A stretch of 52,456 nt of DNA, from the NCBI GenBank assembly GCA_027488935.1, contig JAIYAP010000060.1:1-52456 (forward strand), written 5' to 3'. The notes below the pieces were generated by a model. The model made no database searches and was not told where the DNA came from. It saw nothing but the letters and a program-made list of their open reading frames with translations. Position 1 is the stretch's first letter. Every line of letters begins with the position of its first letter. Origin of the DNA: Saprospiraceae bacterium. Its GTDB lineage: Bacteria; Bacteroidota; Bacteroidia; Chitinophagales; Saprospiraceae. Shown here one piece after another: positions 1 through 52,456 of the stretch. A program made the position numbers and the translations under genes.

Positions 1-122
1 AAGTAAGGTAAATGTAGGTACTACCTTCACAATTTATTTAAAGTAGACATTTGTTCTTCGACGTTTTATTCAAGTAATTTACATAAGAATGTAGTTAGTG
101 GCACAAGAATTGTTATTCTAGT

Positions 123-1472
123 ATGGCTTCACAAGATTTGTCCATGAAAAAAGGCGCTAAATATATTTTGGAAAAGAATGTACCCTTTCATCCGGGTATG
201 CAGGCACAGGGTCGCGCATCAGAAGCGGCATCCGTTACCTCGTTTGAATTGGACTGCATACTCCAGGAGCTAGAAGCGCTCCGAATTCAATTTGAGACGC
301 AAAAAATGGAGTTGGAAACGGCCCAAGAAACCATTAAAACATTGCGGAAAAAGGCGTGTTCAGATGCGCAAGAACCTGAGTGTGAGGCTGCTTTGAAAGA
401 AATTAACCAACGCTTTGCAGTGGCCGCCGATTCTGCAGGTCTGGGGGTTTGGGAGTATAATTTAAAAGACAATTCGCTCATTTGGGATGCGGTGATGTAT
501 CGGGTTTTTAATGTGGAGCCGGATGAATTTGAAGGTGTTTATGAAGCTTGGGCCTCCTGCGTACACCCGGATGATTTAGAAAATGCCGCGGCTGAATTGC
601 AGGCTACGATCCGTCAAGAAAAGGAATTTAATACATTTTTTCGCATTATCTGGAGATCTGGAGAAGTGCGCTTTATTAAGGCGGATGCCCGGGTTGTAAA
701 CGATGCCCAAGGGGTTCCCTACAAAATAATCGGTATCAACTATGATATAACCTCGCTTAAAAATGCCGAATTGGCCTTAAGCAAGTCTTTAGATCTGGTT
801 ACGGAGCAAAATAAAAGACTGCTCAATTTTTCCTATATCGTTTCCCACAACTTACGATCCCATACCAGCAATATCAATGCCATTTCCAATTTCCTTTATC
901 AGGATGAAACAGACCCTGACAAACAAGAAATGTTTAGCCATCTGCTCAATGTATCGAATCGATTGGATGATACCTTGCACAACCTGAACGAAGTTGTATC
1001 CATCCAAACGAATATTAATTTACTGGTCGAACCGCTTAATTTGACCCAATACCTGGCGCGTGCGATGGAAGTACTCAAAGGGGCATTTGAAAGCAAAAAT
1101 GCTTTGATTGTTCAAAATATAGATCCCAACATCGCGGTAATGTACAATCCGGCATACCTGGAAAGTGTCCTGTTAAACATTCTCTCCAACGCGATCAAAT
1201 ATAGCCATCCAAATCGACAGCCTCGTATTGAACTGACTGCGGTTTATTCAGACAAACAATGGATGCTTCGAATACAGGATAACGGGATCGGTATTGATTT
1301 AGAAAAGCACGGTGATAAGATTTTTGGCATGTATAAAACCTTCCATAGCAATTCAGATGCGCGTGGCATTGGGTTGTTTATCACCAAAAATCAAATTGAA
1401 GCCATGGGAGGTTCCATTTATGTGGAAAGTGTACCCAATGAAGGCACTTGTTTCTCCATCCACTTTGCCTAA
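123..1472 (+). CDS. PAS-domain sensor histidine kinase (soluble)
   Basis: A 449-residue kinase without a signal peptide or membrane span, so it probably acts in the cytoplasm. Residues about 45-80 look like a short coiled coil. A PAS fold follows at about 95-215 (GLGVWEYNL at its start, then a PAC-like end at INYDIT). The dimerisation helix carries the phosphoacceptor in the motif SHNLRS (His242), the form common in Bacteroidota PAS kinases. The ATPase domain at about 310-449 shows an N box (LLNILSNAIKYS), the G1 motif DNGIGID and the G2 motif ARGIGLF. No receiver domain or regulator gene is adjacent, so it is an orphan kinase here. The signal it senses cannot be read from the sequence. The ATG at 123 gives the full N-terminus. 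Its stop codon overlaps the stop of the convergent next gene. Confidence 0.9.
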   Translation: MASQDLSMKKGAKYILEKNVPFHPGMQAQGRASEAASVTSFELDCILQELEALRIQFETQKMELETAQETIKTLRKKACSDAQEPECEAALKEINQRFAVAADSAGLGVWEYNLKDNSLIWDAVMYRVFNVEPDEFEGVYEAWASCVHPDDLENAAAELQATIRQEKEFNTFFRIIWRSGEVRFIKADARVVNDAQGVPYKIIGINYDITSLKNAELALSKSLDLVTEQNKRLLNFSYIVSHNLRSHTSNINAISNFLYQDETDPDKQEMFSHLLNVSNRLDDTLHNLNEVVSIQTNINLLVEPLNLTQYLARAMEVLKGAFESKNALIVQNIDPNIAVMYNPAYLESVLLNILSNAIKYSHPNRQPRIELTAVYSDKQWMLRIQDNGIGIDLEKHGDKIFGMYKTFHSNSDARGIGLFITKNQIEAMGGSIYVESVPNEGTCFSIHFA

Positions 1473-1999
1473 TCTTCGTCCTCGTCTGCTGTTTCTTCGT
1501 TTGTATCGGCCAATGCATTGCTGGCGGGTGCAGGAACGGGGGTAAGCATGGGCAAATCAATCCAAAGCGCTTCTTCTGGCGAAATCGCCCCAATGCGCAA
1601 GAAACCACCCGATGCTTTTGCGGTTTCTTCGGCGAGTTTTACAAAACCGTGGTACAACCCATAGGCAATTTCGGGTGATAATTTTGCCAAAATGGGGTTA
1701 ATACGCGCCAAATGCTCCACAATGATCGGGTTGCGCGCTGCAGGTTCCTCCGGGAATTCATTCATATACCCATTGAGCTTTACCCAGAAAATTTCTGAAA
1801 CAACGCGATAGAATTCGTTTAAATCTTTGGGCGTATTGTAGGTGCGGGAGCGCAACAAGCGTTCCGACCAAGTGCGTTCTTCCTGATCCAGTTCGCCATC
1901 GGAACCGGCAATCAATATGGTAATGAGGGCTGGTGCGTCTACCAGGGTATCAAATTCTTCTGCTGTAAGGTGGTTAAAACCTTCAATAAGTGTCCACAT
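1469..1999 (-). CDS. TerB-like small acidic protein, function unknown
   Basis: A 176-residue protein without signal peptide or membrane span. The N-terminal half (about residues 20-60) contains IAGSDGELDQEE, the acidic helix-loop pattern of TerB/DUF533-like helical domains, where the acidic residues may hold a metal ion. The middle is helical and the last 25 residues are a low-complexity acidic tail ending in DEDED. It converges on the kinase upstream with a stop-codon overlap of about 4 bases. TerB-like proteins are linked with tellurite resistance and stress modules in other bacteria, but no ter gene is nearby, so no specific role is proposed. The family assignment rests on one motif and is tentative. 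Confidence 0.7.
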   Translation of the reverse strand: MWTLIEGFNHLTAEEFDTLVDAPALITILIAGSDGELDQEERTWSERLLRSRTYNTPKDLNEFYRVVSEIFWVKLNGYMNEFPEEPAARNPIIVEHLARINPILAKLSPEIAYGLYHGFVKLAEETAKASGGFLRIGAISPEEALWIDLPMLTPVPAPASNALADTNEETADEDED

Positions 2000-2078
2000 A
2001 TGTAATCGTGCTAGCTTTGAAATGCTTTATTTGCCTTCAATTGGCTGCGTAAAATTAGCTCAGTTTGTTTAAAGAAAA

Positions 2079-2190
2079 AAGGGCTTCCGGTTATTTATAC
2101 GCAACCATAATGGGTTTTGTGCAATTTGTCTTGAATGATCAAAATAATTTGCCCAAAATCTATAGCAGCGGTTTATAACCGAAAGCCCTT
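2079..2190 (-). terminator. Long-loop hairpin downstream of the giant adhesin gene
   Basis: Two 16-base arms at 2079-2094 and 2175-2190 pair in 15 of 16 positions (AAGGGCTT then CGGTTAT, with one mismatch). Read on the minus strand, the stem is followed directly by a T-rich run (revcomp of 2071-2080). It lies just past the stop codon at 2208. The 80-base loop is unusually long for an intrinsic terminator. Confidence 0.6.
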
Positions 2191-2207
2191 ATAATCAAGT
2201 CTTTATT

Positions 2208-5200
2208 TTATCGAACAATGGTCACATCGCCTTTCATCAGCAGTTTTTGTCCACTTTCCAGTTCTACTTCTGCCCACCAAACAAATACGGCCGGATTGAG
2301 TGGTTGCCCCTGGAAGGTGCCATCCCAACCGCTTTTAGCAACATTCGGTAATATATCTTTGACCTGGAAAATCTGGGTGCCCCAACGGTCATAAATTTGC
2401 AGCGAATTGATCCTTTTTACGGTTTTTTCCCGTGCAAACAGCAGGAACACGTTGTTTTCATTCGAACTCAAATCCGGATTGATCACATTGGGCGCCCAAA
2501 TATCCGGGTCGGAAACGCCGACCAATATTTTTGCCCGGTCCTCACAACCATCCTTATTGATAATCAACACGGTATATTCCGTATTGCTGAATGGACGCGC
2601 CAAAACCACATTCGGTTTGTTGGTCAGGGTGAGGGTGTTCATCGGCGACCAAATGATGGTATCGATTTCCTGTAAAGGAATGTTCAGGTTGGCGGTCAAG
2701 GTAGCCGATTCGCCAAATGCCAGCGCGATGGTGCCAGGCAGGTCTACTTGTGGCTCCAAAGGCACCGGGAACACCAGGGTTTCATCATATTCGCAACCAT
2801 TCACATCCTGAACGACCAGTTGATAGGTGCCAGGCTTTAATTGCGTAAAGTCTGATGCAGATAAAAACTGATTTCCGCCATCAATCGAATACAGGTACGG
2901 CCCAACACCGCCCGTAACTTCTTCAAACACAATGCTGCCCAGTTGATTTCCGCATGCTGGCGGGTCGCTGGAAAATAGAATGTCGGAAGGGAAATTGGTA
3001 TTGCGGGTTACGATGGTCGCATCTTCAGCAGTGCAACCGGTGCTCAAGTTGGTTACCGTCAGTTGATAGGTACCAACGGCACTAACGATGGGTGCATCCG
3101 TGTTGGCACCCGATAAGATATTGCCATCGGTTGTACCCCATTGATAGGCAAAATTTGCACCATTGGAAGAGCCATTTGCACTTAAAGCATCTGAATTGAT
3201 GGAACAGGTTAATTCAAACCCGTTTCCAGCTTCTGCGATGGGCAATAGTACATTTTGGGTAACGGTTGCACTCGCCACGCTGGTACAGCCATTCAGGTTG
3301 TTGCTTACCGTGATCTGGTAGGTTCCAGGCTGTTCTACCAGGGGCGTTAGGCTGGTACTGCCGCTTACGAGGCCTGGTCCCGACCAATTGTAGGAATATT
3401 GAGCACCCGTACTGGTACCTACGGCGTTGATATACAGTTGATTAATTTTGCAAGTCAACACTTCCGGGTTGGCAATGGCGATGGTAGGCGCAGTGGTATT
3501 GGGTAAAATTTTGACCGAATCTTTTGCGGTACATCCATTGTACAAATCGGTGGCTGTGAGGTAGTAGGTCCCAATCACATTGATCAAAGGATCCGGCGTC
3601 GTATTTCCGGAAAGGATTCCTGGGCCTGTCCAGGCGTAACTCACGCCGTTGATTCCCCCATTGGCTGTGCCACTGAGCGACAAACTGGTAACCGCGCAGG
3701 TCAATTGACTGGTTGCGCCCGCGTCAACGGTTGGAGGGATAATATTTTGTGTTACGGTAACGCCCGCAGTTTCCGTACAACCGGTAATCGTATTGGTTAC
3801 CAACAAGTTGTAGGTGCCTGCTTTGTTCACATTGGGCGTTAGGGTCGTATCGCCATCCAATATTTTGCCATTTGCGGTTGTCCATTGGTACACAAAATTG
3901 CTGCCCGTGCTGCTGCCTGTTCCACTGAGGGGGAGCGCTTTGACCGAGCAGGTTATTTCGCCCACCACGGCGCTTGCTGCAAGTGGAGACGTGATGTCTT
4001 CAAGCACCTCCACGGCATCGGTTTGGGTACAGCCGTTTAATAGGTCTGTAACCAGCAACTGGTAGGCACCCGGATCGCCAATGGTCGGATTTAAGGTGTT
4101 GTTTCCACTGATAATTTGGCCATTGGTGGTGGTCCACAAATAGCTGACTTGGTTAGCACCTGGACTACTGCCTGCACCATCCAGTTGGAGGGATGTTACG
4201 GCGCAGGTCAGGGTAGGGCTAGCGCCAGCCTCGGCAATGGGCAAGGTAATATTTTCATTCACCACCACAGAAGCGATTGCGGAACAACCATTTTGTGCAT
4301 TTGATACCGTCAATTGGTAAGTTCCAGGCGCTCCAACGGTTGGGGTAAGGGTATTGGCACCCAACAGAATTAAGCCATCGGGGGTATTCCAATTATAGGC
4401 AAATTGCGGTCCGGCGCTACTGGCGCTGCCGTTTAGATCGAGCGATAAAACGGCACAAGTTAGCGTTGGTGTCGGACCTGCATCGGCTTCCGGTGTATTT
4501 TGGTCGCGGATAATTTGTACCGTTGCGGTAGCGGTACAGCCGTTGCTTTGATCGGTCACCGCGATCGTGTAAAAGCCGGATTGGTCAATTTGGGGCGTCA
4601 AGGTCGTGCCGCCATTCAAGATTTGACCATTGAGGGTTTCCCAATTATAGGTGTATTGGCTGCCCTGACTGGAACCATTTCCATTGAGTGTAAGAATCGG
4701 GTTCAGGCAGGAAATAACAGCAGGGGTGCCCGCATTTGCGACCGGCGGCGTAATATTCAGGTTTACATTGACGGTAGATACCGCTTTGCAATTGTTGGCA
4801 TTGTTAAAAATAGTCAAGGTATAAACGCCAGGTGCATCTACAACGGGTGAAAGGCCATCAGCCCCCGATACAATATTACCATCTGGGGTGGTCCAATTGG
4901 TTACAATCGTCGTTCCCTGGGTTGAATTTGCACCGCTCAAGGTCAATTCCTGCACCACGCAGTTGAGCTCACCGGTTACATTCGCAGTTGCAATGGGTAC
5001 ATTGGCATCTTTATTAACCACCACCATATCGGAGGCTGTGCAGGCGTTATTTACATTGGTAATCAGCAAATTGTAGGTGCCGGGTGCATCCACCACCGGG
5101 TTAAGGGTATTGCTGCCGATTGCAATATTGCCATCCGCTGTTGTCCAGGTGTAGGTAAATGGCGCACCCGTACTGCCACTGGCACCGAGGGTAACCGTAG

Positions 5201-8200
5201 GATTGGTACAAGTAATTAAGCCTGGGTTCCCCGCATCTGCAATTGGGAATACGACATCTTGGGTGATGACCACCGAATCGCTAGACAAGCATCCATTGGT
5301 CACGTTGGTAGCAATTAATTTGTAAAGACCGGGTTCTGTAATCGTTGGGGTAAGGGTATTGGCCCCTGAGACAATATACCCATTCAAGGTACTCCAGTCG
5401 TACACAAACATAGGCCCTGTGCTCGAGCTGTCTCCTTGCAGGGTAATCGTCAAATCATCACAGTCCAACTGACTGCCAGGGCCTGCCTCGGCAATGGGCA
5501 GTACAATATCTTGCGGAATGGTTACTGCGGAAAGGGCGGTACATCCGTTGGCCGTGTTGGTCACTTGTAATTCGTATAAACCGGGTTTGTCCACCACCGG
5601 CGTTAGCGTATTGTCGCCAGAAAGAATTCCAGGGCCCGTCCATTGGTAAATAAAGGATGACCCTGCGCTGGAACTGGTTCCATTCAGCGTAATTTTATCC
5701 ACGGTACAGGTAAGGGTATTGGGTATGCCTGCTATTGCGGTGGGTACACTGGCATCGGCTGTCACGGTGGTACTTGCGGTGGTGGTGCAGCCGTTTACCG
5801 TATTGGTAATCATTAAATCGTACACGCCGGTTGCATTCACCAATGGATTCAGGGTAGTTTGTCCCGAAAGGAAATTGCCATTTACGCTGCTCCAATTGTA
5901 AGTAAAAATACTCCCGGTGCTGGAGCCTGTTCCGTTCAAACTTAAAGAAGGTTGGCTGCAACTCAGGATGCCTGCTGGGGCAACAACGGCCACTGGATTT
6001 GTATAATTGGTACCGATGACTACCGAAGCCGTGGTGGTACATCCGTTTTGCAAATTCACGACCGACAAATCGTACACTCCCGGCGCATTTACAACGGGCG
6101 TGAGGGTATTGGCGCCCGAAACAATGTTGCCATTAGGCGTTGACCATACATAAGCATACTCATTCCCCTGCGAAGAACTGATTCCATTGAGGGTAATTTG
6201 CCCGATCGCACAGGTAAGGTCTGAAGGAGCACCCGCATTGGCCTGGGGAAACACCTGACTCGTTGTAACGGTTACAGCCGCGGTTTGGGTGCATCCGTTG
6301 TCGTTGTTCGATACAAGTAATTGATATACACCGGGTTCACTCACCGTTGGGTTCAGGGTAAGGTTGCCGGAAACGATGTTGCCATCCTGGGTGGTCCACA
6401 CATAAAAGAATTCCGGACCTTGGGAAGATCCCGTGCCATTCAATTCAAGTTGTGGGAATTGGCAAGTTAAAATGCCATTTGCTACCGCGGTTGCAGCGGG
6501 TGCCGTGATGTTTTTGGTCACGACCACAGATAAAGTCGCGGTACAGAAATTATCCTGGTTGGTGATCACCAGTTTATACGTTCCTGGCTGATTGATTTCC
6601 GGGTTGAGGGTGTTGGCTCCATTTAAAATATTGCCACCCACGGTCGTCCATTGGAATGCACCGGCCGCACTATACGTAGAACCGTTTGCATCCAATTCCA
6701 CCGTCGTGAAGTTGCAATTCAGTTCCTGGGGCGGCGCAATGAGCGGAACGGGGTAAATAATGTTGTCGGCAACAAATACTTCCGCTTCATCAGTGCATCC
6801 ATTGGCCGTATTGGTCACCAACAGGGTGTAAAAACCGGCTTCATTGACTTTAGGCTTTAAGGTATTGCCGCCCGAAACAATGTTCCCGGGATTGGCCGTC
6901 CACTGATAGGTGTACGTGGATCCCGTGGAAGTGCCGGTGCCATTGAGTTCTACAACACCATTATTCTGGCAGTTCAATTCAAGGTCCGGGCCACCCACCG
7001 CGTTGGGGAAATTTTGATTGACGGTAATATTCACCGTGCTTTGGGCCGTACATCCATTGCTTGTATTGATCACCACCAGGCGATATTGGCCACCTTCATT
7101 AATCTCTGGAGATAAGGTGTTTTCGCCACTTAAAATATTGCCCGACGTGGTCGACCATTCATAAGCAAAATCTGGGCCGGTAGAACCACTGCCACTCAAA
7201 ATCAGGGTGGGCATCTGGCAACTAATTTGTCCACCTGGACCTGCATTGGCTACCGGTGGTGTAATATCCTGTGTAACAACCACTTGGCTTGTAGCCGTGC
7301 AACCACTTTCTGTATCAGTGATGGTTAGTTTGTAGGTGCCTGGTTTATTGACGGTCGGGTTGTCGGTATTGCCACCACTAATAATCCCACCTGCTGGCAT
7401 GGAGGACCAAGTATAGGTATAATTTCCGCCTTGCGAAGATCCGGTGGCGTCCAGGTTAATTTCTGGCGTTGCACAAGTCAGCACTTCCGGCGGCGCAATC
7501 AGGGCTTCGGGGGTGTTAAAGTTCTCCGTAATTTCTACAATGTCTTCACTGGTACATCCATTGGCGGTATTGGTAACCAAGAGCGTATAGAAACCGGCTT
7601 GGTTCACCGTAGGCGTGTAGGTATTTGCGCCGGAAACAATGTTGCCCGGATTGGGGACCCATTGGAACGAAAATCCATTGCCCAGGGAGCCACTGCCCTG
7701 AATCACCCGGGTTGGGAATAGACAGTTTAGTTCCAGGCTAGGGCCGGCACTGGCTATGGGGAAATTCTGATTCGCGTTGACCGTCACTGTCACCGACTTG
7801 GTGCAACCATTGGTCGTATTAGTCACCACCAGGGTGTATGCGCCCGGTTGGTCGATCACCGGATTGAGCGTTGTTTCATCGCTTACGATATTGCCATTTC
7901 CGGTCGTCCATTCATAGGTAAAGTTGCTTCCGGTAGAAGACCCTGTGCCGTTTAAGGTTAGTTGCGGGTTCTGGCAAGTAAGCGTTGGGGGTGTTGCCGC
8001 AACTGCTGTAGGCAATGTCAGGTTGGCCACCACGGTGACTGTTGCAGTTGCGGTACAATTGTTATCCGCATCGGTTACGGTCAGGGTATAGGTTCCGGGC
8101 TGATCCACACTTGGGTTAAGGGTGTTGCCGCCGCCATTAATGCCCCCGGATGGGCCTGACCAATTGTACACGAAGTTGCCATTTTGGGAGGAGCCGGATC

Positions 8201-11200
8201 CGTCCAGGCTAATTTCCGGGTTATAGCAGTTTACAGTAATCGGGGGAGCAATGTCCGCAATCGGCAAGATCGTATTGCCCGATACCGTAACCGATTCTTC
8301 ATTGGTACATCCGTTGGTGGTGTTGGTAACCACGAGGTTATACGTTCCTGCCGAGTTGACTTGCGGATTGAGCGTGGTGGTACAGCACACAAAATTACCA
8401 TCGGTGGTAGTCCATTGATAAGTAAAATTCGCGCCTGTAGAGGTTCCATTACCATTCAGTGTAACTACGGGCAAATTGCAACCAATGTTGGCAGGCGTAT
8501 TGATATTTACATTGGGCGGCGTAATGTTTTGATTTACCGCCACAGAGGCTATTCTGGTACAACCATTGGTTAGATCGGTTACTTGAATTAAATAAACGCC
8601 CGGCTGGTCAATCACTGGATTCAGCGTAGTTTCACCGCTAACGATATTTCCAGCATTGGTCGTCCATAAGTATTCAAAGTTGGATCCGCTGGAAGAACCT
8701 ACTCCGCTGAGGGTTAATTCAGTGAACGTACAATTCAAGATACCGGTATTTGTTGCAACGGCGGTGGGTAAGGTCTGGTTCAACGTAACCGTAACACTGG
8801 CAGTTGCCGTGCAATTATTATCCGCATTGGTGACGGTTAAAATATAGGTTCCTGCAAGGTCTACACTAGGATTCAAGGTATTGCCCCCGCTGTTAATGCC
8901 ACCCGCAGGTCCCGACCAGTTGTAGGTAAAATTGCCCCCCTGGGAGGAGCCGGAGGCATCGAGGGTGATTTCAGGTTCGAAACAATTGACCACATTGGGC
9001 GGTGCAATCGTTGCCACGGGCGGCACAATATCCCCGCTGACCGTAACGGTTTCTTCATTGGTACACCCATTGTTGCTGTTGGTGACCAGCAAGGTGTACG
9101 TACCCGCCTGGTTCACTTGTGGATTTAAGGTGTTGGTGCAACATACAAAATTGCCGCCACTGGTGGTCCATTGGTAACTGATTCCTGCTCCGGTTGCCGT
9201 CCCGTTTCCATTCAAGGTAATGGTAGGTGTGGTGCAGCCAATATTGGCGGGTGTATTGATGTTTACATTGGGGGGTGTATTATTTTGAACGACATTGACA
9301 GAAACGGCCCTGGTGCATCCATTGTCGGTATTGGTGACTGTTAAGACATACAAACCACCTGTATTGATTTGCGGCTCAAGGGTTGTTTCGCAACAAACGA
9401 AACCCGGTCCGCTCCAGGCATAGGTAAAATTAGATCCCTGGGAAGATCCTGTTGCATTGAGCGTCAGTTCGGGGTTGGCACAGGTAACTTGTGCCGGAGG
9501 AGCAATCACCGCCGTGGGTAAAGTCGTGTTGGCTGCGATGGTCACAGATGCCGTTATGGTACAGTTGTTATCGTCGGTCACGGTCACGGTGTAGTTTCCT
9601 CCAGCCGTGAAAACAGGATCTTCCTGGGTAGAACTATTACTCCAGAGAAAATCGTAAGAAGGGGTGCCGCCACCCACTTCCAGGTCTGCATTGCCTTGCG
9701 GATTATTACAATCAATGTTAAGGCTTCCTACGATGTTGGCGGTCAATTCTGGCGGCGCGGTAAGGGTAATTTCATTGGTTGTGGTACAACCGTTGCCATT
9801 TGTGACCGTAACCGAATAGGTATTGGGTCCGAGGTTGGTGAGATTTGGTGTGGTCGCGTTATTGCTCCATAAATAGGTAAATGGAGCACTTCCTCCGCTG
9901 GCCGTAGAGGTAATGGTACCATTATTAATGCCAAAACAGGGCGGATTGGTGGGCGTTTGGGTGAGGGTAATCGTAATATCAGCCAAGGTGACGCTTCCGG
10001 TTACCGTTCCGGTGCACCCGTTGCCTGATTCGACACTGACCAGGTTGTACACGCCGGGTTCGGTGGCAACAATAACCGCCGGCGTGGTATTGAACGTTTC
10101 GGTAACCTGAGTTCCGCCAGCATTGTAAGTAACCTCCCAGGGGCCAATGCCCGTGAGGGTAAGGTTCAGGTTGACGGGCGTGCTACTTCCTGCACAAAAG
10201 AAACCTGATCCAGTCAGATTGGCCGTTGGCTGCGGTACCAAACTGACCACGGCGCTGACTGTTTGGGAAGTGCCGCATTTATCCGTAACTCTTACCGTAT
10301 AGGTATTGGTGCCCGGGGTGGTGATATTAATCGAGCTCGTTGTTGCACCGGTATTCCACAAATAAGTGTAAGGTGGTACGCCGCCTGTTATCGTTGGGGA
10401 AAGGCTTGTATTAGAGCCGCCGCAAAGGGTAACATCATCCATCGTTACCTCCAGTTCCAAATTGTCTTTAATGGTAAAGATCAACGGTTGTTGGTTACAA
10501 GTACACGGATTGGAAAGGGTGATTTCGATGGTTTCATCGCCTTCCACAATCAAATCTCCAAAAGCAGTAACAGGAATTAGAATTTCAGACTGCCCCGCTG
10601 GAATGATCACAGGGCTCGTAATAGTCGCATAATCATCGCCAGCTGTTGCGGTGCCAGCGATGGTGAAGTTTACCTCAAAGGGCAAGGAAAGGTCATTGTT
10701 GCCTCGAACAAATCGAATAAACCCGCCAGGAAGGCAATCCTCATATACAAATGTTTGGCCTGCCGGATAAACCGCATTGATTTGGGCAATCCCCCCGGCG
10801 TCAAAGGAGTTCGCTTTTAAAAATACGGCCGAGGCGTAAGCAGCATCCCCAATATCTGCAATTGCCAGTTTGATATGGTAGGTACCACAGGCTTGCAATC
10901 CAGTGGTAGCCGTTAGCACCGTTGTCCAGCCATCCAATTGACATTCTGCCAGGTTAAAAGCGCCTAAGTTGTTACAAGCGGCATTGTTGTTGTTGTTATT
11001 GACGTAAAATCCAGTATTGGTGTTATGGTTTACATTATTAATGGTTACAGGTGTGCTCGTGCTCGGAATGAGTGCGATGTTTTGCGTGCCCGCGATGCCC
11101 GGCCCACTGATAAAAAAACCAAAAACGTCATTAAAACCACTGCCAACAAATTCGCAGTACTCCTCCGAACCAAATACAAACTGAAACTCAACTTTATTTG

Positions 11201-11969
11201 TAGTGGGCGTAAAGTCAAACTCAATTTTAGATACATCCCATTGGTTGCCCGTACTTAAAGTTGCCAAATCTGTATCATCGGCCGAATTATTGTTAAAACC
11301 ACCACCCGCATTGCCGGCATTGTTGGGTCCATGCACGGTATTTACGTTGCCCGTACACAATACCACCCCGTTAGCGATTCCGATGCTGGTAGCGCCATTG
11401 GTAAAAGTGCCCCGCGAACTGGCACTGCCCGCGGAGGTAATATTGGTCACCTGAAAACAGTTGCCCCCAATCAAGGTGTTGGTTACCAGGGAGCTGGCCG
11501 ACACACTGCCGGTTGTATTGATGTTGGCCATTTCAACACCATTTAAAAAATGCTCCTTCCAGGTCTCATCCTCCGGACAATCAATACAAATAATTGTCAA
11601 AACGAAATGCTGATTATCCGCCTGCTTTCCTGCTACTAATTTTGAAACCAATTTTACGCAAGCAGCATCTGCCTTGAATTTTGCGGCATTGGTGCGACCA
11701 GGGGTTGGCTCAAATCCATTAAGCCCATTGGGCACCTTACCCGGAAAAATCTGAAATTGATCGGTTTGTTGCGCTAAAACCGGATTGACAAACACGGTAT
11801 AGCTAAAGCCAGGCGTCAAACCACAAAGTTCAATACCGAGCTGACCGTTGTTTAAAATCAGTTCTTTCCGCATTTTAGTACCCTGTAATTCAACAGGAAC
11901 TGATTGCTGGGCATGAAGCAATTGTTCAGTAAATAAGCAAAAAACCAAAAGTGTAAACCAAAGACGCAT
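2208..11969 (-). CDS. Giant choice-of-anchor-L surface protein with about 26 Ig/PKD-like repeats and T9SS type B sorting domain
   Basis: A 3253-residue secreted protein, probably an adhesin exported by the type IX system and held on the cell surface. The start at 11969 is chosen because it opens directly on a signal peptide (MRLWFTLLVFCLF...LLHA); an in-frame ATG 21 codons earlier would spoil it. Domains in order: choice-of-anchor L at about 145-390 (FVFGSEEYCEF, NDVFGFFISGPG), a Calx-beta-like domain at about 410-490, several SprB/PKD-like modules at about 500-810, then about 26 repeats of about 84 residues to about 2995. One further SprB-like module follows, and the C-terminal type B gliding/T9SS domain is at about 3155-3253 (YDRWG, SGWDGTFQG). 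Each repeat carries two cysteines in fixed positions (one near LTC, one in NGCT), suggesting one disulfide per module. No catalytic domain is visible. Confidence 0.93.
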   Translation of the reverse strand: MRLWFTLLVFCLFTEQLLHAQQSVPVELQGTKMRKELILNNGQLGIELCGLTPGFSYTVFVNPVLAQQTDQFQIFPGKVPNGLNGFEPTPGRTNAAKFKADAACVKLVSKLVAGKQADNQHFVLTIICIDCPEDETWKEHFLNGVEMANINTTGSVSASSLVTNTLIGGNCFQVTNITSAGSASSRGTFTNGATSIGIANGVVLCTGNVNTVHGPNNAGNAGGGFNNNSADDTDLATLSTGNQWDVSKIEFDFTPTTNKVEFQFVFGSEEYCEFVGSGFNDVFGFFISGPGIAGTQNIALIPSTSTPVTINNVNHNTNTGFYVNNNNNNAACNNLGAFNLAECQLDGWTTVLTATTGLQACGTYHIKLAIADIGDAAYASAVFLKANSFDAGGIAQINAVYPAGQTFVYEDCLPGGFIRFVRGNNDLSLPFEVNFTIAGTATAGDDYATITSPVIIPAGQSEILIPVTAFGDLIVEGDETIEITLSNPCTCNQQPLIFTIKDNLELEVTMDDVTLCGGSNTSLSPTITGGVPPYTYLWNTGATTSSINITTPGTNTYTVRVTDKCGTSQTVSAVVSLVPQPTANLTGSGFFCAGSSTPVNLNLTLTGIGPWEVTYNAGGTQVTETFNTTPAVIVATEPGVYNLVSVESGNGCTGTVTGSVTLADITITLTQTPTNPPCFGINNGTITSTASGGSAPFTYLWSNNATTPNLTNLGPNTYSVTVTNGNGCTTTNEITLTAPPELTANIVGSLNIDCNNPQGNADLEVGGGTPSYDFLWSNSSTQEDPVFTAGGNYTVTVTDDNNCTITASVTIAANTTLPTAVIAPPAQVTCANPELTLNATGSSQGSNFTYAWSGPGFVCCETTLEPQINTGGLYVLTVTNTDNGCTRAVSVNVVQNNTPPNVNINTPANIGCTTPTITLNGNGTATGAGISYQWTTSGGNFVCCTNTLNPQVNQAGTYTLLVTNSNNGCTNEETVTVSGDIVPPVATIAPPNVVNCFEPEITLDASGSSQGGNFTYNWSGPAGGINSGGNTLNPSVDLAGTYILTVTNADNNCTATASVTVTLNQTLPTAVATNTGILNCTFTELTLSGVGSSSGSNFEYLWTTNAGNIVSGETTLNPVIDQPGVYLIQVTDLTNGCTRIASVAVNQNITPPNVNINTPANIGCNLPVVTLNGNGTSTGANFTYQWTTTDGNFVCCTTTLNPQVNSAGTYNLVVTNTTNGCTNEESVTVSGNTILPIADIAPPITVNCYNPEISLDGSGSSQNGNFVYNWSGPSGGINGGGNTLNPSVDQPGTYTLTVTDADNNCTATATVTVVANLTLPTAVAATPPTLTCQNPQLTLNGTGSSTGSNFTYEWTTGNGNIVSDETTLNPVIDQPGAYTLVVTNTTNGCTKSVTVTVNANQNFPIASAGPSLELNCLFPTRVIQGSGSLGNGFSFQWVPNPGNIVSGANTYTPTVNQAGFYTLLVTNTANGCTSEDIVEITENFNTPEALIAPPEVLTCATPEINLDATGSSQGGNYTYTWSSMPAGGIISGGNTDNPTVNKPGTYKLTITDTESGCTATSQVVVTQDITPPVANAGPGGQISCQMPTLILSGSGSTGPDFAYEWSTTSGNILSGENTLSPEINEGGQYRLVVINTSNGCTAQSTVNITVNQNFPNAVGGPDLELNCQNNGVVELNGTGTSTGSTYTYQWTANPGNIVSGGNTLKPKVNEAGFYTLLVTNTANGCTDEAEVFVADNIIYPVPLIAPPQELNCNFTTVELDANGSTYSAAGAFQWTTVGGNILNGANTLNPEINQPGTYKLVITNQDNFCTATLSVVVTKNITAPAATAVANGILTCQFPQLELNGTGSSQGPEFFYVWTTQDGNIVSGNLTLNPTVSEPGVYQLLVSNNDNGCTQTAAVTVTTSQVFPQANAGAPSDLTCAIGQITLNGISSSQGNEYAYVWSTPNGNIVSGANTLTPVVNAPGVYDLSVVNLQNGCTTTASVVIGTNYTNPVAVVAPAGILSCSQPSLSLNGTGSSTGSIFTYNWSSVNGNFLSGQTTLNPLVNATGVYDLMITNTVNGCTTTASTTVTADASVPTAIAGIPNTLTCTVDKITLNGTSSSAGSSFIYQWTGPGILSGDNTLTPVVDKPGLYELQVTNTANGCTALSAVTIPQDIVLPIAEAGPGSQLDCDDLTITLQGDSSSTGPMFVYDWSTLNGYIVSGANTLTPTITEPGLYKLIATNVTNGCLSSDSVVITQDVVFPIADAGNPGLITCTNPTVTLGASGSTGAPFTYTWTTADGNIAIGSNTLNPVVDAPGTYNLLITNVNNACTASDMVVVNKDANVPIATANVTGELNCVVQELTLSGANSTQGTTIVTNWTTPDGNIVSGADGLSPVVDAPGVYTLTIFNNANNCKAVSTVNVNLNITPPVANAGTPAVISCLNPILTLNGNGSSQGSQYTYNWETLNGQILNGGTTLTPQIDQSGFYTIAVTDQSNGCTATATVQIIRDQNTPEADAGPTPTLTCAVLSLDLNGSASSAGPQFAYNWNTPDGLILLGANTLTPTVGAPGTYQLTVSNAQNGCSAIASVVVNENITLPIAEAGASPTLTCAVTSLQLDGAGSSPGANQVSYLWTTTNGQIISGNNTLNPTIGDPGAYQLLVTDLLNGCTQTDAVEVLEDITSPLAASAVVGEITCSVKALPLSGTGSSTGSNFVYQWTTANGKILDGDTTLTPNVNKAGTYNLLVTNTITGCTETAGVTVTQNIIPPTVDAGATSQLTCAVTSLSLSGTANGGINGVSYAWTGPGILSGNTTPDPLINVIGTYYLTATDLYNGCTAKDSVKILPNTTAPTIAIANPEVLTCKINQLYINAVGTSTGAQYSYNWSGPGLVSGSTSLTPLVEQPGTYQITVSNNLNGCTSVASATVTQNVLLPIAEAGNGFELTCSINSDALSANGSSNGANFAYQWGTTDGNILSGANTDAPIVSAVGTYQLTVTNLSTGCTAEDATIVTRNTNFPSDILFSSDPPACGNQLGSIVFEEVTGGVGPYLYSIDGGNQFLSASDFTQLKPGTYQLVVQDVNGCEYDETLVFPVPLEPQVDLPGTIALAFGESATLTANLNIPLQEIDTIIWSPMNTLTLTNKPNVVLARPFSNTEYTVLIINKDGCEDRAKILVGVSDPDIWAPNVINPDLSSNENNVFLLFAREKTVKRINSLQIYDRWGTQIFQVKDILPNVAKSGWDGTFQGQPLNPAVFVWWAEVELESGQKLLMKGDVTIVR
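2990..9525 (-). repeat. Tandem array of about 26 coding repeats (about 252 bp each)
   Basis: Counting the module start (proline, short A/G-rich stretch, then Cys) through the protein gives 26 consecutive copies. The consensus contains LNGTGSSTG, YQWTT, GNIVSG, NTLNP, PGTY and VTNT.NGCT. Copies are divergent rather than identical, except for one block of three that is duplicated as a unit (see the higher-order repeat). Confidence 0.85.
7785..9285 (-). repeat. Higher-order duplication of a three-module block inside the adhesin array
   Basis: Modules 2-4 and 5-7 of the array match in order. The modules starting NVNINTPANIGC recur 756 bp apart (anchor sequences near 9262 and 8506), which is three modules of 252 bp. 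The following modules, both with a GGIN/GGG...LNPSVD segment, and the ones after them, both beginning LPTAVA, keep the same order. Confidence 0.75.
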
Positions 11970-12309
11970 AGTAAGAAAGTTAGACGTTCGACAATAGTCG
12001 GTTGATTGGAAAGAGCATGTTGGATGATACAAAGACTAAGCAATACGCTGCCTGGTAAAATGCTTAACAACATATTTGCGGCGTTCAGGCAAATAGTATT
12101 TCTCAATCCCGAGTGCGAAATTATGAAATATTCGGCGTTTCAAACAAATTGCAATTTGCGTTGCCATCAGAAATGGTTCGCTTGTCAAAATCTTTAGGCA
12201 AGGATCTCCGAAATTTTATCAAAGAACCCGATTCCCACAACTACCTTTGCGATTTTCGCACCAGCACCCCATGGTGCGATCCATCGTCTCCAATTATTCA
12301 TATTTTCCC
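11970..12309. other. Divergent intergenic region between the giant adhesin gene and mutS
   Basis: A 340-base spacer without a credible ORF. It holds the mutS -7 element (12242-12249) and a perfect 14-bp palindrome, CAAATTGCAATTTG, at 12145-12158, which could be an operator or chance in AT-rich DNA. For the adhesin gene, only an imperfect -7 candidate is seen on the minus strand (TAGTCTTTG, at about 12030-12038), with one extra base in the spacer. Confidence 0.5.
12242..12249 (+). promoter_or_regulatory. Bacteroidota-type -7 promoter element of mutS
   Basis: TACCTTTG matches the TAnnTTTG consensus exactly and lies 60 bases upstream of the chosen mutS start. It also rules out the TTG at 12247 as a start codon. 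No clear -33 TTG box was found at the expected spacing. Confidence 0.6.
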
Positions 12310-14997
12310 ATGGCCCGAACGAAAAAAGACGGTTCCGCTTCCGATTCAACGCCCACTACCACGCCGCTGATGACGCAATATCATCAGGTAAAAGCAAAAT
12401 ATCCTGAAGCACTCTTGCTGTTCCGGGTGGGCGACTTTTATGAAACCTTCGGCGAAGATGCCATCAAAGCCGCGCGCGCACTGGGTATTACCCTCACGAG
12501 CCGGAACAACGGAGGTTTAGATGTCGAATTGGCCGGTTTCCCTTACCATTCCATGGATTTATATTTACCCAGGCTGGTAAGAGCCGGTTATCGGGTGGCC
12601 ATTTGTGAGCAAATGGAAAAACCAACGCCCGGAAAAGTAGTGCGCCGCGCCGTTACCGAAGTAGTTACGCCTGGGGTGACGACCGATGATGCCCTGTTGG
12701 AATTCAACCAGAATAACTTCCTGGCCACCCTGGCTTATGGCAAAAATGATCAGTTTGGCGTAGCCTTTCTGGATATCAGTACCGGCGAGTTTTTTGTAAG
12801 TGAAGGCGATTTGGCAGCAGTAGACAAACTTTTACAAAGTTTCCGGCCTTCTGAATTGATTTTACCCAAAAGTCGTTTGAAGGAGTTTCAAGCCAATTTT
12901 GGAGATAAATTTTACACATTTACCCTGGAAGACTGGATTTTTACCCGCGATTTTGGTCGGGAAAAATTACTCAACCATTTCCATACGGCCAGTTTAAAGG
13001 GTTTCGGGATTGAGGAACTGGACCTCGCCCAAACGGCAGCAGGGGCCGCTTTGCATTATTTAGGAACTACCGAAAATACCCGTTTGGGACACATCCTTGG
13101 ACTGAGCCGACTGCAAACGGATCAATATGTTTGGCTCGACCGGTTCACCATCCGCAACCTCGAACTGGTGTACAGCAACCATGAACAAGGGGTTTCGCTG
13201 CTCCATGTACTGGACAAAACCATCAGCCCGATGGGCGCACGCTTGCTTAAAAAATGGGTATTGTTGCCACTCACCCAGCAAGTGCAAATTGAAGAACGCC
13301 ATGATATTGTTGCCTATTTTATGGAGCAGCAAACGATCCGACAAGAAACGGAGCCCCTGGTGCGGCAGGTAGGTGACCTCGAACGTTTGATGTCTAAAAC
13401 TTCGGTGGGCAAAATTAATCCGCGGGAAATCATGCAGTTGCGACGCGCCCTGCAAGCCATTGAACAGCTCAAATCGCTGCTCCTGGCCGCCGACAATGCC
13501 TTCCTACAACGCTTGGGAGAAGCAATCAACCCCTGCTCTGGCTTGCGCAAACGCATTGAATCGGTGATCGCCGCCGAACCACCCACTGATGTGCGCAAAG
13601 GCGGCGCAATTGCCGATGGCGCACACCCCGAAATTGACGAACTGCGCAATATTGTGCGCAATAGCCGCGACTTACTGCTCGAAATTCAACAAAGGGAATC
13701 GGAACGCACGGGCATTCCTAGCCTCAAAATTGGCTTTAATAATGTGTTTGGTTACTTCCTGGAGGTAACGGCCAAATGGAAAGATCAGGTGCCGTCCGAC
13801 TGGATTCGCAAGCAAACCATTGCCAATGGCGAACGTTTTATTACCGACGAATTGAAAACCCTGGAAGGTAAAATCCTGGGGGCGGAAGAAAAAATCCTGG
13901 CCCTGGAAGAACGCCTGTTTGCCGAATTGGTCACCGAAACCGGGGCGTTTATCCAACCCATTCAATACGACGCGCAAATCATCGCCCAACTGGATTGCCT
14001 TTTGTCTTTTGCCAAAATTGCGCTCCAGCAAGGCTATGTCCGCCCCGAAATAGATGATTCTACCGTGATTGACCTGCAAGGCGCACGCCATCCGGTTATT
14101 GAAACCCAATTGCCCGTGGGCGAGCAATACATCCCCAACGATGTGTACCTCGATAACGATGAAGTGCAAATTATCCTGATCACCGGCCCAAATATGGCCG
14201 GTAAATCAGCTTTATTGCGCCAAACTGCCCTGATTACCCTGATGGCACAAATGGGTAGTTTTGTACCTGCCGACCGCGCCCGCATTGGCCTGGTGGATAA
14301 AGTGTTTACCCGCGTGGGCGCAAGCGATAACATCAGTGGGGGAGAAAGTACCTTCATGGTAGAAATGAATGAAACCGCGCTGATTATGAACAATATCAGC
14401 AACCGCTCGCTCATTTTACTCGATGAAATTGGACGGGGAACCAGCACCTATGACGGCATTAGTATTGCCTGGAGTATTGTGGAGTTTTTGCACGATAATG
14501 GGAAAGCAAGACCCAAAACGCTGTTTGCTACCCACTACCACGAACTCAATGAACTGGCCGAAAAACTACCCCGCATTCATAATTTCCATGTGAGCACCAA
14601 AGAAATTGGCCAAAAAGTAGTGTTTTTGCGCAAATTAACGCCTGGTGGGTCCAACCATTCTTTTGGTATCCATGTGGCGCGTATGGCAGGCATGCCCCAA
14701 TTGCTGGTAGAACGGGCGCAGGAAATTTTGAAAGAACTCGAAGAAAAACACATTGATGCCCCGGCCAATCCAATCCATGCTGATGCACAAAAAAATCAGG
14801 CGTCTGCACCGCAAACGCCTGATTTGAAAAAGAAGGTCAAAAACATCGCATCGCCCCTACAATTGCATATTTTTGATGTGGATGAATTCACCCTGCGCAT
14901 CAAAGAAGAACTGCTTGGGCTCGATTTGAATACCATGACCCCCATGGATGCACTTTGGAAACTCAACGAACTGAAAAGAATCGCCGAGAAAAAGTAA
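12310..14997 (+). CDS. mutS: DNA mismatch repair protein MutS
   Basis: An 895-residue MutS, the usual length, which recognises mispaired bases and recruits MutL. The mismatch-reading motif (Phe-x-Glu, within DFYETFGED) is at about residue 41. The Walker A motif GPNMAGKSALLRQ is at about 626, followed by SGGESTFMVEM, Walker B LLDEIGRGTSTYDG at about 702 and ATHYHEL. The C-terminal dimerisation helices end the protein. The ATG at 12310 is preferred because the longer reading frame starts inside the promoter. An ATG at 12271 would add 13 residues and cannot be excluded. The gene converges on sppA with only 3 bases between the stop codons and no terminator visible. Confidence 0.97.
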   Translation: MARTKKDGSASDSTPTTTPLMTQYHQVKAKYPEALLLFRVGDFYETFGEDAIKAARALGITLTSRNNGGLDVELAGFPYHSMDLYLPRLVRAGYRVAICEQMEKPTPGKVVRRAVTEVVTPGVTTDDALLEFNQNNFLATLAYGKNDQFGVAFLDISTGEFFVSEGDLAAVDKLLQSFRPSELILPKSRLKEFQANFGDKFYTFTLEDWIFTRDFGREKLLNHFHTASLKGFGIEELDLAQTAAGAALHYLGTTENTRLGHILGLSRLQTDQYVWLDRFTIRNLELVYSNHEQGVSLLHVLDKTISPMGARLLKKWVLLPLTQQVQIEERHDIVAYFMEQQTIRQETEPLVRQVGDLERLMSKTSVGKINPREIMQLRRALQAIEQLKSLLLAADNAFLQRLGEAINPCSGLRKRIESVIAAEPPTDVRKGGAIADGAHPEIDELRNIVRNSRDLLLEIQQRESERTGIPSLKIGFNNVFGYFLEVTAKWKDQVPSDWIRKQTIANGERFITDELKTLEGKILGAEEKILALEERLFAELVTETGAFIQPIQYDAQIIAQLDCLLSFAKIALQQGYVRPEIDDSTVIDLQGARHPVIETQLPVGEQYIPNDVYLDNDEVQIILITGPNMAGKSALLRQTALITLMAQMGSFVPADRARIGLVDKVFTRVGASDNISGGESTFMVEMNETALIMNNISNRSLILLDEIGRGTSTYDGISIAWSIVEFLHDNGKARPKTLFATHYHELNELAEKLPRIHNFHVSTKEIGQKVVFLRKLTPGGSNHSFGIHVARMAGMPQLLVERAQEILKELEEKHIDAPANPIHADAQKNQASAPQTPDLKKKVKNIASPLQLHIFDVDEFTLRIKEELLGLDLNTMTPMDALWKLNELKRIAEKK

Positions 14998-15000
14998 GAG

Positions 15001-16788
15001 CTACTGAATGATCATTTCAAACGGCATCCGCATCTGCAATCCACTGCTTTTTCGGATATCGCTCAAAGACTTGTAAATTGGGTACAAATCGTCGAGTTCT
15101 GAGCGAATTGCACTGGTTTTTACATAATCTTCGCGGTCTTTCTTATTGGAAATTTTGTCGATAAACTGCTCAATGGCAGTTTGACTGCGTGGGAAATCAG
15201 TCGTACGATATTTTTCCAGGTGTGCCAGGGAAGCAGCCGATTTTACGGCGCGATCCAATCCACCCAGGGCATCAACCAGTCCGAGTTCTTTCGCCTTGGT
15301 GCCTGCCCATACCCGGCCTTGTGCTATTTCATTTACTTGGTCGCGGGTCATTTTCCGACCGGTACCTACCTTAAACAGGAAATCTTCATAGGTTTCATCA
15401 ATACGCGCTTGAATTATTTTTTGCTCCTCGGGCGAGAAATCAAAAAACGGCGTCCCAAATGCGGAGAACCTGCCCGTGCGAACGGTATCATAGGTAATGC
15501 CCAACTTGTTTTTCATGGTATTTTGCAAAATCGGCATCATGCCAAACACCCCGATAGAACCGGTGATGGTGTTGGCTTCTGCAAAAATGCTATCTGCCTG
15601 ACAACCAATATAATAACCGCCCGAAGCCGCCACATCACCCATGCTCACCACAACAGGTTTGCCTGCTTGCTTGCACAACATGACTTCCCGGAAAATATTT
15701 TCACTGGCTAATACACTGCCACCTGGTGAGTTGATGCGCAACACCACCGCGCGTACGTGTTCGTCTTTTCTGATTTTACGCAAAATTTGGACAAATTCGC
15801 CATCGGTAATTTCCCCGGCCTTGCGCGATTCGCCATCGGTAATGGTACCTTCCGCATATATAACTGCAATTTTGTCTTTGGTGCTCAGATCTAGTTTTTT
15901 CACCCGACTTTCAAAATAATCTTCCAGAGATACCCGGTTGATTTTATCGGTTTCTTTCAAGCCGATGTTTTTACGCAGCAGGGTGTACACCGCATCTTCA
16001 TGGGCAATGCGGTCGACTAAATGTGATTTCAAGGCACCTTCAGCACTGCTACCGTCGTAGTTATCGGCAATTTTGCGCAAATCGGCTTCTGTGATATGCC
16101 TGCTTTGTGCAATGTCGCGGATGGTATTGTCGTACAAAGCCCCCAGATAAGAACGCACCTGAATGCGGTTGTCGTCACTCATTTTATCGAGGCGGAAAGG
16201 TTCCGTAGCGCTTTTAAATTTACCGGCATAAAAAATGCGCATTTGCACATCCAATTTATCGAGCATGCCTTTATAAAACGCTACCATGCTGGAATAACCG
16301 CGAAAATCGACGCCGCCAATTGGGTTCAGCAGCACCGTATCTGCGACAGAGGCTATATAATAGGCGCCCTGCGAGTAATAATGGGCGTATGCAACGATGA
16401 ATTTATTGGAGGTTTTAAAATCAGCCAATGCAGCGCGGAGGGTGGCCGCACTTGCCTTTCCAGCCGAAATATTGGTCCCATTCAGGAAAATACCCTTAAT
16501 ATCGGGGTCTTCCTTGGCTTTTTTGATAGCAAGCACCATGTCTTGCAAACCCAAAACGTCTTCTTGTTCTAAAGAAAACGGATCCATTTCTAGGTTGTTG
16601 GTTTTTTCAGGGATCGGATTTTTAAAATCCAGCTCCAGCACAGAATTTTCCGCTACGGTTACTTTTTCCTTGGAGGTAGCACTGCCTGCCATACTTGTTA
16701 CCCAGCCAATACCAATCCAAAACAACAAAAAAAGCGCCAAGGCTGTGCCCAGGCAAGAAGCGAACAAGAATTTGAAAAACTGATTCAT
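15001..16788 (-). CDS. sppA: Signal peptide peptidase SppA, 67K type
   Basis: A 595-residue membrane-anchored serine protease of the long (two-domain) SppA type, which degrades signal peptides left in the membrane. The start at 16788 places a single membrane span right at the N-terminus (MNQFFKFLFASCLGTALALFL is at residues 1-21). The N-terminal half carries the lysine region FYAGKFKSATEPF at about 184-196, matching the catalytic Lys of the E. coli enzyme. The C-terminal half carries the nucleophile region GDVAASGGYYIG at about 380-391, followed by ITGSIGVFG. Ser-Lys dyad chemistry is known for the family; the residue matches are by eye. It converges on mutS. Confidence 0.95.
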   Translation of the reverse strand: MNQFFKFLFASCLGTALALFLLFWIGIGWVTSMAGSATSKEKVTVAENSVLELDFKNPIPEKTNNLEMDPFSLEQEDVLGLQDMVLAIKKAKEDPDIKGIFLNGTNISAGKASAATLRAALADFKTSNKFIVAYAHYYSQGAYYIASVADTVLLNPIGGVDFRGYSSMVAFYKGMLDKLDVQMRIFYAGKFKSATEPFRLDKMSDDNRIQVRSYLGALYDNTIRDIAQSRHITEADLRKIADNYDGSSAEGALKSHLVDRIAHEDAVYTLLRKNIGLKETDKINRVSLEDYFESRVKKLDLSTKDKIAVIYAEGTITDGESRKAGEITDGEFVQILRKIRKDEHVRAVVLRINSPGGSVLASENIFREVMLCKQAGKPVVVSMGDVAASGGYYIGCQADSIFAEANTITGSIGVFGMMPILQNTMKNKLGITYDTVRTGRFSAFGTPFFDFSPEEQKIIQARIDETYEDFLFKVGTGRKMTRDQVNEIAQGRVWAGTKAKELGLVDALGGLDRAVKSAASLAHLEKYRTTDFPRSQTAIEQFIDKISNKKDREDYVKTSAIRSELDDLYPIYKSLSDIRKSSGLQMRMPFEMIIQ

Positions 16789-17159
16789 ATTATTTTTATT
16801 AAATAAATGGTAAAAAGAATGGGGCATTCGAATGCAAATCAAACAATAAACACGCTGAAAAGGTCTGAAAATTAGATTAATGTGCCGATTTCAGGGATGT
16901 AAACTAGCAGGTAAACGGATCGGGCGCATTTGTACCATGGCCAGGCAGGGTGTACGATTGTAAAATTTTGGCCTGCAAAAATCTAATTTTAGCCAATATG
17001 AACCTTTTTTAAAAGGAATTAAATGGAGAATCCAAAGAAACACCTACTTTTAAGCTTTCAAGTTAAAACGATTTTTAATCCATCATCCGAAGCCCTTCCG
17101 AAGGTCCCATCCTGTATCTCAGCTAAGTATCGAGAACAAATTCTAATCAATTCCACCGG
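16789..17159. other. Divergent intergenic region between sppA and the 1818-residue surface protein gene
   Basis: About 370 bases without a credible gene. Both strands carry a similar stretch ATCTAATTTT followed by (A/C)AG (plus strand near 16979-16991; minus strand near 16866-16878). Each loosely resembles the -7 element and faces its own gene, so they may be paired promoters, but neither fits the consensus well. Nothing else is recognisable. Confidence 0.35.
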
Positions 17160-20100
17160 ATGCAATACACACATTACCCATTCCAAAAACTTTTTGCCCT
17201 CACCTGCCTTTTATGCGCTACTGCTGTTTTGCCAGCGCAAACTTTACAAGTCACGGATGCTACACAAGCACCGTTTACGCCACAAAACCTGGTTTCCAAT
17301 GTGCTGCTGGGTAATGGTGTAACCGTAACAAATATCACCTATAATGGGGTCCCTCAGGCAGTAGGCTATTTTACGGGCGGCCAAAATACAATCGGTATCG
17401 AACGGGGTATTGTCATGTCGACAGGCCTAGTGGAAACCGCTGGCGGCAATTTTGGCTGTACGGAAGACGGCAACATATTTGCCAATAACGCGAACGGCAG
17501 CAACGCTACGGATGCCAACCTGGATGCCCTGACAACCGATAATTTGTCTGATGTATCGGTTTATTCTATCACGTTTATTCCAACCTCTGATACCCTGCGA
17601 TTTCGGTATTGCTTCGGTTCGGAAGAATACCCGGAATTTGCTTGTAGCGCGTACAACGACATTTTTGGTTTCTTTATTCAAGGTCCCGGATTTCCAACGA
17701 CTAAAAATATTGCCTTAATTCCGGGTACTACTTTGCCCGTTGCCATCAACAACCTGCATCCTCAAAATGGCGCAGGCTGTAACCCGGTGAATGAACAGTT
17801 TTATATCAACAACCTGAACTCGACCAAACAACCCGTGTACGATGGTTACACGCAGGTATTTACCGCCGAAGCTGTGGTGCAGCCTTGTCAGCAATACACC
17901 ATTACCCTCGCAATTGCCGATGTTGGTGATTCGGCCTTTGATTCCGGCGTGTTTCTGGAAGCAAAAAGTTTCGGTACCGGTTCTTTGCGCGCAGAAGTGG
18001 TAACAACCAGCCCGGATGGCATTCTGGTAGAAGGCTGTGCGCAAGGAAGCATTATATTTCGACTTCCAAGCCCGGAGGCACAGGATTTTCCCATCGATTA
18101 TACCATTTTTGGATCGGCCGTAAACGGGGTGGATTACCAAAATATTCCAGCTAACCTGGTCATTCCGGCCGGTCAAACAGAATTGGTCATTCCCATTATT
18201 GCCCTGCAAGATAATTTGACCGAACCTCAGGAATTGTTGGCTTTCGATTTTCGCCGCGATATTTGCAGCCGCGACACCTTATATATATCTTTAAAAGACA
18301 ATGGCCTGTTGCCCCCTGCTTTGCTGCCTGATACTGCCTTGTGCCAAAATGCACCTGCTTTGCAATTGAACGGCACCCTGCCCATTACTTTGCCACCGCC
18401 TCCGTCTTTTTCCAATTTTCAGGACTTTCAAATTCCGTTTTTATTCGGACCTGTCTTTTCAGATATCACTGTTTTTGGGGTGACGCCCAATATTTTGTCA
18501 CCCACCGTATTGCGTTCGGTATGCCTTAATATCAGCCACAGTTGGGACGATGATATTGATATGTACCTGATTTCGCCGGGCGGACAATTTATCGAATTGT
18601 CGACCGATAATGGGGGGAGCGGCAACGACTATACCAATACTTGTTTTACCCCGACCGCCACTACAAAAATTAATTTTCCCGGCCCGTTTGCACCTGCCAG
18701 CGCCACGCCATTTACAGGCAACTGGCTTCCAGAAGGCGAATGGAGCGATTTATGGGATGGGGAATACCCCACCAATGGTACCTGGCGCTTGCAATTGCGC
18801 GATGATGCCCTTGGCAATGTGGGTAATTTGCGCGACTGGACCATCACCTTCGAGCCGCTATACAAGGTAAATTACCAATGGACCCCTATTGTGGGCGTAA
18901 GTTGCCCAACTTGTCCGATCACCAACATCACACCGACGCAGCCTACTACTTATACGGTGGTAGCAACCGATTCTTATGGTTGTTCTGTTTCGGATAGTAT
19001 TCGGGTGGATATTTTGCCGCGTATTGAAGCGCCAACCGTGAATTGTACCAGTTTTGGTACCGGAATGGCCAGTTTTAGCTGGAATAATGTGGTCAATGCG
19101 ACCAGTTTTGAAGTAAATGTAAACGGAACCGGCTGGGTGCCTGCTTCCGGGACGCTGCTCCATAATGTTTCGGGCTTGCCCAACAATGCACCTGTAACCC
19201 TCGAAGTGCGGGGTATCAACCCGGCTTATGCCTGTGCTGCTGATATTGGTTCGGGGCTTTGTTGTCAAAAACCAGCACCTGCCATCGCGATTCAGGATGT
19301 AGCTTGTTTTGGTGGCAATTCGGGCACGATTCAATTAACCCCCGATGGTTCAAACCCGCCCTATGCCTATAACCTGGGTGCGCAAACCAATGGAAATGGT
19401 TTGTTCCAAAATTTAACCGCCGGGATCTATACGGTAACGATCACCGATGGAACTGGCTGTTCGAATACCCTGCCGTTGACCGTTGCAAGCAAACCAGCAT
19501 TGAATGCAAACACCAGTTTGGTGCAAGATGTGCGCTGTTTTGGGGGCGACGATGGCCAATTGAGTGCGAGCGCTACCGGCGGAACAGCAGGGTACACCTA
19601 CACCTGGAGCGGAACAACACCACAAACAGGCGTCCTTGCTTCTAACCTGAGTGTGGGCACCTACACCGTCACCATCACCGATAGCAACAATTGTACAAGC
19701 ACGGCCACGGGGCTGGTAAATCAACCGCCCGATTTGATCCTGAATGTAGCGGGCAGTACTTCGCCCTGTTTCAGTGCAGCAGCAGGGAGTGCAACCGCCA
19801 GTGGATCGGGTGGGGTAGCGCCGTATCAGTATAATTGGAGCAATGGCCCAACCACGGCTGTGAATGCCAATATTGTGGCTGGAAACTATACCGTCACAAT
19901 TTCTGATGCAAATGGTTGTGCAGAAACCACGTTTGTCATTGTTGGAGAGGCCCCGGCCTTAACAACCAACTTGACCAAAGTGTCTGTAAGTTGTTTTGGC
20001 GGTAACAATGGCACCGCAACGGCAAATCCAAACGGTGGAACAGGCCCCTACACCTATAAATGGAACACAACCCCAATCCAAACTACTCAAACGGCCACAG

Positions 20101-22616
20101 GCCTGGCAGCACAAGTCTATACCGTTACCGTTACCGATGCCAATAGTTGTACCCTGGCAGTAAGTATCGCGGTCGACGAACCGCCGGTGCTTAGTGTTAC
20201 CAGTGCGCAAACCAATGTGGATTGTAACAGCACCAGCACCGGGAACGCCACGGTTACACCCACGGGCGGAACAGCACCTTATACCTTTGTATGGAATGAC
20301 CCAGCCGCACAAACGTTGGCCACGGCATCAAATTTGAGCGCCGGAACCTACACGGTGACCATTTCGGATGGCAACGCCTGCACCACGACGCGAAGCCTCA
20401 CCCTTACCCAACCCAATGCCATCCAGGTGCTGCTCAATCCTACCGATGCAAGATGTTTTGGTAAAAATGATGGAAAAATAACCCTGAACGCAACAGGAGG
20501 CACCCCATCTTATTCTTTTTTGTGGAATTCTGGTGAAAATACCCAAAACCTGAACAATAAACTCGCCGCAACCTATACCGTTACCGTTACCGATGCGCAA
20601 GCTTGTACCGCCGTTGCAACCGATAGTATCGGACAACCCAGCGCCATCATCATCAATATTGCCAACCAGGCCGTGCGCTGTTTTGGGGAAGCGAGCGGTG
20701 CCATTACCCTGGATATTTTTGGTGGTACACCTGCCTATTCGACCAAGTGGACCGGTCCCAATGGTTTTACGGCCAATGACACCTTAATATATGGTTTGTT
20801 TGCGGGCAACTATTCCGCCACCATCACCGATGCCAGTGCATGTACGGTAACGCTCAATGAAGTAATTACCCAGCCTGCCGCTGCCTTGGTCATTCAATTG
20901 CCCGAATTTGCCGATACGATTTGCTTTGCTGCAGCGGATGGCAAGGCATCCGTACAGATTTTTGGCGGAACCGCCCCCTTCACGTACCAATGGGAAGGCA
21001 ATGGCATCAGCCAAACCACCCAGGTAGCCACCGGTTTGGGTACAGGAAATTACAGCGTAACCATTACCGATGCCAACTTGTGTAGCCAAACCGGATCGAC
21101 TATCGTGACACAAAAGGATCAATTGTTTGCCGTCGGCGCATATAACAATCCGCGCTGTTTCAATGGAACGGATGGCTCGGCCTATTTATCTGCGATATTT
21201 TATGGTGCTACAGCAGCCGATGGGGCTTTCTTTAATTATCAATGGAGTACGGTTCCGGTTCAGAATACAGCAGTTGCTACAGGCCTAACCGCGTTACAAA
21301 CCTACCAGGTTACCCTCACCGATGCGCAAGGTTGTTCGGCTACTTCAGAAGTCACTTTGGGGAACCCGGATTCTGTACAAGCGCGCATCGTAGAACTCAA
21401 TCCAGTTTTATGTTTTGGGGATCCCAGTGGAAGCGCAATTGGCGCAGGTTTTGGCGGAACAGCACCCTATCAATACTTTTGGAGCCCCGGCGCAGCAGTA
21501 CAAACCGATTCGATCGCTACCGGATTGCGGGCGGGTACCTATTTCCTGACCGTTACCGATGCAAAAGGATGTCCAGACATTACGACCGTGCGGGTAACCG
21601 AGCCAAGCCGTTTGTTGGCCGATTTATTTGCCCTTCCGGTGTTGTGTTTTGGCGATGCAACCGGCGGTGCGGTGGCCGTTCCGAAGGGTGGGGTAGCGCC
21701 TTATCAACTCAATTGGTCGACGGGCGTAAGTACCGATACCGTACGCCAATTAGCAGCAGGCCCTGTGTATGTGACCATTACAGATAAAAATGGCTGTGTA
21801 TTCCCGGGCTTGGTCAATGTGCCTGAGCCTGCTGCACCCTTGAGCGGAAATACGACGAAAGAAGATCCGGCCTGTTTTGGAGGGCGCGATGGAAAAATGA
21901 CCATCGTTGGATCAGGTGGCACACCGCCTTACCGCTATGCGCTCAACGACCAGCCATTTATCGGTGCTTCGGTGCAAATTGGTTTGCAGGCCGGTTCCTA
22001 TACGCCTAAAATAATAGACCGCAATGGGTGCATCGTAAGTTTACCGCCTACCATTATTACCCAGCCAGATCAATTAATCGTCGATTTAGGACCCGATTTC
22101 ACCCTCGAACTGGGAAGAGATACCCAGTTGCTTGCACAAGTTCTAAACGGTGTAGATCCGGTCCAATTTGCCTGGAACCTCACAGACAGCATTTGGTTGA
22201 GTTGCCTGACTTGTGCGGATCCATTGGTGGAAAAACTATTCCAACAACGCTGGTTTAAGGTAACAGCCGTGGATGCCAATGGCTGTGAAGCAGAAGACCG
22301 CATCCTCATTTCCGTAGAACGCCCACGTCGGATTTTTGTGCCAACCGGATTTTCGCCAAATGACGACAGTGAAAACGACCGCCTAGTGGTACATGGCCAA
22401 AATTCGGCCAAAGTGACCAGTTTCCGGGTGTATGATCGTTGGGGTGAAATGGTTTTTGAAACCCTGGAAATACCAGTCAATGATGTGGCTTCCGGTTGGG
22501 ATGGAACATTCCGCGGCAAAGCCCTCGACCCAGGCGTATATGTGTGGGTGGTGGAAGCAACCTACCTCGATGGCCAAAAAGAAGTGCTGCATGGCAATAC
22601 GACCTTGATCCGTTAA
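17160..22616 (+). CDS. Giant choice-of-anchor-L / P-domain / SprB-repeat surface protein with T9SS type B sorting domain
   Basis: An 1818-residue secreted protein, a distant relative of the 3253-residue protein upstream. A signal peptide covers residues 1-28 (ending VLPAQ). Choice-of-anchor L lies at about 47-275 (FGSEEYPEF, NDIFGFFIQGPG), a Calx-beta-like domain at about 287-380, and a proprotein-convertase P-domain-like module at about 447-565 (HSWDDDIDMYLISP). Twelve SprB-like modules with the signature CFGG..G and GG..PY.Y.W follow at about 707-1640, and a type B C-terminal domain at about 1724-1818 (VPTGFSPNDD, YDRWG, SGWDGTFRG). SprB of Flavobacterium johnsoniae is a mobile gliding adhesin; whether this cell glides is not shown here. 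The start ATG follows a leader without a recognisable ribosome site. Confidence 0.93.
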   Translation: MQYTHYPFQKLFALTCLLCATAVLPAQTLQVTDATQAPFTPQNLVSNVLLGNGVTVTNITYNGVPQAVGYFTGGQNTIGIERGIVMSTGLVETAGGNFGCTEDGNIFANNANGSNATDANLDALTTDNLSDVSVYSITFIPTSDTLRFRYCFGSEEYPEFACSAYNDIFGFFIQGPGFPTTKNIALIPGTTLPVAINNLHPQNGAGCNPVNEQFYINNLNSTKQPVYDGYTQVFTAEAVVQPCQQYTITLAIADVGDSAFDSGVFLEAKSFGTGSLRAEVVTTSPDGILVEGCAQGSIIFRLPSPEAQDFPIDYTIFGSAVNGVDYQNIPANLVIPAGQTELVIPIIALQDNLTEPQELLAFDFRRDICSRDTLYISLKDNGLLPPALLPDTALCQNAPALQLNGTLPITLPPPPSFSNFQDFQIPFLFGPVFSDITVFGVTPNILSPTVLRSVCLNISHSWDDDIDMYLISPGGQFIELSTDNGGSGNDYTNTCFTPTATTKINFPGPFAPASATPFTGNWLPEGEWSDLWDGEYPTNGTWRLQLRDDALGNVGNLRDWTITFEPLYKVNYQWTPIVGVSCPTCPITNITPTQPTTYTVVATDSYGCSVSDSIRVDILPRIEAPTVNCTSFGTGMASFSWNNVVNATSFEVNVNGTGWVPASGTLLHNVSGLPNNAPVTLEVRGINPAYACAADIGSGLCCQKPAPAIAIQDVACFGGNSGTIQLTPDGSNPPYAYNLGAQTNGNGLFQNLTAGIYTVTITDGTGCSNTLPLTVASKPALNANTSLVQDVRCFGGDDGQLSASATGGTAGYTYTWSGTTPQTGVLASNLSVGTYTVTITDSNNCTSTATGLVNQPPDLILNVAGSTSPCFSAAAGSATASGSGGVAPYQYNWSNGPTTAVNANIVAGNYTVTISDANGCAETTFVIVGEAPALTTNLTKVSVSCFGGNNGTATANPNGGTGPYTYKWNTTPIQTTQTATGLAAQVYTVTVTDANSCTLAVSIAVDEPPVLSVTSAQTNVDCNSTSTGNATVTPTGGTAPYTFVWNDPAAQTLATASNLSAGTYTVTISDGNACTTTRSLTLTQPNAIQVLLNPTDARCFGKNDGKITLNATGGTPSYSFLWNSGENTQNLNNKLAATYTVTVTDAQACTAVATDSIGQPSAIIINIANQAVRCFGEASGAITLDIFGGTPAYSTKWTGPNGFTANDTLIYGLFAGNYSATITDASACTVTLNEVITQPAAALVIQLPEFADTICFAAADGKASVQIFGGTAPFTYQWEGNGISQTTQVATGLGTGNYSVTITDANLCSQTGSTIVTQKDQLFAVGAYNNPRCFNGTDGSAYLSAIFYGATAADGAFFNYQWSTVPVQNTAVATGLTALQTYQVTLTDAQGCSATSEVTLGNPDSVQARIVELNPVLCFGDPSGSAIGAGFGGTAPYQYFWSPGAAVQTDSIATGLRAGTYFLTVTDAKGCPDITTVRVTEPSRLLADLFALPVLCFGDATGGAVAVPKGGVAPYQLNWSTGVSTDTVRQLAAGPVYVTITDKNGCVFPGLVNVPEPAAPLSGNTTKEDPACFGGRDGKMTIVGSGGTPPYRYALNDQPFIGASVQIGLQAGSYTPKIIDRNGCIVSLPPTIITQPDQLIVDLGPDFTLELGRDTQLLAQVLNGVDPVQFAWNLTDSIWLSCLTCADPLVEKLFQQRWFKVTAVDANGCEAEDRILISVERPRRIFVPTGFSPNDDSENDRLVVHGQNSAKVTSFRVYDRWGEMVFETLEIPVNDVASGWDGTFRGKALDPGVYVWVVEATYLDGQKEVLHGNTTLIR

Positions 22617-22662
22617 AAAAACGTGTTAGTAACTTCTGTCAACAGATTATCCGTGAAAAACC

Positions 22663-22670
22663 TAACTTCG
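22663..22670 (+). promoter_or_regulatory. Bacteroidota-type -7 promoter element of smc
   Basis: TAACTTCG fits TAnnTTnG and lies 40 bases upstream of the smc start codon. No -33 box was identified with confidence. Confidence 0.5.
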
Positions 22671-22710
22671 CGCCTCTTTTTCTCAAATTTGCCTTAGTAA
22701 AGATCAGAAA

Positions 22711-25700
22711 ATGCGATTAAAGACGCTCGAACTAAAAGGTTTTAAAAGCTTTGCCAACGAAACGATCATCCACTTCAATGCGGATGTAACGGGTGTGGTG
22801 GGTCCAAACGGTTCGGGAAAGTCGAATGTGGTCGATGCTGTACGTTGGGTATTGGGCGAACAAAAGACGGGTTCGTTGCGCTTGGATAAAATGACCAGCG
22901 TGATTTTCAATGGTACCAAAAAGCGCAAGGAAGCCCAAATGGCATCCGTATCGCTTACCTTTGAAAATACCAAAAACATCCTGCCCATTGAGTACAACAC
23001 GGTGACCATCACCCGGATATTATACCGTTCGGGCGAAAGTGAGTACCGGCTGAATGGTGTCAGCTGCCGCTTGAAAGACATTACTTCCTTGTTTTTGGAT
23101 ACCGGTATTGGGGCCGACTCGTATGCGATCATTGCCCTGGGCATGGTGGAAGATTTGTTGAGCGACCGGGAACAGGCGCGCCGGCGTATGTTTGAACAGG
23201 CGGCCGGCGTAAGCAAATACAAAGCCCGCAAGCACGAAACCCAACAAAAACTGGAGGCTACGACGGCCGATTTGGACCGTATTGAAGATTTGCTGTTCGA
23301 AATTGAAGACCAGTTGAAAAAACTGGAAAAACAGGCCCAACGCGCACAGAAATTTTATGAAATGAAGGACGAGTATAAACTACTCTCCATCGAATTGGCC
23401 GTACACAACCTGGCGCGGCACAAAAAAGCATACAAGGAGTTAGAAGCGCAAATAGCCAGAGAAGAAGATAATTATCGCGTTGCCGAAATCAAAAGCCGCG
23501 AACTGGAGGCTTCCATGGAATATAAGCGCAAGTTGCACCTCGACAAAGAAACCAGTCTGAGCGAGCAACAACAAGCGGTAAATCGTTTGACCGGCCGAAT
23601 CCGTGGCAAGGAAAACGAGAAAAACATGCAGGCCCAAAAACGCACCTTTGTAGAGCAGGATGCCAGCCGTTTGGAAGAGCTCGTCACGCGCGCCCGTGAC
23701 CAAATTCGGCAGTTGGAAGCGGAAGTAGAAGGCTACCAAACCGACGTGAATTATGAAAAACGGGTAGAAGCAGAACTGGAAGAAGCGCTCGAATCGGCCA
23801 AAGCCAGGCTGGAACAAGTGCGCTCCGACCATAATTTGATGAAAGGAAACCTCGATGAGTTTGTGCGTGCACAACAACTGATCGAGCGCGATATCGTAGA
23901 ATTTGAAAAAAAACGCGCCGTGCAGGCCAACCAGATCGATAACCTGCGCCGCGATGTGGAACGCACCCTGGCCGATGTGGCACAACGCCGCGAGGAAATG
24001 CTGGTGATTGAAGGGAAAATGGTTGCCCTCGCACAACAGGAAGTTGCCCAGCAACAGAAAATAACAACCCTGGAAACCGCAGAAACCAAGCGCCGTGCCG
24101 ATATTGTTCAAACCGAACAAAGTGCCGACGAACTGCAAAAGAAAATTGCTGCCATTCAGCGCGGACTTGATGCCAAACGCAATGAGTTCAAACTGACGAA
24201 AAGCATGGTGGAAAGCCTCGAAGGTTTTCCGGAAAGTATCAAGTTTCTCAGCCAACAAAAAGATTGGGCCAAAAACTGCCCTTTGTTGTCGGACCTCATG
24301 TATGTGCGCGAGGAGTTTCGTGTTGTGATTGAAAATTACCTTGAACCCTACCTGAATTATTATGTGGTACCCAATGTGGACGAGGCGGTAAAAGCCATCC
24401 AATTACTCGGGAACAGCCAAAAAGGTCGGGCCAATTTCTTTGTGTTGGATGCATTTCAGGGTTACACCGCCCCTTTAGCCATGTTTACTGGGATGCGGGC
24501 TGCTGATTTGGTAGAATGTGATGTAAAATACAGACCGCTGGTAGATTTTTTACTGGAAAATGTCATGGTGGTGGATGAGGCACAGGCCGCAGCCACAACG
24601 CCCCCCAGCGATGTAGTCTTGTTGTCTAAAACGGGCGGATTTGTGCGCAAAAAGTTTTCACTTTCCGGCGGTTCGGTAGGCTTGTTTGAAGGTAAAAAAA
24701 TAGGCCGCAAAAAGAACCTCGAGGTTTTAGATGTCGATATCCAACAATTAGAGAAAAACGATTCCGAACTGAACCATCGCCTGGCCACTTTGCGTGCGCA
24801 TTTACAGGCTTTGAAAAATGCAGATCAAACACAAACCCTCGCACGCGAACGCGAGGCACTAAGCCGCTTTGCTCAAGAAAAAGCTGGTTTGCAGGCCCGT
24901 TTCGAAAATACAGCCGCATTTGTCCAGAATTTTGACCTTAAAAATGCCGAATCCGGGAAAGTAATTGCCGAACTGGAAAGTTCGAATGCCACCATTGAAT
25001 CCAATTTAGGCGAACGCAACGCTGCCCTGGAGGCCCTAAAAGACCGGCTTTCCAACGCAGATGGCAGTTTCCGCGATGTGGCCGAACAACTGAGTTTGGC
25101 CAGTGCGGCTTTCAACCAACAAAATATCGAGTTTATTCGGCAACAAAATAAGGTCAATGGTTTTCAGCAAGAACTCAGTTTCCGTGAAAAGCGACTCAGC
25201 GAATTGCGTACCCAAGTGACCCAAAACGATACGAACAAGAAAAAAAATGCCGAAGAAGTCGCCCTCATTCACGCGGATATTGCCCGCATTGATGCCGACC
25301 TGCAAGCATGGTATGCCGAGAAAAAAGGCCTGGAGGCCTCTTTGAGTGAGGTAGAGCAAACTTACTTTAAAGCCCGCAACGAAATTCAGGAAATTGAAAA
25401 TCAAAGCCGTGAAAATTTCCGCCGCCTTCAAGAATTACAAGTGCTGGTAAACCGGGTGAAGGAAAAATTTCAGGATGTCAAATTTGAAATTACGTCCATC
25501 GGCGAACGCTTGCGCGCAGAATTTGGAATGGGCGTGAATGATGTCATTAACAACGAACCCGACCCAAAATTCGAAAGGGAAACCCTCGAAAAAGAGGTAA
25601 ACAGCCTGAAACGGAAACTGGATTCATACGGCGAAATCAACCCGCTGGCCATCGAGGCATACAACGAAATCAAGGAGCGTTACGATAGTATTGCGGGCCA

Positions 25701-26259
25701 AAAGGCCGATATCATGGCCGCTAAGGAAAACCTCCTGCAAACCATGCTCGAAATTGAAGCCACCGCCACCGCACGCTTCCTCGAATCTTTTGCACAAGTA
25801 CGCGAAAACTTTATTAAGGTATTCCGCACCTTATTCACCGAAGACGATTCGGCCGATTTGTTGCTGACCAATCCTGATCACCCGCTCGAATCGGACATCA
25901 ACATCATCGCCAAGCCAAAAGGCAAACGCCCACAAAGCATCGCCCAACTTTCAGGCGGCGAAAAAACACTTACGGCAACGGCGCTTTTGTTCGCCCTCTA
26001 CTTGCTCAAACCCGCCCCCTTCTGTATCTTTGACGAAGTAGATGCACCCCTGGATGATGCCAATATTGAAAAATTTAACAACATTATCCGTAAGTTCTCT
26101 TCCGAGTCGCAGTTTATCGTAGTAACCCACAACAAAGCGACGATGGCAGCCGTGGATACGATCTATGGCGTATATATGCCCGAACAAGGCGTTTCAGCGG
26201 TTACTCCGGTCGATTTCCGACAGTTAGACCACGAAGCCCTGGTTTTTGAAGCAGGGTAA
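22711..26259 (+). CDS. smc: Chromosome segregation SMC ATPase
   Basis: An 1182-residue SMC protein of normal length, the ATPase of the bacterial condensin that compacts and separates chromosomes. Walker A (GPNGSGKSNVVDAVRWVLGE) is at residues 31-50. Two long charged, Gln/Glu-rich coiled-coil arms flank a hinge at about 490-640. The C-terminal half-ATPase carries the signature LSGGEKTLTATALLFA at about 1080 and Walker B FCIFDEVDAPLDD. The partner genes scpA and scpB are not in the window. The gene has its own -7 element and is followed by 115 bases without a gene. Several long antisense reading frames inside it are by-products of the coiled-coil codon pattern. Confidence 0.97.
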   Translation: MRLKTLELKGFKSFANETIIHFNADVTGVVGPNGSGKSNVVDAVRWVLGEQKTGSLRLDKMTSVIFNGTKKRKEAQMASVSLTFENTKNILPIEYNTVTITRILYRSGESEYRLNGVSCRLKDITSLFLDTGIGADSYAIIALGMVEDLLSDREQARRRMFEQAAGVSKYKARKHETQQKLEATTADLDRIEDLLFEIEDQLKKLEKQAQRAQKFYEMKDEYKLLSIELAVHNLARHKKAYKELEAQIAREEDNYRVAEIKSRELEASMEYKRKLHLDKETSLSEQQQAVNRLTGRIRGKENEKNMQAQKRTFVEQDASRLEELVTRARDQIRQLEAEVEGYQTDVNYEKRVEAELEEALESAKARLEQVRSDHNLMKGNLDEFVRAQQLIERDIVEFEKKRAVQANQIDNLRRDVERTLADVAQRREEMLVIEGKMVALAQQEVAQQQKITTLETAETKRRADIVQTEQSADELQKKIAAIQRGLDAKRNEFKLTKSMVESLEGFPESIKFLSQQKDWAKNCPLLSDLMYVREEFRVVIENYLEPYLNYYVVPNVDEAVKAIQLLGNSQKGRANFFVLDAFQGYTAPLAMFTGMRAADLVECDVKYRPLVDFLLENVMVVDEAQAAATTPPSDVVLLSKTGGFVRKKFSLSGGSVGLFEGKKIGRKKNLEVLDVDIQQLEKNDSELNHRLATLRAHLQALKNADQTQTLAREREALSRFAQEKAGLQARFENTAAFVQNFDLKNAESGKVIAELESSNATIESNLGERNAALEALKDRLSNADGSFRDVAEQLSLASAAFNQQNIEFIRQQNKVNGFQQELSFREKRLSELRTQVTQNDTNKKKNAEEVALIHADIARIDADLQAWYAEKKGLEASLSEVEQTYFKARNEIQEIENQSRENFRRLQELQVLVNRVKEKFQDVKFEITSIGERLRAEFGMGVNDVINNEPDPKFERETLEKEVNSLKRKLDSYGEINPLAIEAYNEIKERYDSIAGQKADIMAAKENLLQTMLEIEATATARFLESFAQVRENFIKVFRTLFTEDDSADLLLTNPDHPLESDINIIAKPKGKRPQSIAQLSGGEKTLTATALLFALYLLKPAPFCIFDEVDAPLDDANIEKFNNIIRKFSSESQFIVVTHNKATMAAVDTIYGVYMPEQGVSAVTPVDFRQLDHEALVFEAG

Positions 26260-26374
26260 TAGACTTTAGTACTAGAATTAGTATTTACCTAACATTGACT
26301 TAATGTTCCGTTCAAATGTCGATCCGACTTTTGTGTTAGCATTACTATTTTACTAGTCAATCAAAATTCTTTCC

Positions 26375-29300
26375 ATGAACAAAATTTTATTTTTTGCCTT
26401 AGCACTGTGCTGGGCATTTAACATGCAGGCACAAGTTTCCCTGACTGTTCAAGTGAATACACCTTCTGATGATTTGGAAGAGTATATTCCTGGTGCAGGC
26501 CAAACCCAAACGGTTGGCAACCTGGATGCCGGTAGTTCTGACCTTGAGTTAGGCAACGAAACGGCTGGAAATGTTGACCCACAAGTAGTGGGTGTTCGTT
26601 TTACAGGTGTTTCCATTCCAAAAGGCGCCTTGATTTTGCGCGCATACTTACAGTTTCAAGTAGATGCTACTGCAAAAAACACCGATCCTTGTAATATCTG
26701 GATCAAAGCACAAAACAGTGCTGCGCCACTCACTTTTGAAACGACTCCCTTCAACATCTCTTCCCGTCCAACCTTGCAGGATTCTGTGTATTGGGCAATT
26801 CCTGCTGGTTCTTGGAACACAGTTGGCCAAAATGGCGCCGACCAACGCAGCACCAACATTGCACAATTGGTGCAGGCTTTGGTAAACAAAGGTGACTGGA
26901 CAGAAGGTGGCGCGATGGCGTTTTTCCTGACCGGTACAGGCCTGCGTGAGGCAGAGTCATACGACGGTTCTGCTTCTGGCGCATGCAAATTGATCATTGA
27001 TTACATTGCGACAACGTCAATTACGGCACAAGTTTCTACCCCAGAAGACGATTTGGAAGAATACATCCCAGGTGCAGGCCAAACCCAAACAGTTGGTAAC
27101 CTGGATGGCGGCAGTTCCGACCTTGAGTTGGGTAATGAAGCTGCTGGCAACGTTGACCCACAAATCGTTGGCGTACGTTTCACCAACCTGGCCATCCCAA
27201 AGGGCGCCTTGATTCAATCGGCTTACCTGCAATTCCAGGTAGATGCTACGGCAAAAAACACCGATCCTTGTAATATTTGGGTAAAAGCGGAAGACAATGC
27301 AGCGCCCCTCGCGTTCAACACGACCCCGTTCAATATTTCCAGCCGCCCAAAATTGCAGGATTCTGTGTATTGGGCTATTCCTGCCGGTTCGTGGAACACC
27401 GTTGGCCAAAATGGAAATGATCAGCGCAGTTCAAACATCGCACAATTGGTCCAAAAATTAGTTGACCGTGCCGATTGGACAAGCGGAAACGCCATGGTAT
27501 TTACCCTGACTGGTACCGGTTTGCGCGAGTCTGAATCGTATGACGGTTCTCCTTCCGGTGCTTGCAAATTGATCGTAAATTACGTTCCAACCGCAACGTT
27601 GAATGCACAAGTATCTGCTGCTGAAGACGATTTGGAAGAATATATCCCAGGTACAAACCAAACCCAAACCGTGGGTAATTTGGATGCTGGTAGCTCCGAC
27701 CTTGAATTGGGTAATGAAGCAAGCGGCAACCTTGATCCACAGGTAGTTGGTGTTCGCTTCAACAACCTCGCGTTGCCAAAAGGCGCCGTTATTACCAAAG
27801 CATACCTGCAATTCCAGGTAGATGCTACAGCAAAAAATACCGACCCATGTAATATCTGGATTAAAGCAGAAGACGCTGATAATCCATTGGCTTTCAACAC
27901 CACCCCGTTCAATATTTCTTCACGTCCTGCTAGCGCCGATTCTATTTACTGGCCTATTCCAGCAGGATCATGGAATACAGTAGGTCAGGCAGGTGCCGAT
28001 CAGCGCAGCACGAACATTGCACCATTGGTTCAAGCCTTGGTGAACCGTGCAGGTTGGGCATCTGGCAATTCAATGGTATTTACCCTGCGTGGTACCGGTT
28101 TGCGCGAATCAGAATCGTATGACGGTTCTCCTTCCGGTGCTTGTAAATTGATCGTTGAATATGTTTCTGCAACATCTGGACCTACCGGCAACGCAACAAC
28201 TGCTTACCCGGTTGCCAAAAGCGGCAGCTGGTCGTACTTCGACAATGGCACTTTCCCAGGCGATACCTGGAAAGCAGAATCATTTGATGACGCTGCCTGG
28301 AAATTTGGCGAAGGTCCATTAGGTTACAATGCACTTGACCTGAAAACAACCGTTGGTTTTGGTGCGGATGCTAATAACAAACACATTACCACCTATTTCC
28401 GCAAGCGCGTAAACGTGGCTGATTTGGCTGCGCTTCCAAACACCTTGGAACTGCAAGTACGTCATGACGACGGTGTAATTGTGTACATCAACGGAACCGA
28501 ATTAGTACGTAAAAACCTGGCTGCCGGTGCGGTAACCAATACCACGTTGGCAACAACCAACGTAAGTGGTAACGCAGAAGCGGCTTACTTTACCTATGAT
28601 GTGCCAAAAACTGCTTTGGTACAAGGCGTAAATATCATCGCTGCAGAAGTACACCAGGTAGCTGCCAACAGCGCCGACCAGGTATTTGATATTGCTTTAA
28701 ACAGCCCATTTGGCACAAGCAATCCAACCGATTTGGGTTGCACAGTAGCGACCGACAAACACATCGGTTGCTTTACGTCTTTGATCCCACGCGAACAGCG
28801 CGATACCTTTGAAGTACCTGTTAGCCACGTTTTCCAATACATTGCTTTCGAAAATGAGGCCTATACCTTAGGTGGAGGTAATATCCCTGGTACATTCGAC
28901 TTCACCGGCTACGTGCCTGCAAATGGCAACAGCAGCCGTGGTGGTCACTTGGCGATCAACCACGAAGAATCAGTAGGTGGTGTATCTGTACTGGATATCA
29001 ATTTTGATTTTGCCAGCGGACTTTGGAAAGTAGACACAACGGGTAAAGTGGATTTCAGTGTAGTTGCAGGTACACAGCGTAACTGCTCTGGTACCGTAAC
29101 GCCTTGGGGTACCGTGATTACAAGCGAAGAAACTGCTACTACCTTAGATGCAAACAACGACGGCTACCCTGATTTGGGCTGGAACGTTGAAATCGATCCA
29201 TTGACGCGTAAAGTGCGCAATTATGGCAATGGTCCAGAAAAATTGTGGGCAATGGGCCGCATGAGCCACGAAAACGTGGTAGTTGCAGCCGATCAAAAAA

Positions 29301-30301
29301 CAGTGTACCAAGGTGAAGATGATTCAAATGGCGCCGTTTACAAATTCGTAGCCGACCAGGCGACCAACTTGTCAAGCGGTAAATTGTATGTTTTGAAACT
29401 GGATCAACCCGTCGTTGGTTTCGAGCCAACGGGTACAACCGGTACTTGGGTATTGGTGCCAAATACCACCAAAGCAGAGCGCAATGGCGTAAAAGCATTC
29501 GCAAATGCCAACGGTACCACCTTTAATGGGGTAGAAGACGTAGAAATCAGCACCACCGACGGCCTGATTTATTTTGCGGTGAAAGGTGCTGGTCGGGTAT
29601 ATCGCTTCCAGGACAATGGCACCACGGTAGGCGCTTTCCAGACTTTCGTTGGGGGCAAATCATACCGTGTAACCAGCGGCGCGGACGTTGTAACCGAAGA
29701 TTGGGGTCAAGGCAACGACAACCTCGCATTCGATGATCGCGGAAACTTGTGGGTTTGTCAGGATGGCGGTCGCAACCACGTGTGGGTAGTGCGTCCAGAC
29801 CACACCCAGGCTGCTCCAAAAGTAGAAGTATTCATGCAATTGCCAATTGGTTCAGAGCCAACGGGTATGACCTTTACACCCGACTACCGCTACATGTTCG
29901 TATCGATTCAAGCGCCAAGCAGCGCCAATAACACGCTGCAAACAGATATCTCTGGCCGTTCTGAAAAGATAAACCGCAACGTAGCCTTGGCTATTTCACG
30001 CCGTGACTACCTTGGTTCTACCCAGGTTTCTGTAAATGACCCAGCGGTATTGGGCCAACAAATTCAGGTTTATCCTAACCCATTTGCGGGTCAGACCAAC
30101 ATCGTATTTGAATTGGTAGAACAAGCCGACGTACGCGTTGAAATGTTTGACCAAACCGGTCGTTTGGTACAAATCCTTGTAAACGCACGTTTGAACGCGG
30201 GTGAGCAAATGTTCAACTTCGAAGCAACACAGGCGGGTGTTTATTACTGCCGTGTGATTGTAAACGGTGCTGCTAGTGTTACCAAAGTGGTGAAGCAGTA
30301 A
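26375..30301 (+). CDS. PhoX-like (DUF839) secreted protein with three tandem N-terminal repeats and T9SS type A sorting tail
   Basis: A 1308-residue secreted protein. A signal peptide (about 1-20, ending NMQAQ) is followed by three copies of a 193-residue beta-rich module at about 21-213, 214-406 and 407-599 that resembles DNRLRE/carbohydrate-binding-like sandwiches. A further beta module lies at about 610-785 (VRHDDGVIVYING). Next is a PhoX/DUF839 domain at about 790-1215 with WGTVITSEE, MSHENVVV, YQGEDD, DNLAFDDRGNLWVCQDG and EPTGMTFTPD. The type A sorting tail is at about 1222-1308 (VYPNPF). PhoX enzymes are calcium- and iron-dependent phosphomonoesterases. The acidic residues that bind metal look present, but activity is inferred. 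A strong terminator follows. Confidence 0.88.
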   Translation: MNKILFFALALCWAFNMQAQVSLTVQVNTPSDDLEEYIPGAGQTQTVGNLDAGSSDLELGNETAGNVDPQVVGVRFTGVSIPKGALILRAYLQFQVDATAKNTDPCNIWIKAQNSAAPLTFETTPFNISSRPTLQDSVYWAIPAGSWNTVGQNGADQRSTNIAQLVQALVNKGDWTEGGAMAFFLTGTGLREAESYDGSASGACKLIIDYIATTSITAQVSTPEDDLEEYIPGAGQTQTVGNLDGGSSDLELGNEAAGNVDPQIVGVRFTNLAIPKGALIQSAYLQFQVDATAKNTDPCNIWVKAEDNAAPLAFNTTPFNISSRPKLQDSVYWAIPAGSWNTVGQNGNDQRSSNIAQLVQKLVDRADWTSGNAMVFTLTGTGLRESESYDGSPSGACKLIVNYVPTATLNAQVSAAEDDLEEYIPGTNQTQTVGNLDAGSSDLELGNEASGNLDPQVVGVRFNNLALPKGAVITKAYLQFQVDATAKNTDPCNIWIKAEDADNPLAFNTTPFNISSRPASADSIYWPIPAGSWNTVGQAGADQRSTNIAPLVQALVNRAGWASGNSMVFTLRGTGLRESESYDGSPSGACKLIVEYVSATSGPTGNATTAYPVAKSGSWSYFDNGTFPGDTWKAESFDDAAWKFGEGPLGYNALDLKTTVGFGADANNKHITTYFRKRVNVADLAALPNTLELQVRHDDGVIVYINGTELVRKNLAAGAVTNTTLATTNVSGNAEAAYFTYDVPKTALVQGVNIIAAEVHQVAANSADQVFDIALNSPFGTSNPTDLGCTVATDKHIGCFTSLIPREQRDTFEVPVSHVFQYIAFENEAYTLGGGNIPGTFDFTGYVPANGNSSRGGHLAINHEESVGGVSVLDINFDFASGLWKVDTTGKVDFSVVAGTQRNCSGTVTPWGTVITSEETATTLDANNDGYPDLGWNVEIDPLTRKVRNYGNGPEKLWAMGRMSHENVVVAADQKTVYQGEDDSNGAVYKFVADQATNLSSGKLYVLKLDQPVVGFEPTGTTGTWVLVPNTTKAERNGVKAFANANGTTFNGVEDVEISTTDGLIYFAVKGAGRVYRFQDNGTTVGAFQTFVGGKSYRVTSGADVVTEDWGQGNDNLAFDDRGNLWVCQDGGRNHVWVVRPDHTQAAPKVEVFMQLPIGSEPTGMTFTPDYRYMFVSIQAPSSANNTLQTDISGRSEKINRNVALAISRRDYLGSTQVSVNDPAVLGQQIQVYPNPFAGQTNIVFELVEQADVRVEMFDQTGRLVQILVNARLNAGEQMFNFEATQAGVYYCRVIVNGAASVTKVVKQ
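26435..28171 (+). repeat. Three tandem 579-bp coding repeats
   Basis: The anchor GATTTGGAAG occurs at 26471, 27050 and 27629, exactly 579 bp (193 codons) apart. Long stretches are near-identical between copies at the protein level (for example QVDATAKNTDPCNIW, FNISSRP and SYDGS.SGACKLI). There are no insertions or deletions between copies, pointing to recent duplication or gene conversion. Confidence 0.9.
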
Positions 30302-30421
30302 CATTGACCAAGATTTAAGTGGATTTAAAGGATGGACGGATAAAAATTGATTTTCAATGGATTTGAATCCAGCCGTTTTCATAACCACTTAGCATTGGTT
30401 ACAGTATAAATTGCGTTTTTT

Positions 30422-30488
30422 AGAGCCTATTTAAATTTCAATGGTCGGATCGTATTCGATGATTGAGGGTTAAATAGGCTCTTTTTTT
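30422..30488 (+). terminator. Intrinsic terminator after the PhoX-like gene
   Basis: A perfect 13-bp inverted repeat (AGAGCCTATTTAA at 30422-30434, complement at 30470-30482) is followed directly by a run of seven T. The loop is 35 bases. Confidence 0.85.
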
Positions 30489-30913
30489 GTGTTCATTTTG
30501 CCTACAGGTGGCTGGAGCAATGATAAGTAGATTGGGAGAAAACATAAAAATGGATGTTTGTCCTATATTTTTAAAAAATATATAGTAGGATGGATTTGGA
30601 TATTTAATATTTAGCGTAGGTTTGTACGCATTAAATTTGCGACATGAACCTATCTACACCTTTGATATTAATATGGAACAATTGCGTCAAGCGAACCATG
30701 CCGGTTCGCTTGACGCAATTTGTTTTTGGGGTATCATTTGGTGACTGAGTTGCTCAACTTTTGTGCGGTCTAATTGTGTGAAGATAACTACTGTGGTTAG
30801 CTTCACACAACTGGGTGGAGTGGAACAAATGGAGTTTGACGCAATGGGGGTTATTATGGGGAATTAACGAATATGCTGAGTCCGGTGTAAGCAGCATAAA
30901 ATAAATAATTAAT
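30489..30913. other. Hairpin-rich intergenic leader upstream of the DUF4268 gene
   Basis: A 425-base stretch without a convincing ORF. It holds a candidate -7 element, TAAATTTG, at 30632-30639. A perfect 18-bp inverted repeat at 30680-30697/30703-30720 has a 5-base loop. A second hairpin at 30774-30783/30801-30810 has a 10-bp stem plus 4 inner pairs, and a third at 30872-30878/30892-30898 has a 7-bp stem. The 13-mer ATTAATATGGAAC occurs at 30667-30679 and again at 30908-30920 across the downstream start codon, so the hairpins sit between direct repeats. Confidence 0.7.
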
Positions 30914-31858
30914 ATGGAACTAGGAAAGCTTGAAAAAGTAGAGTTAAGATCAGTTTGGGCAAGAGAAGATGCTAATTTTACAACTTGGTTAGCAAGAGAA
31001 GAAAACCTGAATTTTTTAGCTGACGAGTTAAACGTCGGACTAGAACTGATTAAACAAGAAGAAAATGTAGGTCCATTTCGAGCAGACTTGCTTTGTCGTG
31101 ACACAGCTACAGAGAAATATGTAGTTTTGGAAAATCAATTTGGCAAAACAGATCATTCTCATTTGGGCCAAGTTCTAACCTATGCATCAGGTCTAAATGC
31201 ATTAACAATTATTTGGATTGCAGAGAAATTTGTTGATGAACATCGAGCAACACTAGATTGGCTAAATAGCGTGACGGATGAGACCGTCCAGTTTTTTGGG
31301 GTCGAGATAGAATTATATAGAATAGGAAATTCTTCTCCAGCACCGCGTTTCAATATTGTTTCAAAGCCAAATAATTGGAGCAAAACAATAAAAAGAACGG
31401 CTCAAAGTGCTGCACAGCTAACTGAAACAAAGATACTTCAACATGAATATTGGCAAAAACTGAAAGAGTATGTGGAAAAGCAGAAAGTATCTTTCAAAAT
31501 GCAAAAAGCATTGCCCCAGCATTGGACAAATATCGCAGTTGGAAGAACAGACTTTAAAATATGCGCCATCGCCAATACAAGAGACAAATGGATTGGGGTT
31601 CAACTGGTGGTTTATGGGAAGGATGCCTTAAATAATTTTTTAGCATTGAGAAAGCAATATGAAGAAGATTCTAAAATTGTACTGTCAAGTGAAATTGAAT
31701 GGGCTGAAAAAGACGGAGGAAAAGAGCATCATGTCAATTATATTATCACAGATAAAAGCCCTCTAAATAAAGACGAATGGATCGGGCAGCATCAATTATT
31801 GTGTGAATGGATGGAAAAATTTCACCGATACTTTACCGACAAGGTAAAAGCAATTTGA
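30914..31858 (+). CDS. DUF4268 protein with PD-(D/E)xK-like nuclease N-terminus
   Basis: A 314-residue cytoplasmic protein. The N-terminal part resembles a PD-(D/E)xK nuclease fold: FRADLLC gives an acidic residue at Asp58, and YVVLENQFG gives E73-x-Q75 in place of the usual E-x-K, followed by a helix (HLGQVLTYASG) as in these folds. The C-terminal half, about 170-310, matches the DUF4268 type (WTNIAVGRTDFKICA, ending near EKFHRYF). Such proteins are often neighbours of restriction genes, as here, where an R-M gene follows 150 bases later on the same strand. The exact biochemical role is unknown. The start repeats a 13-base sequence found 241 bases upstream. The gene is much more AT-rich than the genes left of 30000. 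Confidence 0.8.
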   Translation: MELGKLEKVELRSVWAREDANFTTWLAREENLNFLADELNVGLELIKQEENVGPFRADLLCRDTATEKYVVLENQFGKTDHSHLGQVLTYASGLNALTIIWIAEKFVDEHRATLDWLNSVTDETVQFFGVEIELYRIGNSSPAPRFNIVSKPNNWSKTIKRTAQSAAQLTETKILQHEYWQKLKEYVEKQKVSFKMQKALPQHWTNIAVGRTDFKICAIANTRDKWIGVQLVVYGKDALNNFLALRKQYEEDSKIVLSSEIEWAEKDGGKEHHVNYIITDKSPLNKDEWIGQHQLLCEWMEKFHRYFTDKVKAI

Positions 31859-32007
31859 AATTACAAGGTTTTTTAGGTATAATTAAGCCTAACACCGAAC
31901 TCTGCATGGTCTCATATAGCCGACTAAACGCGGCCACGTAGCCCATGCCCGCGTTATCGGCAACCTGAATAAATATCAAACAACTACATTACACACAAAA
32001 TTGAATA
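31859..32007. other. Structured spacer with nested inverted repeats between the DUF4268 and R-M genes
   Basis: Contains GCATGG at 31904-31909 paired with CCATGC at 31943-31948, and an overlapping pair, AACGCGG at 31927-31933 with CCGCGTT at 31948-31954. It begins with GCCTAAC near 31888, which fits the outer core RYYYAAC of integron attC sites, but no matching GTTRRRY core was found at the other end. GC content is visibly higher than in the flanking genes. Confidence 0.5.
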
Positions 32008-34836
32008 ATGACAAAAAGTAAAATTCAAGAGGCAGCATACGACAAAATTGGAGATTTGGTTGAGCATTTTGCTAGTCAAATTGAGGCATTAAAGAAAAAA
32101 CAGAAGGAAGCGGAAACCCGAATAATGTACATCAATCCGCTTTTTGATGCTTTGGGGTGGGATATCGACAATACAAAACTTCGTTTGCCCGTCTCCTACA
32201 AAGACGTTATACATGAGGACGAACTAAAAATTGGCGGCAAGACAAAAGCACCAGACTACTGTTTCACAAATTATGGAAAGCGTATTTTCTTTTTAGAGGC
32301 GAAAAAACCGTCCGTTCTGATAAAAACAGATACTGATCCTTCCTATCAGTTGCGGCGTTATGGGTGGAGTGCAAAATTGCCAATTTCAATTTTGACCGAC
32401 TTTGAGGAGTTTGCTATGTACGATTGCACAAAGCAGCCAAAAGAAAATGACGCCACAACAGTTGGGCGATTGAAATACATCACTTATGACCAATACCTTA
32501 AAGAATTTGATTGGATTTGGGATTTATTTTCAAAAGAACAGGTAGTAAAGGGAAGTCTTGAACAGTTCGCTAAAGCAGACAAAAAAGGTACGCAAAGCGT
32601 AGATTATGCTTTTTTGCAATCATTGGATGAGTGGCGAAATCTTTTAGCTACCAATGTCGCTATTCGAAACAAGCAACTGAACGAGGACGAGATAAATTAT
32701 ATCGTCCAAATGAATATAAACCGGATTGTTTTTTTGCGGAATTGCGAGGACAGGGGTGCAGAGGGTTATGGTAAACTCAAAGACTGCCTTGTTAATGTAA
32801 AAGATGAGGGCGCATATTTTAGCAATATGTACCGCCTTTTTGGTGAAGCTGATCGAAAATACAATTCAGGCCTTTTTGATTTTTCCAAAGATACTCTTTC
32901 TAAGTCTGTTGTTATTGACAATAAAGTAATTAGTACGATTGTCAGCGAGCTGTACTATCCAAAATCACCTTATGAGTTTTCTGTAATTGGAGCAGAAATA
33001 TTGGGAACGGCTTACGAGCGTTTTTTGGGCAAAGTCATTCGATTGACCGCAGGGCACCAAGCCAAAGTAGAAGAGAAACCCGAAGTAAGAAAAGCGGGTG
33101 GTGTTTTTTATACACCTCAATATATTGTTGAATACATCGTAAAAAATACGGTTGGAAAACTTGTTGAAGGCAAAACACCCGAAGAAATTGAAAAAATAAA
33201 GATTTGCGACCCCGCTTGTGGTAGCGGCTCTTTCTTGTTAGGTGCTTATCAGTTCCTACTCAATTATCATACGGATTGGTATACAAAGAATTACAAAAAA
33301 AGCCGAAACGTAAAAGATAGCCCACTTACGCCTGAAGGCAATCTGAGTACACAAATCAAAAAGGAAATATTGCTCAACAACATTTTTGGGGTTGATATTG
33401 ATACACAAGCCGTAGAAGTAACCAAGTTAAGTTTGCTGATGAAGTGTATGGAGGGTGAAACCGCTGCATCCATGCAAACAACTTTGACTTTTGAACGAGT
33501 ACTACCTACGCTTGATAATAACATCAAAAGCGGCAACTCACTAATAGATTTTGATTTTTATGAGGGGGCGTTAGATTTTGGCGAGGACAAGAAGATTAAG
33601 CCGTTCAATTGGAACCTGGGCTTTTCACGGGTATTTAACCAAGGTGGGTTTGATGTTGTGATTGGCAACCCCCCTTACAGAACTTTGCAACTAGGCAAAG
33701 GACAAGAAAGTATTGATAATGAAATGCTTGCTTACTATGAAAAAAAATACAAAAATTCATACCAGTACAAAATAAATTTATACGCCCTATTCATCGAGAG
33801 AAGCTTAGTTTTATTGAAATCAAAAGGCGTATTTTCTTTCATAGTGCCGAACACTTTTTATAATACAAATTCATTTAGTCAAACAAGAAAACACCTAATT
33901 GGACAAGGTACATTTTCTTTAATTGCTGATTTGCGATATAAGGTTTTTGAAGAAGCAGAAATTGGAGGCAATGCAATTTTTACATACTGCAAAGAAGGTG
34001 TACAGGAAGATGCAGTATTGATTATTGTAAAAAATATTGAGGAATTTAAAAGCCCTGTTGAAAGTACAGTTTCAATCTCGGCAATTAAAAACGACAGCGA
34101 ATACAGTTTAATACAGAATTCAGGAGCAACAAAAATCTTGAACAAGATAAAAACAAAGCCAAACGTAGTTGAATTAGGTTCAATTGTCAAAATATATCAA
34201 GGCATAATAACAGGCGATAATAAAAAGTACCTATCAGATAAAAGAAGTAGTGATATCTGGAAGCCAATACTAAAAGGTAAAGACATAAATAAATACTCTA
34301 CTAATTTTAATAGCAACTATGTATATTATTCCCCTGAAGATTTATGGAGTAATACTGACGAAAAGATGTTTAATGTTGCAAAGAAAATCATTAGCAGACA
34401 AACAAGCGATAAACTAATTGCTACTCTTGACACAAAAGGTTATTTTTCTCTTGACAGCACTCATGTTACTCATTTGTTAAGCAAAGATATTTCAATTGAA
34501 TATTTATTAGGTGTTTTCAACAGTAAATTACTAAATTTTATCTATCAAAATAGAGTTCAAGAAGGAGGGCGAGTATTTGCTCAAGTAAAAACAGTTAATT
34601 TAAAACCTTTACCAATTATTATTCCTGAACAAAAAGAAAAAAAACAACACGATGAAATTGTAAAGAACGTAGAACTATTACTAAAACTCACTGAAGACCT
34701 ACAAATAGAAACGAACACAGCGCAAAATGAACAAGCAAAAGGCAGAATTGCCTATGCCGAACAGCGAATAAATGAGATAGTGTATGAGTTGTACGGTTTG
34801 AGTAAAGAGGAAATACAAATTATTGAAAATCAATAA
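32008..34836 (+). CDS. Single-chain restriction endonuclease-methyltransferase (Eco57I/type IIG-like)
   Basis: A 942-residue enzyme joining cutting, methylation and target recognition. The N-terminal domain, about 35-135, is of the HsdR_N/PD-ExK type: P82-D83, then E97-A98-K99 inside FFLEAKKP. The methylase core, about 365-560, has motif I DPACGSGSFLLG at about 401, GVDIDTQAVEVTKLSLL, and motif IV GNPPY at about 552-556, typical of N6-adenine methyltransferases. The C-terminal part, about 700-900, looks like the TaqI-type specificity domain (IYQGIITGDN, PILKGKDI, LLGVFNSKLLNFIYQ). No separate S or R subunit is needed or present. The DNA target cannot be read from the sequence. All motifs look intact. 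Confidence 0.92.
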   Translation: MTKSKIQEAAYDKIGDLVEHFASQIEALKKKQKEAETRIMYINPLFDALGWDIDNTKLRLPVSYKDVIHEDELKIGGKTKAPDYCFTNYGKRIFFLEAKKPSVLIKTDTDPSYQLRRYGWSAKLPISILTDFEEFAMYDCTKQPKENDATTVGRLKYITYDQYLKEFDWIWDLFSKEQVVKGSLEQFAKADKKGTQSVDYAFLQSLDEWRNLLATNVAIRNKQLNEDEINYIVQMNINRIVFLRNCEDRGAEGYGKLKDCLVNVKDEGAYFSNMYRLFGEADRKYNSGLFDFSKDTLSKSVVIDNKVISTIVSELYYPKSPYEFSVIGAEILGTAYERFLGKVIRLTAGHQAKVEEKPEVRKAGGVFYTPQYIVEYIVKNTVGKLVEGKTPEEIEKIKICDPACGSGSFLLGAYQFLLNYHTDWYTKNYKKSRNVKDSPLTPEGNLSTQIKKEILLNNIFGVDIDTQAVEVTKLSLLMKCMEGETAASMQTTLTFERVLPTLDNNIKSGNSLIDFDFYEGALDFGEDKKIKPFNWNLGFSRVFNQGGFDVVIGNPPYRTLQLGKGQESIDNEMLAYYEKKYKNSYQYKINLYALFIERSLVLLKSKGVFSFIVPNTFYNTNSFSQTRKHLIGQGTFSLIADLRYKVFEEAEIGGNAIFTYCKEGVQEDAVLIIVKNIEEFKSPVESTVSISAIKNDSEYSLIQNSGATKILNKIKTKPNVVELGSIVKIYQGIITGDNKKYLSDKRSSDIWKPILKGKDINKYSTNFNSNYVYYSPEDLWSNTDEKMFNVAKKIISRQTSDKLIATLDTKGYFSLDSTHVTHLLSKDISIEYLLGVFNSKLLNFIYQNRVQEGGRVFAQVKTVNLKPLPIIIPEQKEKKQHDEIVKNVELLLKLTEDLQIETNTAQNEQAKGRIAYAEQRINEIVYELYGLSKEEIQIIENQ

Positions 34837-34854
34837 TATAAAGGCGACAACTAA

Positions 34855-34898
34855 GGATGTACGAAAATGCACCCTAAACTTTGCAAATTCGTACATCC
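34855..34898. other. Perfect 11-bp inverted repeat between the R-M gene and the membrane-protein gene
   Basis: GGATGTACGAA at 34855-34865 is mirrored by TTCGTACATCC at 34888-34898, with a 22-base spacer that contains CTAAACTTTG, a near-match to the -7 promoter element. No T run follows, so an operator or regulatory hairpin is more likely than a terminator. Confidence 0.55.
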
Positions 34899-34924
34899 AC
34901 TCGTTAGAGCCGATTAAAAGAAAT

Positions 34925-36202
34925 ATGAATACAATAAATGAATATATAAACAAAATTTTGGGGAGCCTGATTTGTGGTGATTTAACTACATCATGCGGCT
35001 CTTTGAGTGTAGCAAGGAAAGTACTGATATTGAGTCAAATTGGAATATTTTCTTTTTTTGCAATTACGTTGCTCTCATTGTTTCTGATATATTTTTCTAA
35101 ATATCAAGAGGTACACGAGAAAAAAGAAAAGGACTTGGGACTTTTGTTGCTTGGCTTATTTTTTACACTTCAAGTTGTATATGCAATTTTCGTATTTCAA
35201 AATACTGAGCCAGACCCTATAACAAAGGGAGTTCTTTCTATATTAAATAGTGGCATGTTATTATACTCTATTCGGTATTTTGACATAGTTAGAAGTAAAA
35301 AGGAAATATTATTTAAGTTATTTGACCAAGGCTCTTGGCTCATTATTTCCTTGATTTTGCCTACGGTTGCATTGATTTTTTCACTTTTTATTGAGAAAAC
35401 CTTAATTTACTTGCCAGATGTGGCACTTTCAATTCTGATATTTCTTATAATCGCGTTTGTGTTGTTTTTACAATTCAAAGAACGAAAAGCGGTAGTTTTG
35501 AGTGTTGTCTCTGTATTTGCTTGTTTATTAATAATTGAAACTCAAATATACTTATGCTTTAATTTTCGAGAAATTGAAGAAAAGACTTCCATTCAAATCC
35601 AAAATGTAATTTTCATTTTACTTTCGTTAATCTCATTGTCTTCAATAGGCACAATATTCCTGACACTTGCTTTTACTTGGGTTTTTAGCGAAGTAAAAAA
35701 ATCAAAAAATACAATAATCTCCGGAAGTGATGCCGAATCAACTGTTCATCAAGCCATTTCCGCGCACCTTGACCTAAAAAACCACCCACCTATTGAGTCC
35801 TTTCTGAAAATTGGGTTAGTTAATGACGGAAACGGAAAATATTACTTTGAACTTTTTAACTCAAAATTTGCGAAACCATATGCTACCCGAATGAGTCGCC
35901 CTACCAACGTTTATAAATTCCTCTTGTCTCTTGCTCTTGCAAGGAAAAATGGAGTTGCACATACCATAAAGATTAAGGCTGCAGGGACAACGATTTACAC
36001 ATCTGCCGACTTCAATAATATCCTAATAAGGGATTTAAACGATAAACTTACCCGTGAGCTGTTTGGAAGGATTTCAAAAGAAGAATTGTTGTCAGAAGTG
36101 GAAGGGAACTGGGAAATTTCTATTTCTCCTGAAAACATCGAACTATTAAAACTTGAAGAGATGAAAGCCGATGAGCAACTTTCAGATATCTTTCAGCCGT
36201 AG
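34925..36202 (+). CDS. Unrecognised membrane protein: about seven spans plus a soluble C-terminal domain
   Basis: A 425-residue protein I do not recognise. The N-terminal 270 residues contain about seven hydrophobic spans (for example FSFFAITLLSLFLIYF, LGLLLLGLFFTLQVVYAIFVF is at about 93-113, and SWLIISLILPTVALIF). Residues about 285-425 form a charged soluble domain with HQAISAHLDLKNHPPIESF, FELFNSKFAKPYATRMSRP and TNVYKFLLSLALARKNGVA. It has no recognised catalytic motif. The start at 34925 is preferred because the longer frame begins inside the R-M stop region and would cross an inverted repeat. Position directly behind the R-M gene and before a strong terminator suggests a shared accessory role, perhaps sensing or membrane damage in defence. 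That is inference only. Confidence 0.7.
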   Translation: MNTINEYINKILGSLICGDLTTSCGSLSVARKVLILSQIGIFSFFAITLLSLFLIYFSKYQEVHEKKEKDLGLLLLGLFFTLQVVYAIFVFQNTEPDPITKGVLSILNSGMLLYSIRYFDIVRSKKEILFKLFDQGSWLIISLILPTVALIFSLFIEKTLIYLPDVALSILIFLIIAFVLFLQFKERKAVVLSVVSVFACLLIIETQIYLCFNFREIEEKTSIQIQNVIFILLSLISLSSIGTIFLTLAFTWVFSEVKKSKNTIISGSDAESTVHQAISAHLDLKNHPPIESFLKIGLVNDGNGKYYFELFNSKFAKPYATRMSRPTNVYKFLLSLALARKNGVAHTIKIKAAGTTIYTSADFNNILIRDLNDKLTRELFGRISKEELLSEVEGNWEISISPENIELLKLEEMKADEQLSDIFQP

Positions 36203-36235
36203 TTTAATATTGACTATCAACTGTTTATGCTTTCG

Positions 36236-36271
36236 GCCCGAATACGATTCGTATTCGGGCTGATTTTTTTT
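36236..36271 (+). terminator. Intrinsic terminator after the membrane-protein gene
   Basis: A perfect 11-bp GC-rich stem (GCCCGAATACG at 36236-36246, complement at 36250-36260) has a 3-base loop and is followed by a run of eight T at 36264-36271. Confidence 0.92.
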
Positions 36272-36392
36272 GTGCAACAGATAAACCCTGCAATTTCGCA
36301 ATTGAAATCAAATTCTTGGTTTCCGGGGTGCATTGGGAAAGCCGTTATCGAGTACCGAAAATTTTTCAATTTTTTCTAAAAATAGTTTTCAA

Positions 36393-36827
36393 ATGAAGTA
36401 TTTGCTTCTTTTGGCACTGACTCTCTTCCGCCTTGCGGACAGTTTCGGGTTGGAAGCCACCACAAACGCTGAGTTGAGCGATGAAAATCGTTCCCTAAAT
36501 TTCGTTTCCCTTGATGAGGAAATCTACGTTCCTACATCAATTTCCGTGACATGGACTAAAAAACGCCTGCCAACTGAACCTTCTAGTTGGTACACGTGCG
36601 AAGGGACAGCAAAGGTGACTGCAACTGGTTCTGCTACAAAATTTGATTGGCAAATTCTGAATTTGACGACTGGCGGAGTTGATGCACAAAAATTTGGGAT
36701 CGGAAAAACATGGGTCTTTGGATACATGGAGCCAATGAATGAGTATCAAATTCAGGTTCGTGAATCTGGCACCTCAAATTGGTTTACCAAACCAATGTCA
36801 GTTCCAGCAGGATGCGGAATTAAATAA
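36393..36827 (+). CDS. Small secreted protein, function unknown
   Basis: A 144-residue protein with an N-terminal signal peptide (MKYLLLLALTLFRLADSFG). The start at 36393 is chosen because upstream codons are polar and precede the signal peptide. The mature part is beta-rich, roughly 60-144, with SISVTWTKKRLP, KVTATGSATKFDWQILNLTT and YQIQVRESGTSNWF, giving the impression of one Ig- or fibronectin-like fold. Two cysteines (in WYTCEG and PAGCGIK) could form a disulfide. No known family is recognised. It stands alone between two intrinsic terminators, so it is probably a single-gene transcript. Confidence 0.65.
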   Translation: MKYLLLLALTLFRLADSFGLEATTNAELSDENRSLNFVSLDEEIYVPTSISVTWTKKRLPTEPSSWYTCEGTAKVTATGSATKFDWQILNLTTGGVDAQKFGIGKTWVFGYMEPMNEYQIQVRESGTSNWFTKPMSVPAGCGIK

Positions 36828-36835
36828 TTCAAACC

Positions 36836-36875
36836 CCGGGGTGCTATTCTTCAAGAAGCACCCCGGCGGTTTTAT
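36836..36875 (+). terminator. Intrinsic terminator after the small secreted protein gene
   Basis: A perfect 10-bp GC-rich stem (CCGGGGTGCT at 36836-36845, complement at 36857-36866) with an 11-base loop, followed by GGTTTTATTCTTT. Confidence 0.8.
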
Positions 36876-36902
36876 TCTTTCACTCAAATCGATTTCAATA
36901 CA

Positions 36903-37250
36903 ATGAAAAAAGCAAAAATCCTCATTCTGTTTGCATTTGTCCTGATTGCAAACACAGCATACTCACAATGTACATGTTCGACTTGTGCAGGGAAAGGAAA
37001 GGTGGCGGTCGAGAAGCCAGTAGGAAGAATACTGCCTGGAATGGACGAAACCCCAACAAAAACAGTTCTTGAATCCTGTCCAACTTGCAGAGGAACAGGC
37101 ATTTATTGCCCACCGTCGCCACCATGCACTCGTACTTGTCCGACTTGCAGCGGAAGTGGAAAGGAGTTATATAATTATTTGAATGGCAATGGTCAATACG
37201 AAGGTAGGTGCCGAACTTGTAACGGAGGTGGCAAAGTCCCTTGTAACTAG
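36903..37250 (+). CDS. Secreted protein made of four DnaJ-type CxxCxGxG zinc motifs
   Basis: A 115-residue protein with a signal peptide (residues about 1-21, ending NTAYS). Its mature part is almost only a cysteine-rich zinc-finger region with four CxxCxGxG motifs (CSTCAGKG, CPTCRGTG, CPTCSGSG, CRTCNGGG). This is the same number and spacing logic as the central zinc domain of DnaJ/Hsp40, where the four motifs hold two zinc ions. There is no J domain and no substrate-binding domain. Extra cysteines occur at CTC and CPPSPPC. An exported free-standing version could bind metal or act on unfolded proteins or disulfides in the periplasm, but the function is unknown. It is flanked by intrinsic terminators. 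Confidence 0.75.
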   Translation: MKKAKILILFAFVLIANTAYSQCTCSTCAGKGKVAVEKPVGRILPGMDETPTKTVLESCPTCRGTGIYCPPSPPCTRTCPTCSGSGKELYNYLNGNGQYEGRCRTCNGGGKVPCN

Positions 37251-37294
37251 CAGATGGCTGTCAATTTGCTGGTTCTTTCAACGAAAATTGAAAG

Positions 37295-37344
37295 TTTTGG
37301 TGTCTGAAAAGCCTCGGAGATTTTTGACACCAAAATTTTCTTTT
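37295..37344 (+). terminator. Intrinsic terminator after the zinc-motif gene
   Basis: A perfect 10-bp stem (TTTTGGTGTC at 37295-37304, complement at 37326-37335), extended inward by an A-rich/T-rich pairing, is followed by TTTTCTTTTA. A smaller hairpin (CTTTCAA/TTGAAAG) lies just before it. Confidence 0.7.
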
Positions 37345-37394
37345 ATTTGTGGTGGAAATGCAGGAGTACTCAACTTTTGGGAAGTCAATGTATA

Positions 37395-37500
37395 ATTAAT
37401 AAGGCTTTAACAATGCATGGAACGCCTATTCTGCCCAATGCCCACCCGCAAATCCAATGTAGGGCAGCACTTCGCCCATGCTCAAACGCATAAATAAAAT
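37395..37500. other. Nested inverted-repeat element in the gene-poor stretch 37251-37592
   Basis: Outer arms GCATGG at 37415-37420 and CCATGC at 37476-37481 enclose inner arms CTGCCC at 37431-37436 and GGGCAG at 37462-37467. The outer arms are the same hexamers as in the spacer at 31904-31948, so the two may belong to one family of attC-like or REP-like elements. No other feature was recognised between 37345 and 37592. Confidence 0.5.
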
Positions 37501-37592
37501 AATAACATACTGTCTCGCAAGTAAGTTTAACCCACATTTTATCTTCCATTAAATATTTTGTTGTATTTTTGTTACAAATTGTTTCGCAAATT

Positions 37593-37668
37593 GCGAAGAA
37601 ATTAGTCCGTTTCGATTGGGCGATGAAAAGATACTTCGCCACAAAGTTTGTAAAGTTTTTAAAGTAAG
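37593..37668 (+). pseudogene. Remnant of an Rpn/PD-(D/E)xK transposase-like gene (N-terminus only)
   Basis: In one frame the DNA reads AKKLVRFDWAMKR, which closely resembles the N-terminus of Bacteroidota Rpn-family (recombination-promoting nuclease/putative transposase) proteins. These continue LLR.KANF. Restoring one missing base after position 37631 gives KRLLRHK and then a short decayed stretch before a stop. Only about 25 codons remain. The identification rests on recognition of this motif, without a database search. Confidence 0.55.
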
Positions 37669-37927
37669 ATGAGCAACGCGCAACTACTCCAGTCTGTAAA
37701 AAATGTGATCCTGCAAGCCCGGCAACAGGCTTACCAGATGGTAAATGCTGCCTCTGCTTAAATTTTATCACGCATTCCCAATTCGTGACACATTGCGTCA
37801 CGAATTGAGCTGGAGCCATTATAGACAGCTTTCGAGATTGGAACATGCGTCAAAGAGGGAATTCTAACTTGCTGAATCTATTGCTGCCAGATGAAACAAC
37901 GGTGAATTGCAGCGGCGAATAAATATT
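37669..37927 (+). pseudogene. Decayed DUF1016/YhcG-type nuclease gene
   Basis: The first frame, from the ATG at 37669, reads QSVKNVILQARQQAYQMVNA, typical of the DUF1016 N-terminus, and stops at 37759. In the next frame, from about 37745, it reads LLKFYHAFPIRDTLRHELSW, then SHYRQLSRLEHASKREF, the conserved core of the same family. It then meets TAA at 37865 where the family has Tyr. It resumes as LAESIAAR, meets TGA where Trp is expected, and continues NNGELQRRINI. So there is an internal deletion with frame change plus two in-frame stops. The C-terminal nuclease domain is missing. Intact relatives often sit beside R-M genes. Confidence 0.8.
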
Positions 37928-37940
37928 AAATCCAATAAAA

Positions 37941-38471
37941 ATGCAAAAACTAAAAATAACCACCTTAATACTCCTCTCCTGCTTGTATTTTTCCTGCCAA
38001 AAAAACAAGGAGGATGACCAATACCAACCATATGGCGATGGAATTGCCGAGGCTACTGCCCTTGGAAATAAAATAAGTTTTAAAATAGGGGCGTCAATGA
38101 GTAAACAGCAAAATATTACCCTAAGCTTGGCATATTACGATTACGGCATACAAAGATTGTATTTGGAAATGAATAATTTGCCAAAATCAACGGATACCAC
38201 TTTTTTTGATCGGTCAACCACGCAAGAAGAACCTGCTACTTTTTTAGATGCTGTAAAAGAAGACCATGCTTTGGATTTGTATAGAAGAATCGATTATCCA
38301 AACACAAAGAGTTTTGTGGTCATTACCAAACTAGATACCGTGAAGCAGGAAATGGAAGGCGTGTTTCAATTATGTTATGGTATTGAAAAGGGGTTCCCGA
38401 AAGAGGATATATTTCCCGACACCCTTATTTTTACGGAAGGGCGGTTTTCAACAAAATATAAAAATTACTAG
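37941..38471 (+). CDS. Putative lipoprotein, function unknown
   Basis: A 176-residue protein starting with a lipoprotein signal (MQKLKITTLILLSCLYFSC, lipid-modified Cys at residue 19) and then a charged linker (QKNKEDDQ). The rest is a beta-rich globular domain with LYLEMNNLPKSTDTTFFD and TKLDTVKQEMEGVFQL, a pattern common in uncharacterised Bacteroidota lipoproteins (DUF6252-like in style). No enzyme motif is visible. It begins 14 bases after the nuclease remnant. Codon use is AT-rich like the accessory block, so it may belong to it. A hairpin follows its stop codon. Confidence 0.7.
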   Translation: MQKLKITTLILLSCLYFSCQKNKEDDQYQPYGDGIAEATALGNKISFKIGASMSKQQNITLSLAYYDYGIQRLYLEMNNLPKSTDTTFFDRSTTQEEPATFLDAVKEDHALDLYRRIDYPNTKSFVVITKLDTVKQEMEGVFQLCYGIEKGFPKEDIFPDTLIFTEGRFSTKYKNY

Positions 38472-38512
38472 TTTTCAGTTACTTAGGCCGAAAACCAGGC
38501 CCAAAACCAGGC

Positions 38513-38542
38513 AGCGTGCAGGATACCGCCTTCCTGCACGCT
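38513..38542 (+). terminator. Hairpin after the lipoprotein gene
   Basis: A perfect 11-bp stem (AGCGTGCAGGA at 38513-38523, complement at 38532-38542) with an 8-base loop, followed by ACTGATTTTAT. The T run is short, so terminator function is likely but not certain. The decamer AAAACCAGGC occurs twice just before it. Confidence 0.55.
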
Positions 38543-38604
38543 ACTGATTTTATACTCAATCAAAGCACCCTCAAAATAAGTCAGCCCAACCCGGCAAAAT
38601 TTCG

Positions 38605-38612
38605 TAACTTGG
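38605..38612 (+). promoter_or_regulatory. -7 promoter element of the DoxX-like pair
   Basis: TAACTTGG fits TAnnTTnG and lies 26 bases before the start codon at 38639. It supports the short start over the longer in-frame ATG at 38516. Confidence 0.45.
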
Positions 38613-38638
38613 GAAAAATCAACTTAAATTCAAAACAC

Positions 38639-38983
38639 ATGGTCCTTTATTCCCACATCGCTCAAGTTCTTATTGCCCTTTCCATCGTAATCATTTGGGT
38701 GTTCCGCTTCTACAAGGTTGAAAAAGAATTTAAACTATATGAACTAAGCGACTTGACCCGCAATATGGTGGGTGCATCCAAAATATCCTTGTCCACCTTG
38801 TTGGTCGCAGGTATCTGGTATCCCGATTTGGTGCTTGTTCCAGCCTTGATGATGGCAGCGCTGATGATGGCGGCACAATATTTTCACTTTAAATTGAAAC
38901 ATCCCTTCCTTTATCATGTTCCTTCTCTGATCCTGCTGCTGATGAGCTTGTTTATCGCGGCCGTATCGCTTAAATACATATAG
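38639..38983 (+). CDS. DoxX-like small membrane protein (first of a tandem pair)
   Basis: A 114-residue protein with four hydrophobic spans. The core LSDLTRNMVGASKISLSTLL followed by IWYPDLVLVPALMMAALMMA resembles the second half of DoxX-family proteins, where a loop before span 2 is followed by a proline-containing span. The start at 38639 puts the first span at the N-terminus and follows a promoter element; the ORF itself is open to 38516. The next gene starts 2 bases after its stop, so they form an operon. DoxX proteins are tied to redox and membrane stress in some bacteria; the role here is unknown. Confidence 0.7.
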   Translation: MVLYSHIAQVLIALSIVIIWVFRFYKVEKEFKLYELSDLTRNMVGASKISLSTLLVAGIWYPDLVLVPALMMAALMMAAQYFHFKLKHPFLYHVPSLILLLMSLFIAAVSLKYI

Positions 38984-38985
38984 GA

Positions 38986-39342
38986 ATGAACCTGCTGAGT
39001 CCCCTGATTTTTATTTCGAGCCTTTCATTTTTGGCTTATGGAATCACTTATTTTACGTCCACTAGAATGAAAAGTGAGTTTAAACGCTTCGGACTTGAAA
39101 AAATAGGGACACTCACGGCCGTTTTGCAATTGTTGGGGGCCATTGGCCTGCTGGTTGGTCTGAAATATCCTCCAATTTTACTGCTTGCTGCGGGTGGACT
39201 GACTGCTTTGATGTTGGCGGGTATTGCAGTCAGGATACGGGTGAAAGATGCACTTTGGGTTTTTATACCCGCCTTATTTTATTTGGTAATAAATGCGTAC
39301 ATCTTTTCTTATGTCGCTGCGTACGGACTAAATCCTGTTTAG
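38986..39342 (+). CDS. DoxX-like small membrane protein (second of a tandem pair)
   Basis: A 118-residue protein with four spans. It matches DoxX-like proteins better than its neighbour: SEFKRFGLEKIGTLTAVLQL, then LLGAIGLLVGLKYPPILLLA, which is the usual conserved block (RFGL ... LQLLGAIGLL.GL..PP). It starts 2 bases after the preceding stop codon and is probably translated with it. The two proteins share topology and the central motif, so an old duplication is likely, and they may form a heteromer. Function unknown. Confidence 0.75.
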   Translation: MNLLSPLIFISSLSFLAYGITYFTSTRMKSEFKRFGLEKIGTLTAVLQLLGAIGLLVGLKYPPILLLAAGGLTALMLAGIAVRIRVKDALWVFIPALFYLVINAYIFSYVAAYGLNPV

Positions 39343-39381
39343 ACGCCATTCCGCTTGTAAGCCACCCCTCCAAACTTTTAC

Positions 39382-39389
39382 TACCTTCG
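39382..39389 (+). promoter_or_regulatory. -7 promoter element of the glycosyltransferase gene
   Basis: TACCTTCG fits TAnnTTnG and lies 23 bases before the ATG at 39413. Confidence 0.5.
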
Positions 39390-39412
39390 CACCCGATCTG
39401 ATTTTTTTCAAC

Positions 39413-40372
39413 ATGGTGCACCACAGTTTTATCTCCATCATCGGCGTAATCCAGTCGCCCCGCAACATCCGGGCTTTACCGGACTGGCTCACCGCAGTCT
39501 TTACTGAACTATCGGCCCATTTTAGCGACTTTGAGTTTGTACTCATCAACAACCATTGCCTGCAAAGTGACATCGACGCGGCGTTGCAACCGCTGCCGGA
39601 GGAATTGCGTAAAAACATTTTTTTGCTAAATCTGAGTGCGCCCGTCAACCGCGACAATGCCATTTTAGCAGGCCTTGACCGCGCAAATGGCGATTATACC
39701 ATCATTTTTGAGTTCGATTTCAGCGATCAACCTCAACTCATTACCCAGTTGTGGGAAAAAAGCCAAAAAGGATATGACGTCGTGTACCTGCGCGCCCGCG
39801 AACGCCAGTTGTCAGTTGCCAGCAAACAATTATACGCCCTTTTTTACGCCATTATGCGGCGGTATTCGGGGCTACAACTTGATCCCCTGGCCCACCACTC
39901 GCGGCTCATTAGTCGGCGGGCACTCAATTCTTTGCTGCGTTTGCGCGAGAACAGCCATTACTTAAAAGCGATTTATGCCCTGGTGGGGTACAATACCAGT
40001 TTTTTAGAGGTGGAAGTGCCGCTTCAACCAGAGCCAGGGGCCAGTTTGGGGGCTCAATTCCGAAATTCCCTGGTAGCCGTCACTTCTTTTACGACCTTTT
40101 TGCGCACGGTGTTGCTCTGGATTTTTCTCGGATCGGTCATTGTAGCAGGTGTGACCATTTACAATGCGGTAAAAGTACGCCTTACGAACATTGATATCTT
40201 CGGCGATCACCACGAAACCTTATCCGGCTGGGCTTTTCTGGTGGTATTGATTTCTATCTTTTTCGCCATTACTTGTCTGAATTTGTATATAATGTCTATT
40301 TACCTTTCCAATATATATACGGAATTGAAAAACAGGCCACCTTATATCATTGAATCTGTGAAGCGGTATTGA
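39413..40372 (+). CDS. Family 2 glycosyltransferase with two C-terminal membrane spans
   Basis: A 319-residue GT2-type enzyme of the DPM1/GtrB-like group, which moves a sugar from a nucleotide sugar to a lipid carrier or a growing glycan. The N-terminal GT-A fold, about 5-210, has VLINNHCLQSDIDAAL, APVNRDNAILAGLDRANGDY and an acidic metal/nucleotide site FDFSDQP at 101-107, a variant of the usual DADLQ.P. Two spans at about 228-250 and 272-297 anchor it in the inner membrane. The middle of the protein keeps the family layout (RLISRRALNSLL). The donor and acceptor cannot be read from the sequence. It has its own promoter and ends at the convergent repeat spacer. Confidence 0.88.
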   Translation: MVHHSFISIIGVIQSPRNIRALPDWLTAVFTELSAHFSDFEFVLINNHCLQSDIDAALQPLPEELRKNIFLLNLSAPVNRDNAILAGLDRANGDYTIIFEFDFSDQPQLITQLWEKSQKGYDVVYLRARERQLSVASKQLYALFYAIMRRYSGLQLDPLAHHSRLISRRALNSLLRLRENSHYLKAIYALVGYNTSFLEVEVPLQPEPGASLGAQFRNSLVAVTSFTTFLRTVLLWIFLGSVIVAGVTIYNAVKVRLTNIDIFGDHHETLSGWAFLVVLISIFFAITCLNLYIMSIYLSNIYTELKNRPPYIIESVKRY

Positions 40373-40390
40373 TCCGTTTTAACTACCACA

Positions 40391-40504
40391 GATTCCACAT
40401 ATTACCACGGATTACACAGATTAACACAGATTCCACATATTACCACGGATTACACAGATTAACACAGATTCTACATATTATCACGGATTACACAGATTAA
40501 CACA
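40391..40504. repeat. Three tandem 38-bp repeats (left half of a mirror-symmetric spacer)
   Basis: Copies at 40391-40428, 40429-40466 and 40467-40504. The first two are identical and the third differs at two positions. The unit contains TTACCACGGATTACACAGAT followed by TAACACA. Confidence 0.95.
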
Positions 40505-40581
40505 GATTTTAATTTTCTCCTCTTAAAATCTGTGCAAATCTGAGCAATCCGTGGTAATCAAAAATCTGTGTTAATCTGAGC

Positions 40582-40656
40582 AATCTGTGGTAATTATAAT
40601 CTGCGGTAATTATAATCTGTAGTAATTATAATCTGCGGTAATTATAATCTGTGGTA
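40582..40656. repeat. Tandem 16-bp repeats (right half of the mirror-symmetric spacer)
   Basis: Four full copies of AATCTG(T/C)GGTAATTAT-type units start at 40582, 40598, 40614 and 40630, with a partial fifth at 40646. AATCTGTG and AATCCGTGGTAA here and at 40530-40590 are reverse complements of the words in the left array, so transcripts from either side can fold into long hairpins between two convergent genes. Confidence 0.9.
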
Positions 40657-42828
40657 TCAAAACCGCATCCCAACCGACACATTCACACTGCGACCATCGG
40701 AAGGCCAAATTCCAGGTCCAGGGTAAAACGTAGGCCGTTTGGTATAGTATTGTCTGTCCAACAAGTTGCTGATGTTAAACCGCACCGTCAAACGCGCAGA
40801 AGCCGTATAGGTGAAATTCAAATCGACAATACTGTAGGAAGGAACCAAACCAATCGAACCGGAAGCAGAAGGTTTGACGGTATTGAGTGGATCAGCAAAA
40901 TTTTCGCTGGTGTAATTGTACAGCAACGATCCGCTCAGTTTTTTATACCGAACATTCAAGCCGTTTCGGATGATCCAGTCGGGTACGCCTTCTAATTTTT
41001 TACCTGCCAAGGGCTTGTTTTCATTGCCGGATCGAATTTGGCCATTTACATACACCGCATTAAAATAGGCCGTAGAGTTAAAAAGGTTCAGGCGCAGGTG
41101 TTCCCCGATGTACCAGGTATATTCAGCAAACGCCTCGATGCCGCGGGTGCGGGAATCGCCTATATTGGTTCTCAAAATGGTTACCACGCCATTTTCTTCC
41201 ATCGCAATACTGCCCAAACGGTTGTTGTACCGCAGTTCAAATAAACCCAGGTCCCAACGCAAATTTCCAAAGGCTCCCCGATAACCCAGTTCGAAGTTGT
41301 ACCCAAAGGCATCTTTCAGGTTTTTATCGGTGTATTCGTACACAGAACCCGGAATAATGTCTTTAAAAATGACTGGACGGTAGGCCTGCGACCAGCCCGC
41401 ATAGATGCTTTGGGTAGCACCCAACTGATACGTGCTGTTGATACCCAGCAAAGGATAACGGTGGTTGATGGTTGTTTCTAGGCTATCCGAATTGTAATAG
41501 CTGATTTTGCCCGTAAGTTTGGATGCCCCGCTTTCTACGCGAATGCCGGGTGTTACAGACCAGTTTTGACGCAATTGAAACTTGTTTTCGGCAAAAAAGG
41601 CGATATTTTGTGTTTTAAGGTGCATATCGCGGCCCCAACCGGGCGTTACCAAACTTAAGTCATAGTCCGATCCGGTGGTGCCTTTGCCCTGTTGCCGACG
41701 GTTCAGGTCGTTGTTGATGTATTGCACCCCGGCCGATAAACTGGATTGCTGGTTCAGCAAGGGATATTGGTGCAGGAGCCTCAATTCGGTGGTTTTACTG
41801 TTGAAATTGTCGATATCCACCTGGCGATTGGCATATTGCAAGGTAACCGGGTCAATTTTATCGACGATGGTAACGGGTCTATCGAACATCACACTGTTGC
41901 GGGAGCCAAATACCCCCGAAATGGTCCATTTTAACTGGGTATGCGGACTAAGTTTCCAGTCTGCGGTAAAAGAGGGCACATAAATTTCGGGGCTGTAATA
42001 ATTTCGGGATCGAGAAGCCTGTCTTGGATTTTCCTTAAACATGCTGTCGTTGAGCATGCCGGCAATATGAATCTGGTAGTAGGAACGTCCGAGGGTAAGG
42101 TTCAGGTTCAGGTTAGGATTGACGGCATAATTGAGCACGACGCCCTGTGCATCAAATTTGGAGTCGTTGTTATCGCGGTAACCGCCAGAGTTGCGCCGAT
42201 TGTAATAAGCGTAATAGGAGAATTTGCCAACTTTTCCGCTGATGGCATTGTACGTACTCAAAACACCATACGAACCCACGGCATTTACCGTTTCTAATCC
42301 AAAGGTGCGGGTGCTGTCGGGTTTGCGCATGACGTAATTGAGCATGCCGCCAAATTGTGCGCCGTATTGCAAGGCACCCGTACCGCGCACCAGCTCAATG
42401 CGCTCGATGGCTTCCATGGGCAGGCTAAAATGGCTGGCCGGATAGCCATACATATCCGAATTGGTGATGACGCCATTGGCCCTGATATTAAATTCCCAGC
42501 CCCGGTGCGGATCGAGGCCCCGGGTAGAGATATTAATCTGGTTGCCAGATCCGTCCATGTCGTACACGAACACACCCGGTACTTTGGCAAAAATCTGGCG
42601 CGGTATCCGTTCGGTGAGGTTAGCATCCAGGCCTTGCACGTTAATGACCTCATTTTTTTTGCCCGACCATAAATAACCGTCTTTGACATCCGGCAGGCGT
42701 TCGATGTTGCTTTTTTGGGCGGCAATCATGACCTGTTTCAAGGTTTTTGACTGGGTCGTATCGGGAATGTTCTGCCCGAACAGTGAAAAGGTGCTTAAAA
42801 TAGCCGATATAACGAGGAGATTTTTCAT
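40657..42828 (-). CDS. TonB-dependent outer-membrane receptor, FecA-like
   Basis: A 723-residue outer-membrane receptor. A signal peptide (about 1-18, FSLFGQ) is followed by the plug domain at about 30-155 (IFAKVPGVFVYDMDGSGNQI, INISTRGLDPHRGW, IERIELVRGTGALQYG) and a 22-strand barrel to the terminal Phe (VGMRF), as outer-membrane barrels usually end. The plug resembles that of ferric-citrate and siderophore receptors (FecA type). It lacks the N-terminal carboxypeptidase-like domain of SusC proteins, and no SusD gene is nearby, so small-ligand uptake is more likely than glycan uptake. It lies 10 bases behind a MORN-type lipoprotein gene and is probably cotranscribed with it. A possible upstream control element is at 43381-43426. 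Confidence 0.93.
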   Translation of the reverse strand: MKNLLVISAILSTFSLFGQNIPDTTQSKTLKQVMIAAQKSNIERLPDVKDGYLWSGKKNEVINVQGLDANLTERIPRQIFAKVPGVFVYDMDGSGNQINISTRGLDPHRGWEFNIRANGVITNSDMYGYPASHFSLPMEAIERIELVRGTGALQYGAQFGGMLNYVMRKPDSTRTFGLETVNAVGSYGVLSTYNAISGKVGKFSYYAYYNRRNSGGYRDNNDSKFDAQGVVLNYAVNPNLNLNLTLGRSYYQIHIAGMLNDSMFKENPRQASRSRNYYSPEIYVPSFTADWKLSPHTQLKWTISGVFGSRNSVMFDRPVTIVDKIDPVTLQYANRQVDIDNFNSKTTELRLLHQYPLLNQQSSLSAGVQYINNDLNRRQQGKGTTGSDYDLSLVTPGWGRDMHLKTQNIAFFAENKFQLRQNWSVTPGIRVESGASKLTGKISYYNSDSLETTINHRYPLLGINSTYQLGATQSIYAGWSQAYRPVIFKDIIPGSVYEYTDKNLKDAFGYNFELGYRGAFGNLRWDLGLFELRYNNRLGSIAMEENGVVTILRTNIGDSRTRGIEAFAEYTWYIGEHLRLNLFNSTAYFNAVYVNGQIRSGNENKPLAGKKLEGVPDWIIRNGLNVRYKKLSGSLLYNYTSENFADPLNTVKPSASGSIGLVPSYSIVDLNFTYTASARLTVRFNISNLLDRQYYTKRPTFYPGPGIWPSDGRSVNVSVGMRF

Positions 42829-42838
42829 GTGTTGTCGA

Positions 42839-43321
42839 TTACAGTGCAGGTTTCAACGCTGCGGGTTTGATTTGCGTGGTAACGGTTTTCAAAGAATCCA
42901 GGGCATAGACGGCTTCAAAGGATAAACTGCCTTCCGGCGTCCATTTTTGCAACAAACCGTCTTTTTTACCATTTTTAAAGTTTACGATAAACTGCGGTTT
43001 ACCTGTTGGATAAAATAAGGTGTCACCTCCTTGCTGAAGTCCAGCCACGAACGTTTGGGTTTCTTTTAATTTACCATCGGGGTAAAACAGTCGGTTTGTT
43101 CCTTCTTCCAATCCATTTTTAAAATGACGTATGATTTTCGTTTTACCATCTTCATAATATTCCGTCATTTCCCCTTCAATTTTATCATTTACGGTAAAAT
43201 AACGCCGCAGAACAGCCTTGCTATTGGTGTAATACAACAGGCGTTCTTTGGGTTGGTCGGGCGCTTGACAAGCAAAAAAAGCCATCAAAATTCCGCTGAT
43301 GCACAAAAAAGAATACTTCAT
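42839..43321 (-). CDS. MORN-repeat (YwqK-like) lipoprotein
   Basis: A 160-residue protein with a lipoprotein signal (GILMAFFAC, Cys at about 18). Three to four MORN-like repeats follow at about 45-140: EGEMTEYYEDGKTKIIRHFK, EEGTNRLFYPDGKLKE, GGDTLFYPTGKPQF and KDGLLQKWTPEGSLSF. This is the pattern annotated as 'toxin-antitoxin system YwqK family antitoxin', but in Bacteroidota such lipoproteins are common without a toxin, and none is seen here. It is first in a two-gene operon with the TonB receptor (10-base gap), suggesting a surface accessory role for the receptor. Confidence 0.82.
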   Translation of the reverse strand: MKYSFLCISGILMAFFACQAPDQPKERLLYYTNSKAVLRRYFTVNDKIEGEMTEYYEDGKTKIIRHFKNGLEEGTNRLFYPDGKLKETQTFVAGLQQGGDTLFYPTGKPQFIVNFKNGKKDGLLQKWTPEGSLSFEAVYALDSLKTVTTQIKPAALKPAL

Positions 43322-43349
43322 GTGTTAAATTGATATTGGGTGTAAAGAA

Positions 43350-43379
43350 AAAGAGACCATCCGAATGGATGGCCTCTTT
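43350..43379 (-). terminator. Intrinsic terminator of the first haloperoxidase gene
   Basis: A hairpin with arms AAGAG-x-CCATCC (43351-43362) and GGATGG-x-CTCTT (43367-43378), a 4-base loop and one central mismatch. Read on the minus strand, the T-rich tract CTCTTTTTCTTT follows. Confidence 0.75.
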
Positions 43380-43380
43380 C

Positions 43381-43426
43381 GGCTTAAAATACGCTTAAAA
43401 GCCTATTAAAATGCACTTAAAATTAC
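43381..43426. promoter_or_regulatory. Operator-like element: four heptamers at exact 11-bp spacing (copy 1)
   Basis: CTTAAAA or ATTAAAA begins at 43383, 43394, 43405 and 43416, always 11 bp apart. The whole 46-bp element matches the element at 44882-44927 at 34 of 46 positions, counted by eye. It overlaps the stop codon of the haloperoxidase gene and lies about 60 bp upstream of the YwqK-like/TonB operon. Direct repeats of 7 bp with an 11-bp period are the known binding-site architecture of OmpR/PhoB-family regulators. Confidence 0.65.
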
Positions 43427-44817
43427 TTTTTCCATTTGATTTGGTTCACCTTACGGCCGCAGCGGTAGCCCAGGTTTACACCTTGTTCGCAGTCCATACG
43501 GAAGTGCACACCCAGTGGAACGCGTGACCATGCATTTTCAACCGCCATTTCGTAGAACGTATTGAAAGCACGTGGTTTGCCTTCAAAGTCGGTGCGGTTT
43601 GCATGGCAGTTGTCGGTCATCGGGAAGTGAATGCCAAATACATCGGTCAATACTTCTGCTGCTGCAGCACCCATGGTAGAGTGGCCAGATGGGTAAGCAG
43701 GGAAAGAAGGGGTGTTACCAGCCTGGTTGGTCAATGGATTGAACAACAAAGGCTCCCAGTTTGGATCAATTACACGTTGAATGTAAGATTCTGGACGTTC
43801 AACATTGTAGTAATATTTAGAGTGCCAGCAAGAAACGGCCGCATCATTCAAGGCCATCCCTACTTTCACATTGCAATACAAGGCTTTTTCGAGGTTCGAC
43901 TTATCCAGGACGTAAGCCTGATCTGCAATCGCCAACCAACGTGGGCCGGGGCTGAAGGTCAGGTTAATCAAGTCATCGCTCCAAAATTCAGCGATCCAAA
44001 CGCCTTCGTAGGTAGCATTTACGGTATTGGCGTACACTTCCATCCCTTGGTTAAAGAAGGCAGAATTGGTGTTTTCGCTGTAAGGAATTGGTGGAGGGCA
44101 CAGTTTGTCGGCTTCGTTGATTGCAAAAGTGCGCACTTTGCCCCAGTTGCCAAACATCGGCTTTCCAGGACCCGGATCCGTAGGAACCCAGTCACCAGGA
44201 CTATCATAGTGTGTATTCCAGTCGTAATCTTTAAATGGATCGAGGTAGGCATCATGGCCAACTACGTCTGTTTTGGAGTAGTTCCATACCGCTGTCGCGA
44301 CATCCTGACCGTACGTTTTAGAACGGTTAAGCACTTCTTCAGTTGCTTCTGATGCATACAATGCATTGTTTTGGCTTTCCAAAGCACCAATTTTTGCATA
44401 CAAATCGGGATTTACAGAGGCAAAAAAACGACGCAGCAAATACGCAGTGGTCGTATTTACTACAGTTGGCCAGTGGTATTCAGCGCCAGTTTGTACCTTC
44501 GGGATATCAAGGCCCGGATAGCTGGCTGCTACCGAATTATAACCGGGCATTCCAGTGATACAAGCTTCGTAGGCAGCAAGGCCTGTGTAGGCCAAAGAAC
44601 GCGGCGCAGGACCGGGGCGGTAACCAGCAGCATAGCGCTCAATTTCCAGGTAAAGTTGGTTCCAAGACGAAACAACGGAGTGGTCGTATGACGCAACGCT
44701 TTTGTCGGTCGGTTCAACCGTGTTGTTATTGTCGTCTTTGGTGTTACAAGACCAGGTAACCATCCCCATCAACAGCAGGGCGAAGGCTAAAAGGGAGTAG
44801 TTTTTTACAATACGCAT
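43423..44817 (-). CDS. Vanadium-dependent haloperoxidase / PAP2-type lipoprotein (first copy)
   Basis: A 464-residue protein with a lipoprotein-type signal (LLLMGMVTWSC, Cys at about 24). It has the three-part vanadate/phosphate pocket of the haloperoxidase-PAP2 superfamily: K.{6}RP in SKYYYNVERP at about 333, PSGH in AYPSGHSTMG at about 376, and SRxxxGxHxxxD in SRVPLGVHFRMD at about 430. All key residues (Lys, Arg, His, Arg, His) are present. Members oxidise halides with peroxide or, in the phosphatase branch, remove phosphate; the sequence alone does not decide. It shares layout and motifs with the gene at 47083 and lies divergent to a two-component system, separated by an operator-like element. 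Confidence 0.9.
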   Translation of the reverse strand: MRIVKNYSLLAFALLLMGMVTWSCNTKDDNNNTVEPTDKSVASYDHSVVSSWNQLYLEIERYAAGYRPGPAPRSLAYTGLAAYEACITGMPGYNSVAASYPGLDIPKVQTGAEYHWPTVVNTTTAYLLRRFFASVNPDLYAKIGALESQNNALYASEATEEVLNRSKTYGQDVATAVWNYSKTDVVGHDAYLDPFKDYDWNTHYDSPGDWVPTDPGPGKPMFGNWGKVRTFAINEADKLCPPPIPYSENTNSAFFNQGMEVYANTVNATYEGVWIAEFWSDDLINLTFSPGPRWLAIADQAYVLDKSNLEKALYCNVKVGMALNDAAVSCWHSKYYYNVERPESYIQRVIDPNWEPLLFNPLTNQAGNTPSFPAYPSGHSTMGAAAAEVLTDVFGIHFPMTDNCHANRTDFEGKPRAFNTFYEMAVENAWSRVPLGVHFRMDCEQGVNLGYRCGRKVNQIKWKK

Positions 44818-44881
44818 GATACAATTGAGTTAGTGAAACATTCATGAGAAACAGCAAAGGACGGGCCATTTTGCCAAAAAT

Positions 44882-44927
44882 GGATTAGGAAGCGTTTAAA
44901 TTCAGATTAAAAAGCGCTTAAAATTAC
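44882..44927. promoter_or_regulatory. Operator-like element: four heptamers at exact 11-bp spacing (copy 2)
   Basis: ATTAGGA, TTTAAAT, ATTAAAA and CTTAAAA begin at 44884, 44895, 44906 and 44917. The element lies in the divergent region between the haloperoxidase gene (start about 64 bp away) and the response-regulator gene, and ends 21 bp before the latter's -7 element. It is 34/46 identical to the copy at 43381. A regulator bound here could control both directions, including its own gene. Confidence 0.65.
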
Positions 44928-44948
44928 AAATTCAACCTTAATTCAAGG

Positions 44949-44956
44949 TAGTTTTG
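44949..44956 (+). promoter_or_regulatory. -7 promoter element of the response-regulator operon
   Basis: TAGTTTTG matches TAnnTTTG exactly and lies 18 bases before the ATG at 44975. The TTG of this box (44954) could be mistaken for a start codon. Confidence 0.6.
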
Positions 44957-44974
44957 CATCAATTATTGAAAACA

Positions 44975-45655
44975 ATGAAGGTATTGCTGATTGAAGATGA
45001 GCCTAAAATGGTACAAACCCTGAAAAAAGGGCTGGAAGAGCACCAAATAGAGGTCGATTTTGCCTATGATGGCACTACCGGTGGATTGTTGTGCGCGCGC
45101 AATGATTATGCTGTAATCGTTTCCGATGTTATTTTGCCAGGCATTACCGGGGTAGACCTTGTTAGACAAATTCGGAACAAAGGTAATCATACTCCGGTAC
45201 TTTTACTTACCGCATTAGGACTTACAGACGACAAAGTTGCTGGTTTTGAAGCTGGAGCGGACGATTATTTGACAAAACCTTTCGAATTCAGGGAATTACT
45301 TATGCGGATTAAAGCGCTTGCCCGCCGCCCAAATACCCAATATCAACCCCAGCAAAATCTGAAATTTGCCGATATTGAAATGGATATGGCTACAAAAACG
45401 TGTTTTAGAAGTGGCCAAAAGATTTCCCTTACCCCCAAAGAATTTGCCTTGATGGAATATTTATTGCGTAATCCGGGCCGCGTAATTTCCAAATCTGAGA
45501 TATCCGAACAAGTTTGGAACCTCGATTTTGATACTGGCACCAACATTGTGGAAGTATATGTAAACTTCCTGCGCAAAAAAATTGAAAAGGGATTTGAGGT
45601 CAAACTCATTCATACCCAATTCAAAAACGGTTACATCTTAAAAGTGGAAGCATAA
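44975..45655 (+). CDS. OmpR/PhoB-family response regulator
   Basis: A 226-residue regulator. The receiver domain, 1-120, has the acidic pair ED at 7-8 (LLIEDEPKMV), the phosphoacceptor Asp51 (VIVSDVILPG), Thr79 (LLLTA) and Lys101 (DYLTKPF). The winged-helix DNA-binding domain, about 130-226, has LTPKEFALMEYLLRNPGRVI and ends YGYILKV-like (NGYILKVEA). The ATG at 44975 is chosen over an upstream TTG that lies in the promoter. The cognate kinase starts 7 bases downstream. Regulators of this class bind tandem heptamers with an 11-bp period, just what occurs in the promoter region of this gene and near 43381, so it is the best candidate for binding both. Confidence 0.95.
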   Translation: MKVLLIEDEPKMVQTLKKGLEEHQIEVDFAYDGTTGGLLCARNDYAVIVSDVILPGITGVDLVRQIRNKGNHTPVLLLTALGLTDDKVAGFEAGADDYLTKPFEFRELLMRIKALARRPNTQYQPQQNLKFADIEMDMATKTCFRSGQKISLTPKEFALMEYLLRNPGRVISKSEISEQVWNLDFDTGTNIVEVYVNFLRKKIEKGFEVKLIHTQFKNGYILKVEA

Positions 45656-45662
45656 AGCGGTC

Positions 45663-47033
45663 ATGCAAATACGGACTAAACTTACCCTCCAATTCATCCT
45701 GCTGGTAGCCGGCATTTTGTTTTTTTCACACTATTTTATCTATTATAAATTCCGTGAAATCAACGAAAACGAGTTTTACAATAGCCTGCATTCGAAGTCG
45801 CTGATGACTGCCGAAATGGTGCTGCACGACGAAAATACCCTAAAACCCCTCCAACCAAATGAAAAACCATCGGGCGTAACGCTGCCGTTTCGCGAAAATA
45901 TCATCATCTACAACGATCGCCTCGAAAAAGTATTTGCCTTTAACCACGATGCAAATCCGCTTTCCGCTGCCTCTTTACGCAATATCAAAGCGGGGAATGA
46001 GTACCGTTTTGAACAAGGAAAATCAAACATAATCGGCTTCCGCCATATCAGCAAAAGCGGAAAGGAATACGTCATCCTAGCCGAATCGGTATTTAGCTCG
46101 GAGGACATTGGCCACCTGCGCAATATCCTCATGGTCACTTTTTTCATAGCCATTGGTATTGTTGCTTGCGGCGGCTGGTTTTATGCCGCACAAGCCTTGT
46201 CGCCCGTTTCGCGGATTGTCGACCAGGTAGATCGCATCCTGCCTACCGATTTAAGTGCCCGCCTAAAACTGAAAAATCAAAAAGATGAGCTTTCCCGATT
46301 GGTAAAAACCTTCAACCGACTGCTCGACCGGATTCAGTTTGCCTTTAAAATGCAAAAAAGTTTCATTTCCAATGTTTCCCATGAACTAAAAAACCCGCTT
46401 TCTATTATCATATCGCAACTCGAAGTATCGCTGGATAAAGCCGAACGCAGCAAAGAAGAGTACCGCAGTACCCTCCATTCGGTGCTCGATGACATGCGCG
46501 ATTTGAGCGGAATCACCGAAAAATTGCTGCAATTGGCCCGGGTTTACTCAGAAGACACCAATATTCCCTTTGAAGAAGTGCGCCTGGATGAATTGATGCT
46601 GCAAACCCGGGAATCGCTGTTGCGCATGCACCCCGAATACCATATCGTGTTTGATGTAGAAGGCGTGCCCGAAACGGAAGCGGAACTATGCATTAAAGGC
46701 AATGAATCCCTCCTGCGTTCGGCATTTTTGAACCTGCTGGATAATGGCTGCAAATTCTCTCCAGATAAACGCGTGTCGGTAAAAATCTTTTTCAATGCAG
46801 CGGGCAATCACCGGGTTGAAATTACCGACCAAGGACCGGGTATTCCTGCGAAAGACCTGCAACTCATTTTTCAACCTTTTTACCGCAGTTCTGAAAACAT
46901 CCATGTACGCGGTTCTGGCATTGGCCTTTCGCTGGTAGAAAGTATCATGAAAATTCACCGAATCATCTTGGATGTCGATTCGGCCCAAGGGAAAGGCACC
47001 ACTTTCCGACTCAATTTTCCGGCAGCAGCCTAA
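45663..47033 (+). CDS. Membrane sensor histidine kinase, partner of the upstream regulator
   Basis: A 456-residue inner-membrane kinase. Spans at about 9-27 and 153-176 enclose a periplasmic sensor of about 125 residues without a recognised fold (it contains ENIIIYNDRLEKVFAFN, so a PAS-like fold is possible). A HAMP linker at about 177-230 follows. The dimerisation helix has His240 in SFISNVSHELKNPLS. The ATPase domain at about 345-453 has LLNLLDNGCKFSP, TDQGPGIP and RGSGIGLSLV. The architecture is like heavy-metal and envelope-stress sensors (CusS/BaeS type), but the signal is not known. It lies 7 bases after the regulator, and a haloperoxidase-like gene follows 49 bases later. Confidence 0.94.
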   Translation: MQIRTKLTLQFILLVAGILFFSHYFIYYKFREINENEFYNSLHSKSLMTAEMVLHDENTLKPLQPNEKPSGVTLPFRENIIIYNDRLEKVFAFNHDANPLSAASLRNIKAGNEYRFEQGKSNIIGFRHISKSGKEYVILAESVFSSEDIGHLRNILMVTFFIAIGIVACGGWFYAAQALSPVSRIVDQVDRILPTDLSARLKLKNQKDELSRLVKTFNRLLDRIQFAFKMQKSFISNVSHELKNPLSIIISQLEVSLDKAERSKEEYRSTLHSVLDDMRDLSGITEKLLQLARVYSEDTNIPFEEVRLDELMLQTRESLLRMHPEYHIVFDVEGVPETEAELCIKGNESLLRSAFLNLLDNGCKFSPDKRVSVKIFFNAAGNHRVEITDQGPGIPAKDLQLIFQPFYRSSENIHVRGSGIGLSLVESIMKIHRIILDVDSAQGKGTTFRLNFPAAA

Positions 47034-47082
47034 TGCATTGCAACGTTTTTAAAGAATAGCCTACATAATTTCATTCGTTCCA

Positions 47083-48447
47083 ATGCCCTACATGAACAGG
47101 AAGCTTCTTTTTAAAGCGGGGGCCTGGCTGCTTTTGTGCTTGCTGTGCTGCCAGTGTAAGTCGACTGGCTGGAATAAACCAGCCACTCCAGAAGATCAGG
47201 CGCGGGCAATCTGCCTGGGTTGGAACAATCTTTTGCTCGAACTGGAACGCAATACCCCCGGCTATCGCCCCCCTGTGAGCGCGCGTATGTTTGCCTATGT
47301 GGCTTTGAGTGCGTATGAAACTGCGTTGCCCGCTTTGCCGGGTTATCGTTCCCTGGAAACAGACTTACCGGGGTTTCAAAAAACAGCGCTTTCTACAGAA
47401 AATCAAACCCTGAACTTGCCCGCCAGCCTGAATGCCTGTTACGCCCATATTGTTGCTCGATTCTTTTTTAATGCCGAAAAAACCGTCCTGGCCCAAATTG
47501 ATCGTTTAGAGAAATTATATAAAAACGAATTCCGATTAAATGAAAATGAATATTTTACATATTCAGAAAAATATGGAAAAGCAGTGGCTGAACAAGTTTG
47601 GCAATATTCCATGACCGATTCCATTGGGCACAACGGATACCTGTACAACTATGATCGTCAATACCAGTCGCCCCAATGCAAAGGCTGCTGGCAATCTGCC
47701 GAACCAGATCGCATTTATGCCTTGCTACCCAATTGGGGTAAGGTGCGCACCTTTATTGTTCCCCTCCAGGCCGTTCCAAGCCAGCCACCCATGCCATTTA
47801 GTGAAAAACCCGGCTCCCCGTTTTACACGGAAGCCATGGAGGTGTACAGCGTTTCCCAAACACTTTCCAAGGAAAATAAATGGATTGCCGAATTTTGGAG
47901 TGATGACCTGGAAGGTTTCACGCTCACACCCGCAGGACGCTGGATTTCTATTGTAAATCAGGTGATTGAAAAAACAAACCCCGATTTTAAAACCACCCTT
48001 CAAGTGTACCTTAAAACAAGCCTGGCCCTGGGCGATGTGGCCATTCATTGCTGGGCGAGCAAATACCAGTACAACCTGGAACGGCCACAAACCTATATAC
48101 AACGCATTATTGACCCCAATTGGCTGCCCCTACATGGTACCCCCGCTTTTCCGGCTTATCCTTCCGGACATGCTTGTTTTGGTGCCGCTGTAGCCACTGT
48201 TTTAGCCCATTTCTTTGGCGACCAGTACACGCTGGAAGATCGTACCCATCAGGATCGCGATGAATTTGTGAGTACGCCCCGCAGTTTCCGCAGCTTTTCA
48301 GAAATGTCCCGCGAAAATGCCTTGTCGCGTATCGTAGGTGGCGTGCATTACCGCATGGATTGTGAGGAAGGGCTGCGGATCGGACAGATCATTGGACAAA
48401 AAATTGCCGTACTCCCTTTGCAAAGCTCAAAAGTAAGTTTGAAATAA
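47083..48447 (+). CDS. Vanadium-dependent haloperoxidase / PAP2-type protein (second copy)
   Basis: A 454-residue paralogue of the lipoprotein at 43423-44817. It has an N-terminal signal with a cysteine-rich end (LLLCLLCCQC) that may be a lipoprotein signal. Pocket motifs: K327 and R334-P335 in SKYQYNLERP, P360-S-G-H363 in YPSGHACFG, and SRIVGGVHYRMD near 425. All the known pocket residues are kept. The shared blocks around WIAEFWSDDL and YIQRIIDPNW place it closest to the first copy rather than to other PAP2 proteins. It follows the kinase gene on the same strand with 49 bases between and no terminator, so it is likely in the regulator operon. An ATG three codons downstream (47092) is an alternative start. 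Confidence 0.9.
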   Translation: MPYMNRKLLFKAGAWLLLCLLCCQCKSTGWNKPATPEDQARAICLGWNNLLLELERNTPGYRPPVSARMFAYVALSAYETALPALPGYRSLETDLPGFQKTALSTENQTLNLPASLNACYAHIVARFFFNAEKTVLAQIDRLEKLYKNEFRLNENEYFTYSEKYGKAVAEQVWQYSMTDSIGHNGYLYNYDRQYQSPQCKGCWQSAEPDRIYALLPNWGKVRTFIVPLQAVPSQPPMPFSEKPGSPFYTEAMEVYSVSQTLSKENKWIAEFWSDDLEGFTLTPAGRWISIVNQVIEKTNPDFKTTLQVYLKTSLALGDVAIHCWASKYQYNLERPQTYIQRIIDPNWLPLHGTPAFPAYPSGHACFGAAVATVLAHFFGDQYTLEDRTHQDRDEFVSTPRSFRSFSEMSRENALSRIVGGVHYRMDCEEGLRIGQIIGQKIAVLPLQSSKVSLK

Positions 48448-48462
48448 TAAAAACAAGGACGC

Positions 48463-48470
48463 TAACTTAG
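48463..48470 (+). promoter_or_regulatory. Possible -7 promoter element of the beta-helix gene
   Basis: TAACTTAG fits TAnnTTnG 17 bases before the ATG at 48488. The neighbouring spacing would leave a very short leader. Confidence 0.35.
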
Positions 48471-48487
48471 CGGCAAGAACTTGAACT

Positions 48488-49660
48488 ATGCGCCTTTTTA
48501 GATTGATGCTGCTTTTGATTCCGCATGCCATTTTTGCGCAGGCGGAACTCGAAAAACAACTGCAAACCCAGTTAATTCTGGCAGAAGACGGGGATACACT
48601 CACCCTTCCTGCCGATACCATTTACCTCCGGGGCACCTTATCGCTCGACGGGAAAAACCACATTACCTTGCGCGGCGCGGGTCAGGACAAAACCATATTG
48701 TCGTTTATAAACCAGGAACAAGGCGCTGAAGGACTGAAGGTTACGAATGGGCATCACATTATATTAGAAGATTTTACGATCGAAAATAGCAAAGGTGATT
48801 TAATTAAAACACAAAACATTTCCCAGCTCTGGTTTAAGAATATTACTGCACGTTGGACGGGCGGCCCAAAAAGCAGCAATGGTGCCTATGCGCTTTATCC
48901 CGTGCAATGCAGCAATGTGCATTTTGATGGCTGTACTGCCATTGGGGCTTCGGATGCGGGTATCTATGTGGGCCAGTCGGATTCCGTGTGGGTAACGAAT
49001 TGTGTTGCAAAGCAAAATGTGGCTGGAATTGAAATTGAAAACACCACCAATGCCTGGGTATGGAACAACAAGGCGTTTGATAATACCGGCGGTATCCTGG
49101 TTTTTGACCTGCCCGATTTGCCTAAAAAACGCGGAGGCCACGTAAAAGTGTTTAAAAACCTGGTTACCCGCAACAACCTTCAAAATTTCGCACCCAAAGG
49201 CAATATTGTAGGGGAAGTTCCGGCGGGGACTGGCGTTATGGTGCTGGCAACCAACGATGTAGAAATTTATGAAAATAAAATATGGGATAATAAAACGGTC
49301 TCTACAGCGATTGTCAGTTATTTTATCACCGAACGCCCAATCCGGGACAGTCTGTATAATCCTTACCCGTCCAAAATTTATATCCACGACAATATCTATT
49401 CGATGGGCAAGCGCATGCCGACCTGGAAAAACAAACTTGGATTTTTATTTTGGCTAAAATTTGGTCGCCGCGTACCCCATATTCTGTTCGATGGCATATC
49501 CAAACCCGAATTTTTACAACCCGACGGCCGACTGAAACCAGCGTATCAAATCTGTGTAAACCGAAATGAAAATGGTTCTTTTGCCAATTTGAAGGCCGAT
49601 AAAAAGTTTCATGGAATCAGCCGCGATGTGCGTTTGTTTGATTGTGTTTATCAAAACTAA
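48488..49660 (+). CDS. Exported parallel beta-helix protein (TIGR03805-like)
   Basis: A 390-residue protein with a signal peptide (about 1-18, ending AIFAQ). The body at about 30-330 is a right-handed parallel beta-helix of short rungs such as NHITLRGAGQDKTILSF, HHIILEDFTIENSKGDLI, LWFKNITARWTGG, VHFDGCTAIGASDAGIYVG and VWVTNCVAKQNVAGIEIENT. This is the NosD/pectate-lyase-like style, with no clear catalytic site. The C-terminal 60 residues are a separate small region. It is followed 5 bases later by a diheme cytochrome-like gene. From memory, these two families (TIGR03805 and TIGR03806) recur as a gene pair of unknown function; this should be verified. Confidence 0.85.
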   Translation: MRLFRLMLLLIPHAIFAQAELEKQLQTQLILAEDGDTLTLPADTIYLRGTLSLDGKNHITLRGAGQDKTILSFINQEQGAEGLKVTNGHHIILEDFTIENSKGDLIKTQNISQLWFKNITARWTGGPKSSNGAYALYPVQCSNVHFDGCTAIGASDAGIYVGQSDSVWVTNCVAKQNVAGIEIENTTNAWVWNNKAFDNTGGILVFDLPDLPKKRGGHVKVFKNLVTRNNLQNFAPKGNIVGEVPAGTGVMVLATNDVEIYENKIWDNKTVSTAIVSYFITERPIRDSLYNPYPSKIYIHDNIYSMGKRMPTWKNKLGFLFWLKFGRRVPHILFDGISKPEFLQPDGRLKPAYQICVNRNENGSFANLKADKKFHGISRDVRLFDCVYQN

Positions 49661-49665
49661 TACCG

Positions 49666-50712
49666 ATGCGACTTAACCTCAAACTTGGAGTATGTATTGT
49701 TGGTTTGCTGGGTATTTTCAGCAGTTTTGTAGGGAGCCCGGACCTTGCACCCCGGCAATATTTATCGGAATACGGCTTTTTTGATGGTCCGTTGGCCAAT
49801 TTAACACCGGTACAAACGGTTTTTCCTTACGAGGTAAATGCCCCGCTTTTTTCCGATTATGCCGAAAAGGCGCGTTTTATTTATTTGCCGCCCGGTACCA
49901 AACTCAGTTATCAGGCTGTAAATGCCTTTGATTTTCCGACAGGCGCCGTGATCATTAAAAACTTTTTTTACCACCACGATAACCAGCATCCCGAACTTGG
50001 GCGCCAGATCATCGAAACACGTTTGCTGATTAAAACAGCCAATACCTGGAAAGCACTCGATTATATCTGGAATGCCGACCAAACAGAGGCTACCCTTGAA
50101 GTGGCCGGTGCGCAACTGCCCGTGCAATGGACGGATATACACGGGAAAAATCAATCCATTCAATACCAGATTCCAAACCTGAATCAGTGTAAAGGTTGCC
50201 ATTCTTTGGATGGACAGTTTACACCCATTGGGGTAACTGCAAGACAACTTAACCGAGCCATTTCATCTGAAAATCAATTACTTACCTGGGAAAAGCAGGG
50301 GTTGTTGGAGTTGCCCATCGGGTTTGATATCGAGGCTGCGCCGCGTCTGGCAGATTACCGCAATGCGCCGCTCCCGCAACATGAAAGCATCGAACGCATG
50401 GCCCGCGCTTATCTGGATGCCAATTGCGCGCATTGCCACAATCCACAAGGGCCAGCAAGCACCAGCGGCTTGTTTTTAGAGGCCGATCAACAAAACCCGG
50501 AGCGCCTGGGCGTGCTCAAATCGCCCGTAGCGGCAGGGCGGGGGAGTGGCAAAAACCGATATGGCATTGTGCCTGGTAAACCCCAGGAGAGTATTCTTGT
50601 TTATCGCATGGAAAGCAACGACCCTGGAATCAGGATGCCCGAATTGGGCCGACAAATAGAACACCAGGAGGGCATTGCTTTAGTGAAGGCATGGATCAAA
50701 ACAATGCAGTAG
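49666..50712 (+). CDS. Exported diheme c-type cytochrome-like protein (TIGR03806/SO2930-like)
   Basis: A 348-residue protein with an N-terminal signal peptide (about 1-22). The start at 49666 is chosen because the upstream codons overlap the previous gene. Two c-heme motifs are present: CKGCH at about 180 and CAHCH at about 259. Between and around them are EYGFFDGPLANLTPVQTV near the N-terminus, FPYEVNAPLFSDYAEKARF, and a C-terminal VPGKPQESILVYRMES and MPELGR. This arrangement fits the SO2930-type diheme family, whose function is unknown; electron transfer is inferred from the hemes. It pairs with the beta-helix gene 5 bases upstream, and folP starts 7 bases after it. Confidence 0.88.
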   Translation: MRLNLKLGVCIVGLLGIFSSFVGSPDLAPRQYLSEYGFFDGPLANLTPVQTVFPYEVNAPLFSDYAEKARFIYLPPGTKLSYQAVNAFDFPTGAVIIKNFFYHHDNQHPELGRQIIETRLLIKTANTWKALDYIWNADQTEATLEVAGAQLPVQWTDIHGKNQSIQYQIPNLNQCKGCHSLDGQFTPIGVTARQLNRAISSENQLLTWEKQGLLELPIGFDIEAAPRLADYRNAPLPQHESIERMARAYLDANCAHCHNPQGPASTSGLFLEADQQNPERLGVLKSPVAAGRGSGKNRYGIVPGKPQESILVYRMESNDPGIRMPELGRQIEHQEGIALVKAWIKTMQ

Positions 50713-50719
50713 GTACCTT

Positions 50720-51568
50720 ATGAATACAAGCATCAATTGCCGTGGGCACCTGCTCGATTTGTCGCGGCCCCACATCATGGGCATTCTGAATACCACACCC
50801 GATTCCTTTTTTGATGGCGGCCAACTTGCTACAGAAACCGCTCTTTTGCACAAAGCCGAGCAAATGCTTTCGGAAGGCGCCAGTTTGCTCGATGTAGGAG
50901 GGGCCTCTTCCCGACCGGGCGCAGATACCATAGGCCTGGAAGAAGAATTGCGGCGCACCCTGCCTGCCATCGAAATCATTCTAAAAAACTTCCCCGATGC
51001 GCTGTTGTCGATCGATACCTGGCGTGCGGAAGTAGCCCGTCAGGCTATTGAAGCAGGTGCCGTGCTGGTCAATGACATTTCAGCGGGCCGCATGGATCCA
51101 GCATATTATACTACACTGGGCAACTTTGCGGGCCAAAACGTGCCTTACGTATTAATGCACATGCAAGGTACCCCCCAAACAATGCAAAAAAGTCCTGAAT
51201 ATGAGGATATTGTAGCCGAAGTACTCGACTTTTTTATCACCGAATTGAAAAAATTACGCGCTTTAGGCGTGCAGGATGTGTTGCTGGATCCGGGATTTGG
51301 ATTTGGCAAAACCATTGCCCACAATTACCGCTTGCTGAAGCATTTACCCACCTTTGAAGCCGTAACCGGTTGCCCTGTGCTGGTTGGATTATCGCGAAAA
51401 TCAATGATTTGTAAAGTGCTGAATGTTAAGCCAAAGGAGGCTTTAAATGGCACAACTGCTTTGCACATGATGGCGTTGCAATTGGGCGCTCGTGTATTGC
51501 GGGTGCATGACGTAAAACAAGCCATGGAAGTGGTCAAAATTGCCGAACAATTAGACCTTGTTGCTTGA
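50720..51568 (+). CDS. folP: Dihydropteroate synthase
   Basis: A 282-residue DHPS, the usual length, which joins p-aminobenzoate to the pterin pyrophosphate in folate synthesis and is the sulfonamide target. Motifs follow the family order: MGILNTTPDSFFDGG at about 16-30, GASLLDVGGASSRPGA, LVNDISAG, VLMHMQGTPQTMQ, VLLDPGFGFGKT, LVGLSRKS and GTTALHMMALQLGARVLRVH at the end. The TIM-barrel loops carrying the pterin and sulfa sites are all present. It lies 7 bases after the cytochrome-like gene and could be read from the same message, although the functions are unrelated. Confidence 0.96.
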   Translation: MNTSINCRGHLLDLSRPHIMGILNTTPDSFFDGGQLATETALLHKAEQMLSEGASLLDVGGASSRPGADTIGLEEELRRTLPAIEIILKNFPDALLSIDTWRAEVARQAIEAGAVLVNDISAGRMDPAYYTTLGNFAGQNVPYVLMHMQGTPQTMQKSPEYEDIVAEVLDFFITELKKLRALGVQDVLLDPGFGFGKTIAHNYRLLKHLPTFEAVTGCPVLVGLSRKSMICKVLNVKPKEALNGTTALHMMALQLGARVLRVHDVKQAMEVVKIAEQLDLVA

Positions 51569-51589
51569 TTTTCAAGGACTCGGATACGC

Positions 51590-51649
51590 GGTGCAAATTA
51601 TTTTTACGGGTGCTTAAAACGATTTGTAGTCATTTGCACCTTATCTTTG
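51590..51649 (+). promoter_or_regulatory. Promoter region of the rlpA-like gene with a 9-bp inverted repeat
   Basis: A consensus -7 element, TATCTTTG, is at 51642-51649. Just upstream, GGTGCAAAT (51590-51598) and ATTTGCACC (51632-51640) form a perfect inverted repeat whose right arm ends one base before the element, a position that could hide the promoter. The start codon is 70 bases downstream. Confidence 0.5.
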
Positions 51650-51719
51650 CTTATAAATTGTTGACACTGAGCATGCAAATGCCAAAATAAATTCCTGCTA
51701 ACATTTAAAATTTAATTCA

Positions 51720-52456
51720 ATGCGCCAACCCATTCTTGCAATTTATACCTTTTGCGTGTTGCTGAGTATTGCTTTCTTGTCAAGCTCTTTTTCCAATAAT
51801 TCATTCGAAGAATACGGTAAGGCAGCCTATTACGCCGATGCATTACACGGCCGAAAAACAGCAAGCGGTGTAAAATATGATAAAAAAGCCTACACATGCG
51901 CACACAAAACGTTGCCTTTTGGCACCAAGTTACGGATTACGCGCCTGGATAATCAATTGGCCGTTATTGTGACGGTCAATGATCGTGGACCCTATAAAGC
52001 CGGTTTCGTTGTGGACATTTCCAGGAAAGCCGCCGAAGAAATCAAATTGGTACACGATGGGATCGCCAATGTGAAAATTGAGGTTATTCCCACCGCCGCA
52101 ACCAACGCAAAATCAGTTGAGCCTGTAGTTTCCAATACAAGCAGCCGGGTACTTGCCAACGCAAACGATGCAGGCGCGGCCCGTTTATTGATTCCGCAAT
52201 CCAGTGCAGCCAACCAACAAAGCACGTATCGTGCCCAGGATCCGCGGCCGGCAACCATTCAGTCGATCAATGAAAATAAACCTGGCGTAACACCCAAAGC
52301 AGCCAAACAAAGCAGCACCGGAAGTTCGGATTTGTATAAAGTGCAAACGAAAAAAACGTCCAAGACAGGATCTGGTGTGCAAGTAAGCACCTTGTATGCA
52401 GCCGAAAACATACTACCGGAAGTAACAAAATTAGAAAAATATTACCCCGGCCGCGT
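51720..52456 (+). CDS. RlpA-like septal ring lytic transglycosylase, cut by the window end
   Basis: The reading frame is open from the ATG at 51720 to the window edge (245 codons), so the gene is partial at its 3' end. A signal peptide (about 1-25) is followed by a double-psi beta-barrel RlpA domain at about 32-125 with AYYADALHGRKTASG, AHKTLPFGTKL, VNDRGPYKAGFVVDISRKAA. A low-complexity Ala/Ser/Thr/Lys-rich linker runs from about 130 to 215. The end, SGVQVSTLYAAEN followed by VTKLEKYYPGRV, looks like the start of a SPOR peptidoglycan-binding domain. RlpA cuts peptidoglycan glycan strands lacking stem peptides at the division site. The catalytic His and Asp region is intact. Confidence 0.9.
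   Translation, partial: MRQPILAIYTFCVLLSIAFLSSSFSNNSFEEYGKAAYYADALHGRKTASGVKYDKKAYTCAHKTLPFGTKLRITRLDNQLAVIVTVNDRGPYKAGFVVDISRKAAEEIKLVHDGIANVKIEVIPTAATNAKSVEPVVSNTSSRVLANANDAGAARLLIPQSSAANQQSTYRAQDPRPATIQSINENKPGVTPKAAKQSSTGSSDLYKVQTKKTSKTGSGVQVSTLYAAENILPEVTKLEKYYPGR

Follow-up and report, generated by a model that had tools for sequence, protein, structure and literature searches.

The 52,456-nucleotide stretch of Saprospiraceae DNA analysed here (the window) contains two genes for haloperoxidase-like proteins next to a two-component system, raising the question of whether, and through which sites, that system controls them. To our knowledge, little is known about the role of bacterial haloperoxidases or about their switches. 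A sequence-only reading of the window had proposed two short arrays of heptamers at an 11-bp period as candidate operators of the local regulator.

The first haloperoxidase-like gene (43423..44817, minus strand) encodes a PAP2 protein that resembles a vanadium-dependent haloperoxidase (VHPO) of solved structure, PDB entry 4cit (E 8e-42). Its translation was found by eye to contain K-x6-RP, PSGH and SR-x5-H-x3-D, motif forms which we take to be marks of VHPOs. PAP2 phosphatases carry the same motifs. From the likeness to 4cit together with the motifs, we assign the product as a putative VHPO. Domain profiles identified the remaining genes. On the plus strand lie those for an OmpR/PhoB-type response regulator (44975..45655, ATG at 44975; searches used 44984-45655), a histidine kinase with HAMP, HisKA and HATPase_c domains (45663..47033, nearest to cztS_silS_copS) and the second haloperoxidase-like protein (47083..48447), after which, at 48488-50712, come paired genes for a parallel beta-helix protein (TIGR03805) and a dihaem cytochrome of SO2930 type (TIGR03806). 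In the related locus L063, this pair follows the kinase directly, with no second haloperoxidase between. On the minus strand, a MORN-repeat protein gene (42839..43321), the presumed target of element 1, is followed downstream by a TonB-dependent receptor gene (40657..42828).

Element 1 (43383..43422, minus strand, located by pattern count) reads TTTTAAG N4 TTTTAAT N4 TTTTAAG N4 TTTTAAG on the target strand. Its plus-strand heptamers, CTTAAAA, CTTAAAA, ATTAAAA and CTTAAAA at 43383, 43394, 43405 and 43416, form a nearly perfect array. Element 2 (44884..44923, minus strand, located in the same way) reads TTTTAAG N4 TTTTAAT N4 ATTTAAA N4 TCCTAAT with a degenerate last box; on the plus strand its heptamers are ATTAGGA, TTTAAAT, ATTAAAA and CTTAAAA at 44884, 44895, 44906 and 44917, of which two are good, one has a changed last letter and the first is degenerate. 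The exact 11-bp steps described by the sequence-only reading were thus confirmed, and so was its placement of both elements about 60 bp upstream of minus-strand starts: element 1 starts 62 bp above the MORN ATG (43321), and element 2 starts 67 bp above the ATG (44817) of the first haloperoxidase gene. The 21 bp it gave between element 2 (position 44927) and the -7 box of the regulator gene also held, but its count of 34 of 46 matching positions between the elements fell to 32 of 46 on recounting.

A search of the window for arrays of four TTAAAA boxes, allowing a total of up to 4 mismatches and trying periods 8-15, gave matches at period 11 alone and nowhere but at the two elements. Across the genome (6.28 Mb, 88 contigs), TTAAA N6 TTAAA N6 TTAAA gave 3 overlapping matches, all within elements 1 and 2, compared with 0 in the reversed control. 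The possibility that the periodic motif is frequent in the genome without a link to such genes was answered in two ways: the exact three-box motif is unique to the elements, whereas plain two-box matches stayed at genome background, with 8+6 vs 5+8 in the control (14 vs 13) in this genome and 257 vs 249 in the genomes of 13 relatives. Allowing the three-box pattern 2 mismatches gave 82+89 matches vs 125+117 in the reversed control, and two boxes plus CAAA at a variable gap gave 5+10 vs 5+3, sites being inseparable from background. The loose motif thus shows no genome-wide enrichment. Compared by coordinate, the 14 two-box matches of this genome outside the window include none near the four VHPO genes that also lie outside it. 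Two such matches lie before a secreted protein gene (L147) and near an efflux-like gene (L149); another (L154), 6 bp from the presumed start of an RND pump gene on contig C81, was attributed to chance.

The sequence-only reading had suggested orthologous loci as a check. Loci were listed at a regulator identity of at least 46% with at least 150 bp upstream, and 19 of 109 distinct loci (57-99% identity, >4 kb) were used; copies of the window were left out and the genome's own paralogue (L155) was kept, and the regulators of these 19 loci are 57-77% identical to that of the window. Twelve of the 19 carry a two-box site at period 11 within 300 bp upstream of the regulator gene, while periods 8, 9, 10, 12, 13, 14 and 15 gave 0, 0, 1, 1, 0, 0 and 2 loci, and 500 dinucleotide shuffles gave a mean of 0.096 and a maximum of 3. 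No strict upstream site was found in the other seven (L066, L109, L071, L072, L159, L158 and L076), although only 223 bp upstream was available in L158. Over the whole loci (195 kb), there were 22 matches at period 11 vs 0-4 at other periods (30 shuffles: mean 1.2, maximum 4), and 20 of the 22 are oriented alike; the two others (L104, L076) look unrelated. Eight loci (L062-L065, L067-L069 and L157) keep the divergent haloperoxidase, site, regulator and kinase together. The second site moves with its target genes where gene order differs: it stands before the MORN gene in L063, between MORN and TonB before the receptor in L062, L067 and L068, and before a further VHPO gene in L064 and L157, its boxes (TTTTAAG or TTCTAA(G/T)) reading towards the gene.

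Most arrays are also in phase with a TTTG of a possible promoter. TAnnTTTG is given as the -7 consensus of Bacteroidota sigma-A in the available text of PMC9723704. The geometry set comprised 20 arrays on the + strand, read on the target strand as TTTTAAG N4 repeats; the minus-strand matches of L104 and L076 were left out, and two arrays are copies of the window arrays from L061, a locus nearly identical to the window (one match, one miss). In 17 of the 20, TTTG (nonamer nnnnTTTGn) follows the proximal strict box at 21-22, 31-33 or 43 nt, with 12 cases in the 31-33 class. This phase was noticed by eye before being tested, and the test requires only TTTG; many of the -7 nonamers lack the leading TA of the consensus. 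Block shuffles (2000) gave means of 3.2 for all ladder distances and 0.7 for 31-33, with maxima of 9 and 5. The three misses are the window-type MORN promoter of L061, L156 and L070. Such laddered spacing suggests an activator that would sit on one helix face, as phasing with the -7 box is what an activator touching the polymerase would need.

In the window, a candidate -7 box of the first haloperoxidase gene (GTCCTTTGC, 44854..44862, minus strand) lies 32 nt from the third box of element 2. On the regulator side, the candidate -7 box TAGTTTTG (44949..44956, plus strand) is 25 nt from the array, and the corresponding distances are 21 and 24 nt in L062 and L063; because this spacing varies, it argues only weakly for autoregulation. 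Pedobacter loci, with regulators 46-49% identical, have the same boxes 10 nt before TA(C/T)TTTTGT (TACTTTTGT or TATTTTTGT) on the regulator side in 7 of 8 cases, which extends the ladder to 10/21/32/43.

For element 1, the proximal box is 32 nt from TTTCTTTAC (43342..43350, minus strand), an imperfect -7 box that would serve the MORN/TonB operon. Element 1 itself follows the haloperoxidase stop codon and precedes a strong 14-bp hairpin with a T-rich tail (43349..43380, minus strand), which was found by folding (-21.9 kcal/mol, z -6.8) 3' of the haloperoxidase gene and between the element and its -7 box. Predicted to be a probable intrinsic terminator, this hairpin is absent from the terminator-scan output. 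This setting and the imperfect -7 box would fit a reading in which the haloperoxidase transcript includes element 1 at its 3' end, perhaps as an accessory to a terminator, and element 2 is the sole operator. We regard this as very unlikely, as the second site of L062, L067 and L068 lies between MORN and TonB, not behind a haloperoxidase gene, and L063 has TTTCTTTGT at 33 nt at the same position as the window's MORN promoter.

Sites were also found at some other VHPO genes. The set, chosen by protein similarity, comprised 66 of 71 matches in 13 relatives (five weak or short fragments were left out) and 6 genes of the own genome. Of the 66, which are partly orthologous and so are not independent counts, 22 have a site within 400 bp (14 pointing towards the gene, 8 away) and 44 have none in that range. 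The genome-wide rate (257 matches in about 71.5 Mb) predicts about 0.1 for 66 genes, an expectation drawn from that rate and not from A+T-rich intergenic DNA. On the contig of the regulator, 9 of 22 genes have a site, all towards the gene, and on other contigs 13 of 44 do, 5 towards and 8 away; 'other' here denotes any contig without the window-type regulator, and some of the genes counted in this way could have a regulator paralogue as their neighbour, as in L288. Six more other-contig genes have a forward site 423-1480 bp upstream. Other periods gave 0-2 per orientation over all 72 genes. Within the own genome, the VHPO gene on C80 and the two on C70 have no site. At a haloperoxidase class of about 34% identity, L272, L273 and L274 share a conserved site about 258 bp upstream that points away from the haloperoxidase gene and faces a large lipoprotein, with ThuA, GSDH and PKD domains in L274.

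Further candidates came from the rest of the matches. A gene on contig C36 of the own genome (a secreted protein orthologue) is preceded by two strict boxes, from which GAGGTTTGC is 32 nt away, and its relatives in L216 and L219, encoding a secreted outer-membrane-like protein, have a site before the gene too. These two loci belong to 17 stretches picked by eye among the matches listed, from the genomes of L067, L068 and L104 (G154, G155 and G157) and some from G150 and G156. Within the same selection, sites precede a haloperoxidase gene located on a different contig (L214, L215, L222) or an operon of two genes that includes one for a VHPO-like protein (L217, L218), surround regulator-kinase paralogues (L212, L213, L224, L225), mark the window-type locus of G150 (L221), or fall within genes or beside genes without an evident link (L220, L223, L226-L228). 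In L212 and L213 the twin-site layout is similar, and the second site is followed by a gene for a very large protein, which in L212 has 1283 aa and a type IX secretion tail. Among the matches listed, G154 and G155 also show several scattered copies of an operator-like 11-bp tandem unit, CTTAAATGACCCTTAAAT (e.g. L226:2345).

Dependence on the regulator was compared in two sets of VHPO loci, 30 from 30 of 33 matching genomes (40 hand-picked) and 30 from 25 hand-picked genomes, with only matches having a fetched locus used; these genes, too, are partly orthologous and do not count as independent. Where genomes have only distant regulators, the search gave a single forward match, lacking TTTG at the ladder distances, and a single backward match, with 0-1 at other periods. 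Where a 43-64% identical regulator is present, only three forward matches occurred, each of them 31-33 nt from a TTTG, besides one backward match, with 0-1 forward and 0-2 backward at other periods. As these numbers are small and the VHPO genes of the distant-regulator set are more distant, the comparison only leans towards a link to the regulator. It bears on the least probable of the readings weighed here, in which no regulator is involved and the arrays are simply curved DNA or A+T-rich promoter sequence. The boxes are A/T-only except for the C, the loose pattern occurs no more often than chance across the genome, and a sigma-70-like scan scores the arrays 9 of 12, but with no more matches than in shuffles. 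Composition of this kind contrasts with a single period, mostly a single orientation, a fixed TTTG phase and recurrence at related loci and other VHPO genes, as well as with the near-absence of sites where regulators are distant.

If the arrays are operators, their cognate protein might still be a relative of the window regulator. In the same genome, contig C81 carries a 62% identical paralogue (L155:7312-7989), which has no adjacent kinase and is possibly an orphan regulator. Opposite it are genes for a secreted protein of 303 aa and a PAP2/VHPO-like protein of 518 aa, and the paralogue's divergent promoter has the variant site CTTAGAA N4 CTTAGAG before the VHPO-like operon. The same box class stands alongside regulator paralogues 46-50% identical in G154 and G155. 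Because the motif is thus common to paralogous regulators, the arrays could be operators of another subfamily member, such as the C81 paralogue, or of several paralogues at once. We consider this unlikely though worth keeping in view: the window arrays adjoin the window regulator, their grouping with haloperoxidase, regulator and kinase is kept in the eight loci above, and the box letters differ slightly, TTAAAA at the window and TTAGAA at the C81 paralogue. It is rather likely, in our judgement from the sequence comparisons, that the elements are operators for the regulator at 44975-45655 or a close paralogue of it, which would activate from one helix face. The C36 and C81 genes outside the window probably belong to the regulon as well.

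The regulator itself has PF00072 (receiver) and PF00486 (winged-helix Trans_reg_C) domains above the cut-offs, which places it in the OmpR/PhoB family. Regulators of this family usually bind direct repeats spaced about 11 bp; the PhoB box, whose heptamer differs from TTTTAAG, repeats directly every 11 bp ahead of the promoter and keeps phase with its core element. The window arrays, too, have same-orientation half-sites about 11 bp apart upstream of a candidate promoter. In enterobacteria, the available text of PMC3973317 gives the PmrA/BasR box, bound by an OmpR/PhoB-family regulator, as head-to-tail CTTAAG N5 xTTAAT. The window elements share its TTAA-type half-sites, head-to-tail order and 11-bp period, but have up to four half-sites instead of two, the box TTTTAAG/CTTAAAA and a regulator that is not PmrA: that assignment (NF007928, 145.1 bits vs a cut-off of 330) was rejected, as was PhoB (155 bits vs 296). 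The arrays would therefore be PmrA-box-like direct-repeat operators of the OmpR/PhoB class, making this a putative circuit of a known kind. In open-access literature, the titles and the opening parts of abstracts yielded no two-component control of haloperoxidases, and titles yielded no earlier description of a TTTTAAG-type box, although one may exist.

By NCBIfam models, the regulator and kinase are nearest to cztR/silR/copR and cztS/silS/copS, both under the curated cut-offs (regulator vs TIGR01387, CzcR/SilR/CopR, without its first three residues: 221.8 bits, cut-off 279.2), and the nearest PDB entry to the regulator's DNA-binding domain is PcoR. The pair is thus like CusR/CzcR/SilR/CopR systems, but unlike them in these scores, in its direct-repeat operator and in its haloperoxidase targets. 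Cus/Cop boxes are inverted repeats. Because of this nearness to the Cus/Czc/Sil type, we infer that the signal is perhaps metal or redox stress. Regulator homologues lie beside an efflux operon in the Pedobacter loci L083 and L088 (families checked in L083). In L083 (7135-7163, Pedobacter suwonensis), boxes of the same type stand before this operon, which encodes outer-membrane efflux, HlyD and RND pump proteins, a hint at a metal-related role, whereas L088, with the same operon layout, has a strict site before the regulator only, not before the efflux operon.

In the mechanism that we propose, the phosphorylated regulator would bind the head-to-tail TTTTAAG heptamers with one subunit at each 11-bp step. 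All subunits would then lie on one helix face in phase with the -7 box and would aid the start of RNA polymerase, activating rather than repressing. Element 2 would drive the first haloperoxidase gene and may also affect the divergent operon of regulator, kinase and second haloperoxidase; element 1 would drive the MORN protein and TonB receptor from behind the hairpin. The regulon claimed by the sequence-only reading is in this way largely supported for the first haloperoxidase, MORN and TonB genes and more weakly for the regulator's own promoter, while the second haloperoxidase gene, with no site within 1.5 kb upstream, could respond only through the regulator operon. What the present analysis adds to that reading is the phase rule, the movement of sites with their targets and the wider haloperoxidase link.

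Tentatively, and with somewhat less than even confidence, we propose a dedicated two-component VHPO regulon in Saprospiraceae-like Bacteroidota. A Cus/Czc-type pair, perhaps tied ancestrally to metal efflux as in Pedobacter, may have had its laddered TTTTAAG operators recruited to scattered haloperoxidase and outer-membrane protein genes, which would link halogenation with a metal or redox signal. With a precise operator and its helical-phase rule, the regulon would become readable from genomes across the clade, and the inducing signal would become easier to approach.
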